In this document: in pieces, positions 1 to 36,741 of the stretch | How positions within the stretch are numbered: position 1 is the stretch's first letter | Layout: every line of letters begins with the position of its first letter | Virus record (IMG/VR): IMGVR_UViG_3300035181_000718 | Coordinates: 1-36,741 of that record | Strand: one strand, 5' to 3' | Source of the DNA: a virus | DNA: 36,741 nt | The notes under the pieces: generated by a model | Told to the model about the DNA's origin: nothing | The model's input: the letters and a program-made list of their open reading frames with translations, nothing else | Databases searched by the model: none | Translations under genes and position numbers: made by a program

Positions 1-15
1 ATCGTCTATTATAGA

Positions 16-561
16 TTATAAGTCCTGAGGTATGTTCCAAACTTCTAACGGTAAATATTGCCGACAGATATTTGCTGTTAAAAGTTGATTGGCTTTCATA
101 GTATTTACTCTATTAGAAATAGCAGCAGAAGCACCAGCACCAGCAGCATAAGCAGCAGCATAAGCAGCATAAGCATCAGCACCAGCAGCAGAAGCACCAG
201 CAGCAGCATAAGCAGCAGCATAAGCAGCAGCAGAAGCACCAGCAGCAGCAGCATAAGCAGCATAAGCATCAGCACCAGCAGCACTAAGTTCTTCTCTTGT
301 ATTTTTACCTTCCCCAAAACCAATAGAAATATCAACAGCTTTAATACTTCGAGCATCTTTCATTAGATGTCTAACAGTATTAGCGCAATGTCCTTTTGCT
401 AAAGTCAGTAACTGTAAGTCATTTGGATTAGTCTTTTTAAATAGCCATAGAAACCAATCTCCTCTATGACAAGTTTTAAAGATTTGTTTCCAGGATTTAT
501 TTAGGGCCCATTCTCTGGCCTCCTCACAAGCATTGTGAGATTTTAATAATGTTTGCATCAA
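16..561 (-). CDS. Imm-5-like protein with long Ala/Tyr repeat
   Basis: 181 aa. The N-terminal half matches the pattern I know from the Imm-5 (putative immunity protein) family: an ACEEAREWAL segment, a tryptophan-rich C-H-RGDWFLWL segment, then CANTVRHLMKD. The C-terminal KANQLLTANICRQYLP segment is also family-like. Between them, roughly residues 92-147, lies a low-complexity stretch of Ala, Tyr, Gly, Ser and Asp (AYAAYAAA units). Such repeats are common in phage and prophage members of this family. At DNA level the repeat includes a perfect 40-bp in-frame duplication (151-190 and 244-283). The start is the double ATG at 561. In phages the role is unknown; immunity to a toxin is only implied by the family name. 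It is the last gene of the minus-strand arm and is separated from its neighbour by a long non-coding stretch. Confidence 0.75.
   Translation of the reverse strand: MMQTLLKSHNACEEAREWALNKSWKQIFKTCHRGDWFLWLFKKTNPNDLQLLTLAKGHCANTVRHLMKDARSIKAVDISIGFGEGKNTREELSAAGADAYAAYAAAAGASAAAYAAAYAAAGASAAGADAYAAYAAAYAAGAGASAAISNRVNTMKANQLLTANICRQYLPLEVWNIPQDL
121..285 (-). repeat. GCA/GCT-rich coding repeat with 40-bp direct duplication
   Basis: Tandem-like CAGCAGCATAAG units run through the middle of the Imm-5-like gene. The 40-nt segment at 151-190 recurs identically at 244-283, an offset of 93 bp (31 codons), so copy-number change by slippage or recombination keeps the frame. It is an internal protein repeat, not a CRISPR: there are no unique spacers. 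Confidence 0.85.
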
Positions 562-1496
562 TGTTAATTAAATGGTGAATAAATTATCTCTTTAGCTTCT
601 TCTCCAGAGGCCGAGTGATCTCCGTATCCGTCAAAACATTAGGAGATCTGCGAGGTTGAACGTTTGCAAACAACTCCTCAAGATGTCTGCGTGCATTGAT
701 GAATTTCTATGCGGCTTGTATGTTGAGTGCTTGAACTTGGTGAATTTCAGTAAGTGCTCTTTCAATTGCTTTTCTGAATGGCATAGGTGTGACATTAAGG
801 ACGATAATTTCCAATTTACGTGTGATTTGAACAGTAAGTGTGTGGTTAGTGCCCGGATACCCATCACTGGGACACCGGGCATTGAGAGAGTTTTCACCAA
901 CGTACGGATCTCACCCGTTTTGCAGGTGTATGTTTTTGATACTCCGGCTGGCCAGCCTCGGTTTTCTACTAACATCCACCAATCTCTTACGTCGTTCTTG
1001 TACATGCGGCCCTAACGTTGGGCACCCGATCGAGGCTTAGCGACTTTCTCAATGATTGCTCATATCCAAAGAGGTATGCTCGACTTTGCTTTCGGCTCCA
1101 GTTTGTGCCGTTACCGGGACGTACCACTTACATATATGGTACTGCTCCTTAAAGAACTCATTTTGACCTCCATCTTACGATAACTTCAATCAGGATAAAG
1201 TGAAGTATGCCCTTTACGATAGGTTCATTTCTGATCTAAGGGGATAACTCAATAGTACTGGCATCATCACCTTGAACACTGGTCTTAAAACCACTGGCTA
1301 AGCTAAACTCATAGTTTAACTGGGTAGGTTTTAGCATCCCAGACACTTGAGGTTTGCTTAGTCTTCGTAGGTAAAAGCATGGCTCATTGCAACAAATTCA
1401 ATCATGGATACATTTTAAACTGCTTTCAGTGAGCCTGGCATGGGGGCCGGTATCTTGTTATCCACCTACCCGCAGAGTTGTGATTGATTTACAAAG
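562..1496. other. ~930-bp non-coding region dense in inverted repeats
   Basis: No convincing gene. Long open frames exist on both strands over 631-1015, but they cover each other and resemble nothing. Perfect inverted repeats seen include 617-623/642-648, 850-856/875-881 with an inner CCCA/TGGG stem, a 12-bp palindrome at 946-957, 1121-1126/1137-1142, 1304-1309/1313-1318, 1322-1329/1464-1471, and 1381-1389/1427-1435 (one G-U). It looks locally more GC-rich than the flanking genes. Candidates are a structured RNA, an origin, or a regulatory region. I could not find a standard tRNA. Confidence 0.55.
850..881. ncRNA. compact hairpin with symmetric internal loop (candidate RNA element)
   Basis: A 7-bp GC-rich stem (TGCCCGG/CCGGGCA), a 3x3 symmetric internal loop, a 4-bp stem (CCCA/TGGG) and a tetraloop. 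On the minus strand the loop reads GTGA, a GNRA tetraloop. On the plus strand two G-U pairs extend the stem outward instead. The strand is therefore undecided. There is no U-tract, so it is not a simple terminator. Confidence 0.35.
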
Positions 1497-1706
1497 TTAA
1501 TCAGTTTCATGAATTATTTGGATACTCACTACATCAAAGTTTCTTCTTAAATACCTTTTAGCTTTTTCCACGTCAGCATGGATGTGAGTTTTCTCCCGTA
1601 GTAATTCATATCTGGCACCCTGTGGACCAGTGATTTCGGATCTGTAGAGGAGATCTTCATCATCTCCTCCCGTTACGCCGGTGGGATTAAATAGATTCCA
1701 GTTCAT
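1497..1706 (-). CDS. hypothetical small protein (69 aa)
   Basis: 69 aa, not recognised. It is acidic and basic mixed, with a GVTGGDDEDLLYR segment, a charged middle (REKTHIHADVEKAKRYLRR) and a C-terminal beta-like VVSIQIIHE. The start ATG overlaps the stop of the upstream gene as ATGA (1703-1706), which argues for coupled translation and for this start. It is the last gene of the compact minus-strand chain before the long non-coding region. No function can be assigned. Confidence 0.6.
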   Translation of the reverse strand: MNWNLFNPTGVTGGDDEDLLYRSEITGPQGARYELLREKTHIHADVEKAKRYLRRNFDVVSIQIIHETD

Positions 1707-1930
1707 TTTAATTGTTTGATTGGTTTCACTGTACCAGAAGCTAACTGTTTAGTCTCAATAAGATCTATTACAGCAGCTCGAATCCAAATTCTGAAATTTA
1801 AAATCGCAAACATTGCATGATCTTTACTTCCAGTTTTCAAAGCCAGTTCTCTATACTTCATTCCATCTTGGTATGAAACTTCACGGATGTGTTGGGCTTG
1901 TGACTTCCCTATTAATTGTGCTTTTGTCAT
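1703..1930 (-). CDS. hypothetical protein (75 aa)
   Basis: 75 aa, lysine- and alanine-rich, predicted mostly helical, with QAQHIREVSYQDGMKYRELALKTGSKDHAMFA-type amphipathic segments and no membrane span or cysteine pair. It starts inside the 3' end of the preceding zinc-finger gene (48-bp overlap) and ends by ATGA overlap with the next gene, so it belongs to the same transcript. Not recognised; a small DNA- or protein-binding accessory factor would be plausible but is only inference. Confidence 0.55.
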   Translation of the reverse strand: MTKAQLIGKSQAQHIREVSYQDGMKYRELALKTGSKDHAMFAILNFRIWIRAAVIDLIETKQLASGTVKPIKQLK

Positions 1931-2387
1931 TAAAGGTTCTATTTAGTTGTAAATAATATCTGGTAATCTCCACCAGTTGATCTGGTATCTCTAAAGCTTT
2001 TAAACTCTTCTCAGCAAAAGTTTTCCTTATGTATTGTCTGATATAACCATCATTTAAAATTTTACATGCATTAGTACTTCTTCTGACAAATGAAGTTCGT
2101 ATTTTTTGAGCATATTCAGGATCTCTTTTCATTTTAAGGTTACGAATTTTATTATCTCTGGCATTTTTCACCTTGGCTTTTTCCCGAGTCATTTTATTTC
2201 GTTGTCTAATTCGAATGCACTCATAGCAAATCCTTTGAACCTTAGCTATTTTTCTTGTTTTAGGCTTATTCCACCTATCTTGTACGGAGAATCCCCAATC
2301 ATGATGCCCTTGAGGACAATTCACCAATATACTACGTTGAATAGCATTATTGAGTTTCTGTTTTACTGAGATTAAGATCTTTCTCAT
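1881..2387 (-). CDS. zinc-finger protein, possibly HNH-associated
   Basis: 168 aa, strongly basic. Cys24, His28/His29, Cys54 and Cys57 in a C-P-x-G-H-H ... R-x-C-x-x-C layout suggest one zinc-binding site. A long lysine/arginine-rich helix follows (about residues 60-115). The C-terminal part (LNDGYIRQYIRK ... IPDQLVEITRYYLQLNR) resembles a segment I recall from phage HNH-type and zinc-finger proteins, but the catalytic HNH residues are not evident. The family is therefore uncertain; nucleic-acid binding is likely from charge and zinc ligands. The start overlaps the end of the upstream gene by 41 bp. Confidence 0.6.
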   Translation of the reverse strand: MRKILISVKQKLNNAIQRSILVNCPQGHHDWGFSVQDRWNKPKTRKIAKVQRICYECIRIRQRNKMTREKAKVKNARDNKIRNLKMKRDPEYAQKIRTSFVRRSTNACKILNDGYIRQYIRKTFAEKSLKALEIPDQLVEITRYYLQLNRTFNDKSTINREVTSPTHP

Positions 2388-2700
2388 CGGTTTTAGGTTT
2401 AATCATTTGAATAGCCGCATTCAGTTGCAGCATCTTGAAAAATCTCTTGATAGCATTCTTCGGATTCAACGCAGTACAGTAGATGCAGTCAGGTTGAACG
2501 ATAAGCTTACGCCCGTTTTTTCCACTCAGATTAGAAGTGGTTGTTTCAAATACAGCAAGCGTAATCTTCTTAGTTATAAGATTGAACTGATAACAGGTGT
2601 GCCCTGGATGTGGTGTAAGCGTACCGATGAACTTATGTTCTGTCTTTGCAGGAATAACTACTTCGGATTTGATAGTATCATCTGCTGGTATCAGTTCCAT
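2347..2700 (-). CDS. hypothetical phage protein with PHPGH / CIY-ALN motifs
   Basis: 117 aa. A central TLTPHPGHTCYQFNL segment is followed by a basic KLIVQPDCIYCTALNPKNAIKRF segment. I recognise this combination (a PH-x-GH motif, then a CIYxxALNxKNAxKRF motif) as typical of small Bacteroidota phage and prophage proteins whose function I do not know. There is no membrane segment. It lies 2 bp downstream of the DUF6011-type gene, consistent with one transcript. The acidic/lysine-rich tail is predicted disordered. Confidence 0.6.
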   Translation of the reverse strand: MELIPADDTIKSEVVIPAKTEHKFIGTLTPHPGHTCYQFNLITKKITLAVFETTTSNLSGKNGRKLIVQPDCIYCTALNPKNAIKRFFKMLQLNAAIQMIKPKTDEKDLNLSKTETQ

Positions 2701-2702
2701 TA

Positions 2703-3140
2703 TTAAAGTTCAAGTTGAGTTTGTGATGAATATACGATTCCAAGTTTCTTCCTGCATGATGGGCCAATGCCAACCTTGAGACTTGTCGCGTCTGACAGTG
2801 TACGACCGCAATGTCCACAGCTACCATCATGTAATATGTACATAGTATCAGGTATAGTTTTAGCCACAATCTGTTTCCAGATCCAGCTAAATCTCTGCAT
2901 TGCAAGCTTACCGTTTGATGATACGAATCCACTGCCTGGTGTTGCCCAGATAAACACATCTCCACGAATGTACCCAAGGTAACTTTTATCCACAGCGTAC
3001 ACATACCACACCAGGCTTGCATTTTTACGGTTGATGTTGACGTGAAGCTGATTGTTAGTAAGTATATTGTAGAAGTTGGCGTGTACTCTACCGCTCAGCA
3101 AATAGTCGTACACATGTTCCGATGATATTCTGCTTTCCAT
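2703..3140 (-). CDS. DUF6011-like zinc-binding protein
   Basis: 145 aa. The C-terminal third has the layout of DUF6011-type domains: a GSCGHCGRTLSD segment, a serine/threonine-leucine stretch, then GIGPSCRKKLG. Cys108, Cys111 and Cys129, with His110 nearby, are likely zinc ligands. The N-terminal part (about residues 10-100) is a mixed alpha/beta region with many aromatic residues. DUF6011 modules occur in phage and replication-associated proteins of unknown activity. The gene sits tightly between two small genes on the minus strand. Function is unknown; zinc binding is inferred from motif spacing. Confidence 0.7.
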   Translation of the reverse strand: MESRISSEHVYDYLLSGRVHANFYNILTNNQLHVNINRKNASLVWYVYAVDKSYLGYIRGDVFIWATPGSGFVSSNGKLAMQRFSWIWKQIVAKTIPDTMYILHDGSCGHCGRTLSDATSLKVGIGPSCRKKLGIVYSSQTQLEL

Positions 3141-3142
3141 GA

Positions 3143-3412
3143 TTAAAGATTTGAGATAATTGATTCAAGATGCTTAATTCTAATTTTTTTATCAATACTT
3201 GGCCACCAAAAGCCATCTATGTATGTATCTTTAGGTTTTAACACTAAAAACTCTGGAAAGCAGTTAAGAACTTCTGCGCAAGTATTAAAGTGCAACTGTA
3301 AATTGATATTTAACCAAGTTTGCAGTCTCCCACATACACTTTTATACCCACGATTAAGCTCATTTATAGTAAATTGATAGGCAGCTTTCTTTTGTTTATT
3401 AGTTAGTATCAT
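3143..3412 (-). CDS. small paralogue family member A (89 aa)
   Basis: I chose the ATG at 3412 (protein begins MILTNKQKKAAYQF) because it aligns with the starts of two nearby relatives; an in-frame ATG at 3442 would overlap the upstream gene. The shared pattern is an N-terminal LTxxQKxxAYxxxL helix, a short cysteine/glycine-containing middle, a CFPEFLVLKP segment, an F-W-W-P segment and a C-terminal helix. Relatives lie at 3932-4225 and 4206-4518, so this is a local tandem expansion. I do not recognise a function. There is no membrane segment. Confidence 0.65.
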   Translation of the reverse strand: MILTNKQKKAAYQFTINELNRGYKSVCGRLQTWLNINLQLHFNTCAEVLNCFPEFLVLKPKDTYIDGFWWPSIDKKIRIKHLESIISNL

Positions 3413-3413
3413 A

Positions 3414-3632
3414 TTATTCAGCAGTTTTAAATGAAGAATCATTTCCAGTTCCGTTCACAGGCTTTTCAATGATAAGTGCACCAGTGATACTTTTATCTCC
3501 AAGCCTGAAATTTTCCGTGACTAATTTGCAATGAGCACCATTCAACTCCTTGAGTATGGCCTCATCAATGGAGTCTGTTCCCGTGAGGAACAGTTTGATC
3601 ACTCCATTCTTTAAGATTGTTCCTGTTATCAT
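3414..3632 (-). CDS. hypothetical protein (72 aa)
   Basis: I chose the ATG at 3632 (MITGTILKNGVIKL); the longer frame from 3692 would run far into the upstream coiled-coil gene. The protein looks like a small beta-rich fold: alternating hydrophobic strands (GVIKLFLTG, HCKLVTENF, ITGALIIEK) around a helix (SIDEAILKEL). Not recognised. It ends one base before the start of the downstream paralogue A gene, in the same minus-strand chain. Confidence 0.55.
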   Translation of the reverse strand: MITGTILKNGVIKLFLTGTDSIDEAILKELNGAHCKLVTENFRLGDKSITGALIIEKPVNGTGNDSSFKTAE

Positions 3633-3642
3633 GTTAATTGAT

Positions 3643-3930
3643 TTAGTAATTAGATAATTTGTGACGTTCAAGCTCTTCCTTGAGTTCATCATGTTTTGTT
3701 TTGAGTGATTCTATTTGTTCTTTGGCATCTTTTAAGTCTGATTGTAGATCACTAATTGTATCATTGGCCTTATTTTCCCATTCAGATCCCCAAGTACGTA
3801 ATGCATCGTTGTCACTACGTAAACTCTCTAAAATAGATTCAAGTCCTCTCAAATCACTCATAGCGTATGAAATACCATTTATCACTGCATCAATATCAGG
3901 GCATGTATGCCCAACGGGTCCTCTAGCCAT
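3643..3930 (-). CDS. coiled-coil protein with GHTCPDID motif
   Basis: 95 aa. The N-terminus MARGPVGHTCPDIDAVI is a signature I recognise from many small phage proteins of unknown function. From about residue 35 onward the protein is a long charged coiled coil (repeated leucine/isoleucine heptads with E, K, D). The probable role is a small oligomeric regulatory or structural factor, but this is inference. It starts 1 bp after the stop of the upstream paralogue B gene, so the two are likely co-translated. Confidence 0.7.
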   Translation of the reverse strand: MARGPVGHTCPDIDAVINGISYAMSDLRGLESILESLRSDNDALRTWGSEWENKANDTISDLQSDLKDAKEQIESLKTKHDELKEELERHKLSNY

Positions 3931-3931
3931 A

Positions 3932-4225
3932 TTAATTTATAGGTTGTGTTAATTGCATTATTGCATTTTCAAGCCAGAAAATACGTCTATTTCTTGTCTT
4001 TTCATAGCTTGTATTATGAGGGTAAGGATGTCCCTGAATAAATATTTCTGGAAAGTACTCTTCCATATTATACCAGTATGTTAGTGGAGAATCCATAAAA
4101 TTTCTCCAATGAGATCTTCCTAAAACAACACACAGTCCAGTATTGTTCTGTTCATCTGCTGTATACCAAGCCAGTGCCTTCTCATAGGCAGCAAGTCTTT
4201 CTTCTTTACTTAATAATTGCGACAT
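3932..4225 (-). CDS. small paralogue family member B (97 aa)
   Basis: 97 aa. It shares with the genes at 3143-3412 and 4206-4518 an N-terminal LSKEERLAAYEKAL helix, a GLCVVLG segment, an EYFPEIFIQG segment, and a C-terminal arginine-rich RRIFWLENAIMQL helix. The start ATG lies inside the end of the upstream relative (20-bp overlap), which suggests tandem duplication with preserved coupling. Function is not recognised. Highest identity is in the Y-FPE-F core, which could be a binding surface. Confidence 0.65.
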   Translation of the reverse strand: MSQLLSKEERLAAYEKALAWYTADEQNNTGLCVVLGRSHWRNFMDSPLTYWYNMEEYFPEIFIQGHPYPHNTSYEKTRNRRIFWLENAIMQLTQPIN

Positions 4226-4518
4226 CTGCTGTGGATTTAAGAGTTTTAAGAATTGAATTAATAGCTTTTACACGTTCCTGGTAACCTTCTTCTGTTTTCG
4301 GCCACCAGAATTCAAATAGATTTCTTACTTGAGGTAATATAAAAAACTCAGGAAAGAATTCTGGAAGTCTTAAAAAATCATGTATAATATAGTCGGTACT
4401 GCCATTCACCCATTTTTAAATACCAGCAGATACCGGAGTATTCTTTCAGATTTCTATCATCTGCCAGACATTCAAGCACATACTTATAAGCTTCAATCTT
4501 TTGTTCATTAGTTAGCAT
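4206..4518 (-). pseudogene. small paralogue family member C, interrupted by a frameshift
   Basis: The 5' part (4518 down to about 4413) encodes MLTNEQKIEAYKYVL...SGICWYLKM and would stop at 4378. The family core (DFLRLPEFFPEFFILPQ ... FEFWWPKTEEGYQ) continues in a different frame down to 4206. A single-base change at the A5 or G3 run near 4405-4413 rejoins them into about 104 residues that align end to end with members A and B. Explanations are a recent disabling mutation, an assembly error in a homopolymer, or programmed frameshifting at the A-rich run. Because both halves keep family-like residues, the event is recent or the frame change is used. Confidence 0.65.
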
Positions 4519-4536
4519 GTCATTAAGTTTTAAAAA

Positions 4537-4645
4537 CCGAAAGAGAGAGAGGGACTGTGGTGCCTCCACAAAATCCTATCCCTCGGATACATTTACTCAC
4601 ATCACTTTTTCACATATCCTATCAGGCTACGATCCCTCTCTCCGG
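4537..4645. other. large inverted repeat enclosing two small hairpins
   Basis: A perfect 10-bp stem (4545-4554 with 4633-4642) closes about 78 nt. Inside are TGTGG/CCACA (4556-4560 with 4566-4570, 5-nt loop) and TATCC/GGATA (4577-4581 with 4585-4589, 3-nt loop), plus an ATCCTATC direct repeat (4573-4580, 4616-4623). It lies between two minus-strand genes, so it may be a 3' end processing or terminator element, or a small structured RNA. It is cloverleaf-like in outline but lacks the tRNA T-loop. Confidence 0.45.
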
Positions 4646-4662
4646 TTTACTGGGTTAGTAAA

Positions 4663-5085
4663 TTAATTCTGTAATAATGCTCTTAATTCATGTTCTTTAT
4701 AAACACTCTGAGCTAACAAATCTCTTTGATGAAATGTAAGCAGGGGAAGAATGTCCTCACTGGATGTGAGTCCAAAAGACAGTTTTACCCTGATCAGATT
4801 GATCTCTCCAAATCGAATAGGATGCCCACTCAATGTAGGAATCCCAGGCGTATATTCATAAACCACACAGCATGTGCCTAAGCAGCCTGCATGTATATTG
4901 ATGTAGTTCCTCTCTTTCTGCACAGCAGGCTCGGGTGACTCATAGTCATCTAATTGTTCCTCTTCAAGGGGAATGGCTCTGCTGGCGAAGAAGTACCACA
5001 TTGATACTGCGAATATGATCATTACACATAGTAATGTACCGGCTTTGTATGGGTGTGCGGTAACCCAGTTGAATAGATTTTGCAT
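4663..5085 (-). CDS. single-pass membrane protein (140 aa)
   Basis: 140 aa. A short N-terminal cytoplasmic stretch is followed by one clear transmembrane segment at about residues 15-33 (GTLLCVMIIFAVSMWYFF), then an acidic linker (EEEQLDDYESPEP) and a soluble C-terminal domain of about 85 residues with a Cys-rich GCLGTCCVVY strand. No signal-peptidase site is evident, so it is probably anchored by its N-terminus. Not recognised. Roles at the envelope, such as superinfection exclusion or lysis control, are possible but unsupported. A strong hairpin lies about 30 bp upstream in its leader. Confidence 0.6.
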   Translation of the reverse strand: MQNLFNWVTAHPYKAGTLLCVMIIFAVSMWYFFASRAIPLEEEQLDDYESPEPAVQKERNYINIHAGCLGTCCVVYEYTPGIPTLSGHPIRFGEINLIRVKLSFGLTSSEDILPLLTFHQRDLLAQSVYKEHELRALLQN

Positions 5086-5113
5086 ATAGCGGGGTTTTTA
5101 ATTTGAGGAATAT

Positions 5114-5143
5114 ATCTGCCGGAGTCCGTAACTCACGGCAGAT
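5114..5143 (-). promoter_or_regulatory. leader hairpin upstream of the membrane-protein gene
   Basis: Perfect 8-bp stem ATCTGCCG/CGGCAGAT with an inner GAGT/ACTC stem, one bulged A and a 5-nt loop. It lies 29 bp before the start of the minus-strand gene at 5085. There is no following T-run, so it is more likely a regulatory hairpin or protein-binding dyad than a terminator. Confidence 0.5.
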
Positions 5144-5241
5144 GTGTGCGAACATTCATTTATACAGAGTACCTGTACCATTAAGAATTAAGAGATTCGT
5201 GTAATTAAGGAGTGCTCATAGGAAGACGTTTGGATTAGAGG

Positions 5242-5402
5242 TTAGAGCCGGGTAATTATCTGTCCCCTGAGAACAATATCAATAACAGGTGTCTTTGTAC
5301 CTGTGAGTTGAGTCTTAATAGGCTTCAGCTTTGGAAGTCATGGTTCCATCTGAGACATTTGCGGATAGCTTTAATCATTGGTTTACGTGGTTTCTTTTCC
5401 AT
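5242..5402 (-). pseudogene. possible small basic protein, frameshifted
   Basis: An ATG at 5402 opens a 25-codon lysine/arginine-rich frame (MEKKPRKPMIKAIRKCLRW...) that stops at 5325. A neighbouring frame then continues with PKLKPIKTQLTGTKTPVIDI and ends at 5242. One inserted base in the CC run near 5333 would give a single ~53-residue basic protein. Without it neither half is convincing. This is a tentative call: composition is the only evidence. Confidence 0.25.
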
Positions 5403-5450
5403 ATTAAATGTTTGTCTGCTCCTATGTTAATTGATTGAATTGTGAAGGTA

Positions 5451-5481
5451 AACATCTGCTACTCATTGACCAGCAGATGTT
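5451..5481. repeat. 10-bp perfect inverted repeat (possible operator)
   Basis: AACATCTGCT and AGCAGATGTT separated by 11 nt. The arms contain the same CATCTGCTG-like core that recurs in the cluster at 7121-7456 and at 8625, so this may be a dyad version of the same binding site. No U-tract follows on either strand. Confidence 0.45.
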
Positions 5482-5604
5482 GTGAATTAAGTGGACTATT
5501 GAAAGTCCCAGCTCTGAGCATCAGTTGTGCTCATGAGTGTGCCATTGATAATTGCGCTCATTGGAGTTGATTTAAGTTGTTATGGAATTAAGTGGATGGA
5601 ATTG

Positions 5605-5630
5605 AAAAAGCCCCACGGTTAGGTGAGGCT
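5605..5630 (-). terminator. intrinsic terminator after the 127-aa gene
   Basis: On the minus strand: AGCCTCAC, a 6-nt loop, GTGGGGCT (one mismatch), then TTTTT. It lies 25 bp beyond the stop of the gene ending at 5656. Confidence 0.8.
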
Positions 5631-5655
5631 TGAAACTATAAATATTTAAAATGTG

Positions 5656-6039
5656 CTAACTTGTCACACACATTGGTGGATAATCTGGTTCAGCTATTGA
5701 CTCATCTTCATCGAATAAGTAGATATGATTTGGCCAAACTTTATTTCCCATTAATAATTTTTCTACTTGTTTGCGATTGTTGCAAGGGATTGTTTTAAGT
5801 AGTAGTAAGAATATAATGTTCAAATCTATAGATACATCCACTACACCATATTCTAAACTTTGTACTCTTACAAGTACACTGTTACTGGAAGGTCCAATTA
5901 CTTCGGCTATTACAGTTAATAACTGGTCAGATGTAAGTGTTTCAAGTATTTCATTAGTTATTTTATCTGCCCTGTCTTGAGGCACTTTATTTACCGGTGG
6001 AATATATTCTCCTGTTACAAATGGATTTTGATTACTCAT
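5656..6039 (-). CDS. hypothetical protein (127 aa)
   Basis: 127 aa, acidic. Residues 20-60 (DKITNEILETLTSDQLLTVIAEVI) look helical, followed by a beta-rich region (SVLVRVQSLEYGVVDVSIDL) and a hydrophobic IIFLLLLKTI stretch that is too short for a confident membrane span. Not recognised. It ends in TAG directly before an intrinsic terminator, so it is the last gene of its own short transcript. Its start faces the plus-strand RepL-like gene across a 185-bp divergent region that probably holds promoters for both. Confidence 0.6.
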   Translation of the reverse strand: MSNQNPFVTGEYIPPVNKVPQDRADKITNEILETLTSDQLLTVIAEVIGPSSNSVLVRVQSLEYGVVDVSIDLNIIFLLLLKTIPCNNRKQVEKLLMGNKVWPNHIYLFDEDESIAEPDYPPMCVTS

Positions 6040-6224
6040 TGGAGTGTAATTGAAAGTGATAATAATTGTTGGCTTCCCTCAATGTACTATTTAGGGAAGG
6101 ATATTTCTGAAATGCTTACTACCAGTGCATTATAGCTGATTTGATATGCAGAGATTCTACACACTTTTTTAAATCGTGTAGAATTACTGCATAAAATACA
6201 TACCTTTATTCAAATCATACTCAA
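6040..6224. promoter_or_regulatory. divergent promoter region between the 127-aa and RepL-like genes
   Basis: AT-rich 185-bp spacer between divergently transcribed genes. TACCTTTA at 6201-6208 resembles the Bacteroidota -7 box TAnnTTTG but is very close to the ATG at 6225. ATATTTCTG and TTTTTTAAATCG runs are present, but no confident promoter pair can be named. Confidence 0.3.
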
Positions 6225-6710
6225 ATGTATCAACCAACCAATCCATTCACTGCTCCTTTAGTAGTGAAGTATATTAAAAATGTCACTGATATTATACCTA
6301 TCAAAGGTAAGAATTCTAAAATACTTTATGGCTTTGAAACTGAAGCTGAGGATTATACCAGGATGTATACTGCCAAGAAATATAGAGATGTTATCTTAAA
6401 GATGACAATTTATGCCAGAGATATGTTCTTAACTATTCAGTATTTTACCAATGACTCTTATGAGTATGTGATTCTTTCTTTGGATAAGATAAAAGAACTC
6501 CGACATCCAGAGAAGGTATCTAAACGAAAGTATGAAGATACTATACGCGAACTTATCAGGCATGATGTGATTAGTATTAGAAATAAGAAGGATAACTCAT
6601 TTTGGTACAATCCACGTTTCTATTGTGCAGGAAATAGACTTACTATGTTTGAGGATCGTAAGTTAAAACTAAAAACCGTGTATGTTACACAGAAGGAGTT
6701 AAATGATTGA
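6225..6710 (+). CDS. RepL-like winged-helix replication initiator
   Basis: 161 aa. Residues about 60-115 have the pattern of a winged helix (ARDMFLTIQYF ... YVILSLDKIKELRHPEKVSKRKYEDTIRELIRHDVISI). This is followed by a wing-like NKKDNSFWYNPRFYCAGNR motif matching the x-YxxNPxxFxxGxR ending I know from RepL-type plasmid replication proteins and related phage proteins. Some crAss-like phages are reported to carry RepL homologues, which fits maintenance as an extrachromosomal element. It is the only plus-strand gene in a minus-strand arm and is followed by iteron-like repeats. Alternative: a phage transcription regulator with the same fold. Confidence 0.6.
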   Translation: MYQPTNPFTAPLVVKYIKNVTDIIPIKGKNSKILYGFETEAEDYTRMYTAKKYRDVILKMTIYARDMFLTIQYFTNDSYEYVILSLDKIKELRHPEKVSKRKYEDTIRELIRHDVISIRNKKDNSFWYNPRFYCAGNRLTMFEDRKLKLKTVYVTQKELND

Positions 6711-6719
6711 ATTTGTGAA

Positions 6720-6955
6720 TTGCCAGTAGTGAAATTCACTACAAATGTGCTATTTAGTAGTGAAATCGGCTACTGTTTCAGTGAATAGTAGGATAACGGG
6801 AAAGAATAGAAGCTGTGATAGATGTGTTGAGAGAATAGTGGGGTAGTATCTGAGGTAGTATTGAATAGGTGTTAGAGGGATGTGTAGGTCCAGGCTCGAA
6901 GAGCCACAGACTCAGTCACTTACGCATCAGCACTTGAAATTAAATTTCAAATAGA
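6720..6955. repeat. iteron-like repeats and dyads downstream of the RepL-like gene (candidate origin)
   Basis: GTAGTGAAAT occurs at 6726-6735 and 6757-6766, 31 bp apart (about three helical turns). The first copy forms a perfect 17-nt dyad GTAGTGAA-A-TTCACTAC (6726-6742). A third, imperfect dyad lies at 6770-6791 (CTACTG...AGTAG). GGTAGTAT repeats at 6842-6849 and 6854-6861. GGCTC/GAGCC hairpin at 6893-6905 and TTGAAAT-TAA-ATTTCAA at 6934-6950. The spacing and proximity suggest binding sites for the adjacent initiator. Confidence 0.5.
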
Positions 6956-6958
6956 TCC

Positions 6959-7069
6959 TCACATCAGGCTCACTAACCACAGCACTACCCTACCAAACAC
7001 GTAAGCTCCAAATACCCATACACAGACAATCCCGATCAGTGCAACCCCATTGTCATCTTCTTGTTTCAT
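6959..7069 (-). CDS. possible small single-pass membrane protein (36 aa)
   Basis: From the ATG at 7069: a charged MKQEDDN head followed by one hydrophobic helix (GVALIGIVCVWVFGAYVFGRVVLWLVSL) and a TGA stop. The composition looks like a real holin- or spanin-sized membrane peptide. The longer frame from 7183 adds a non-hydrophobic extension that overlaps the repeat cluster and is less likely. There are no homologues I recognise. Coding status is uncertain because the surrounding sequence is repeat-rich and non-coding. Confidence 0.4.
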   Translation of the reverse strand: MKQEDDNGVALIGIVCVWVFGAYVFGRVVLWLVSLM

Positions 7070-7120
7070 CTCACTAAGGTATGGAATTCTGACTAGTATA
7101 TTCTGAGGCCAGTAAAAATT

Positions 7121-7456
7121 CATCTGCTGCGTAGAAAGAGGGGTTAGTGCACCACCTCTCATTGCGTACTGCACCAGTTCCAACTCTTACCGCACCACTC
7201 CTGCCTGCTGTGTATTGAGGACACGCCTCTCGATCACCAGCAGATCTCATCTTCTCACTCTCTACAGCAGGAGTAGTATACTCCGTACCCTGGAAAAAAT
7301 GGACTCCACATCTCTGTGAAGCCCGCTGTGTATCTATCCTGAACGATTGATCTGTTAAAAAGAGCACACAATCTCTCGACTGTGTGCCCTGACGTTAAGA
7401 CTCCTGCTGTGTATTGAAGGATTACCGACTTCTCCTCCAATTCTCTACAGCAGATG
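7121..7456. repeat. cluster of six CTGCTGTRTA-type motifs
   Basis: Copies at 7121-7135 (CATCTGCTGCGTAGA), 7204-7220 (CCTGCTGTGTATTGAGG), 7262-7271 (minus strand, CCTGCTGTAG), 7321-7339 (degenerate), 7403-7420 (CCTGCTGTGTATTGAAGG) and 7445-7456 (minus, CATCTGCTGTAG). A further copy lies at 8625-8640. The second and fifth share 15 identical bases. Spacing is about 40-85 bp with mixed orientation. This could be a binding-site array or promoter family. Confidence 0.55.
7352..7387 (-). terminator. intrinsic terminator downstream of the SSB-like gene
   Basis: On the minus strand GCACACA, a 10-nt loop, TGTGTGC, then TCTTTTT. It lies about 75 bp past the stop at 7461 and would end the transcript of that gene. 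Confidence 0.75.
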
Positions 7457-7460
7457 AATG

Positions 7461-8018
7461 CTACTCTGTTACTACAGCTGCATTGTCTACGGCAACTGGT
7501 GCCTCTTCTCCCAACAGGTCTGTGATACTGAACTTCACTTTCTCCACAGTTGTTGGAGCCTTGTACTTCACCTGGTTCACCACGATGGCTCTGTTGCCAC
7601 TCTTGGTATCTGCCTCTTCAACAAGTGCAGTACACATGTCTCCATCTTCGAACTTGCGTACACCCGGACGTGCGATGGCGTTGAAGCTCACCTGTACATT
7701 GTTCAGGTATTCATTGAAAAGTTCAGATGCTTCATCCACATTGCCTGCTGCTTCAGCTTTCATTGCTGCGGCGAAGATGGCTTTGTTCTCTGGACGGCTC
7801 ATGGCCTCTGTACTGTTGGCTTTCAGGTTGTGGATGTACTTGTCGAAGTACGCCTTCTGGCCTGGAGTCTTGGCTTCCTGCTGTGTAGCAGATTGAAATG
7901 TTCCTGCGCCTTGTACAGTGAGCAACACCTGTTGTCCTACGTGTGTACGTGACAGTGGTGTTCTGCTGTTGATGATGGCAATTGCTCTTGCTGCGTCGAT
8001 GTTGATGCGTGTGCTCAT
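7461..8018 (-). CDS. conserved crAss-like protein, candidate ssDNA-binding protein
   Basis: 185 aa from the ATG at 8018 (MSTRINIDAARAIAIINSR); the longer frame from 8084 is less likely because this start has the attATG-type leader seen elsewhere. The C-terminal half is beta-rich (VQVSFNAIARPG ... VEEADTKSGNRAIVVNQVKY), compatible with an OB-like fold. The middle is alanine/glutamate helical and the tail is acidic (LLGEEAPVAVDNAAVVTE), as in many single-stranded-DNA-binding proteins. crAss-like phages carry a divergent SSB near the module boundary, which suits this position. The assignment is by composition and context only. The gene stands alone, with its own terminator at 7352-7387, suggesting strong separate expression. 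Confidence 0.5.
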   Translation of the reverse strand: MSTRINIDAARAIAIINSRTPLSRTHVGQQVLLTVQGAGTFQSATQQEAKTPGQKAYFDKYIHNLKANSTEAMSRPENKAIFAAAMKAEAAGNVDEASELFNEYLNNVQVSFNAIARPGVRKFEDGDMCTALVEEADTKSGNRAIVVNQVKYKAPTTVEKVKFSITDLLGEEAPVAVDNAAVVTE

Positions 8019-8294
8019 AATATGACTCGGTTGACCTATGACCGAAAGGTTTAAAGTTAAGATGCGTTGAATTAAAAAGGGCAACCGTGAAGCCGGTTAA
8101 CGCTGCCATGTTCTATTGGCTTTCATCCAGTATTGATTACTGGCAACAAAGAAGACAACTCAACCAGATTAGCTGAATTGCTGATGACGGACACCTTCAC
8201 CCGCAAAACTTAGTAGGGGGCTCTTCACGGAGGTGGTCCCACCAGTTAACAACACACACTTCTTCAAAATATATTTTCAAAATTTTAGAAATTT

Positions 8295-8324
8295 TTTACC
8301 TTGCACTCAATCTATTCCTATAAT
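8295..8324 (+). promoter_or_regulatory. candidate promoter for the rightward operon
   Basis: TATAAT at 8319-8324 with TTTACC at 8295-8300 (18-bp spacer), preceded by an A/T-rich tract like an UP element. TACCTTGC at 8297-8304 also resembles the Bacteroidota TAnnTTTG box. Either reading would start the structured leader of the operon at 8698. Evidence is sequence resemblance only. Confidence 0.3.
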
Positions 8325-8481
8325 ACAACAACCACTCAATTCATCTCTCTCTGTTGCCAGGCTATTCTCCTAAGTATTACCTTAGATAGGGGCATTGAAC
8401 TGATAGGACACAAGAAGGGAACACGCTACTTGCATATTTGATTGTAAGGTATTCAAAGACTCCTGTTAAGCATAAAGTGTG

Positions 8482-8567
8482 CCTCCGCATCTCTCGTCCA
8501 GCAAGAGTATCCAGGAAACTGGCACTGAATAGTTTACTCTGGAGGATCTGTGTATGACCCAATCCTC
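8482..8567 (+). ncRNA. candidate structured leader RNA with GAAA tetraloop
   Basis: On the plus strand: CCTCC (8482-8486) pairs with GGAGG (8541-8545), AGAGTA (8504-8509) with TACTCT (8535-8540), and CCAG (8511-8514) with CTGG (8519-8522) around a GAAA GNRA tetraloop. The two outer 3' arms are contiguous, so the helices can stack. An alternative or adjacent hairpin is GAGGAT (8542-8547) with ATCCTC (8562-8567), which competes for GGAGG, a possible switch. No known riboswitch class is recognised. Confidence 0.35.
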
Positions 8568-8697
8568 GGCACTTGGTATCCAGCAGACGTATGGAAAGAA
8601 TGCAGTAAATTGTCATTGAGGGGACATCTGCTGTATAGAGAGTGGGCTACATGGCTCAATTATCTCTCTACTTTCACACTCAATTCAAACACACATT

Positions 8698-9168
8698 ATG
8701 GTACTCGGTCTATTCAAACATGAGCACAGATTCATTGGAGATGAACCCGGTGCACAGTTGGTAACTCTATTACAATCTATTAACTCAAAACTCGACAAAA
8801 TCATGGATGCAGAACAAGAAATTTTAGCTGAGGTAGAAGCCTTGAAAGCTAAAGAAGCGACATTACAAACTACACTTGATAGTGTACAGCAAACTCTCAC
8901 CGACACTATGGCTGCAAAAGATGTAACCATTGCTACTGCACAAGCAGCAAACGAAACACTGAAAGCAACCATCCTTGATTTGCAGGGACAGTTAGCCAGT
9001 GGTATATCACCAGCAGGAGTACAAACACTAAGAGAATCTCTTGGTGTAGTAAGCCAGGGCCTGGATACTATTACAACTGATGTAGCCAGTACTGTTTCGG
9101 CTCCAACACCAGCTCCGGTAGTTGACCCAACTCCAGTAGTAACAGACCCAACTCCGCCAACAGTCTAA
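8698..9168 (+). CDS. coiled-coil protein with proline-rich tail
   Basis: 156 aa. A short N-terminal segment (MVLGLFKHEHRF) is followed by a long, alanine/glutamate-rich heptad region of about residues 20-100 (SINSKLDKIMDAEQEILAEV...), predicted to oligomerise. The last 25 residues are a flexible PTPAPVVDPTP-type tail. This architecture is common in small phage proteins of unknown role. It is the first gene of the plus-strand arm, behind a structured leader and followed by its own terminator at 9186, so it is probably expressed independently and strongly. Function is unknown. Confidence 0.65.
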   Translation: MVLGLFKHEHRFIGDEPGAQLVTLLQSINSKLDKIMDAEQEILAEVEALKAKEATLQTTLDSVQQTLTDTMAAKDVTIATAQAANETLKATILDLQGQLASGISPAGVQTLRESLGVVSQGLDTITTDVASTVSAPTPAPVVDPTPVVTDPTPPTV

Positions 9169-9185
9169 CCTAACCAGATGACAGA

Positions 9186-9219
9186 TGCCTCAGATTAATA
9201 CTCTGGGGCATTGTTATTT
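9186..9219 (+). terminator. intrinsic terminator after the coiled-coil gene
   Basis: TGCCTCAGA pairs with TCTGGGGCA (9 bp, one G-U), 7-nt loop, followed by TTGTTATTT. A second inverted repeat TGGGTA/TACCCA lies at 9232-9237 with 9251-9256. Confidence 0.65.
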
Positions 9220-9297
9220 ACCAACACCGTGTGGGTAACAATTTTCTCACTACCCAGCAGGTGTACCTTAACTACCTAATATTAAATCTTTACAACT

Positions 9298-9621
9298 ATG
9301 GATTCACAATCTACACAGGAGTCTTCGAAGACTCTCACCAGAGGACAACATATAATGTCCGTATCCTTCAATCCCGGTCAGCGTGAGGACGTGGCTGCAA
9401 TCAAACAGATCTTCGCTGATGCATTTGATGAAATTGATAAGTGGGTACGACAGAGGCATATTGATATGACTTCTACTACTGACCCTGAGGTTAAGGAAAA
9501 CATTGAAAGAACTTTTACTTCAAGAGATTTACAACATTCAGACATGATGCGGCTTGCCTCCATTGCCAAGACTAACCTGGAGACTGCTCAGATGTATGCA
9601 GTGAAAGCCGTCACTCGATAA
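9298..9621 (+). CDS. candidate Acb2/Tad1-like cyclic-nucleotide sponge
   Basis: 107 aa. The C-terminal helical hairpin (about residues 74-107) reads SRDLQHSDMMRLASIAKTNL then ETAQMYAVKAVTR. This resembles the SRE...TKLEEAxMWAxKAxT pattern I know from Acb2/Tad1-type phage proteins, which bind cyclic nucleotides to block CBASS and Thoeris defence. An N-terminal helix (VAAIKQIFADAFDEIDKWV) also fits the small all-helical fold. Trp is replaced by Tyr100 in the key helix. The ATG at 9298 is favoured by the acaactATG leader shared with the next gene; Met20 (9355) is an alternative. The function is inferred from motif resemblance, not demonstrated. Confidence 0.45.
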   Translation: MDSQSTQESSKTLTRGQHIMSVSFNPGQREDVAAIKQIFADAFDEIDKWVRQRHIDMTSTTDPEVKENIERTFTSRDLQHSDMMRLASIAKTNLETAQMYAVKAVTR

Positions 9622-9631
9622 ATCTACAACT

Positions 9632-9790
9632 ATGAAAATACATATTAAACGTTCACTCGACAATCAGATATTCTTCACTATTCACGCACGCAACGGTAAG
9701 ACCATTGCTACCAGTGAGACTTACAAACGTAAGAGCAGTGCTGTGAAAGCTGCCAAGAAGTTTATCATGCCAATAAGATACTATTTGTAA
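9632..9790 (+). CDS. DUF1508-like miniprotein (52 aa)
   Basis: 52 aa, too short for usual ORF cut-offs. The sequence FFTIHARNGKTIATSETYKR (residues 14-33), followed by KSSAVKAAKKF, matches the pattern of one DUF1508 (YegP-type) unit: aromatic strand, A-x-NG-x-x-I-A-x-SE-x-Y, then a short helix. DUF1508 proteins are small beta-alpha proteins of unknown function, usually with two units; this has one. The start has the same acaactATG leader as the upstream gene. Its TAA overlaps the ATG of the nuclease gene (TAATG), which supports that it is really translated. Confidence 0.65.
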   Translation: MKIHIKRSLDNQIFFTIHARNGKTIATSETYKRKSSAVKAAKKFIMPIRYYL

Positions 9791-10638
9791 TGAGTTGGGC
9801 AGAAAACATACAACGTGAGTTTGCATCTAAAGAGATGGATAGTAAACTACTGTGTGGTACTGAACAGCAGATACCTATAACTACTCCTGTAGTCTATGAT
9901 GATGCTGAACATGTTTACACTCTCAATCAACAGAAATACATCGGAGCTTCTTCTCTGTATGAAGACTTCCATGAGAAGTTCCCTGCAGATGCTCACATCA
10001 AATATGCTGAGAAACATGGTAACACTCCTGAGTACTGGAAACAGAAGTGGGAAGAAAAGAACCTGCTGAGCAGAGTGAGGGGGAACAAGATACATGATGC
10101 CAATGAGGTGTCAGACCACGGGAGAATGATTAACATCTATGAAGGACAGCAGGTATCGGTGATCGGGCCCGGCTATGAGGATAACTATCCATGGATTGAG
10201 AGACCTGATGGAGTGTACACAGAGAGGATGGTGTGGCACCACGGGTACAAAATAGCTGGAAGGATTGATAAAACTATCATCCTTACAGACAATACACCTA
10301 TTCACGGGTTCGGAGTTCAACGGGGACCACTGAGATATGCTAATATAGAGGATTACAAAACCAACGCTAAGCTGGACTTCAAGAGTTTTCAGTTCCGCAA
10401 TGGCAGTTACAAGATGATGAAGTATCCCATTGCTCACCTGATGGATTGCAATTGGATCCACTACGCTATTCAACAGAGTGTGTACATGCTCTGTCTGGAG
10501 TATCAGGGATTCCTGCCGGGAAGAATAACTATCAAACACTATCCTCACCCAACAGCAGATAATCCCAATCCTAAGCCGGTTGAATACGAAGTACCCTATT
10601 TAAAGAAAGAAGTGCTTGCTATGTGTAAGTGCAAATAA
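9790..10638 (+). CDS. PD-(D/E)XK superfamily nuclease
   Basis: 282 aa. The family layout is clear: an N-terminal YTLNQQKYIGASSL entry (residues about 40-53), RGNKIHDANE in the central helix, GRIDKTII with Asp160, then IEDYKT with Asp188-x-Lys190 as the catalytic D-xK pair. A glutamine-rich helix follows (YAIQQSVYMLCLEY) and a closing strand pair. This is the RecB/Cas4-like exonuclease fold. crAss-like genomes carry such a nuclease beside the packaging genes, as here, where an IHF-like gene and terL follow. The likely role is DNA processing during replication, recombination or packaging. The start overlaps the previous stop as TAATG. Confidence 0.75.
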   Translation: MSWAENIQREFASKEMDSKLLCGTEQQIPITTPVVYDDAEHVYTLNQQKYIGASSLYEDFHEKFPADAHIKYAEKHGNTPEYWKQKWEEKNLLSRVRGNKIHDANEVSDHGRMINIYEGQQVSVIGPGYEDNYPWIERPDGVYTERMVWHHGYKIAGRIDKTIILTDNTPIHGFGVQRGPLRYANIEDYKTNAKLDFKSFQFRNGSYKMMKYPIAHLMDCNWIHYAIQQSVYMLCLEYQGFLPGRITIKHYPHPTADNPNPKPVEYEVPYLKKEVLAMCKCK

Positions 10639-10648
10639 ACGTTTCACT

Positions 10649-10966
10649 ATGGCCATGTATGATTCTCATCTACCCTATGAGGAGAAGGAATGTAATAGTC
10701 GTATCATCCGTGAAATAGCGGAAGATATGAGTCTCAACATCTCACAGGTTGAGCACATTACTAAACACTTCTCTGAATTTATCTCAGGTACCATTCACTC
10801 CGGCTCACTTGAAGGGGTAATGGTACCCTATCTCGGTAAGTTTCAGGTCAAACTTCATTCACAACAGTACAAGGACTTCCTACATTCGTTGGGCAAGGAT
10901 ATGAAGAAGTATTTCAAATCAAACAAGGATGCAATGGATGTCCTGATGGAGGGCATTGAACAATGA
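10649..10966 (+). CDS. IHF/HU-like DNA-binding protein
   Basis: 105 aa from the ATG at 10649 (cactATG leader). The in-frame ATG at 10616 would lie inside the nuclease gene and is less likely. Residues about 20-55 form the two-helix dimerisation part (IIREIAEDMSLNISQVEHITKHFSEFI), followed by SLEGVMVPYLGKFQVK, which matches the beta-arm entry of IHF/HU proteins (I-x-GFGxFxV type). crAss-like phages encode IHF-type subunits beside their packaging and head genes. It probably bends DNA during packaging or transcription. It ends by ATGA overlap with the next gene. Confidence 0.75.
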   Translation: MAMYDSHLPYEEKECNSRIIREIAEDMSLNISQVEHITKHFSEFISGTIHSGSLEGVMVPYLGKFQVKLHSQQYKDFLHSLGKDMKKYFKSNKDAMDVLMEGIEQ

Positions 10967-11646
10967 GACTCTTCACTATAGACGCTAACTACCAGGTAGA
11001 ACTAAACAAGGAATGGATCATGCTGATACCAGAGTTTGCTGCTCTGCTGAGAAGGGACAAGGGCTCAGAAGGAGATTACCGCGGAGACAAGAAGTTGAAA
11101 GCCAAACGTGAGTTCACTTTCATCTACTTCGATCTGGACTTCACCTCCCCCATTCGTGAGTGGGAAGACTTCGAACGTAGACAGGAGGCAATGAAGTATG
11201 CCGGCCTTGGTGAGTCGGATATGGATGCAGCTGTAATGCAGGCTCATAGTAAGTACAATGATCTGCTGCTTCAATCCAGTAGGAGTCTCAAGACACTCAA
11301 GGCTGTGGAGTACTCACTCAATGCATTGGATACTTACTTCCTGGAGCTGGATTTTACTGAAAAGGATAAGAAGGGAGAACTTGTACATAGTCCTAACCAG
11401 TACCTCACCAATCTGGAGAAACTGGGTAAGGCTTACACTGCGGTTGATGCTTTTAAGAAACGTGTTCAGGAAGAGATGAAGGGAGACGCATCCATCCGTG
11501 GCCAGTCTACCCTGGGAAGGAAAGAGGGAACTATGAGAACTGAGTGGAGTGAAAAGAAAACCCTGCAACTCTCTGCTCCTTCTATACAGCAGATCTCATT
11601 TGAAGAGATTGGGAAGATGCTTGGGGATGAAAATGACGAGGAATAA
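10963..11646 (+). CDS. conserved pre-terminase protein (227 aa)
   Basis: 227 aa, acidic and lysine-rich, largely helical after an N-terminal beta section (MRLFTIDANYQVELNKEWIMLIPEFAALLRRDKG, then EFTFIYFDLDFTSPI). Long helices cover about residues 70-165, and the C-terminus is disordered and acidic. I recall similar proteins just upstream of terL in crAss-like genomes, but I do not know a proven function. A small-terminase or packaging adaptor role is possible from position only. Start is coupled to the IHF-like gene (ATGA). Confidence 0.6.
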   Translation: MRLFTIDANYQVELNKEWIMLIPEFAALLRRDKGSEGDYRGDKKLKAKREFTFIYFDLDFTSPIREWEDFERRQEAMKYAGLGESDMDAAVMQAHSKYNDLLLQSSRSLKTLKAVEYSLNALDTYFLELDFTEKDKKGELVHSPNQYLTNLEKLGKAYTAVDAFKKRVQEEMKGDASIRGQSTLGRKEGTMRTEWSEKKTLQLSAPSIQQISFEEIGKMLGDENDEE

Positions 11647-11652
11647 ACACTT

Positions 11653-11868
11653 ATGAAAATGACACTAATAGTTAAGACTCAATTTGAAATTGGCAGTGCA
11701 GTATACCTGACTACAGATAGTGAGCAACGGCTAAGAGTAATCACTTCTCTCAGGGTATACCGGGATGGAGATGTTACCTATGAAGTGGCCTGTGGTACTA
11801 TGAAGTCTGAACATTTTGGTTTTGAACTATCAGTAGAAAAGGACCACATCATCAGTACAACCAACTAA
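11653..11868 (+). CDS. small conserved protein (71 aa)
   Basis: 71 aa, compact all-beta: QFEIGSAVYLTTDSEQRLRVITSL, VYRDGDVTYEVACGTM, HFGFELSVEKD. The F-x-IG-x-x-VYL-x-TD-x-EQ-x-x-R-x-V-x-x pattern, ending in H-x-x-x-E-x-S-x-x-KD, is one I recognise from many Bacteroidota phages, where it is annotated as hypothetical. An SH3-like barrel is a reasonable guess. It is 6 bp after the upstream gene and ends by TAATG overlap with the zinc-ribbon gene. Confidence 0.6.
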   Translation: MKMTLIVKTQFEIGSAVYLTTDSEQRLRVITSLRVYRDGDVTYEVACGTMKSEHFGFELSVEKDHIISTTN

Positions 11869-12053
11869 TGTCATGTACCAAGAAATGTTATGAAACCCGT
11901 GCCATTGCCAAAGCTGCAATGAAGGAAGTCAACCGTAAGAAGAAACTTCAATTCAAACTTACCTATGTGTACTACTGCATTGCTTGCTCAAATTGGCATA
12001 CAACACATCAGGCTAAATCCAAGCGCCGCACATATAAAACCAACAAAAAGTAA
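11868..12053 (+). CDS. zinc-ribbon-like miniprotein before terL (61 aa)
   Basis: 61 aa, very basic. Cys3, Cys7, Cys37, Cys40, His44 and His47 are arranged as in the C-x-x-C...H-x-x-H proteins often seen in phages (Y-x-C-x-x-C-x-x-WH-x-x-H). The tail is a run of lysines and arginines (QAKSKRRTYKTNKK), likely to contact nucleic acid. It is coupled on both sides by TAATG overlaps, the downstream one with terL, so it may be co-produced with the packaging motor. Function is unknown. Confidence 0.65.
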   Translation: MSCTKKCYETRAIAKAAMKEVNRKKKLQFKLTYVYYCIACSNWHTTHQAKSKRRTYKTNKK

Positions 12054-14152
12054 TGGGATTCCATAAGTTAGTCAATACTGCACAGTTCTCTTATACAGCC
12101 CGTGATTTCAAAAAACAGGGAGACAAGTATTGCCTGGCTCCTATAGGAAGCCGGGAGTGGACAGAATGGTGGGATGAGGAAGAACATCGGTGTGCTGAAG
12201 GTTACAGTATTGGAGATCTTTGGATACCCGGCAGAATGTATCACTACCTAAACTTCTCTCCTATCATGAAGGTAGACGATGCAGTGGCCATGGCTATGTA
12301 CAGGGAAGGAAGAAGTAAGAAGGATGGTAAACTCAGTCGTACTGTGAGTGATCGTATCATGGGCTTTCCTAGATTCTATGAGATAGATTATGAGTGGTAC
12401 AACTTCAAACACATCGCCTGGAACGGCGGAGAATTCATGGGAATTCAGTCTCCCGGCGCTAAGCACGTCTGCTGTGGGAAGACAAGAGGAGCCGGCTTCT
12501 CTTACAAAGAGGCCCAGGATGGAGTGTACAATTTCACCTTCATTGATGGTTCCAAGAGTTACTATTTTGCAGGACTGGAACAGTACTTGACAACAGATGG
12601 TATCCTCAATAAGGTACAGCCCATGTTGGATTTCATCAATGACAACTGTATTGAATGGAAGAAGAACAGGCAGAAGAAAAGTACACTTCTGCATCAGAAA
12701 GCATCCTATGTTGATAGTATGGGAGTTGAACGTGGTAGTTTCAGTGAGATCATAGGACTGAGCATTGATGATCCGGAAAAGACCAGAGGAAAGCGTGGAC
12801 GTAAGATTGTATTTGAAGAGGCTGGTTCATTCAAGAACCTGAAGAAAGCGCTGAATGTATGCCGCGGTTCTATACAAGATGGAGACATCACTGTGGGACA
12901 GATCAGTGTGTTTGGTACCGGCGGTGAAGAAGGTACAAGTATTGAAGGACTGGAAGACATTTTCTATGATCCGGATAGTTTTGATATGCTGGCATTCCCC
13001 AACGTGTGGGAGAAAGGTTATGAGGGAACTACCTGTGGCTACTTTGTCCCTGTATGGAGAACCAAGAGTTCTTTCATGGATGAAGAGGGTAACGTGGATA
13101 TTGTTGGCGCCATTGACTCTGAGAAGATCATTCGCCGGCAGAAAAAGAAAGCCAAAGATCCCAAAGTACTCGATGGACACAAGGCTGAGTACCCATTTAA
13201 ACCTGGAGAAATGTTCAAACGTCTCTCCAAGAATATGTTTGACATCGCTGAAGTGGATGCCCAGATCAGGCGTGTTGAGACACAGCAGGTGATACAGGGT
13301 ATGTTACGCTACGGACAACTTAGACGTGATGAGGAACATGGAGTCATACTGGTACCCCAAGCAAAGGATGTAGCCAAGCCAGTGGACTTCTATCCCCACA
13401 CAGCCAAGGATGATCTGGAAGGATGTGTCACTATCGCGGCCCGTCCATATAAAGACATCAAGGGGCAGACTCCGGATGGTATGTACCAAATCGTAGTCGA
13501 TCCTTATTACAAGGAAGAGAGTGAAGATCTCACCTCACTGTTCTCTGTCTCTGTATGGAAGCAGTATAACATGCTGGACCCTGTAGATGAGGGACTTCCT
13601 GTAGCCTGGTATGATGCCCGGCCACAACAACTGGAGACTGCTTACAAGAATCTCTTTATGCTGAGTGATATGTACAATGCGTCTATCCAAAGTGAGATAG
13701 CCGGTGGTGGACAGGGTATAGTAGACTACGCACGTAAAACGAAGCAACTTCACAAGCTGGACTTCGAACCTGAGATGCTCGGTAACAAGGAGTACACTAC
13801 TGCTGCTCAGCAGAAAAATCGTACTATCTTCATGAATATGTCCACAGAAAAGAAACGTATGGGCCTTACCTATTTGGCCAACTGGCATACTACACAGAGA
13901 GGCTCTACTCCTGAGGGAAAACCTGTACTAAACATTCATCGTATCTACTGGCTCGGCCTGCTGAGGGAGATGAAGCGATTCAATCCGGACAAGAATGCTG
14001 ACCGTATCTCAGGTTCTATCCTAGCCATGTTCATGCTCAAGGAGAATGCTTACAAAGAAGAGAAGCGTATCCCCAAGGACAACACTTTCTTCAAGAAACC
14101 CCTCTTCGGGGGGGCACAAGCTACACAAGCTGGTACCACCTCCTACTTCTAA
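12053..14152 (+). CDS. terL: terminase large subunit
   Basis: 699 aa, the ATP-driven motor that packages DNA into the prohead through the portal. The Walker A motif is CGKTRGAGFS at about residues 141-150. Walker B is KIVFEEAG at 251-258 with Glu255/Glu256. The RNase H-like nuclease domain begins near IVVDP with Asp483, and another acidic residue lies at NADRISG (Asp649). The length is usual for crAss-like TerL. It starts by TAATG overlap with the zinc-ribbon gene and is followed at 36 bp by the portal gene. It is the most reliable marker of the genome type in the window. Confidence 0.95.
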   Translation: MGFHKLVNTAQFSYTARDFKKQGDKYCLAPIGSREWTEWWDEEEHRCAEGYSIGDLWIPGRMYHYLNFSPIMKVDDAVAMAMYREGRSKKDGKLSRTVSDRIMGFPRFYEIDYEWYNFKHIAWNGGEFMGIQSPGAKHVCCGKTRGAGFSYKEAQDGVYNFTFIDGSKSYYFAGLEQYLTTDGILNKVQPMLDFINDNCIEWKKNRQKKSTLLHQKASYVDSMGVERGSFSEIIGLSIDDPEKTRGKRGRKIVFEEAGSFKNLKKALNVCRGSIQDGDITVGQISVFGTGGEEGTSIEGLEDIFYDPDSFDMLAFPNVWEKGYEGTTCGYFVPVWRTKSSFMDEEGNVDIVGAIDSEKIIRRQKKKAKDPKVLDGHKAEYPFKPGEMFKRLSKNMFDIAEVDAQIRRVETQQVIQGMLRYGQLRRDEEHGVILVPQAKDVAKPVDFYPHTAKDDLEGCVTIAARPYKDIKGQTPDGMYQIVVDPYYKEESEDLTSLFSVSVWKQYNMLDPVDEGLPVAWYDARPQQLETAYKNLFMLSDMYNASIQSEIAGGGQGIVDYARKTKQLHKLDFEPEMLGNKEYTTAAQQKNRTIFMNMSTEKKRMGLTYLANWHTTQRGSTPEGKPVLNIHRIYWLGLLREMKRFNPDKNADRISGSILAMFMLKENAYKEEKRIPKDNTFFKKPLFGGAQATQAGTTSYF

Positions 14153-14188
14153 TCGGCTTAGTATTGGTGTTCTCATATCACCTGTACT

Positions 14189-16624
14189 ATGTCATCTAAC
14201 CAGTTACCTGAAGAAAATACCCGTGTAGCTCCCAGTGGTAAGCCATTACAGAGACTCTCATGGGCTGAAAAGACTGCAAAGAACTACGAGTGGTTTAAAC
14301 TGAATATCGACTACAGAATTGGTTTATCCAATTTCAACTTTGGCACTGCCCCCGGCAACCGGAAAGATCTGGGTATGCTCTACAGCGTGTACAATAATCA
14401 ATTCCCACTTGAGTGGTTCTCCCATATCACCGATCCGCTATCCGCTACCAATCCACAACACAAGGTTTACCCCGCTAAGGTGAGACCTACTTCCATGCTC
14501 CGTACCAACATTGATTTACTATTGGGAGAATACCCCAAGAGACCTTACGTCTACCAAGTAGTAAATATGGGCGAAGATGCCTTTAACAACTACCTGGATG
14601 GGTTGAGCAAGAAGCTGGAACAGAACATTGGTGAGCATTTCCTTGCTGCAGCACAAGCTAACATGCAAGCTGCTGGACATGATGTTCCTTCCATTCCTCA
14701 GCAGGAGGAGATACCCATGCCTGAGGAAATCAAAGATAGGTTCACTTCCGGCTACAAGGATAACCTTGCACGGAGAGGACAGAAATGGATAAAGCGTGCC
14801 ATCCGTGAGTACAACGTAAGGCAGAAGCAACTGAAGATGTTTAAAGATTGGCTGATCACTGGTCGTGTGTACAGTTACAAGAATATTGAAAATGGAAGCT
14901 TCATCTATGAGAGAGTAAGTGCTCTCGAGTTTGATTATGATAAGAGTCCCGGACTTGACTTCATTGAAGATGGTGAATGGGCCATCCGTAGACAACTGTT
15001 AAGCATCAGCGATGTGGTAGACAGATTCTATGATGAACTGAAAGATGCAGACTATGTAGACCTTGAATCCCGTACCCAGTGGGTTACTCCTTTCAGTATG
15101 TATAACTATTTGCAGGGAGATACCAAGTCAGATCAGTATAGTGGTAAGATACCCGTATACCATGTAACTTGGAAAGGAAAAAAACAGGTACTGATTGTTG
15201 AATATACCGATCCCTTCACTGGAAAGGTAGAGGAGATGGAACTTGATGAAGACACTCCTATTGATGATACAATGAAAGTTACCAAACGTATCTGGGTAAA
15301 CAGTGTGCATGAAGGATGGAGAATCGGGGACAAGATCTTCTCACGTATGCGGGAAATTCCTGTACAGCGCAATGAGATGAACAACTTCTCCCGGTGTAAG
15401 CTTCCCTACAATGGTAAGCACTACAGTGATACACATGCCGAAAACATGAGTGTACTGGAGATGGGTCTGCCGTATGCTATCATGTATATGGTAACCAACT
15501 TCCTGCTGGAGAAAACTATTGCCAAGAGCAAAGGAAAGATCGCTCTCATTGACCAGAATTCAATACCCAAAGGAGATGGCTGGGATGAAGAAAAGTTCTT
15601 CTACTACGCGGACGCACTCGGATACATGCTCATCAACCGTTCCCAGATGGGAGTTGACAAGAGCTTCAATCAATACCATACGCTGGATATGAGTCTGTTT
15701 GATCAGATCAAAGAACTCATTAATCTGCGTGATAGTTTTAAGAGAGACTGGGATGAAGTATTGGGTATCTCACCACAACGTAAGGCACAGACAAATAGTA
15801 GTGATGGACTGGGTACCACTCAAGCCAATCTCTTCCAGAGTAGCCTGATGACAGATATGATTTTCACCCTGTTTGAAGAATTCACAGAGAAAGAACTGCA
15901 AGGCTTCCTGGATTACAGTCGCTTCGTCAATGTAGATGGCATTCGTGCTATTTACAATGAAGATGACTTCGATCGTGAGCTGCTGGAGATTGACCCCAAC
16001 TCTTACTGCTCGGCAGAGCTCGGTCTATTCGTGACGCACTCTGCAGAAGAGCAACAGAACCTCAACCAGTACAAAGGACAGACGCAGGCTATGATACAGA
16101 ATGGTGTAAAGCAATCCACCATTCTGGAGATTCAGCGTGCCGATAACATAGCTGAACTAATGGGTAAACTCAAGCGCATTGAGGCTATTGAAATGCAGCA
16201 GGCGCAAGAGACCGCTCAGAATGAACAGCAGCATGAGGCCATGATTGAACAGATCAAAGAGAAGTATGCCCAGATACAGAGTGACTGCAAGATTAATGAG
16301 ATCAATGCCGAGTGGGACAGACGTGACCAGAATGCCATGGTAGTTGGGGAGTACGCCCTCGAAGCAGCAGGTGTAAGCAGTGATGCGGATGGTAACGGAA
16401 TACCCGATTCAGTTGAGATCAGTAAACGTGTGATTGCAGCACAGAAGGTACTATCTGAAGAGAAGGTAGCCTATATGGAGATCAGTCACCGTGATAAGAT
16501 ACACAAGGACAATATGAACCTGGCCGATAAACAACTGGCACTGGAGAAGGAAAAGCTAAAAAGTAAAGAGAAGACTGAAGCTATGAAACTCCAGGCTGCT
16601 AAGGCCAAGTCAACTAAGAAATAA
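14189..16624 (+). CDS. portal protein
   Basis: 811 aa. It forms the dodecameric DNA gate at one capsid vertex and docks TerL and the connector. The N-terminal half has the crAss-like portal pattern (wing region with RPTSMLRTNIDLLLGEYPKRPY, clip/stem with YNVRQKQLKMFKDWLITGRVYSYKN). The C-terminal ~170 residues are a glutamine/lysine-rich coiled coil, probably the barrel. An EF-hand-like loop DADGNGIPDSVE occurs at residues 732-743. Position directly after terL and before the scaffold-like gene is the classical order. The start uses a tactATG leader. Confidence 0.9.
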   Translation: MSSNQLPEENTRVAPSGKPLQRLSWAEKTAKNYEWFKLNIDYRIGLSNFNFGTAPGNRKDLGMLYSVYNNQFPLEWFSHITDPLSATNPQHKVYPAKVRPTSMLRTNIDLLLGEYPKRPYVYQVVNMGEDAFNNYLDGLSKKLEQNIGEHFLAAAQANMQAAGHDVPSIPQQEEIPMPEEIKDRFTSGYKDNLARRGQKWIKRAIREYNVRQKQLKMFKDWLITGRVYSYKNIENGSFIYERVSALEFDYDKSPGLDFIEDGEWAIRRQLLSISDVVDRFYDELKDADYVDLESRTQWVTPFSMYNYLQGDTKSDQYSGKIPVYHVTWKGKKQVLIVEYTDPFTGKVEEMELDEDTPIDDTMKVTKRIWVNSVHEGWRIGDKIFSRMREIPVQRNEMNNFSRCKLPYNGKHYSDTHAENMSVLEMGLPYAIMYMVTNFLLEKTIAKSKGKIALIDQNSIPKGDGWDEEKFFYYADALGYMLINRSQMGVDKSFNQYHTLDMSLFDQIKELINLRDSFKRDWDEVLGISPQRKAQTNSSDGLGTTQANLFQSSLMTDMIFTLFEEFTEKELQGFLDYSRFVNVDGIRAIYNEDDFDRELLEIDPNSYCSAELGLFVTHSAEEQQNLNQYKGQTQAMIQNGVKQSTILEIQRADNIAELMGKLKRIEAIEMQQAQETAQNEQQHEAMIEQIKEKYAQIQSDCKINEINAEWDRRDQNAMVVGEYALEAAGVSSDADGNGIPDSVEISKRVIAAQKVLSEEKVAYMEISHRDKIHKDNMNLADKQLALEKEKLKSKEKTEAMKLQAAKAKSTKK

Positions 16625-16641
16625 CTCAAACACTATACAGT

Positions 16642-17829
16642 ATGAACTACATTAAACGACACTATGATCCTTCTGCAGGAGACGGAGCAGCAGCGATACC
16701 AATGCCACCTTCACTGGCAGATTTAAGCAATCCTAATTACACACCACCGCTGGTGAAACTCGATGATGCAGCTGCTGCACAGAAGTTAACCGATGATGCT
16801 GCTGCAACTGAGGCAACTAAGAAAGCTGCTGGTGATAATCCTCCACCTGCAGATCCTGTTGATGGGCGCAATGAAGATGGTACCCTGGCTGAGGGATACA
16901 TTGAAGACGCAGATGGTAAGGCTATTAAGGACCCTACATTCAAACCAACAGACAATACAACGGATACTGTTGACGATAGTCCTGAAGCGTTCTTTGCTGA
17001 TGTGGATAAACTACATGGTAACCCAATCAAAGTTGAGTATCCTGACGGAGTTGATCCACTCACACCAGAGGGAATTTACCATAGGGACAAAGTTGTTGCA
17101 GAGCAGGCTGTGCAAAGCTTTGAGGCGTATTTGAAGAAAGCGGATCCAAGATCTTACGCATACATGCTACACAGACAAGCAGGTGGTGATGACGAGAGTT
17201 TTTACTCTTTCAAAACATTTAGCTTGCCTGAGTATAGCACATTTAAAGATAATGTTGATCTGCAAGTAACACTGTACAAGAGTTCTTTAATAAGTAAAGG
17301 TTTGGATGCTGACACAGCACAAATGGCTGTTGACAAAGCGATCAAGGATGGGGTACTTTTTGACAAAGCTGATGCTGCCTATAAGACAACAGAAGCCAGC
17401 CATGAGCATGAACTCAAACTGATCGAGGAGCAACAGCAGAAAGCTGAACAAGCTTACACTGCAAGTGTCAATGCACTGAGTCAGAAACTCAGCACCACGA
17501 TCAATGAGGGAGCAGGAATGAGAATCATCATACCTGATACTGATAAAGTAGCCTTCAATGCTTATGTAAGAGAGCACCTGGAGTATGATGGTAAAGACGG
17601 AAAGTTCCTTTTGGTTCAGAGAGTCGGAGACAATCTTACTCAACAACTGGAAAGCCTCTACCTGCTGTTCAAGAAGGGAGATCTCAGTGGTCTCATTAAG
17701 ACACAGGCACAAACTGCCCAGGTGAAAAGACTGAAGCGTGCTGTTGAGAAAACCAAAGATGATAACAAATCCGGCGCAGATGATACTGCTGGCAAGAACA
17801 AAGGATTCGTATCACTCGGAAGTCTTTAA
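16642..17829 (+). CDS. scaffold-like protein between portal and capsid
   Basis: 395 aa, acidic. The first ~120 residues are Ala/Asp/Pro-rich and probably disordered; the middle (about 150-300) is helical with a coiled coil (HEHELKLIEEQQQKAEQAY), and the C-terminus is basic (VKRLKRAVEKTKDD). These traits and its position between portal and major capsid genes are typical of assembly scaffolds, which fill the prohead and leave during maturation. I see no protease catalytic motif. Identification is by position and composition. Confidence 0.7.
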   Translation: MNYIKRHYDPSAGDGAAAIPMPPSLADLSNPNYTPPLVKLDDAAAAQKLTDDAAATEATKKAAGDNPPPADPVDGRNEDGTLAEGYIEDADGKAIKDPTFKPTDNTTDTVDDSPEAFFADVDKLHGNPIKVEYPDGVDPLTPEGIYHRDKVVAEQAVQSFEAYLKKADPRSYAYMLHRQAGGDDESFYSFKTFSLPEYSTFKDNVDLQVTLYKSSLISKGLDADTAQMAVDKAIKDGVLFDKADAAYKTTEASHEHELKLIEEQQQKAEQAYTASVNALSQKLSTTINEGAGMRIIIPDTDKVAFNAYVREHLEYDGKDGKFLLVQRVGDNLTQQLESLYLLFKKGDLSGLIKTQAQTAQVKRLKRAVEKTKDDNKSGADDTAGKNKGFVSLGSL

Positions 17830-17863
17830 GGCTTTCCGCACTATGTAAAAACCGTACCCATAT

Positions 17864-19414
17864 ATGGCACAACCTACCCCAGCCCTGAAATACAGGGTCA
17901 CCGAAGGAATCTTTGATTCCAAATCAATGCTGGATGAAACCAACTTCTACCACCAGCGTCAGGGCGCTCCATCGGAGCTTACCCGTAAACTCACCTATAT
18001 CATGGGTGACTATACAAAGAATTATCCTATTTCATTGATGACCCTCGGTGGTATTGGCTATGAAGGCAATGCTATGCAGAGAGCTGCTGTGGAATTGGAT
18101 GATGTCCAGTTCACTTATCCTGTGATGGGCCGTATTCATAAAGCTTCAATTGTAAGCTCGAATGCGTACACCACTGGTGATAAGCCTGGTATCGGAAACA
18201 ACCAGTTCAAGTTGCGCCTTACGGACAACTGGATTAAACGTTTCTTCATCATCCAGTCAGCCCGCGGTATTCAGGCTTATGTTCATTCTGATCCTGTTAT
18301 TACAGGTACTGGTGAATATGAGTACACTGTATCATTGAATGCTGCCTTGCCAACTGACTTTTGTCCTTTGACAGAGCTGGATGGTGGTAATGCATGGATT
18401 GACATTACTACCGCTGTTGCAGAGAGTGAATCCCGTACAACTGAATCTAAAATGGCCATGCCTGGTTCATTCAAGAACCAAATGGGTTTCATGCGTCATG
18501 GTTTCAGCTGGGCTGGTAATTCTGCTAACAAGGTAATGAAGATCTCAGTTAAGACAGACAAGGGTGAAACTGATGTTTGGATGGATTGGGCTATGTGGCA
18601 GTATGAAATGGAATGGCTATCTATCTGCGAACACAACTACTGGTATTCTCGTTACAACAGGGCTGCCAACGGTACCGTGGCGCTGAAAGATTTGCTTACT
18701 GGTAAAGACATCCCAACCGGATCAGGTATCCTGGAGCAAATTCAGAACAAGAGTACTTACTCTGATTTGAACTACGACTACATGGTGAGCCAAATCGGTG
18801 ACGCATTGTTTGGTCAGTCTGACACAGCAGGTATCTCTATCACATTGCATACAGGTCGTGGTGGTATGAGGGCATTCGATCGTGCTATCAAGAAAGCAGG
18901 TGGAACTATCCTGGCTAACCTTGGATCTGGCGCCGGCAACATTGCCGATAAGTTCATCTCTGGTACTGGATCACATCTGGCTTTGGGTGGATACTTCGAT
19001 CAGTTCTATCATATTGATGGATACACTGTGAAAGTGAAACACAACCCAACCTTCGACATGGGTAAAGTAGCTCTTGCACAGCAGGCAGCTGGTTACACTC
19101 ATCCGGAAACAGGGTGGCCATTAGAATCTTACCGTATGGTGTTCATTGATGACAACGATTACGATGGTCAACCAAACATCCAACACGTTGCTCAGAAAGG
19201 ACGTTCATTCCAGCATGGTGTGATCGCCGGTATGACTAACATGCCTAAGAGTCTTCAGGTAATGACTGGAAGCTTTAACATTGATAACGAAAGCAAGGCA
19301 ACTCTGCTGAGCACTGACCAGGATAAGAGCGCATACACACGCTTTAAGTCTGCAGGTATTCAGATCCTAAGAGCTAACCGTTGCTTCGACTTCCAATGCT
19401 TAGCTGGTCAGTAA
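17864..19414 (+). CDS. major capsid protein (crAss-like, HK97 fold)
   Basis: 516 aa. It carries segments I know from crAss-like major capsid proteins: an EHNYWYSRYNRAANGTVAL stretch at about residues 262-280, LLTGKDIPTGSGILEQIQN right after it, and an HTGRGGMRAFDRAIKKAG segment. The length is typical. It forms the icosahedral shell. An intrinsic terminator and an extra hairpin follow directly, so this transcript end is defined and high capsid output is plausible. It starts after a 34-bp leader rich in A and T. Confidence 0.92.
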   Translation: MAQPTPALKYRVTEGIFDSKSMLDETNFYHQRQGAPSELTRKLTYIMGDYTKNYPISLMTLGGIGYEGNAMQRAAVELDDVQFTYPVMGRIHKASIVSSNAYTTGDKPGIGNNQFKLRLTDNWIKRFFIIQSARGIQAYVHSDPVITGTGEYEYTVSLNAALPTDFCPLTELDGGNAWIDITTAVAESESRTTESKMAMPGSFKNQMGFMRHGFSWAGNSANKVMKISVKTDKGETDVWMDWAMWQYEMEWLSICEHNYWYSRYNRAANGTVALKDLLTGKDIPTGSGILEQIQNKSTYSDLNYDYMVSQIGDALFGQSDTAGISITLHTGRGGMRAFDRAIKKAGGTILANLGSGAGNIADKFISGTGSHLALGGYFDQFYHIDGYTVKVKHNPTFDMGKVALAQQAAGYTHPETGWPLESYRMVFIDDNDYDGQPNIQHVAQKGRSFQHGVIAGMTNMPKSLQVMTGSFNIDNESKATLLSTDQDKSAYTRFKSAGIQILRANRCFDFQCLAGQ

Positions 19415-19419
19415 TATAT

Positions 19420-19449
19420 TTAAGAAACTACTGTATAGAGGTTTCTTAA
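19420..19449 (+). other. 9-bp hairpin between capsid stop and terminator
   Basis: TTAAGAAAC (19420-19428) pairs with GTTTCTTAA (19441-19449), loop 12 nt containing CTACTGTATAGA. No T-run follows. It could stabilise the capsid mRNA 3' end or be part of a tandem terminator. Confidence 0.6.
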
Positions 19450-19455
19450 TCTCGA

Positions 19456-19483
19456 GAGGCCCCTTTTTAGGGGCTTCTTTTTT
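19456..19483 (+). terminator. intrinsic terminator after the major capsid gene
   Basis: GAGGCCCC (19456-19463), TTTTTA loop, GGGGCTTC (19470-19477), then six T. 8-bp stem with one G-U pair. Confidence 0.9.
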
Positions 19484-19498
19484 CACCAATCCCAGGAG

Positions 19499-19549
19499 TT
19501 GCAGTAGTTTTGAATTTCGTATTTTTACACTTAAACATACAGTAAACAA
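19499..19549 (+). promoter_or_regulatory. candidate promoter and shared leader for the connector genes
   Basis: TTG at 19499-19501, 18-bp spacer and TATTTTTA at 19520-19527 loosely resemble Bacteroidota promoter boxes. The leader CTTAAACATACAGTAAAC just before the ATG at 19550 closely matches one before the gene at 22660, the other gene that follows a strong terminator. Confidence 0.35.
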
Positions 19550-20470
19550 ATGATCTCGAGTAAGAAACACCCTAACAGTAGAATTGTAAAGCTTTACCGG
19601 AAGCCTTCCTTCATTGGAAATGCTCAACACGGCGCACCGGAATTCATGGCTATGAGCAAAAGGAGCATAGGTTCCTTTTGGGAGAATAGTTATTCCACGA
19701 CCATTGGGTCTGGTTTGAACTTCTCTGAACAGAAGCTATTATTACCAACCATTGTAGACTGTGAACCTGAGGACAGAGCATTCCGTGCCAAGGTATCAGA
19801 GTACTACTCCGCAATCAAAACAGCAGTACCATTTGATAAAGGCCGTGAGCTGGAGATCGGATTGGAAACTGATAACAATGAACCATTGAGCTCAATCAAC
19901 TTACCACTCAATCTATCTGACTATGTTACCTACCGTCATGCAAAGGCTCACCCGGAAGTAGCCGGCAGCAAGCAGGATGGTGAGAACAGTATGTTGAAAT
20001 TCTACTACATCTTTGATGCACAGGAACAGGAAGATTTCGAAGTACTGGGTAACAAGGATAAGGATGAAGCATTGGTACTTTACCTGCGTATTAAAAAGAC
20101 TCCGGAGAAAGCAGATATGCTGTTGACACTGATGGGAATTGATCCACGTACTTTCAAAGGTAAAAATGCTCAGGCATTGAAACTGGACAAGGTAAAAGTG
20201 CTGGCTGAAACCAAACCCTCAGATGTAGTGAAGATATTCAATGATAAATCATTTGATGAGATGTACACTATTCAAACTATGCTTAACACCAGTGTTCTGC
20301 AGAAGATTGGGGAACGTATCATCAACCCTGAAACAGGAACTGTACTCGGCAATGATATGCAGGAAGCAGTGTACTGGATCAAGGACAAATTAAACTCAGA
20401 ATCACTTGTGATGCTGAAGGCACGTATGCAGGAAGGACTTCAGCAAACTCCAGCTACCAGCAAAGCATAA
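19550..20470 (+). CDS. conserved virion/assembly protein (306 aa)
   Basis: 306 aa, no membrane segment or repeats. The N-terminus is basic (SSKKHPNSRIVKLYRKP), then mixed alpha/beta with the charged segment FDAQEQEDFEVLGNKDKDEALVLYLRIKK near residues 150-180. It has no strong known-domain motif. Its position after the major capsid gene and before ring/adaptor genes suggests a head-completion or capsid-associated role. It opens a new transcription unit after the capsid terminator. I do not recognise the family with confidence. Confidence 0.6.
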   Translation: MISSKKHPNSRIVKLYRKPSFIGNAQHGAPEFMAMSKRSIGSFWENSYSTTIGSGLNFSEQKLLLPTIVDCEPEDRAFRAKVSEYYSAIKTAVPFDKGRELEIGLETDNNEPLSSINLPLNLSDYVTYRHAKAHPEVAGSKQDGENSMLKFYYIFDAQEQEDFEVLGNKDKDEALVLYLRIKKTPEKADMLLTLMGIDPRTFKGKNAQALKLDKVKVLAETKPSDVVKIFNDKSFDEMYTIQTMLNTSVLQKIGERIINPETGTVLGNDMQEAVYWIKDKLNSESLVMLKARMQEGLQQTPATSKA

Positions 20471-20489
20471 CCTATAAAAACCTCTCCAG

Positions 20490-21542
20490 ATGAACATTCG
20501 CGAGCAGCACATAGAAGTGTCAATGGCTACACAGAACATAGCTTCTAACACACGTCGTAAGTTATTGCCAGATGAAATAGATTGGCTGCTGAATAAGAAT
20601 CTGGAGAGGTTTATTCAATCCAAACTCAAGTCAAAGGGCAATGGCGCATTCCAGGTAGATCAACTGGATGCAGATAGCATCCGTACCCTGCTGGTTACTA
20701 ACAGAACTATCCCAGTGACAGACTCGTTTGACTCTGATGTGTACGTGGCTTCTTTACCAGGAGACTACAGTTACCTCATATCAGATGATAGCCGTACTCT
20801 TTCTCAATGCGGAACACCACGTCCTACCCTGAAGACCATCACTGAGAGTGTACTCTCCCTTCCTCTATACAGCAGCAAGAGTACACCTAAGTATTTCAGT
20901 ACAGTAGTGATTACACTCAATGGTAACACCATCAGCCTACTGGATATTATTACCGCACAGCAAATCACGGGGTACACTGGCCTCAACTCTAAAGAGGAGA
21001 GGTATCTCATTCGTGATGTAATGCTTTGGCACATGCGTAATACACTCGGCATAATTGTATATTGGGAAAATTATAAATCTGTTTACAAGCCGCATTCTTT
21101 CATCTTCCCTGGTGGTACCATTGGAACTATCACTGTAGATGATACTACAACTGTAAATGGAATCGTCACCTCCTTATCTTACAACAGATACAGTTCTATA
21201 CTGGGAACATGGCAAGCCAACAGGCTCACTCCTGCAGACAAGATCAGTACTATGAGACGTACTGCCTTTATCAAATCATCTAATCTATCCCCAATTTCAG
21301 AAGTTTCAGGACGTGAATTGACAGTTTATGGGGATACAGGCTTCATAGTAACTGGGGTGAGTATAGACTACGTGAAAAAACCCCGTAGGATAAGTCTACT
21401 TTTATCTCAGGATTGTGAGTTACCAGAAGAGTTTCATCAAGCCATTTGTGATCTAACAGTTGAGTACTTTAAAGCTATGATAGCAGATCCAAACTGGGAG
21501 ACTAAACTGAAAGACAACATGACCCGATCCGTACCCATTTAA
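20490..21542 (+). CDS. candidate head-tail ring protein (350 aa)
   Basis: 350 aa. The fold appears mixed: an N-terminal helical segment (EIDWLLNKNLERFIQSKLKSKG), then beta-rich body, then a helical C-terminus LPEEFHQAICDLTVEYFKAMIADPNWETKLKDN. That last segment is typical of connector or adaptor proteins I recall from crAss-like genomes. The likely role is one of the stacked rings beneath the portal. Met12 (20523) is an alternative start. It sits 19 bp after its upstream neighbour. Confidence 0.6.
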   Translation: MNIREQHIEVSMATQNIASNTRRKLLPDEIDWLLNKNLERFIQSKLKSKGNGAFQVDQLDADSIRTLLVTNRTIPVTDSFDSDVYVASLPGDYSYLISDDSRTLSQCGTPRPTLKTITESVLSLPLYSSKSTPKYFSTVVITLNGNTISLLDIITAQQITGYTGLNSKEERYLIRDVMLWHMRNTLGIIVYWENYKSVYKPHSFIFPGGTIGTITVDDTTTVNGIVTSLSYNRYSSILGTWQANRLTPADKISTMRRTAFIKSSNLSPISEVSGRELTVYGDTGFIVTGVSIDYVKKPRRISLLLSQDCELPEEFHQAICDLTVEYFKAMIADPNWETKLKDNMTRSVPI

Positions 21543-21561
21543 ACTTTTAAAATTCATATTC

Positions 21562-22542
21562 ATGTTAGACAGAAACAAGTACTGGAAATCTACCCTCGGT
21601 ATATTTGCAGATGTATTAATCGCCAAACAAGTTGACTATTCAGGAACTGGTATCGCCACTGGTGTAACTGATTTTCCAACATTCGTAAGTACAGCTGCTG
21701 AAGGTGAGATCGCCTGCTTCAATGCTGATACCAATGCCCTGATCAGTGGAGCTACCACCCCAGCTACAACAGTCAATCTGTTCTTCGCTTTGAAAAGAGA
21801 TGGTAACATTGAGAAAACTGGTACTTTCCAATTGGCTGGTGGGTACACTGCCAAACGCGTTACTTATTCTGCTCCTGTTGCTCAGATAAGTAAAGCTGTA
21901 TTTGGTGCTGTAGTACCAACTGTCGGACACTACTATAGTGTGAAAGTAATTGAAACTACTCCCGGCTACCAGCCTTTCCCATCATGGGAATATGGTGTTA
22001 CTGCTAAAGCAACTGATACTACTGCTGCTATCCTATTACAGCGCATTGTTGACCTTATCAATGATAAGACCAACGTAATTAACAAGGGCACAGATAGTAT
22101 TGTTACTGCTACATTGTCTACCACTACCATCATCTTAACCGCTGCCTCTGCAGGAATCACTTTCCGCCTGGCATTCAGTTATGACTCATTGAATGATAAT
22201 GCAGCAACTGCTACCTACTCTGGAAGTGGTACTGCCAATGCTTACTGGGGAACTGGTACTTACAACCAGGTAGCTGAACTGGAATTTGAATCTGATGTTT
22301 ACAAAGGATTAGGTACACAGTATCCCGGAATGCAAATGGCTCGTCCATCTGACTTCGGTGCTCCTACTGCATTTGCATTACCCGCTGCTACATACAATTT
22401 GTATATCATACAGGGAACTGCATCTGAAAATTCTCCTACTCCTGTTGACAGACATACACAACCACGCAACATTCTCTTGGCTATCCCTTCCAACGGTGCT
22501 ACTAACGCAGAGGCTGAAGTGAAGCTGATACTAGGATTATAA
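21562..22542 (+). CDS. abundant virion structural protein candidate (326 aa)
   Basis: 326 aa, rich in Thr, Ala and Ser, mostly beta, with few charged residues, as in tail-tube, ring or decoration proteins. Blocks such as YSVKVIETTPGYQPFPSWEYGV and TYNQVAELEFESDVYKG look like immunoglobulin- or tube-like strands. The gene is closed by its own strong terminator (22599-22624), which like that of the major capsid gene suggests high relative expression. I would expect a multi-copy virion protein; exact identity is unknown. Confidence 0.6.
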   Translation: MLDRNKYWKSTLGIFADVLIAKQVDYSGTGIATGVTDFPTFVSTAAEGEIACFNADTNALISGATTPATTVNLFFALKRDGNIEKTGTFQLAGGYTAKRVTYSAPVAQISKAVFGAVVPTVGHYYSVKVIETTPGYQPFPSWEYGVTAKATDTTAAILLQRIVDLINDKTNVINKGTDSIVTATLSTTTIILTAASAGITFRLAFSYDSLNDNAATATYSGSGTANAYWGTGTYNQVAELEFESDVYKGLGTQYPGMQMARPSDFGAPTAFALPAATYNLYIIQGTASENSPTPVDRHTQPRNILLAIPSNGATNAEAEVKLILGL

Positions 22543-22598
22543 TATAGTTCTTAGGAACATTGCAGAATTCGAAGGTTTTCATAAATATTGGACAAGCG

Positions 22599-22624
22599 GA
22601 GTGGGTTTCTACCCACTCTTTTTT
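22599..22624 (+). terminator. intrinsic terminator after the 326-aa structural gene
   Basis: GAGTGGGT (22599-22606), TTCT loop, ACCCACTC (22611-22618), then six T. Perfect 8-bp stem. Confidence 0.92.
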
Positions 22625-22659
22625 GTAACTTGTAATTGTTCTTAAACATCCTGTACACT

Positions 22660-23301
22660 ATGACTCCGAATGAAATAACCACATTGATAGCTTCCAATCT
22701 TGACAGAGAGCTGGATGTTCCCTTCAGACTTCAATTGATGGAACGGATAAAGTACTGGAGAAGCAGGCATGTCGCCAACTCCATTGGAAAAGAGCCTGGT
22801 CAGCGTAAATTCTTTCGGCAAACTCTCTACGTTAAGATGACTACTGCTTCTGCTTCAAATTATGCAGCAGGCATTGGGGAGATGCAATCCATCTCAGTTG
22901 AAAAGATACCCCTGTTGATCAGAGTGGGGACTACCTTATTTGATTACGTTGGAGGTGTGGACGGCAAGAGTCCATTTCGTGAAGTAGGCCCTGGCACAGC
23001 CAACTATCTGATGACAGGTAAGTTCGCTTCGTGGTTCCCGGCCTTTGAATACAGCAATAACAAACTCTATATTGATAAGACCGGTATCCCTGTGGTGAGA
23101 ACTGATGGCATCTTTGATGATCCCCTTCTTATCCAGCAGATGAGCTGTTCATGTTTACCTCAGGCATACAACTGTGATGTTTGGGATATTGAGTTTCCAT
23201 GCAGTGGTGACATCATGCAGCTGATTGTTCAGTCTATACTACAGATTGATTACAATCGACCTGATTCCAAGCCCACTGATGAAGTACCAGTTGAGAAATA
23301 A
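22660..23301 (+). CDS. crAss-like ring/adaptor protein (213 aa)
   Basis: 213 aa from the ATG at 22660; the longer frame from a TTG at 22636 is in the leader. The N-terminal LDVPFRLQLMERIKYWRSRHVAN segment is one I recognise from a conserved crAss-like structural family (helical entry followed by a beta domain). The C-terminus contains three nearby cysteines (SCSCLPQAYNC). Probably a ring at the head-tail interface. The cacactATG leader and CTTAAACAT element upstream match the gene at 19550. Confidence 0.65.
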   Translation: MTPNEITTLIASNLDRELDVPFRLQLMERIKYWRSRHVANSIGKEPGQRKFFRQTLYVKMTTASASNYAAGIGEMQSISVEKIPLLIRVGTTLFDYVGGVDGKSPFREVGPGTANYLMTGKFASWFPAFEYSNNKLYIDKTGIPVVRTDGIFDDPLLIQQMSCSCLPQAYNCDVWDIEFPCSGDIMQLIVQSILQIDYNRPDSKPTDEVPVEK

Positions 23302-23313
23302 CTTGAGACCGAT

Positions 23314-23952
23314 ATGGCAAAACCAATTGTAAGACCGAAGCAGTATTCCATCAAAGACGTCTATGCGGCGTATGTAAAAAAGTTACTTGATGCGCACCCT
23401 ACCTGGTGGGGGAAATACGAGAAACGCGTGAAGCGTAAAGATTGCTACATCTACGCCAAAGAGAATGGCAAAGTAGTATTGAAAATGAGCTGGTTTATCT
23501 GGAAAGATGTGATTGAAGTTTACTTCCATAAAGCCAAATACGCTATCATCCATGGAGAAACACTAAGACTGGGGGCTAACTTGGGAAAGATCAGAGGAGC
23601 CAGGATACAACGGGATTTCACCAAACCACTGGTCAACTGGCATGAGACGTTCAACGGAGAGAAAGGACCAGACGGTAAGTTGATCAAAGTCTTCCATACA
23701 GAGGACGACTACTGCAGAATTGAATGGGCTAAGTTTGGAATGATACCCAACGAGACCAATTATCACTTCAAACCTGCTGAGAAGAATATGGCCACCAGGA
23801 AGGGATTCAAGGCTGAGTTCTCCAAGGCACTCACTGATGACCCGCTACTTAAATTCAAATACAAGTACTACCCTATTATAAAGCGAATAAACAAACATCC
23901 GATACCATGCAATACCAGTACACCAGCCTTCGGGACGTCATTGGAAACGTAG
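23314..23952 (+). CDS. conserved virion protein (212 aa)
   Basis: 212 aa, very basic and aromatic (WGKYEKRVKRKDCYIYAK, FHKAKYAIIHGE, LLKFKYKYYPIIKR). The segment FGMIPNETNYHFKPA followed by KGFKAEFSKAL is characteristic of a crAss-like family near the ring genes. Function is unknown; DNA contact in the connector channel is a possible reading of its charge. It ends with TAG at 23950-23952 and its last 46 bp overlap the next gene in another frame. Confidence 0.6.
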   Translation: MAKPIVRPKQYSIKDVYAAYVKKLLDAHPTWWGKYEKRVKRKDCYIYAKENGKVVLKMSWFIWKDVIEVYFHKAKYAIIHGETLRLGANLGKIRGARIQRDFTKPLVNWHETFNGEKGPDGKLIKVFHTEDDYCRIEWAKFGMIPNETNYHFKPAEKNMATRKGFKAEFSKALTDDPLLKFKYKYYPIIKRINKHPIPCNTSTPAFGTSLET

Positions 23953-24776
23953 TACGTAATACGCGTATCCAGGACAGTTCCTTCATAGCCGACATTCATG
24001 AGTGGTTGTATGAAGCCATGGAACAACTGCAGACTCAGTTCTCTTTAGAAGGAAAATGGGAGCCGGTACAAATCAACTTCCACAAGGCTAAACTTCCCTG
24101 CGGCATGAAGTACCTGGATGGAGTTGAGTATGATGGACATAGACTAAGAGAGGGCGGTGGCGCCCGGCCTGCTGAAAGAGACAGGGCAGTGACTTATCTG
24201 GACAATTACTCAGCGTTCAATTCAGTAGTAGACAAGCAGACCTTTGATGGACACACCCTGTATGTAAGTAAACTACAGGACGTCAATGCCCTTCAATCAT
24301 GCACAGCAGGCGCCTATTACTACACGGACATGGGACACATCAATACTTCATTTTCAGATGGAAAAGTGATCCTGTACTACCGTGGCATCAAAACTGACGA
24401 AGATGGCTTTCCGATGATACCCGATAACCAAAACTACAAATCTGCACTCTACTGGTATTGTAGGGGGATGATGATCGGTGCCGGCTGGAAGGATACCATC
24501 TTCAAATTTGATTACTGCATACAGCAGTTCGAGATGCTCTACGGACCAAGAGCAATAGCTGAGATTCGTATGCCTTCTCCTGAGCAAATGGATAAACGCA
24601 TCAATACCTTTGTACGGTTCATCCCTCACCAGGGGTACTACGACAACTTCTTCTCTACACCAGGACCAGAAGGTACATTTGATACCCGCGGCTTTGGCCC
24701 TAATACAGGATTAAGCAGTGCCAACAGCAATACACAGCAGCCGTACATTGCAGGAACCAATCAACCACTCAGCTAA
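23907..24776 (+). CDS. tail adaptor protein, T7 gp11 / P22 gp4-like
   Basis: 289 aa. The N-terminus (YTSLRDVIGNVVRNTRIQDSSFIADIHEWLYEAMEQLQ) and the block GFPMIPDNQNYKSALYWYCRGMMIGAGW match crAss-like adaptor proteins that connect the portal to the tail, in the same structural role as T7 gp11. The C-terminal third is Gly/Asn/Pro-rich and probably extended. The start lies 46 bp inside the upstream gene, and its TAA overlaps the muzzle gene ATG (TAATG), pointing to coupling in tail assembly. Confidence 0.7.
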   Translation: MQYQYTSLRDVIGNVVRNTRIQDSSFIADIHEWLYEAMEQLQTQFSLEGKWEPVQINFHKAKLPCGMKYLDGVEYDGHRLREGGGARPAERDRAVTYLDNYSAFNSVVDKQTFDGHTLYVSKLQDVNALQSCTAGAYYYTDMGHINTSFSDGKVILYYRGIKTDEDGFPMIPDNQNYKSALYWYCRGMMIGAGWKDTIFKFDYCIQQFEMLYGPRAIAEIRMPSPEQMDKRINTFVRFIPHQGYYDNFFSTPGPEGTFDTRGFGPNTGLSSANSNTQQPYIAGTNQPLS

Positions 24777-27700
24777 TGCAGAAATTTAATAAACTTAGCA
24801 GAAACACCCGTCCCCAGGAACAACCCAAGGGGACGTACCCGTTTGGTAAGAACGGAGTACAGAACTACATTGAAGGAGCTACTCTCAATGAGATGGGCTT
24901 TGCCAAGTCTGCTGCAATACTACCTTACACTCAAATCGGTATCATTGAAACAGATAAGTACCCTGTTATTTTCAGCAGTAACAATGTTCACAGTGCTATC
25001 GGATACTTTGACGTGGACAATGACATTTACATCCCCAAATACGATGACGCGTCCCTCCCATTCAAACTTCCTTTTGATACCGATTTCTATATCACCGGAC
25101 AGGCCCAGCGGAACTACAAGGGAGAACTGGTAGTAGCATTCACAGATAAGAATGCCACTCCTTTCTATGTTAATATGGATACACCTATGGCCAACACCCT
25201 CAATGACCTAAAACTATTCCCCAATGCATTACCAGCAGATCTCACTATTGAAGTACAGGCTGGAGGTATCCTGTTACCCGGCGCTTATTACGCTGCACTA
25301 AAGTACACTAAGAAAGATGGAACGGAGACCAGTTACATCGCTGTAAGTGCACCTGCTGTTGTGAGTGGCACTACTGGACAGGCTACAGACAAAAGTCTTG
25401 AAATCACGCTTACTAACATAGATCCGGATTATGATTACGTACAGATAGCCATTGTAACCAAGATCAATGGCATATTATCAGCAGTACAGTTTCTTAATCC
25501 TATCCTCGCATCCGGCTCAATCACCATTGCCTACACAGGTACTGAAGTGACTGAACCAGTAACCTTGGAAGAAATACTTACTCCACGCAAGGTATACAAC
25601 AAAGTGGGTACCATGGGACAACTTAATGATGCCCTGTACATTGCTGACCTTGAGAGTCCACAGCAGATTCGGATGCAAAAGTGGGTTAATCTGATCCGAC
25701 TAAAGTGGCATTCTAAACTGATCACCGTAAATCCTGTCTATACTCCTATGTCAGAGGGTAAAGAGAAGAGTCACATGCATGGAGAAGTATACGCATGGTA
25801 CATACGTTTCAAGAAGACAGATGGCACCGTAACACAATCTTTTGTGATACCCGGAGAACCACTGGATTCCACAGACCGGCTCACCTCCCCCTTAGCTACA
25901 GCAGAAGGACTTACAGCTAAGAAGTTCCAGGTAGAAGATAGGATACCTTCATTTGACTATGCATCTAAAAGTGGCTACTTCGGTAAATGGGAGAATGCTT
26001 CTGAGAATTACCCCAACACAGATGACTTCAATTCATCTGCTGTAGGTGGAGAGGATCTGAGGGGCACTCCTGTTAGACACCACCGTTTCCCTTCTATTGC
26101 ATGGTGTAAGCAGAATCTGTTTATGGGTGAGCCCGATTACGGCCGTAACAGTTTAGATATGTTAGGCATCAGTCTGGAGAATGTAACTATACCTGCTGAA
26201 TATGCAGACCAGATAGTTGGCTGGGAACTGTTTTATGCCAAACGTAATGTGGCCAATTCTACTATCGTGGGACAGAGTCTCATGCTCAATGGTGCACGTA
26301 ACCAGGCTGAAACTGCACTATCCCCAAGTAATTACTATTCAACCGGAGGTAATTGGAACAGCTATATTGATTGGAAAAGTGGACCTGATTACCACCTATA
26401 TATGGACCAATCCATATTTCATTTCCATAGCTTTGACATGCTATTCAACAATCCCAGTGTAACACCTGACTATATTGATCTACAGCTAAAGCATTCCCGT
26501 GTGAACTTTCCTTATACGGGAGGTACTGTGGAAGATCAGTTGGTAACAGATTCCAACGATGGCCCAATGGTATTTGTACTGGACTACCTGCAAAAGGGGA
26601 TCTCACCAGTACTTCCCGCTAAACGCATCAAAGCAGTAGCTGATACTTCCTGGGTGCCAAACAATATTGAATACCTGAAGTGGCATAACAAAGGAATTGA
26701 ACGTTTCTTTGGTGGCAGATTTACACATCCTGAAGCACTCATTAGCTCCGGAGATGTATATGAGCTTACTGTTCAACCAGGTTCCCGTCATCCGTATACA
26801 GGGCCCGAGGCTCAACCTAAGTCTGAGACCTGTTTCCTGTCAAACATGATGTCGATCAAATCACAACTCTTTGTACCCTTCACTGCCCAGTCACTGGTAA
26901 GAGGGGGAAGCTCAAACACTGTGAACAATACCGAGATCTTCTACGGAGGAGACATTTACATCTGTGATTACTCCTTCCACACATACGGGTGGTTCGATAA
27001 TGAGAACCAGGTATCTCCTTACAATGGTATGTTCCAGGGAACCAAAGTAGTAAGACGCTTCATCTGTGAATGTGTGGCTAATCTTTATGCCCGCTATGAA
27101 GACCCTGCCAATCCATACAGCAGGTACTATCCGAAAAGTTCACTTACACCTAATGATAAGGACAATTACCTTACTAACTTCATGCGGGATATAGATCCTA
27201 ACCAGTTCGGCTATAAGAAGGACAGCAATGCACTGGATGATCTGTTTGCAACAGATATATTTAATACGTTCGCCGAGGACTTATACCTCCACCCATACAG
27301 GATACATCGAATGGGTAAACTGAGCCGGCAAACTAAAGTCCGTAATTGGAGAAGCTGCCTGCCACTGGATTACTACGAGATGCAGAAGAATATGGGCAAA
27401 CCTGTTCACCTGGAAGGTATGGATGACCGATTACTCATCCATTGTGAGAATGCCCTCTTCCGTACACAGGATAAAACCAAACTGGAAGCTGACATCATAT
27501 CCATCACACTTGGAAGTGGAGACATCTTCCAGTTTGAACCACAGGAAGCAAACTCAGCTCCCAGAGGGTATGCAGGGACACAGCATGACCTGGCCTGTGT
27601 ACGTACCCCAAATGGTTATATCTTTCTTGACTCCAAAGAAGGAAACATCTTCATCTACAAGGGACAGCTGGAGTTGATCAATAAAGAGATGAACGTATTC

Positions 27701-29968
27701 TTCAAAGAATACCTGCGAATGAAAGAGAATAATCCTTTTATTGGTAATGGCTACACTATTGGGTATGATCCTAAGTACAAGAGACTCCTGCTGACAGCTA
27801 AAGATGTGAGAGCCAATGCGGGCCTTATAGTAAACAACTACGATCCGGCTAACATCCTGACTTACTCTATAGGCGATCTGCTATTAAAGGACGGCAAGCT
27901 AGTACGGTTTCTTGGTGTCAATAGTACAGTCTATAACTGTGATGCTGCGCCGGTACCGGGGGTTCCCGACTTGGAACTGACTATCTCTGAAAACACTGCC
28001 GTTGGTACCCTCATAGGAACACTGGCAGGTTCTAACATTGTAAACTACTATATCACAGGCTCCTCGTCTCCCTTTGCCATTGACCCATCCACTGGTAAGG
28101 TTACAGTAGTGGGAAGCCTGGATTACTATACTCAATCTCTGTACACCTTCGCAGGTAAGGGGTTTGGCACAGCAGGAGACTTTGACGGGTTCACCCTGAT
28201 AGTTCACCTGACTTCAGTTAACCGTCCACCAGTGATACTGAACAATGAGGTAACTATCTCTGAGACTAATCTTGATGGTGACAGTGTAGCATTGATGGTG
28301 GCTACGGATCGTGAGGGAGATACACTTACTTTTGGCATCGCCGGAGGCAACACAGGTGGAACTTTCACTATCAACCCTGCAACAGGGGCTATCACCATTG
28401 CCGATCATACACAACTGGATGGCAATACCATTCCAACTTATGTGCTGGATATTACAGTCACTGATGGTACGACTCTGGTACACGGCACCTGTATTGTACA
28501 TATCACACCTGCTGATGGGGTAATTGTAATGCCAGATACTACTATCACCATTCCAGATACTACTCCATCACTAACTCCTGTAGTAACACTGGGACCGGCT
28601 CTGGTGAGAGAAGACTTGTCACTGACCTACACACTCATCTCTGAAAGTGTACCAGGAGTGTTCACAGTAGATCTAACTACACTGGTAATTACCCTTGTAA
28701 ACAATAGTTCACTTAATCCTATAGTTACCCCACAGTATCTATTACACATGAGTGTATCTGGCTCAGGTTTACCACCAGTACTCTTCACTGTGACCATCAA
28801 TGTGGAGTACACGAGGGGCTCAATTGGATTTTCACCAGCAGTCCCAAGTTGTCTCAGCGGTACTCCATCCTGTCCATCAGGGTATACACTATCCTCTGAT
28901 GGATCTGCTTGTGTAAAGACTACTACTACAGCTGCCACTATTATCAGTAGCGGAGGTTGTTTGGCGGCCAGCACTAACAGCGCCTATGGAAGTTACTTTG
29001 CCCGTATATACAAGCCAGGCTGGAATAACAGTTCCATTGAACTATTCACAGCCCCCACCAGTGACGTGTATGCAGAGATGAGTACTACTTACTGGAAAGG
29101 AAGGCCCAATGCCTGCGGTGTGTGGGTAGATAGTGATTGTAATGGAACACCGGACGCACTAACTGCAGGGGCACAGACTACCATCTCAGCTTACTATAAC
29201 AACACCGGCTCTGCCCGTACTGTGTACGTGGGTATCTTCGGAGACAATGAGTTTGAGCTGAAAGTGAATGGTGTACGTATTGCTATTACAGATGGACTGG
29301 GTACACACGAAAGCTTCAAGGTATTCCACATCTTTCCTGTAGACATTATCAATGGCGCCAACATCTTTAACGCGGTAGGTACCGGAGACGGCAGTGTCAA
29401 TGATTCCATCGGAATGATCATCTATGACAATACGCCTGCTACAATTCAGGCAGCAACTACTGATGCCGGAGTGACTATTCTTTATACCACTACCAGCATG
29501 ATCAATCAGCCCAATGTAGTAGCCACTTGTCCAAGCGGGTATGTACTGGACCTGACAGGTTCCCCTAGCTGTAAGAAGATTGAGACTGTTGTTCCTACAG
29601 GAGCTACCAATACCCGTCACTGGGATAAGGTGCAAATCAATGATCTGAGACATTCAACTATTATCAACATAGTGAACAATCAGCTTACTCCTATACTCAC
29701 TTTCCAGGATATGAATGTACCCTATTACCCGGACATTGCCAATCACATCGACTGTGGCGCTACAGTGGTAACCTATCTCAGTGCAGCAGCCTCAGGGACT
29801 GTACAGAAGAATGATTGCACCACTGGTGTAGGCTCTGTAGTTACATACACAGTTCCACAGGGAACATACATGTCCATCGTCTCCCAAGCTGCAGCAGATG
29901 CGCTGGCCGTAGCAGATGTGGCTGCCAATAAACAAACTTACGCTAACACTAAAGGAACTTGTAGCTAA
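24776..29968 (+). CDS. muzzle/stabilisation protein, N-terminal part, with cadherin-like and DUF5977 modules
   Basis: 1730 aa. Residues about 1-1030 resemble the crAss-like muzzle (T7 gp12-like, propeller) that closes the tail: PFGKNGVQNYIEGATLNEMGFA at the start and GYTIGYDPKYKRLLLTAK near residue 1000. Then come about three cadherin-like units (1060-1345; ISENTAVGTLIGT, RPPVILNNEVTISETN). Two CPSGY...C stretches flank a beta-sandwich-like region with DSDCNGTPD (1452-1460). A DUF5977-type module ends the protein (VVTYTVPQGTYMSIVSQAAA ... YANTKGTC). The usual muzzle C-terminal domain is missing here and appears in the next gene. The stop overlaps that gene as TAATG. Confidence 0.75.
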   Translation: MQKFNKLSRNTRPQEQPKGTYPFGKNGVQNYIEGATLNEMGFAKSAAILPYTQIGIIETDKYPVIFSSNNVHSAIGYFDVDNDIYIPKYDDASLPFKLPFDTDFYITGQAQRNYKGELVVAFTDKNATPFYVNMDTPMANTLNDLKLFPNALPADLTIEVQAGGILLPGAYYAALKYTKKDGTETSYIAVSAPAVVSGTTGQATDKSLEITLTNIDPDYDYVQIAIVTKINGILSAVQFLNPILASGSITIAYTGTEVTEPVTLEEILTPRKVYNKVGTMGQLNDALYIADLESPQQIRMQKWVNLIRLKWHSKLITVNPVYTPMSEGKEKSHMHGEVYAWYIRFKKTDGTVTQSFVIPGEPLDSTDRLTSPLATAEGLTAKKFQVEDRIPSFDYASKSGYFGKWENASENYPNTDDFNSSAVGGEDLRGTPVRHHRFPSIAWCKQNLFMGEPDYGRNSLDMLGISLENVTIPAEYADQIVGWELFYAKRNVANSTIVGQSLMLNGARNQAETALSPSNYYSTGGNWNSYIDWKSGPDYHLYMDQSIFHFHSFDMLFNNPSVTPDYIDLQLKHSRVNFPYTGGTVEDQLVTDSNDGPMVFVLDYLQKGISPVLPAKRIKAVADTSWVPNNIEYLKWHNKGIERFFGGRFTHPEALISSGDVYELTVQPGSRHPYTGPEAQPKSETCFLSNMMSIKSQLFVPFTAQSLVRGGSSNTVNNTEIFYGGDIYICDYSFHTYGWFDNENQVSPYNGMFQGTKVVRRFICECVANLYARYEDPANPYSRYYPKSSLTPNDKDNYLTNFMRDIDPNQFGYKKDSNALDDLFATDIFNTFAEDLYLHPYRIHRMGKLSRQTKVRNWRSCLPLDYYEMQKNMGKPVHLEGMDDRLLIHCENALFRTQDKTKLEADIISITLGSGDIFQFEPQEANSAPRGYAGTQHDLACVRTPNGYIFLDSKEGNIFIYKGQLELINKEMNVFFKEYLRMKENNPFIGNGYTIGYDPKYKRLLLTAKDVRANAGLIVNNYDPANILTYSIGDLLLKDGKLVRFLGVNSTVYNCDAAPVPGVPDLELTISENTAVGTLIGTLAGSNIVNYYITGSSSPFAIDPSTGKVTVVGSLDYYTQSLYTFAGKGFGTAGDFDGFTLIVHLTSVNRPPVILNNEVTISETNLDGDSVALMVATDREGDTLTFGIAGGNTGGTFTINPATGAITIADHTQLDGNTIPTYVLDITVTDGTTLVHGTCIVHITPADGVIVMPDTTITIPDTTPSLTPVVTLGPALVREDLSLTYTLISESVPGVFTVDLTTLVITLVNNSSLNPIVTPQYLLHMSVSGSGLPPVLFTVTINVEYTRGSIGFSPAVPSCLSGTPSCPSGYTLSSDGSACVKTTTTAATIISSGGCLAASTNSAYGSYFARIYKPGWNNSSIELFTAPTSDVYAEMSTTYWKGRPNACGVWVDSDCNGTPDALTAGAQTTISAYYNNTGSARTVYVGIFGDNEFELKVNGVRIAITDGLGTHESFKVFHIFPVDIINGANIFNAVGTGDGSVNDSIGMIIYDNTPATIQAATTDAGVTILYTTTSMINQPNVVATCPSGYVLDLTGSPSCKKIETVVPTGATNTRHWDKVQINDLRHSTIINIVNNQLTPILTFQDMNVPYYPDIANHIDCGATVVTYLSAAASGTVQKNDCTTGVGSVVTYTVPQGTYMSIVSQAAADALAVADVAANKQTYANTKGTCS

Positions 29969-30723
29969 TGAACGGATGTACTAACCCCAAAGCCAAGAAT
30001 TATAATCCGTCTGCTGATGTAGACGATGGGAGTTGCATTTACCTCGAGAAGGTAGATGGTATCTGCTATGCATTTCAGGATGCAGAACTGGATGCCCAAA
30101 TTGATAAATCCTATACACTTTCCTTCTCACTGGACGGTGGAGGCTGGGTATTCTTTCATGACTACCTGCCGGACTTCTACTTCTCAACAAAAACTCAATT
30201 GTATAATCTGAAAAACAGATCTATATATAAACATCATACTGGTAATCCTGGTGTCTTTCATGATGTAGCTATCAAACCCTTCTTTATTGACGCAGTATTC
30301 ACTGCTGACAGTGAGATGATCCTTGACAGTGTGCAGTGGATGAGTGAAGTCTTCAATGACAGACAGGAACTGGAATTTGCTACACTGACACATATTACCA
30401 TCTGGAACAATCAACAGTGTACTGGACGCATTCCACTGGATCAGGTATTCGATAACCTGGAGTATATCACCAGAAAGACACAATCTATATGGAGCTTCAG
30501 TTCCTTCAAAGACATGCTTGCTGTATATGGAACCCAGTTTCTGCTTGACATATTCCATAACTTCGCTGTAGATGATGTGGCTATAGATTTGGATAAGCCT
30601 TGGTTCGACCAGGATCTTATTCATGATAGCTTCTTTATCATACGGTTAGAGTTCGATAATTCATCCGGAAAACAATTCGTACTGCACGGAGCAGACATCA
30701 ACGCAGATAAATCTTATAGGTAA
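29968..30723 (+). CDS. detached muzzle C-terminal domain with GCTNP motif
   Basis: 251 aa. The first ~26 residues are a GCTNPKAKNYNPSAD...DDGSC unit, a motif common in Bacteroidota surface proteins. After a spacer, SYTLSFSLDGGGWVFFHDYLPDFYF, the NRSIYKHH segment and FFIDAVFTAD match what I know as the C-terminal part of crAss-like muzzle proteins, as does the later THITIWNNQQCTGRI. It would complete the truncated 1730-aa protein. Start and upstream stop overlap (TAATG). It probably assembles with the upstream product. Confidence 0.65.
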   Translation: MNGCTNPKAKNYNPSADVDDGSCIYLEKVDGICYAFQDAELDAQIDKSYTLSFSLDGGGWVFFHDYLPDFYFSTKTQLYNLKNRSIYKHHTGNPGVFHDVAIKPFFIDAVFTADSEMILDSVQWMSEVFNDRQELEFATLTHITIWNNQQCTGRIPLDQVFDNLEYITRKTQSIWSFSSFKDMLAVYGTQFLLDIFHNFAVDDVAIDLDKPWFDQDLIHDSFFIIRLEFDNSSGKQFVLHGADINADKSYR

Positions 30724-30724
30724 A

Positions 30725-31486
30725 ATGGCTACACTGAGCAAACGATATAAGAAATACGCAGTCGGTGGATTCACTGATGCTGAAATGGCAACAGGAATTG
30801 GCCAGGCCGGTTCACTGGTTGGTAGTTTAACTGACTCACTGGGACCTGCTGATCAATACGGCAAACGTACCATGGGAGCCAATCTCGTGAGTAGTGTAGG
30901 TAAGGGTGCGGCCATGGGAGCTAACTTCGGCCCACTCGGTGCTGGCATTGGCGCTGGAGCAGGATTGATTGCAGGCTTTCTATCTAATAAGTCTCAGGCA
31001 GAACAGGCTTCCAGATTGAAAAATGAAGAACAGAGACGTAATACTCTTCTCAATCAACAGCAGGCGTCAGCACGCATTGCCACTGATCCTACATTGGTAC
31101 GTGGTAACACTGCTACCCTAATGAACGGTTACTATGCAGCAGGCGGACCACTCAATGTATCCAATCAACAAACTGAAGGAGGTACTGCCACTCCACTCAA
31201 TTCACAGGCAGCAGAATTCAATGGACCACCGCATGAGCAAGGAGGAATACAGATACCAGGCATGGGCGCTGAAGTGGAGGGCAATGAGACTACTAACGGA
31301 AGTTATGTATTCTCCGACCGTCTCGGATTTGCTGCACTACATAAGCCGATAGCAAAAGCTATTGGTAAGATTGAACACAAGCCATTGAGTCCTGAAAGAG
31401 TAAACAGTCTGAAACTGCTGAAGGAGAAAGAGAATCAATTGAAACTATCCCAGGAGTACACCAAGCACATGCTGGGTTTAAATTAA
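30725..31486 (+). CDS. glycine-rich internal virion (cargo) protein
   Basis: 253 aa. A KYAVGG segment near the N-terminus, then a glycine-zipper-like hydrophobic stretch (GAAMGANFGPLGAGIGAGAGLIAGFL, about residues 60-85) able to insert in a membrane, then a helix. The block HEQGGIQIPGMGAEVEGNETTNGSYVFSDRLGF (about 173-205) is shared by many Bacteroidota phage virion proteins. crAss-like capsids carry cargo proteins ejected with the DNA, which suits this position. A YYAAGG motif recurs in the middle. Confidence 0.65.
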   Translation: MATLSKRYKKYAVGGFTDAEMATGIGQAGSLVGSLTDSLGPADQYGKRTMGANLVSSVGKGAAMGANFGPLGAGIGAGAGLIAGFLSNKSQAEQASRLKNEEQRRNTLLNQQQASARIATDPTLVRGNTATLMNGYYAAGGPLNVSNQQTEGGTATPLNSQAAEFNGPPHEQGGIQIPGMGAEVEGNETTNGSYVFSDRLGFAALHKPIAKAIGKIEHKPLSPERVNSLKLLKEKENQLKLSQEYTKHMLGLN

Positions 31487-31492
31487 TATACT

Positions 31493-32611
31493 ATGAGACG
31501 TAAAGTATTCAAAAATGGAGGAGATCCCGAAGATCCATACGATCCAGCTTACAATTGGGGAGCCAACCACTCCTCCAAAAGAGTATCCATGGCTGATCCA
31601 CAAATGTTATCCTACGATAAGACTCCTGCTGTTGGGAAACAGGTGAGTGCGTTCAATGCTCCAGGCCGTACTGCGGGATTTGATTCTCCGGGTACAATGC
31701 GCAGGAGTAATGTATTCTCTAAGTTCGGGGACATCGTGCCGTATGTATCCAATTTGGCTAACTCATTCCGTCATCCTCCTTTGCCTCAGGCACCCGGTAT
31801 GGTAGGTGCAGTATCTGCATCTCATGTATCTGCTGATGGACAGTTAGTGGAAGCTGACAGATCTGTACGTGGAATGAACGGAGCTGCTGACAGAAATCTG
31901 GATGAGAATACAGCTGCTGCAGTAAAGGGAAGCAATATGGCTCAAGGTATCCGAGCTAAGAATAGCGTGTATGAATCCGTGAACAATACCAACGTGGGAA
32001 TTGATAATCAGAACCGTCAATTGAATGCTGGCATTGAAATGCAGAACATGGGAGTAATGAATCAGTGGAAGAACAATCTCACTGAAGCACAGGTAGTCGA
32101 TCAACGAGAACAGAGTGCTAATCTCTCCAATGCAGCCGACAAGTATGTTGGCCAACAGCAGTTCAGGGATGCACAGCAGCTCGACCGTGATAAGTGGGAA
32201 GCTTACAAACCAATGTGGAAAAATAGTGGTGTATCTGACAGAGCCTATGGCGCTGATAGTGGGTATGCTGCTTATCTCAAAGACAATGATCCCGAGAGAT
32301 ACAAGGCAATGTATGGTCAGTTTGCAGCAGGTGGGTTGATTACTGAGCCTGATCCGGGACATCCTCCTATTCCTCCTGTACGTTTACGTCGTCCTATAGG
32401 ATACGCTGGAATTCAGACAGAGAAAGGTGAAAACCTCAATCCTACATCCGACCAGTGGATCATCAACATGGCCAGCTACATGCGTAACAACAATCCGAAC
32501 AGTAATATCTACCGTGATAAATTCTCTCACCATAGCGTGGAAATGCCAAAGACACTTCCACCAGTGGCAGCTTATGGTGGAAACATAGGAAGAAGAAAAG
32601 TTAAATGCTAA
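31493..32611 (+). CDS. internal virion protein candidate (372 aa)
   Basis: 372 aa, rich in Asn, Gln and Ala, low in hydrophobic core, predicted largely helical or disordered. A QFAAGG motif near residue 280 and AYGGN at the end echo motifs of the preceding protein. A proline-rich GHPPIPPVRLRRP stretch lies near residue 300. No catalytic motif. By location and composition a cargo protein of the capsid. The gene sits 6 bp after its neighbour with a tactATG leader. Confidence 0.55.
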   Translation: MRRKVFKNGGDPEDPYDPAYNWGANHSSKRVSMADPQMLSYDKTPAVGKQVSAFNAPGRTAGFDSPGTMRRSNVFSKFGDIVPYVSNLANSFRHPPLPQAPGMVGAVSASHVSADGQLVEADRSVRGMNGAADRNLDENTAAAVKGSNMAQGIRAKNSVYESVNNTNVGIDNQNRQLNAGIEMQNMGVMNQWKNNLTEAQVVDQREQSANLSNAADKYVGQQQFRDAQQLDRDKWEAYKPMWKNSGVSDRAYGADSGYAAYLKDNDPERYKAMYGQFAAGGLITEPDPGHPPIPPVRLRRPIGYAGIQTEKGENLNPTSDQWIINMASYMRNNNPNSNIYRDKFSHHSVEMPKTLPPVAAYGGNIGRRKVKC

Positions 32612-32614
32612 ACA

Positions 32615-34777
32615 ATGGGACTTTACGACGGATATAGATTAGCTAACAGCAACCGAGTACCAGAGTACCAGGGATCTGCTGTGCCAGAGATGGTGGCAGT
32701 AAGTGCTCAACTACAGAAGCAATATGATACTGCTCAAGACAGGCAGGATTATGCAAATCAGTATCTGAGCAATCTGACTACCCCATTTCAACAGGATCAG
32801 CAGGCATTGCAGGGATTGAGAGATAAGTTCTCTACGAAACTCTCTACACTGGCCAAGCGGCCCGACCTGGAGAATGCTGTGAGAGAGTCTACCATGCTTG
32901 CTCAACAGTTGCCACAGGAGTATGCTCCATTTGCACAGTCTGCAAAGGATCTCGTAGACCGTAAAGAAGAATTGAAGAAAGCTACTGAGAAAAACCCAAC
33001 TGATGCCGGCTACCTCACTCCAGCATCAGCGGATCAGATACTGCAACGGGATATTCATCAGTACAGAGGTGTACAGATTGATCCACAGACTGGTAAGTAT
33101 ACTGGAAGATTCCAGGGAAGAGACTATACCAAAGATATTGACCTATCCAAGAAAGTAGATACCTGGTTGGAACATGCTAAGCCTGTTGTCAATGGACGTC
33201 AGGTAGAATACCTCAATGGGCAATGGATAGACAGTGCCAGCCGCAAAACTACTACAATGCCTGCAGATCGTGTACAGGCTATCATCAATGAAGGACTATC
33301 CAATGACCCTGAGGCTCAGTCATGGTTACATCAGCAGCGTGATCTGGGAACATACAATATTAATTATAGTAGACTCAATCCTGATGAAGTAGTAGGAATG
33401 AAAGCCGGAGATCAGGGTAAAGATAGTGTACCTGTCACCCTATCTGAGGCGCTGCACAGTAGACTCGCTCAGGGAGAGGACCTCACTACTGCTATAAAGA
33501 GTATCAAGGGAGATAAGATTGTGAGTCAGTTGCTTAGTAATGCACATGCTTATGGCCGTGATAAGTACACTCAGCACGATGTGGAGACAGGACAAGGTAT
33601 CCAGGCCAATCCATTTACACTGAAGGATATGGACAATCAGTCTATACCAATCCAGTCAACTATTATCCAACCTCTCAATGGTTCTCAATACAGCAACCCG
33701 GCTTCAATTGAATCTGGAATTGCTATTCATGATAAGGCCAACAAAGATGCATACACTGCTCTGCTTGACTGGCAGAATACGACTAAAGCTAAACCAAATG
33801 GCAACATCTATGATCCTGGAACCAAGTGGTTCGATGCCAGTGGCAAGGAAGTTACTTCTATGGCTCAGAAGTTCATAGATACCCAAAAGCAGGCTTCCAA
33901 GTCTTCTCAGGAACTGAGTGATCTGAAAGAGAGATTGCAGAAGCAAGCCGGTTATAAGATTGATCCTTCATTGAAAGAGAAAGCTGACAAGGCTTACCAG
34001 GAATACTATCAGGATGCAATCAATGATCCTAAGAATCTCCTTAGCCGTGAAGATGCTGCCAAGAGAGGTCAGAGTGCTTATGATGCTGTTGTACAGGATA
34101 CCCCAGGCTATGCCCGTTACAAACAATTGCTGAATGATAATACCAAGAACACTTCAGCTGTCATTGGACTGACTACGTTCAAGAATACCAAGCTGAACAC
34201 AGCTATCAATGATAACTTCAATAACTTATCTGTGAATCTGGATAGTAAAGGATTGAAGTACGGGGCACAGGGATTGACCTGGGCCAGTGGCGACAAGTCT
34301 GGTGCGCCACTTGCAGCAGACGATTATAAGAAAATTGCCGGTGCTTCCAAGTTCGCTGGTATTGGTATTGATACGGATGGCCAGTACAAGATGTTCTTCA
34401 AAGTAGGAACAGGTAAGACTGATGCTAAAGGTAATACAGTTGGTGAAGATGTACTGGTGAAGATGCCGGCATACAGTGGCGCTGCACAGAATCTGATCAA
34501 AGAGGGGCAAATCACTCCTGCACGTCAATTCCTTACACAGTCTATCTCTGCTGTGAACAATGCACCAGGAGGAGTACTTGATTTACCTGTAGGGGATAAC
34601 CTGTCTGTAAAGATCAGACGTATCACACCATCAGATAAATCAACTTTCAATGCACACGATGGAGCTGAGTATACAATCACTTACCCAGGAAAAAATGGCA
34701 CCTCAAAAGAAGTGGCTGCATCCTCTGTAGATGAGCTTGCAAACAGTATTATAGAAACATTTCAAAACCATAAGTAA
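32615..34777 (+). CDS. large internal virion protein (720 aa)
   Basis: 720 aa, glutamine- and lysine-rich, mainly helical in the first ~140 residues (QLQKQYDTAQDRQDYANQYLS...). A mixed middle and a long helical hairpin around 430-520 follow (KASKSSQELSDLKERLQKQ). The C-terminus looks beta (YTITYPGKNGTSKEVAASS). I recall similar proteins (N-terminal YRxxxxxRVPEYxGSxVPE) in the cargo region of crAss-like genomes. No enzyme motif is visible. It ends by TAATG overlap with the giant gene downstream. Confidence 0.6.
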   Translation: MGLYDGYRLANSNRVPEYQGSAVPEMVAVSAQLQKQYDTAQDRQDYANQYLSNLTTPFQQDQQALQGLRDKFSTKLSTLAKRPDLENAVRESTMLAQQLPQEYAPFAQSAKDLVDRKEELKKATEKNPTDAGYLTPASADQILQRDIHQYRGVQIDPQTGKYTGRFQGRDYTKDIDLSKKVDTWLEHAKPVVNGRQVEYLNGQWIDSASRKTTTMPADRVQAIINEGLSNDPEAQSWLHQQRDLGTYNINYSRLNPDEVVGMKAGDQGKDSVPVTLSEALHSRLAQGEDLTTAIKSIKGDKIVSQLLSNAHAYGRDKYTQHDVETGQGIQANPFTLKDMDNQSIPIQSTIIQPLNGSQYSNPASIESGIAIHDKANKDAYTALLDWQNTTKAKPNGNIYDPGTKWFDASGKEVTSMAQKFIDTQKQASKSSQELSDLKERLQKQAGYKIDPSLKEKADKAYQEYYQDAINDPKNLLSREDAAKRGQSAYDAVVQDTPGYARYKQLLNDNTKNTSAVIGLTTFKNTKLNTAINDNFNNLSVNLDSKGLKYGAQGLTWASGDKSGAPLAADDYKKIAGASKFAGIGIDTDGQYKMFFKVGTGKTDAKGNTVGEDVLVKMPAYSGAAQNLIKEGQITPARQFLTQSISAVNNAPGGVLDLPVGDNLSVKIRRITPSDKSTFNAHDGAEYTITYPGKNGTSKEVAASSVDELANSIIETFQNHK

Positions 34778-36741
34778 TGCCTGGATTTGACCTTGACAAA
34801 ATAGCTGATCCCGGCAAACCACCGGCATCTAAATCTTCAAAACCTTCTACTTCAGGAGGTTTTGATCTTAATAAAATATCCAACACTCCTACTGCTGGCA
34901 ATTCGCCTGCTGTTGGGAATGTAACAGGAGAAGACTTTGGCGACTTCTCATTTCAGCCCAAAACGAATGCGGACAACTATATGTTGCGTGCACAGAACCA
35001 GAAGTGGTACGCACAAGCCGGAGACTCCATTGTCAATGCTGCAACCAACTCTGTGCTTGGTATTGGTGAAGTGTTTGCCACTGGACTTGATCCTAAAGTA
35101 TGGGCAGGTGTTACTGGCAATGATGACAGTGATTACACCAATGCACTGACTAAGAAACTACAGTCTTTTCGTGATCCGCTTCCTGTATACCATGAGCACC
35201 CTGATGATAACTGGGACTGGAAAGATCCAGCCTGGTGGTTTGATACGGTGATTAAGTCTACTGCCGAATGGATGATACCATTTGCTGCTGAGGAGAAGGC
35301 GTTCGGTACTGTCTTCAAGACATTAGCTGAAGCAGCAGGAGAAGGATTGAAGGCTGGAAGTATAGCCAGTAAAGTGGTACGTTCTACTATTCCACAAGTT
35401 GCAGCTGCTGCTACACAGTCCTTCTCTGAAGGAGCACAGTCCGGAGCTCAGATATTTCAGGAAGTATACAACACTCAATATAAGAAGCTCATCGCCCAGG
35501 GAATGAATCCTGATGAAGCCCGTACCACTGCAGGTCATACAGCATCTGAAGCCGGTGCTACTACCATCCGTACCAACGTCGCTCTCAACACGATGCTGCA
35601 GTTCGGTGAGTTGGCCCCCATGTTTCATGAACCAGCAGATGAAGTTAAAGCCTGGCTACGTACTGAAGGTAAACAAGCTGTAGGTGAAACCCGTACAGCC
35701 TGGAAAGAAAGGCTTACTGCGGCTACGATGGATAATCCGGAATTAAAACGAGCATTGATGCCGCGTCATGGATGGAGCTCTATGCCAATGGAAGCTATTA
35801 AAGGTGGCTTTGAGGAAATCAACACCCAGTATGCTGAGCACAAAGGACGTCGTGAGGGCAATGGGGATCTGAAAGACTCGCTGACAGATCTGGAGAATTA
35901 CCTGGGAGATGTAAGTGACAGCGAAGGTGCATTAAACTTTGCACTGGGTGCATTTGGTGATGTGGGTATGGCCGTTCTGCTGGATCATAGTCCACGTATG
36001 GTGGCCCATTACGATGAGAACAATAATCCTGTTTACAAGACTGATAAAGAAGGCAACAAGATACAAACCGGCACTGACGCCAATGGTGAACCTGTTTACA
36101 AAGTACAGAAGAACCTGGTAATGGGTAAGAAGGTAAATGAGATGGGAGTCAGGTCCTATTTCGCCAATGTCAAGGATGCTATCATTGCCGACATTGACAG
36201 ACTGGACGCTAAGCATGAAGAACTCAAACAGGCATACAGTAAGAACGATGAAGCTGCTATAGAGAGAACCAAGAATGAACTCTTCGGTTTCAACACACTG
36301 TCTCCCATCGCCATGGGCCAGGGAGAGAACTTCCAGGAGACTTACCGACAAATAGCTGCTCTGGATAATACCCACAGCTTAGGTGAACAATTACAACCTC
36401 AACTCGATGCTCTTACACAGCAGATGGAACAACTTCAACCCCAGATAGAAGCTGATCCGGAAGCTAAGGCTCAGTATGATCAACTGGTGAAACAACATCA
36501 GGATCTTACCTTACAACAGGCGTCTCTGAAAGATCAGACTGCTGCCACTCAGGCTGGATTTGCCAAGGATAAGAATGACCATGAGTACAAGGAAAGAGCC
36601 CTGTCTGCTGTAGGGAACCTGAAGGCGCTGCAGAAGATGCATGAGGAAATCTCTAATAAGTTCCATGGCCAGGTAGAACCTGATCTGATTGATCACATCT
36701 TCATGCGTAAGGCCGGACTCTTTCTACATCAAAAAGCCATT
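34777..36741 (+). CDS. giant virion protein, N-terminal part (runs off window)
   Basis: First 655 residues of an open frame that continues beyond 36741. Two GFDL-x-KI units open the protein (residues about 3-8 and 28-33), followed by a WDWKDPAWWFDTVIKS segment, an amphipathic/hydrophobic region (EWMIPFAAEEKAFGTVFKTL ... about 165-225), and later long coiled coils (ALTQQMEQLQPQIEAD). Position after cargo genes matches the giant proteins of crAss-like phages, some of which contain a virion RNA polymerase; that part is not in view. Probably ejected into the cell with the genome. Confidence 0.6.
   Translation, partial: MPGFDLDKIADPGKPPASKSSKPSTSGGFDLNKISNTPTAGNSPAVGNVTGEDFGDFSFQPKTNADNYMLRAQNQKWYAQAGDSIVNAATNSVLGIGEVFATGLDPKVWAGVTGNDDSDYTNALTKKLQSFRDPLPVYHEHPDDNWDWKDPAWWFDTVIKSTAEWMIPFAAEEKAFGTVFKTLAEAAGEGLKAGSIASKVVRSTIPQVAAAATQSFSEGAQSGAQIFQEVYNTQYKKLIAQGMNPDEARTTAGHTASEAGATTIRTNVALNTMLQFGELAPMFHEPADEVKAWLRTEGKQAVGETRTAWKERLTAATMDNPELKRALMPRHGWSSMPMEAIKGGFEEINTQYAEHKGRREGNGDLKDSLTDLENYLGDVSDSEGALNFALGAFGDVGMAVLLDHSPRMVAHYDENNNPVYKTDKEGNKIQTGTDANGEPVYKVQKNLVMGKKVNEMGVRSYFANVKDAIIADIDRLDAKHEELKQAYSKNDEAAIERTKNELFGFNTLSPIAMGQGENFQETYRQIAALDNTHSLGEQLQPQLDALTQQMEQLQPQIEADPEAKAQYDQLVKQHQDLTLQQASLKDQTAATQAGFAKDKNDHEYKERALSAVGNLKALQKMHEEISNKFHGQVEPDLIDHIFMRKAGLFLHQKAI

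Follow-up and report, generated by a model that had tools for sequence, protein, structure and literature searches.

An Acb2-type hairpin protein, probably a nucleotide sponge, encoded at the head of the packaging run of a crAss-like phage

Within a 36,741-nucleotide (36.7-kb) virus record (hereafter the window, meaning the whole stretch of DNA that we analyzed), we found that the gene at positions 9298 to 9621 encodes a divergent member of the Acb2/Tad1 hairpin family. Its product is, in our judgment, probably an Acb2-type sponge that acts through an oligomer to sequester CBASS-type nucleotides, Thoeris-type nucleotides, or both. The gene and the parts of its product are as follows.

9298 to 9621, plus strand: gene for the probable Acb2-type sponge, 107 amino acids with an ATG start (PF24729, PHROG 717, syntenic relatives, purifying selection)
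9334 to 9375, plus strand: conserved N-terminal motif LTRGQxxMSVSFNP, residues 13–26, comprising a short helix (15–19) and F24
9367 to 9618, plus strand: Acb2/Tad1 hairpin domain, residues 24–107, from the hmmscan envelope, the profile-search match (9367–9618) and helices 30–58 and 73–106

The reading frame is a real gene rather than a chance ORF, because its first and second codon positions were conserved (73–81% identical between the window gene and six relatives) while its third positions had diverged (33–48%). The proteins of these relatives were 55–65% identical in amino-acid sequence to that of the window, and the gene is under strong purifying selection. Its start is likely at 9298 rather than at the internal ATG at 9355, because the conservation of LTRGQxVMSVSFNPG in the relatives spans the internal ATG. 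The C terminus of the protein, ...SRDLQHSDMMRLASIAKTNLETAQMYAVKAVTR, matches the letters quoted in the first-pass annotation, which had singled out this gene as a candidate Acb2/Tad1-like sponge and had suggested comparison with the profiles of those families.

That comparison bore the candidate out, and neither of the two results that would have told against it, a lack of profile similarity or a dissimilar fold, was obtained. A Pfam hmmscan of the window protein returned a single family, PF24729 (Acb2_Tad1_hairpin), at 41.5 bits (E = 1.6e-10; cut-off, 27 bits), and the best PHROG was PHROG 717 at 30 bits. As controls, PaP2 Acb2 and T4-type Acb2 each scored 66 bits in PF24729, and they scored 115 bits (PaP2) and 112 bits (T4) in PHROG 717. 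We then searched all PDB sequences with a family profile (A2) built from 53 relatives, which gave one significant match, to T4 Acb2 (Vs.4, solved structure 7uq2; E = 4.7e-4). When the same profile was run against all PaP2 ORFs, Acb2 (gp26, the protein of the solved structures 8h2j, 8h2x and 8ixz) ranked first, weakly (E = 0.011). T4 Acb2 was reached through the family profile only, as a phmmer search of the PDB with the single window protein found no match; an NCBIfam search of the protein likewise gave none. Two other matches were set aside: a weak PADLOC match to a restriction specificity subunit, which we judged a coiled-coil artefact, and a PHROG 1967 'DNA helicase' match (E = 0.012), which we took as noise.

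The matched domain is widespread. The wider FNP-type family to which the window protein belongs accounted for 409 matching stretches among viral contigs and a further 15 among bacterial assemblies, and we found no experimentally characterized member of this subfamily in the literature searched. The bacterial contigs that carry an FNP-type hairpin gene (L095–L109) come from Dyadobacter, Arachidicoccus, Polaromonas, Saccharibacteria and others, and these copies are probably prophages.

An AlphaFold2 single-chain model, computed with the 53-sequence alignment as input, had a mean pLDDT of 89 and consisted of helices at residues 15–19, 30–58, 63–71 (the tip) and 73–106, with no strand. The C-terminal helix pair that had been recognized from the sequence therefore reappears in the model as helices 30–58 and 73–106. 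The protomer layout of Acb2 and the N-terminal antiparallel β-sheet of Tad1 have both been defined (PMC12043709), and the model has the Acb2 order of elements: a short N-terminal helix and two long antiparallel helices with no β domain. No strand corresponding to the Tad1 β-sheet domain was predicted ahead of the hairpin domain, which only ~20 residues precede. Because no β domain is predicted, the protein is Acb2-like, and we rejected membership in Tad1, a refinement of the joint Acb2/Tad1-like label given in the first-pass annotation. A Foldseek search of the PDB placed T4 Acb2 and PaP2 Acb2 (two entries) at ranks 1–3, with weak E-values of 1.3–1.6; in a VIA-align search of the PDB, 7uq2 came third, with a Z score of 7.5 that was level with those of unrelated helical hairpins. 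Because such unrelated hairpins score equally in VIA-align, fold alone is no proof of membership, and we regard the predicted fold as consistent with membership in Acb2. Helical hairpins occur widely, and by themselves the scores from the structure searches do not rise above background, as would be expected if the protein merely resembled the sponges through chance coiled-coil or helical similarity. We nonetheless consider such a coincidence extremely unlikely, because the matches in Pfam, in PHROG and in the separate profile search of the PDB all agree and contradict it.

We next aligned the window protein to T4 Acb2 and PaP2 Acb2 to consider the positions that line the nucleotide-binding pockets; K36, T92 and M99 were invariant in this alignment. 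F24, a conservative substitution of Phe for Tyr, aligned to the pocket position occupied by Tyr8 in T4 and Tyr11 in PaP2; K36 aligned to T4 Lys23 and PaP2 Lys26; T92 to T4 Thr68 and PaP2 Thr74; K91 to T4 Lys67; and R85 to PaP2 Arg67. In PaP2, Tyr11 and Lys26 are residues of the dinucleotide pocket, and Arg67 is a residue of the trinucleotide site. By this alignment, the aromatic residue and lysine of the dinucleotide pocket and Thr68 of T4 have their counterparts in F24, K36 and T92, so that the pocket residues sought, including R85, were kept or conservatively replaced. T106 aligned to T4 Phe82, which is missing both here and in PaP2, where the residue is Ala. Across the 53 sequences, G16, F24, P26, K36, A40, A97-Q98-M99 and A101-V102-K103 were invariant, and N25, R85, T92 and T106 were at least 90% conserved. 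Tyr8, Thr68 and Phe82 of T4 Acb2 have been described as binding residues: affinity is lowered by T68M, the Y8A substitution is disruptive to binding, and Phe82 makes a stacking contact with the base (PMC12657218; PMC12657230). Retention of the binding positions, as judged from sequence, thus favors a sponge function. The window protein also has features that may shift its specificity, namely the Phe in place of Tyr, a shorter aromatic-to-lysine interval (12 residues from F24 to K36, compared with 15 in Acb2) and a hairpin that exceeds that of most wider-family members by ~20 residues. In the T2-like phage SV76 (L122:251-511), we observed a vs.4/acb2 reading with an altered N terminus (LKILRDKPHTEE) that lacks the pocket Tyr8 of T4-type Acb2; this may be a natural allele that has lost binding, or the start may have been called wrongly.

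These alignments bear on which messenger would be bound. A protein with the same function as Acb2, specific to CBASS signals (cyclic dinucleotides, cyclic trinucleotides, or both), would agree with T4 and PaP2 Acb2 being the nearest characterized relatives, with the retention of the F24, K36 and T92 pocket positions and with R85 standing at the position of PaP2 Arg67, but specificity could be altered by the Phe for Tyr, the Thr at the position of T4 Phe82 and the 3-residue-shorter F24–K36 interval, and we rate a CBASS-only sponge as a substantial possibility that falls somewhat short of an even chance. It is a sub-case of the sponge that we propose, as is the Thoeris-specific sponge considered below, and a single protein that binds both messengers is possible.

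Our analysis establishes the gene, its family, the predicted fold, the pocket-position residues, the synteny and the domain linkages of relatives; an oligomer, its ligand, sequestration and protection of the phage are what we infer, and they would be related as follows. Acb2 is a homo-hexamer with pockets between its subunits, and it inhibits CBASS by binding cyclic oligonucleotides and leaving them uncut. Copies of the sponge made during infection would assemble into an oligomer, perhaps a hexamer by analogy with Acb2, whose inter-subunit pockets would tightly bind the cyclic di- or trinucleotides of CBASS, the cyclic ADP-ribose isomers of Thoeris, or both. Sequestration of these host second messengers would be stoichiometric, and the effectors would stay inactive, which would avert cell killing and allow phage replication to be completed.

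The gene has a fixed place in its genome, which the following neighbors define.

8698 to 9168: coiled-coil protein with a Pro/Thr-rich tail and no family, ending just before the terminator-like hairpin
9184 to 9212, plus strand: terminator-like hairpin of 11 pairs between the upstream gene and the sponge run, from a pattern scan only
9632 to 9790, plus strand: DUF1508 mini-protein, next after the sponge gene (PF07411, 31.2 bits; cut-off, 22)
9790 to 10638, plus strand: phage exonuclease family protein (PHROG 298, 46.7 bits)
10616 to 10966, plus strand: IHF/HU-like DNA-binding protein, a weak assignment (PF00216, 21.2 bits, under the cut-off of 22.4; PHROG 379)
12053 to 14152, plus strand: terminase large subunit, Crassvirales type (PHROG 6681, 319 bits)
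14189 to 16624, plus strand: portal protein (PHROG 6547, 316 bits)
17864 to 19414, plus strand: major head protein (PHROG 11589, 233 bits)

The terminase was 30–32% identical over ~97% of its length to those of crAss-like phages, and because of this similarity, together with the portal and major head proteins encoded downstream, we consider the virus Crassvirales-like; Bacteroidota hosts would follow from that order. A contiguous run of genes on one strand, with intergenic gaps of –23 to +36 nucleotides, begins with the sponge gene and continues through the DUF1508 protein, exonuclease, IHF-like protein and three small or unknown genes to the terminase, portal and capsid genes. The gene had initially been placed in a small early-type unit before the packaging genes; it does precede those genes, but it heads a contiguous packaging and structural run rather than forming a separate unit. 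Our pattern scan found four terminator-like hairpins in the region, compared with 1.6 expected, and no Bacteroidota –7 promoter motif was found upstream of the sponge gene.

The head-of-run place was kept across the relatives in the clade. When loci were sampled independently, on the basis of their terminases, the sponge gene was present in seven of the seven that included upstream DNA, representing about four distinct lineages, and it was absent from the two gut crAss phages checked, cr273_1 and cr10_1; it therefore seems to belong to the core gene set of a single crAss-like clade. Another record (L012; IMGVR_UViG_3300020045_002481) had window-like genes on both strands, with its sponge gene split and a possible relative of the DUF1508 mini-protein nearby, and looks like an inverted assembly chimera.

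A gene that comes first in the packaging run, before the terminase genes, in all relatives of the clade might instead encode a hairpin re-used for another job, such as that of a DNA-packaging cofactor, scaffold or regulator, and many phages carry an uncharacterized version of the domain. We consider such re-use improbable: the two gut crAss phages that we checked package their DNA without the gene, the residues at the pocket positions rank with the best conserved in the 53 sequences, and the domain recurs in linkage with RyR modules that bind signals. For a sponge, in turn, being encoded in the capsid run would make sense against defenses that sense capsid protein, as staphylococcal Thoeris does (PMC12578639).

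The linkage to RyR modules (PF02026) was evident in relatives, which carried the two modules in two arrangements.

L004:4596-5243, L011:4536-5243, L024:153-746, L128:269-868 and L120:2471-3037 (Sulfitobacter phage phiCB2047-B): RyR domain fused N-terminally to the hairpin
L053:3001-3630, L075:2998-3599, L129:2001-2556 and L130:2001-2587: separate RyR and hairpin genes, next to each other or overlapping, with either one first

The fusions in L004, L011 and L024 occupy the same locus as the window gene, while L005, L006 and the window have nothing fused ahead of the hairpin, and L007 (4863-5000) and L010 (4881-5000) have a different short N-terminal segment there, MKLYTEQDLLxFGxYL, which had no Pfam match. 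Those in L128 and phiCB2047-B are further instances. Among the separate genes, the hairpin gene comes first in L053 (~20 nucleotides before the RyR gene) and in L075, L090 and L091 (with an ATGA overlap in L075), and the RyR gene comes first in L129 and L130. An AlphaFold2 model of the L004 fusion contained two confident modules (pLDDT 91), the first of which matched bacterial and human RyR repeats.

RyDEPs degrade or sequester the cyclic ADP-ribose signals of Thoeris; one hydrolyzes 2′cADPR and 3′cADPR, and others bind without cleavage, the domains tested having been R12-like (PMC13232231). Every RyR domain that we inspected had H-x2-W, with 25 residues from His to His and 17 from His to Asp, a spacing identical to that of the RyDEP residues His75, Trp78, His100 and Asp117 (PMC13232231). 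The text of that paper, as searched, mentions no Acb2, Tad1, hairpin or such fusion. The linkage, in the relatives where we saw it, supports the idea that the hairpin may handle nucleotide immune signals.

The same linkage raises the possibility of a sponge specific to Thoeris, with a Tad1-like target on an Acb2-like fold, acting alongside RyDEP modules in relatives. The relatives' hairpins are fused to, or overlap the genes of, RyR domains that carry all of the RyDEP residues, RyDEPs act on 2′cADPR and 3′cADPR (PMC13232231), and the sensing of capsid protein by staphylococcal Thoeris would fit a gene that heads the capsid run. However, the β domain of Tad1 is absent, a fusion could equally pair two different specificities and thereby broaden coverage, and the RyR domain is missing from the window protein and its gene from the whole window. 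We therefore think a Thoeris-only specificity possible but rather doubtful. More generally, we tentatively suggest, while thinking it on balance unlikely, that the hairpin and the RyDEP-type RyR domain form a recurrent counter-defense unit of two modules, joined by fusion or by translational coupling. One module would deal with cyclic ADP-ribose while the other dealt with cyclic oligonucleotides, or the two would cooperate on a single signal, and the window protein would then be the free-standing hairpin version, a core gene of its crAss-like lineage.

A 2024 preprint describes Acb2 as relatively rare and confined to particular phage groups (PMC11722364). In our data, a divergent Acb2-type subfamily occupies a constant place in the genomes of a crAss-like clade, and the FNP-type family extends much more widely. 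Its linkage to RyR domains of the RyDEP type suggests that phages build counter-defense proteins directed at several signals, and we regard these fusions among the relatives as the more interesting lead.

Among known systems, T4 Acb2 shares with the window protein PF24729, PHROG 717, the short N-terminal helix with two long helices, and the correspondence of T92, K91, K36 and F24 with Thr68, Lys67, Lys23 and Tyr8. It differs in its low identity (25%), in its Tyr8 and Phe82 (Phe and Thr106 in the window protein), in having GYKP where the window protein has the N-terminal LTRGQxxMSVSFNPG, and in coming from a different phage order. PaP2 Acb2 shares the same two families and the matches of R85, K36, F24 and T92 to Arg67, Lys26, Tyr11 and Thr74, but is only 19% identical and has the longer aromatic-to-lysine spacing (15 rather than 12 residues). 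With Tad1, which binds cyclic ADP-ribose signals (gcADPR), the window protein has in common the hairpin domain named in PF24729, whereas the N-terminal antiparallel β-sheet of Tad1 (PMC12043709) has no predicted counterpart. The likeness to RyDEPs (PMC13232231) lies in the relatives, five of which (L004, L011, L024, L128 and phiCB2047-B) fuse to the hairpin an RyR domain with the H75/W78/H100/D117 spacing; the window protein itself has neither that domain nor its four residues. A further similar group is the uncharacterized wider family T(F/Y)GEKAVGLSFNPS...TAQMWAVKAITW, which includes EcP1 gp26, Elemovirus and IMG/VR members: these have the same domain and share the invariant G, F.P, K and AQM(W/Y)AVK positions with the window protein, from which they differ in their shorter loop, their length of ~75 amino acids and the Ile that replaces the Lys of AKT.

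Follow-up and report, generated by a model that had tools for sequence, protein, structure and literature searches.

Two neighbouring reading frames of a crAss-like phage as the probable two chains of one muzzle protein, with surface-type modules at the break

We analysed a stretch of viral DNA of 36,741 nucleotides (IMG/VR record IMGVR_UViG_3300035181_000718, here referred to as the window) in which the muzzle is encoded by two open reading frames. Very probably these are two chains of one crAss-type muzzle, which would build a single propeller together, with a series of modules hung at the break between them. The structural block of the window contains, in order, terminase, portal and major head protein (by PHROG) and then ring protein 1 and muzzle (by Pfam), a gene order that identifies the phage as a member of Crassvirales (crAss-like phages). 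Chain 1 matches Pfam crAss_MUZ (1.8e-13, 50 bits against a cut-off of 27), and judged from its sequence the window muzzle is a variant of this family, made of two polypeptides instead of one. The features are as follows; L numbers here and below are loci fetched for comparison.

23907..24776, + strand: gene for tail-barrel ring protein 1 (Pfam CrAss_Ring_1, 4.7e-38), with the muzzle directly downstream
24776..29968, + strand: muzzle chain 1, 1730 aa (open reading frame; crAss_MUZ, phrog_15100)
24776..27802, + strand: muzzle core of chain 1, aa 1-1009, last strand YDPKYKRLLLT (alignment with 10 relatives, 37-55% identity)
27803..27949, + strand: junction unit of chain 1 (IGDLLLKDGKLVRFLGVNSTVYNC), with the Cys1055 codon at 27938-27940 (conserved in split relatives)
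27971..28504, + strand: cadherin-like domains, aa 1066-1243 (Pfam Cadherin, 8.9e-15, two stretches)
28844..29605, + strand: Cys-rich cEGF-like piece and beta-rich module, family unassigned, aa 1357-1610 (blastp to L013)
29774..29965, + strand: DUF5977 stalk domain, aa 1667-1730 (Pfam DUF5977, 1.2e-21, full length), exactly ending chain 1
29966..29970, + strand: TAATG stop/start overlap (TAA 29966-29968, ATG 29968-29970)
29968..30723, + strand: muzzle chain 2, 251 aa (open reading frame; phrog_15100 positions 1531-1680)
29968..30105, + strand: head of chain 2, with the GCTNP unit (Cys4/Cys23) and a third cysteine, Cys33 (codon 30064-30066) (alignments)
30106..30720, + strand: muzzle C-terminal domain, with the second half of a propeller blade (YTLSFSL / WVFFHDYLP), the last blade and the ring-joining region (alignments, L012 model, fold match)

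PHROG 15100 is one profile of 1783 positions, of which chain 1 matches 13-480 (7e-32) and chain 2 matches 1531-1680 (2.7e-7). Since they match opposite ends of this profile, the two reading frames are the two ends of one known protein. Chain 2 has no Pfam match of its own, and NCBIfam gave no match for either reading frame of the window or for two relatives. The preliminary description had reported a 1730-aa reading frame and a separate C-terminal gene behind TAATG; both frames and their stop/start overlap were verified, and the WxxxHDYxP domain (here WVFFHDYLP) and the GCTNP unit were also located in chain 2. Its boundary for the muzzle-like part, about residue 1030, has to be moved, since the core ends at about residue 1009 and is followed by a conserved junction unit. 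The gene after chain 2 (window 30725-31486) has a conserved C-terminal motif, HEQGGIQIPGMGAEVEGNETTNGSYVFSDRLGFAALHKPIAKAIGKIE, which is present at the same place in L001, L002 and L009.

The position of the break was determined from relatives in which the muzzle is a single chain. In these, the two muzzle segments are separated by 6 residues (L023, L024), 10 residues (L048) or 13 residues (gut crassvirus cr127_1). For example, the core-ending strand of L023, GWDNRFKRVFMTIKN, is followed after a few residues by LTMSYTMYSKAWVFFHDYAP; the equivalent gap of the window is occupied by about 720 residues and, beyond them, by a stop and a start codon and the GCTNP head. Because the single chains join both segments by only 6-13 residues, the modules and the split of the window fall exactly at that point. 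Moreover, the profile of the single-chain relatives matches phicrAss001 gp44 at 959-1306 (5.3e-14) and runs through the break hairpin. The Ig2/crass part of gp44, residues 318-1021, is inserted into blade 3 (PMC10172136), so the later blades of gp44 come after this part. The gp44 alignment and a read-through model of L012 point to a hairpin inside one propeller blade as the most likely place of the break, and counted on gp44 the broken blade would be blade 6. In propellers, the b-c and d-a loops lie by convention on the same face, and from this convention we infer the face toward which the modules point.

The two halves of L012 share a frame, so its stop could be read through to give one fold. 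The model comprises the C-terminus of chain 1 and chain 2 of this relative, not the window pair, and the N-terminal blades are absent from it. Two strands from chain 1 (169-175 and 180-186) and two from chain 2 (360-366 and 369-375) are ordered as one four-stranded blade, and the late-blade strands of both chains mostly have a pLDDT of about 75-89. The best Foldseek matches are 7qok and 7qol (8e-10, TM 0.40), and alignment to gp44 with VIA-align gave Z 15.1 over 300 residues, with model residues 30-591 corresponding to gp44 292-1371. The next-best matches are other podophage nozzles (GP4, Pa223, SU10, Pan3 and T7, Z 8-12). The overall pLDDT (60.9) and the TM value are lowered by the Fn3-like tail, the head and the N-terminal part, each either poorly modelled or missing. 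On this model, built from the L012 read-through chain rather than the window pair, the late blades are predicted to have the propeller/nozzle fold.

Chain 2 alone models poorly (pLDDT 53), which may simply reflect a shallow alignment; at such low confidence, a match in fold to gp44 (Z 7.6) is left out of the main evidence. A search of PDB sequences with a profile built from the four closest chain 2 sequences found no match. The C-terminal domain of chain 2 is strongly conserved in the alignment with relatives, and among the fetched split loci it occurs once per locus, with no second copy seen in any of them. The GCTNP/GCTDP cysteine unit is also found in a structural protein of the cyanomyovirus S-CAM4 (L005:5596-7080), so it looks like a mobile unit. 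A match of S-CAM4 covering 92% of chain 2 was rejected as a muzzle relative, since it rests on the GCTDP unit and the remainder is not the muzzle domain.

In chain 1, the junction unit of about 48 aa lies between core and modules, is common to the split relatives and forms a hairpin in the L012 model (pLDDT 79-89). The modules past the core had been described as about 700 residues of cadherin-like, Cys-rich and DUF5977 units. They in fact amount to about 720 aa, and the cadherin and DUF5977 assignments are significant, while the cEGF match of the Cys-rich piece is weak (1.2e-4, under the Pfam cut-off). The cadherin-like part resembles CELSR1 and cadherin-23 chains and is followed by a further beta repeat, to about aa 1345. 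The module at aa 1357-1610 is common to the window and L013 (35% over 286 aa, 4e-42, blastp), and a search by sequence for a solved structural relative of aa 1385-1634 found none. Among the modules of chain 1, Pfam recognises stalk-type domains and no known adhesive domain; the families listed as stalk domains of fibrillar adhesins include DUF5977 (PMC8286594). Judging by the names of these domains, the modules are most likely stalk and binding arms at the tail tip.

Profiles were then used to locate both chains in the fetched loci. The split is present in the window and in 19 other distinct viral contigs (L010-L020, L030, L033, L038, L040, L045, L046, L050 and L051), not counting the near-copies L021, L022 and L034, and also in a Bacteroidetes MAG contig, L052. 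Among these environmental phages it recurs down to about 40% identity, with the ends of both chains conserved. A pattern that recurs in 19 viral contigs and in one from a MAG is neither chance nor an assembly error. Close relatives with the HDYxP domain inside a homologue of the 1730-aa protein were looked for, and the nearest ones (L046, L052, L010 and L011) are split too. Single-chain muzzles are found in L023, L024, L048, L049, L070, L071, cr127_1, Fpv1, FpV4, Leptolyngbya phage Lbo-JY46 and Cellulophaga phi17:2, and 'Rudgehvirus jaberico' has a weak C-domain match (2e-5) in the same reading frame as the core. We found no report of a split muzzle in the literature searched, and the named phages that were inspected carry a single gene.

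In L038, L040 and L046 the halves are separated by one gene (of 107, 1313 and 180 aa, respectively); in every other split contig they are adjacent or less than 100 bases apart. The frame offset between the halves is 2 in most contigs, 1 in L013 and L014, and 0 in L012. The modules are exchanged between members. Cadherin repeats are common to the window, L010, L014 and L046, and chain 1 ends in DUF5977 in the window, L010 and L014. L013 has the aa 1357-1610 module and no cadherin match, and L012 has one Fn3-like domain, under the Pfam cut-off. The tails of chain 1 are short in L012 and L019, and L033 (two contigs) is split without any module.

Several loci deserve separate mention. The gene between the muzzle halves of L040 (L040:11656-15597) encodes 1313 aa with 15 DUF5977 repeats and an SprB repeat, and by its repeats the product is a phage-borne, fibrillar-adhesin-like protein. 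L052 (JACPEA010000007.1) is a 233,651-base contig of a groundwater Bacteroidetes MAG, with 59% identity to the window in chain 2; its setting may be a prophage, a large phage or a binning error. In the far relatives L050 (3395-10804) and L051, chain 1 is about 2470 aa long and carries very long insertions ahead of the late blades; both loci also have a split of their own. Lbo-JY46 (L073, PP438436.1), whose host is cyanobacterial, encodes the core and the C-domain of a crAss-type muzzle in a single chain. L027:7001-11467 was considered as a case without chain 2 and rejected: its chain 1 runs out of frame and is followed by DNA of foreign appearance, so the contig is probably chimeric or damaged.

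A cysteine at the end of the chain 1 junction unit and a third cysteine in chain 2, beyond the GCTNP pair, are present in 18 of 19 split pairs; in the nineteenth, L033, both are lost, a single joint loss on the tree. This pattern is suggestive, and the conserved pair is a candidate for an interchain disulfide.

In a tree of the late blades and C-domain, the single-chain L023 and L048 nest within the split clade, and the same nesting was obtained with nearly the whole core and the C-domain. On the latter tree a single split clade is rejected (AU 2e-41, with the group named beforehand and a simple model), and separate trees of the two flanks concur with weaker support. With two single-chain relatives nested among split ones in these trees, the fission has been undone or repeated, although recombination between phages may also produce such a pattern. 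Both end units are common to the split members of the main clade, which makes a single fission followed by at least two refusions likelier than many separate fissions. Among the close kin L012, L033 and L048, the cassette is full, decayed and absent, respectively. L050 and L051 have a different junction and lack the GCTNP head, and look like a second fission. When the joined tail and head units were compared with the hairpin units of L049-L051, L051 scored 14.3 bits and L050 9.3, against 9.3 for the best shuffled control, so a homology of these units is a weak lead.

The preliminary description had proposed an insertion followed by fission. Both events are supported by the short joints of the single chains, but their order may have been different, given the insert-free single chains inside the split clade and the module-less L033. 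The reverse order, with fission first in a small hairpin unit and modules accreted later, is compatible with the two-chain muzzle and is a serious contender, though we would not quite bet on it. The split pairs of the main clade have the same two end units with differing modules, L033 is split without modules, and the tails of L012 and L019 are short; however, the single chain of Fpv1 already has about 230 aa at the site, and L033, with a degenerate spacer and both cysteines gone, resembles secondary decay.

Other explanations would deny the two-chain muzzle itself. Since the two frames are ends of one known protein, the true protein might be one chain, interrupted here by gene decay or by an error in sequencing or assembly. 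We regard this as practically negligible: the split is shared by 19 further viral contigs, all distinct, down to about 40% identity, and the ends of both chains are conserved. A full-length fusion by programmed frameshifting or stop read-through, for which TAATG or ATGA overlaps in several members bring the frames close, is very improbable: the frame relation varies among members, the halves of L038, L040 and L046 are separated by entire genes, and a complete DUF5977 ends chain 1 in the window, L010 and L014. Somewhat less remote, yet still unlikely, is that chain 2 is an independent adhesin descended from the muzzle C-terminus, chain 1 closing the propeller alone. Chain 2 does carry its own GCTNP unit, which also occurs in a cyanophage structural protein. 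Chain 1, however, lacks the second half of the blade, and the C-domain is strongly conserved, is found once per fetched split locus with no other copy seen, and forms part of one continuous chain in L023 and L048, which nest in the split clade.

We therefore prefer the two-chain muzzle. The muzzle, the closed tip of the short tail, would be formed by both chains. The Ig and crass domains, the gate, the first blades of the propeller and two strands of the late blade would come from chain 1, which would then continue through the junction unit into modules of bacterial-surface type that form a free tail. As the break is a hairpin within one blade, chain 2 most likely completes the propeller and its ring-joining end: it would contribute the two strands missing from the blade as well as the last blade, and would dock on the tail barrel by the ring-joining end. 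Since chain 2 would supply the missing parts and the genes are neighbours, mostly overlapping, the chains are expected in about equal amounts, presumably as a hexamer of pairs. With the break at a b-c hairpin, the modules could be long and exchangeable without disturbing the propeller. The earlier term 'two-chain adhesin' is not supported, since chain 2 is a muzzle half-blade with the ring-joining end and adds only the GCTNP head, and it is chain 1 that bears the adhesin-type modules; we replace the term by 'two-chain muzzle with an adhesin-like arm on chain 1'. A bolder idea, which we consider doubtful, is a reversible design in which a disulfide between Cys1055 of chain 1 and Cys33 of chain 2 staples the shared blade, and binding by the module arm pulls or loosens this blade and helps to trigger gate opening; it would have arisen at least twice (main clade, L050/L051) and been undone at least twice (L023, L048).

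A natural break across a beta-propeller blade of a virion protein, stable in a clade and apparently reversible, offers a test case for split-protein assembly with fixed stoichiometry. Among known systems, the Bacteroidota fibrillar adhesins, with DUF5977 stalks and cadherin-like repeats, have the same module types as chain 1, whereas in the window these belong to a phage tail protein that lacks a cell anchor and any recognised adhesive domain. The nozzles of T7 type (gp12) and of other podophages (GP4, Pa223, SU10, Pan3) share the propeller and ring-joining architecture matched by the L012 read-through model, but they are single chains without a crass domain (established knowledge; PMC10172136). 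The muzzle of Flavobacterium phage Fpv1 (phrog_15100) is extended at the break hairpin, with additional residues between the two corresponding strands; however, the Fpv1 (1783 aa) and FpV4 (1961 aa) muzzles are single-chain, and cadherin and DUF5977 are absent from Fpv1. The closest known structure is phicrAss001 gp44 (7qok, 7qol; crAss_MUZ, crAss_MUZ_C), in which the order of core segments, the blade hairpin and the C-terminal region are as here, but which is a single chain of 1371 aa with no modules in the break hairpin, where the window has two chains and modules. The authors of the gp44 study place the length variation of muzzles in the crass and IG2 regions (PMC10172136); the tail-tip break would be a further site, beyond fibres and the crass domain, at which crAss-like phages swap host-facing modules.
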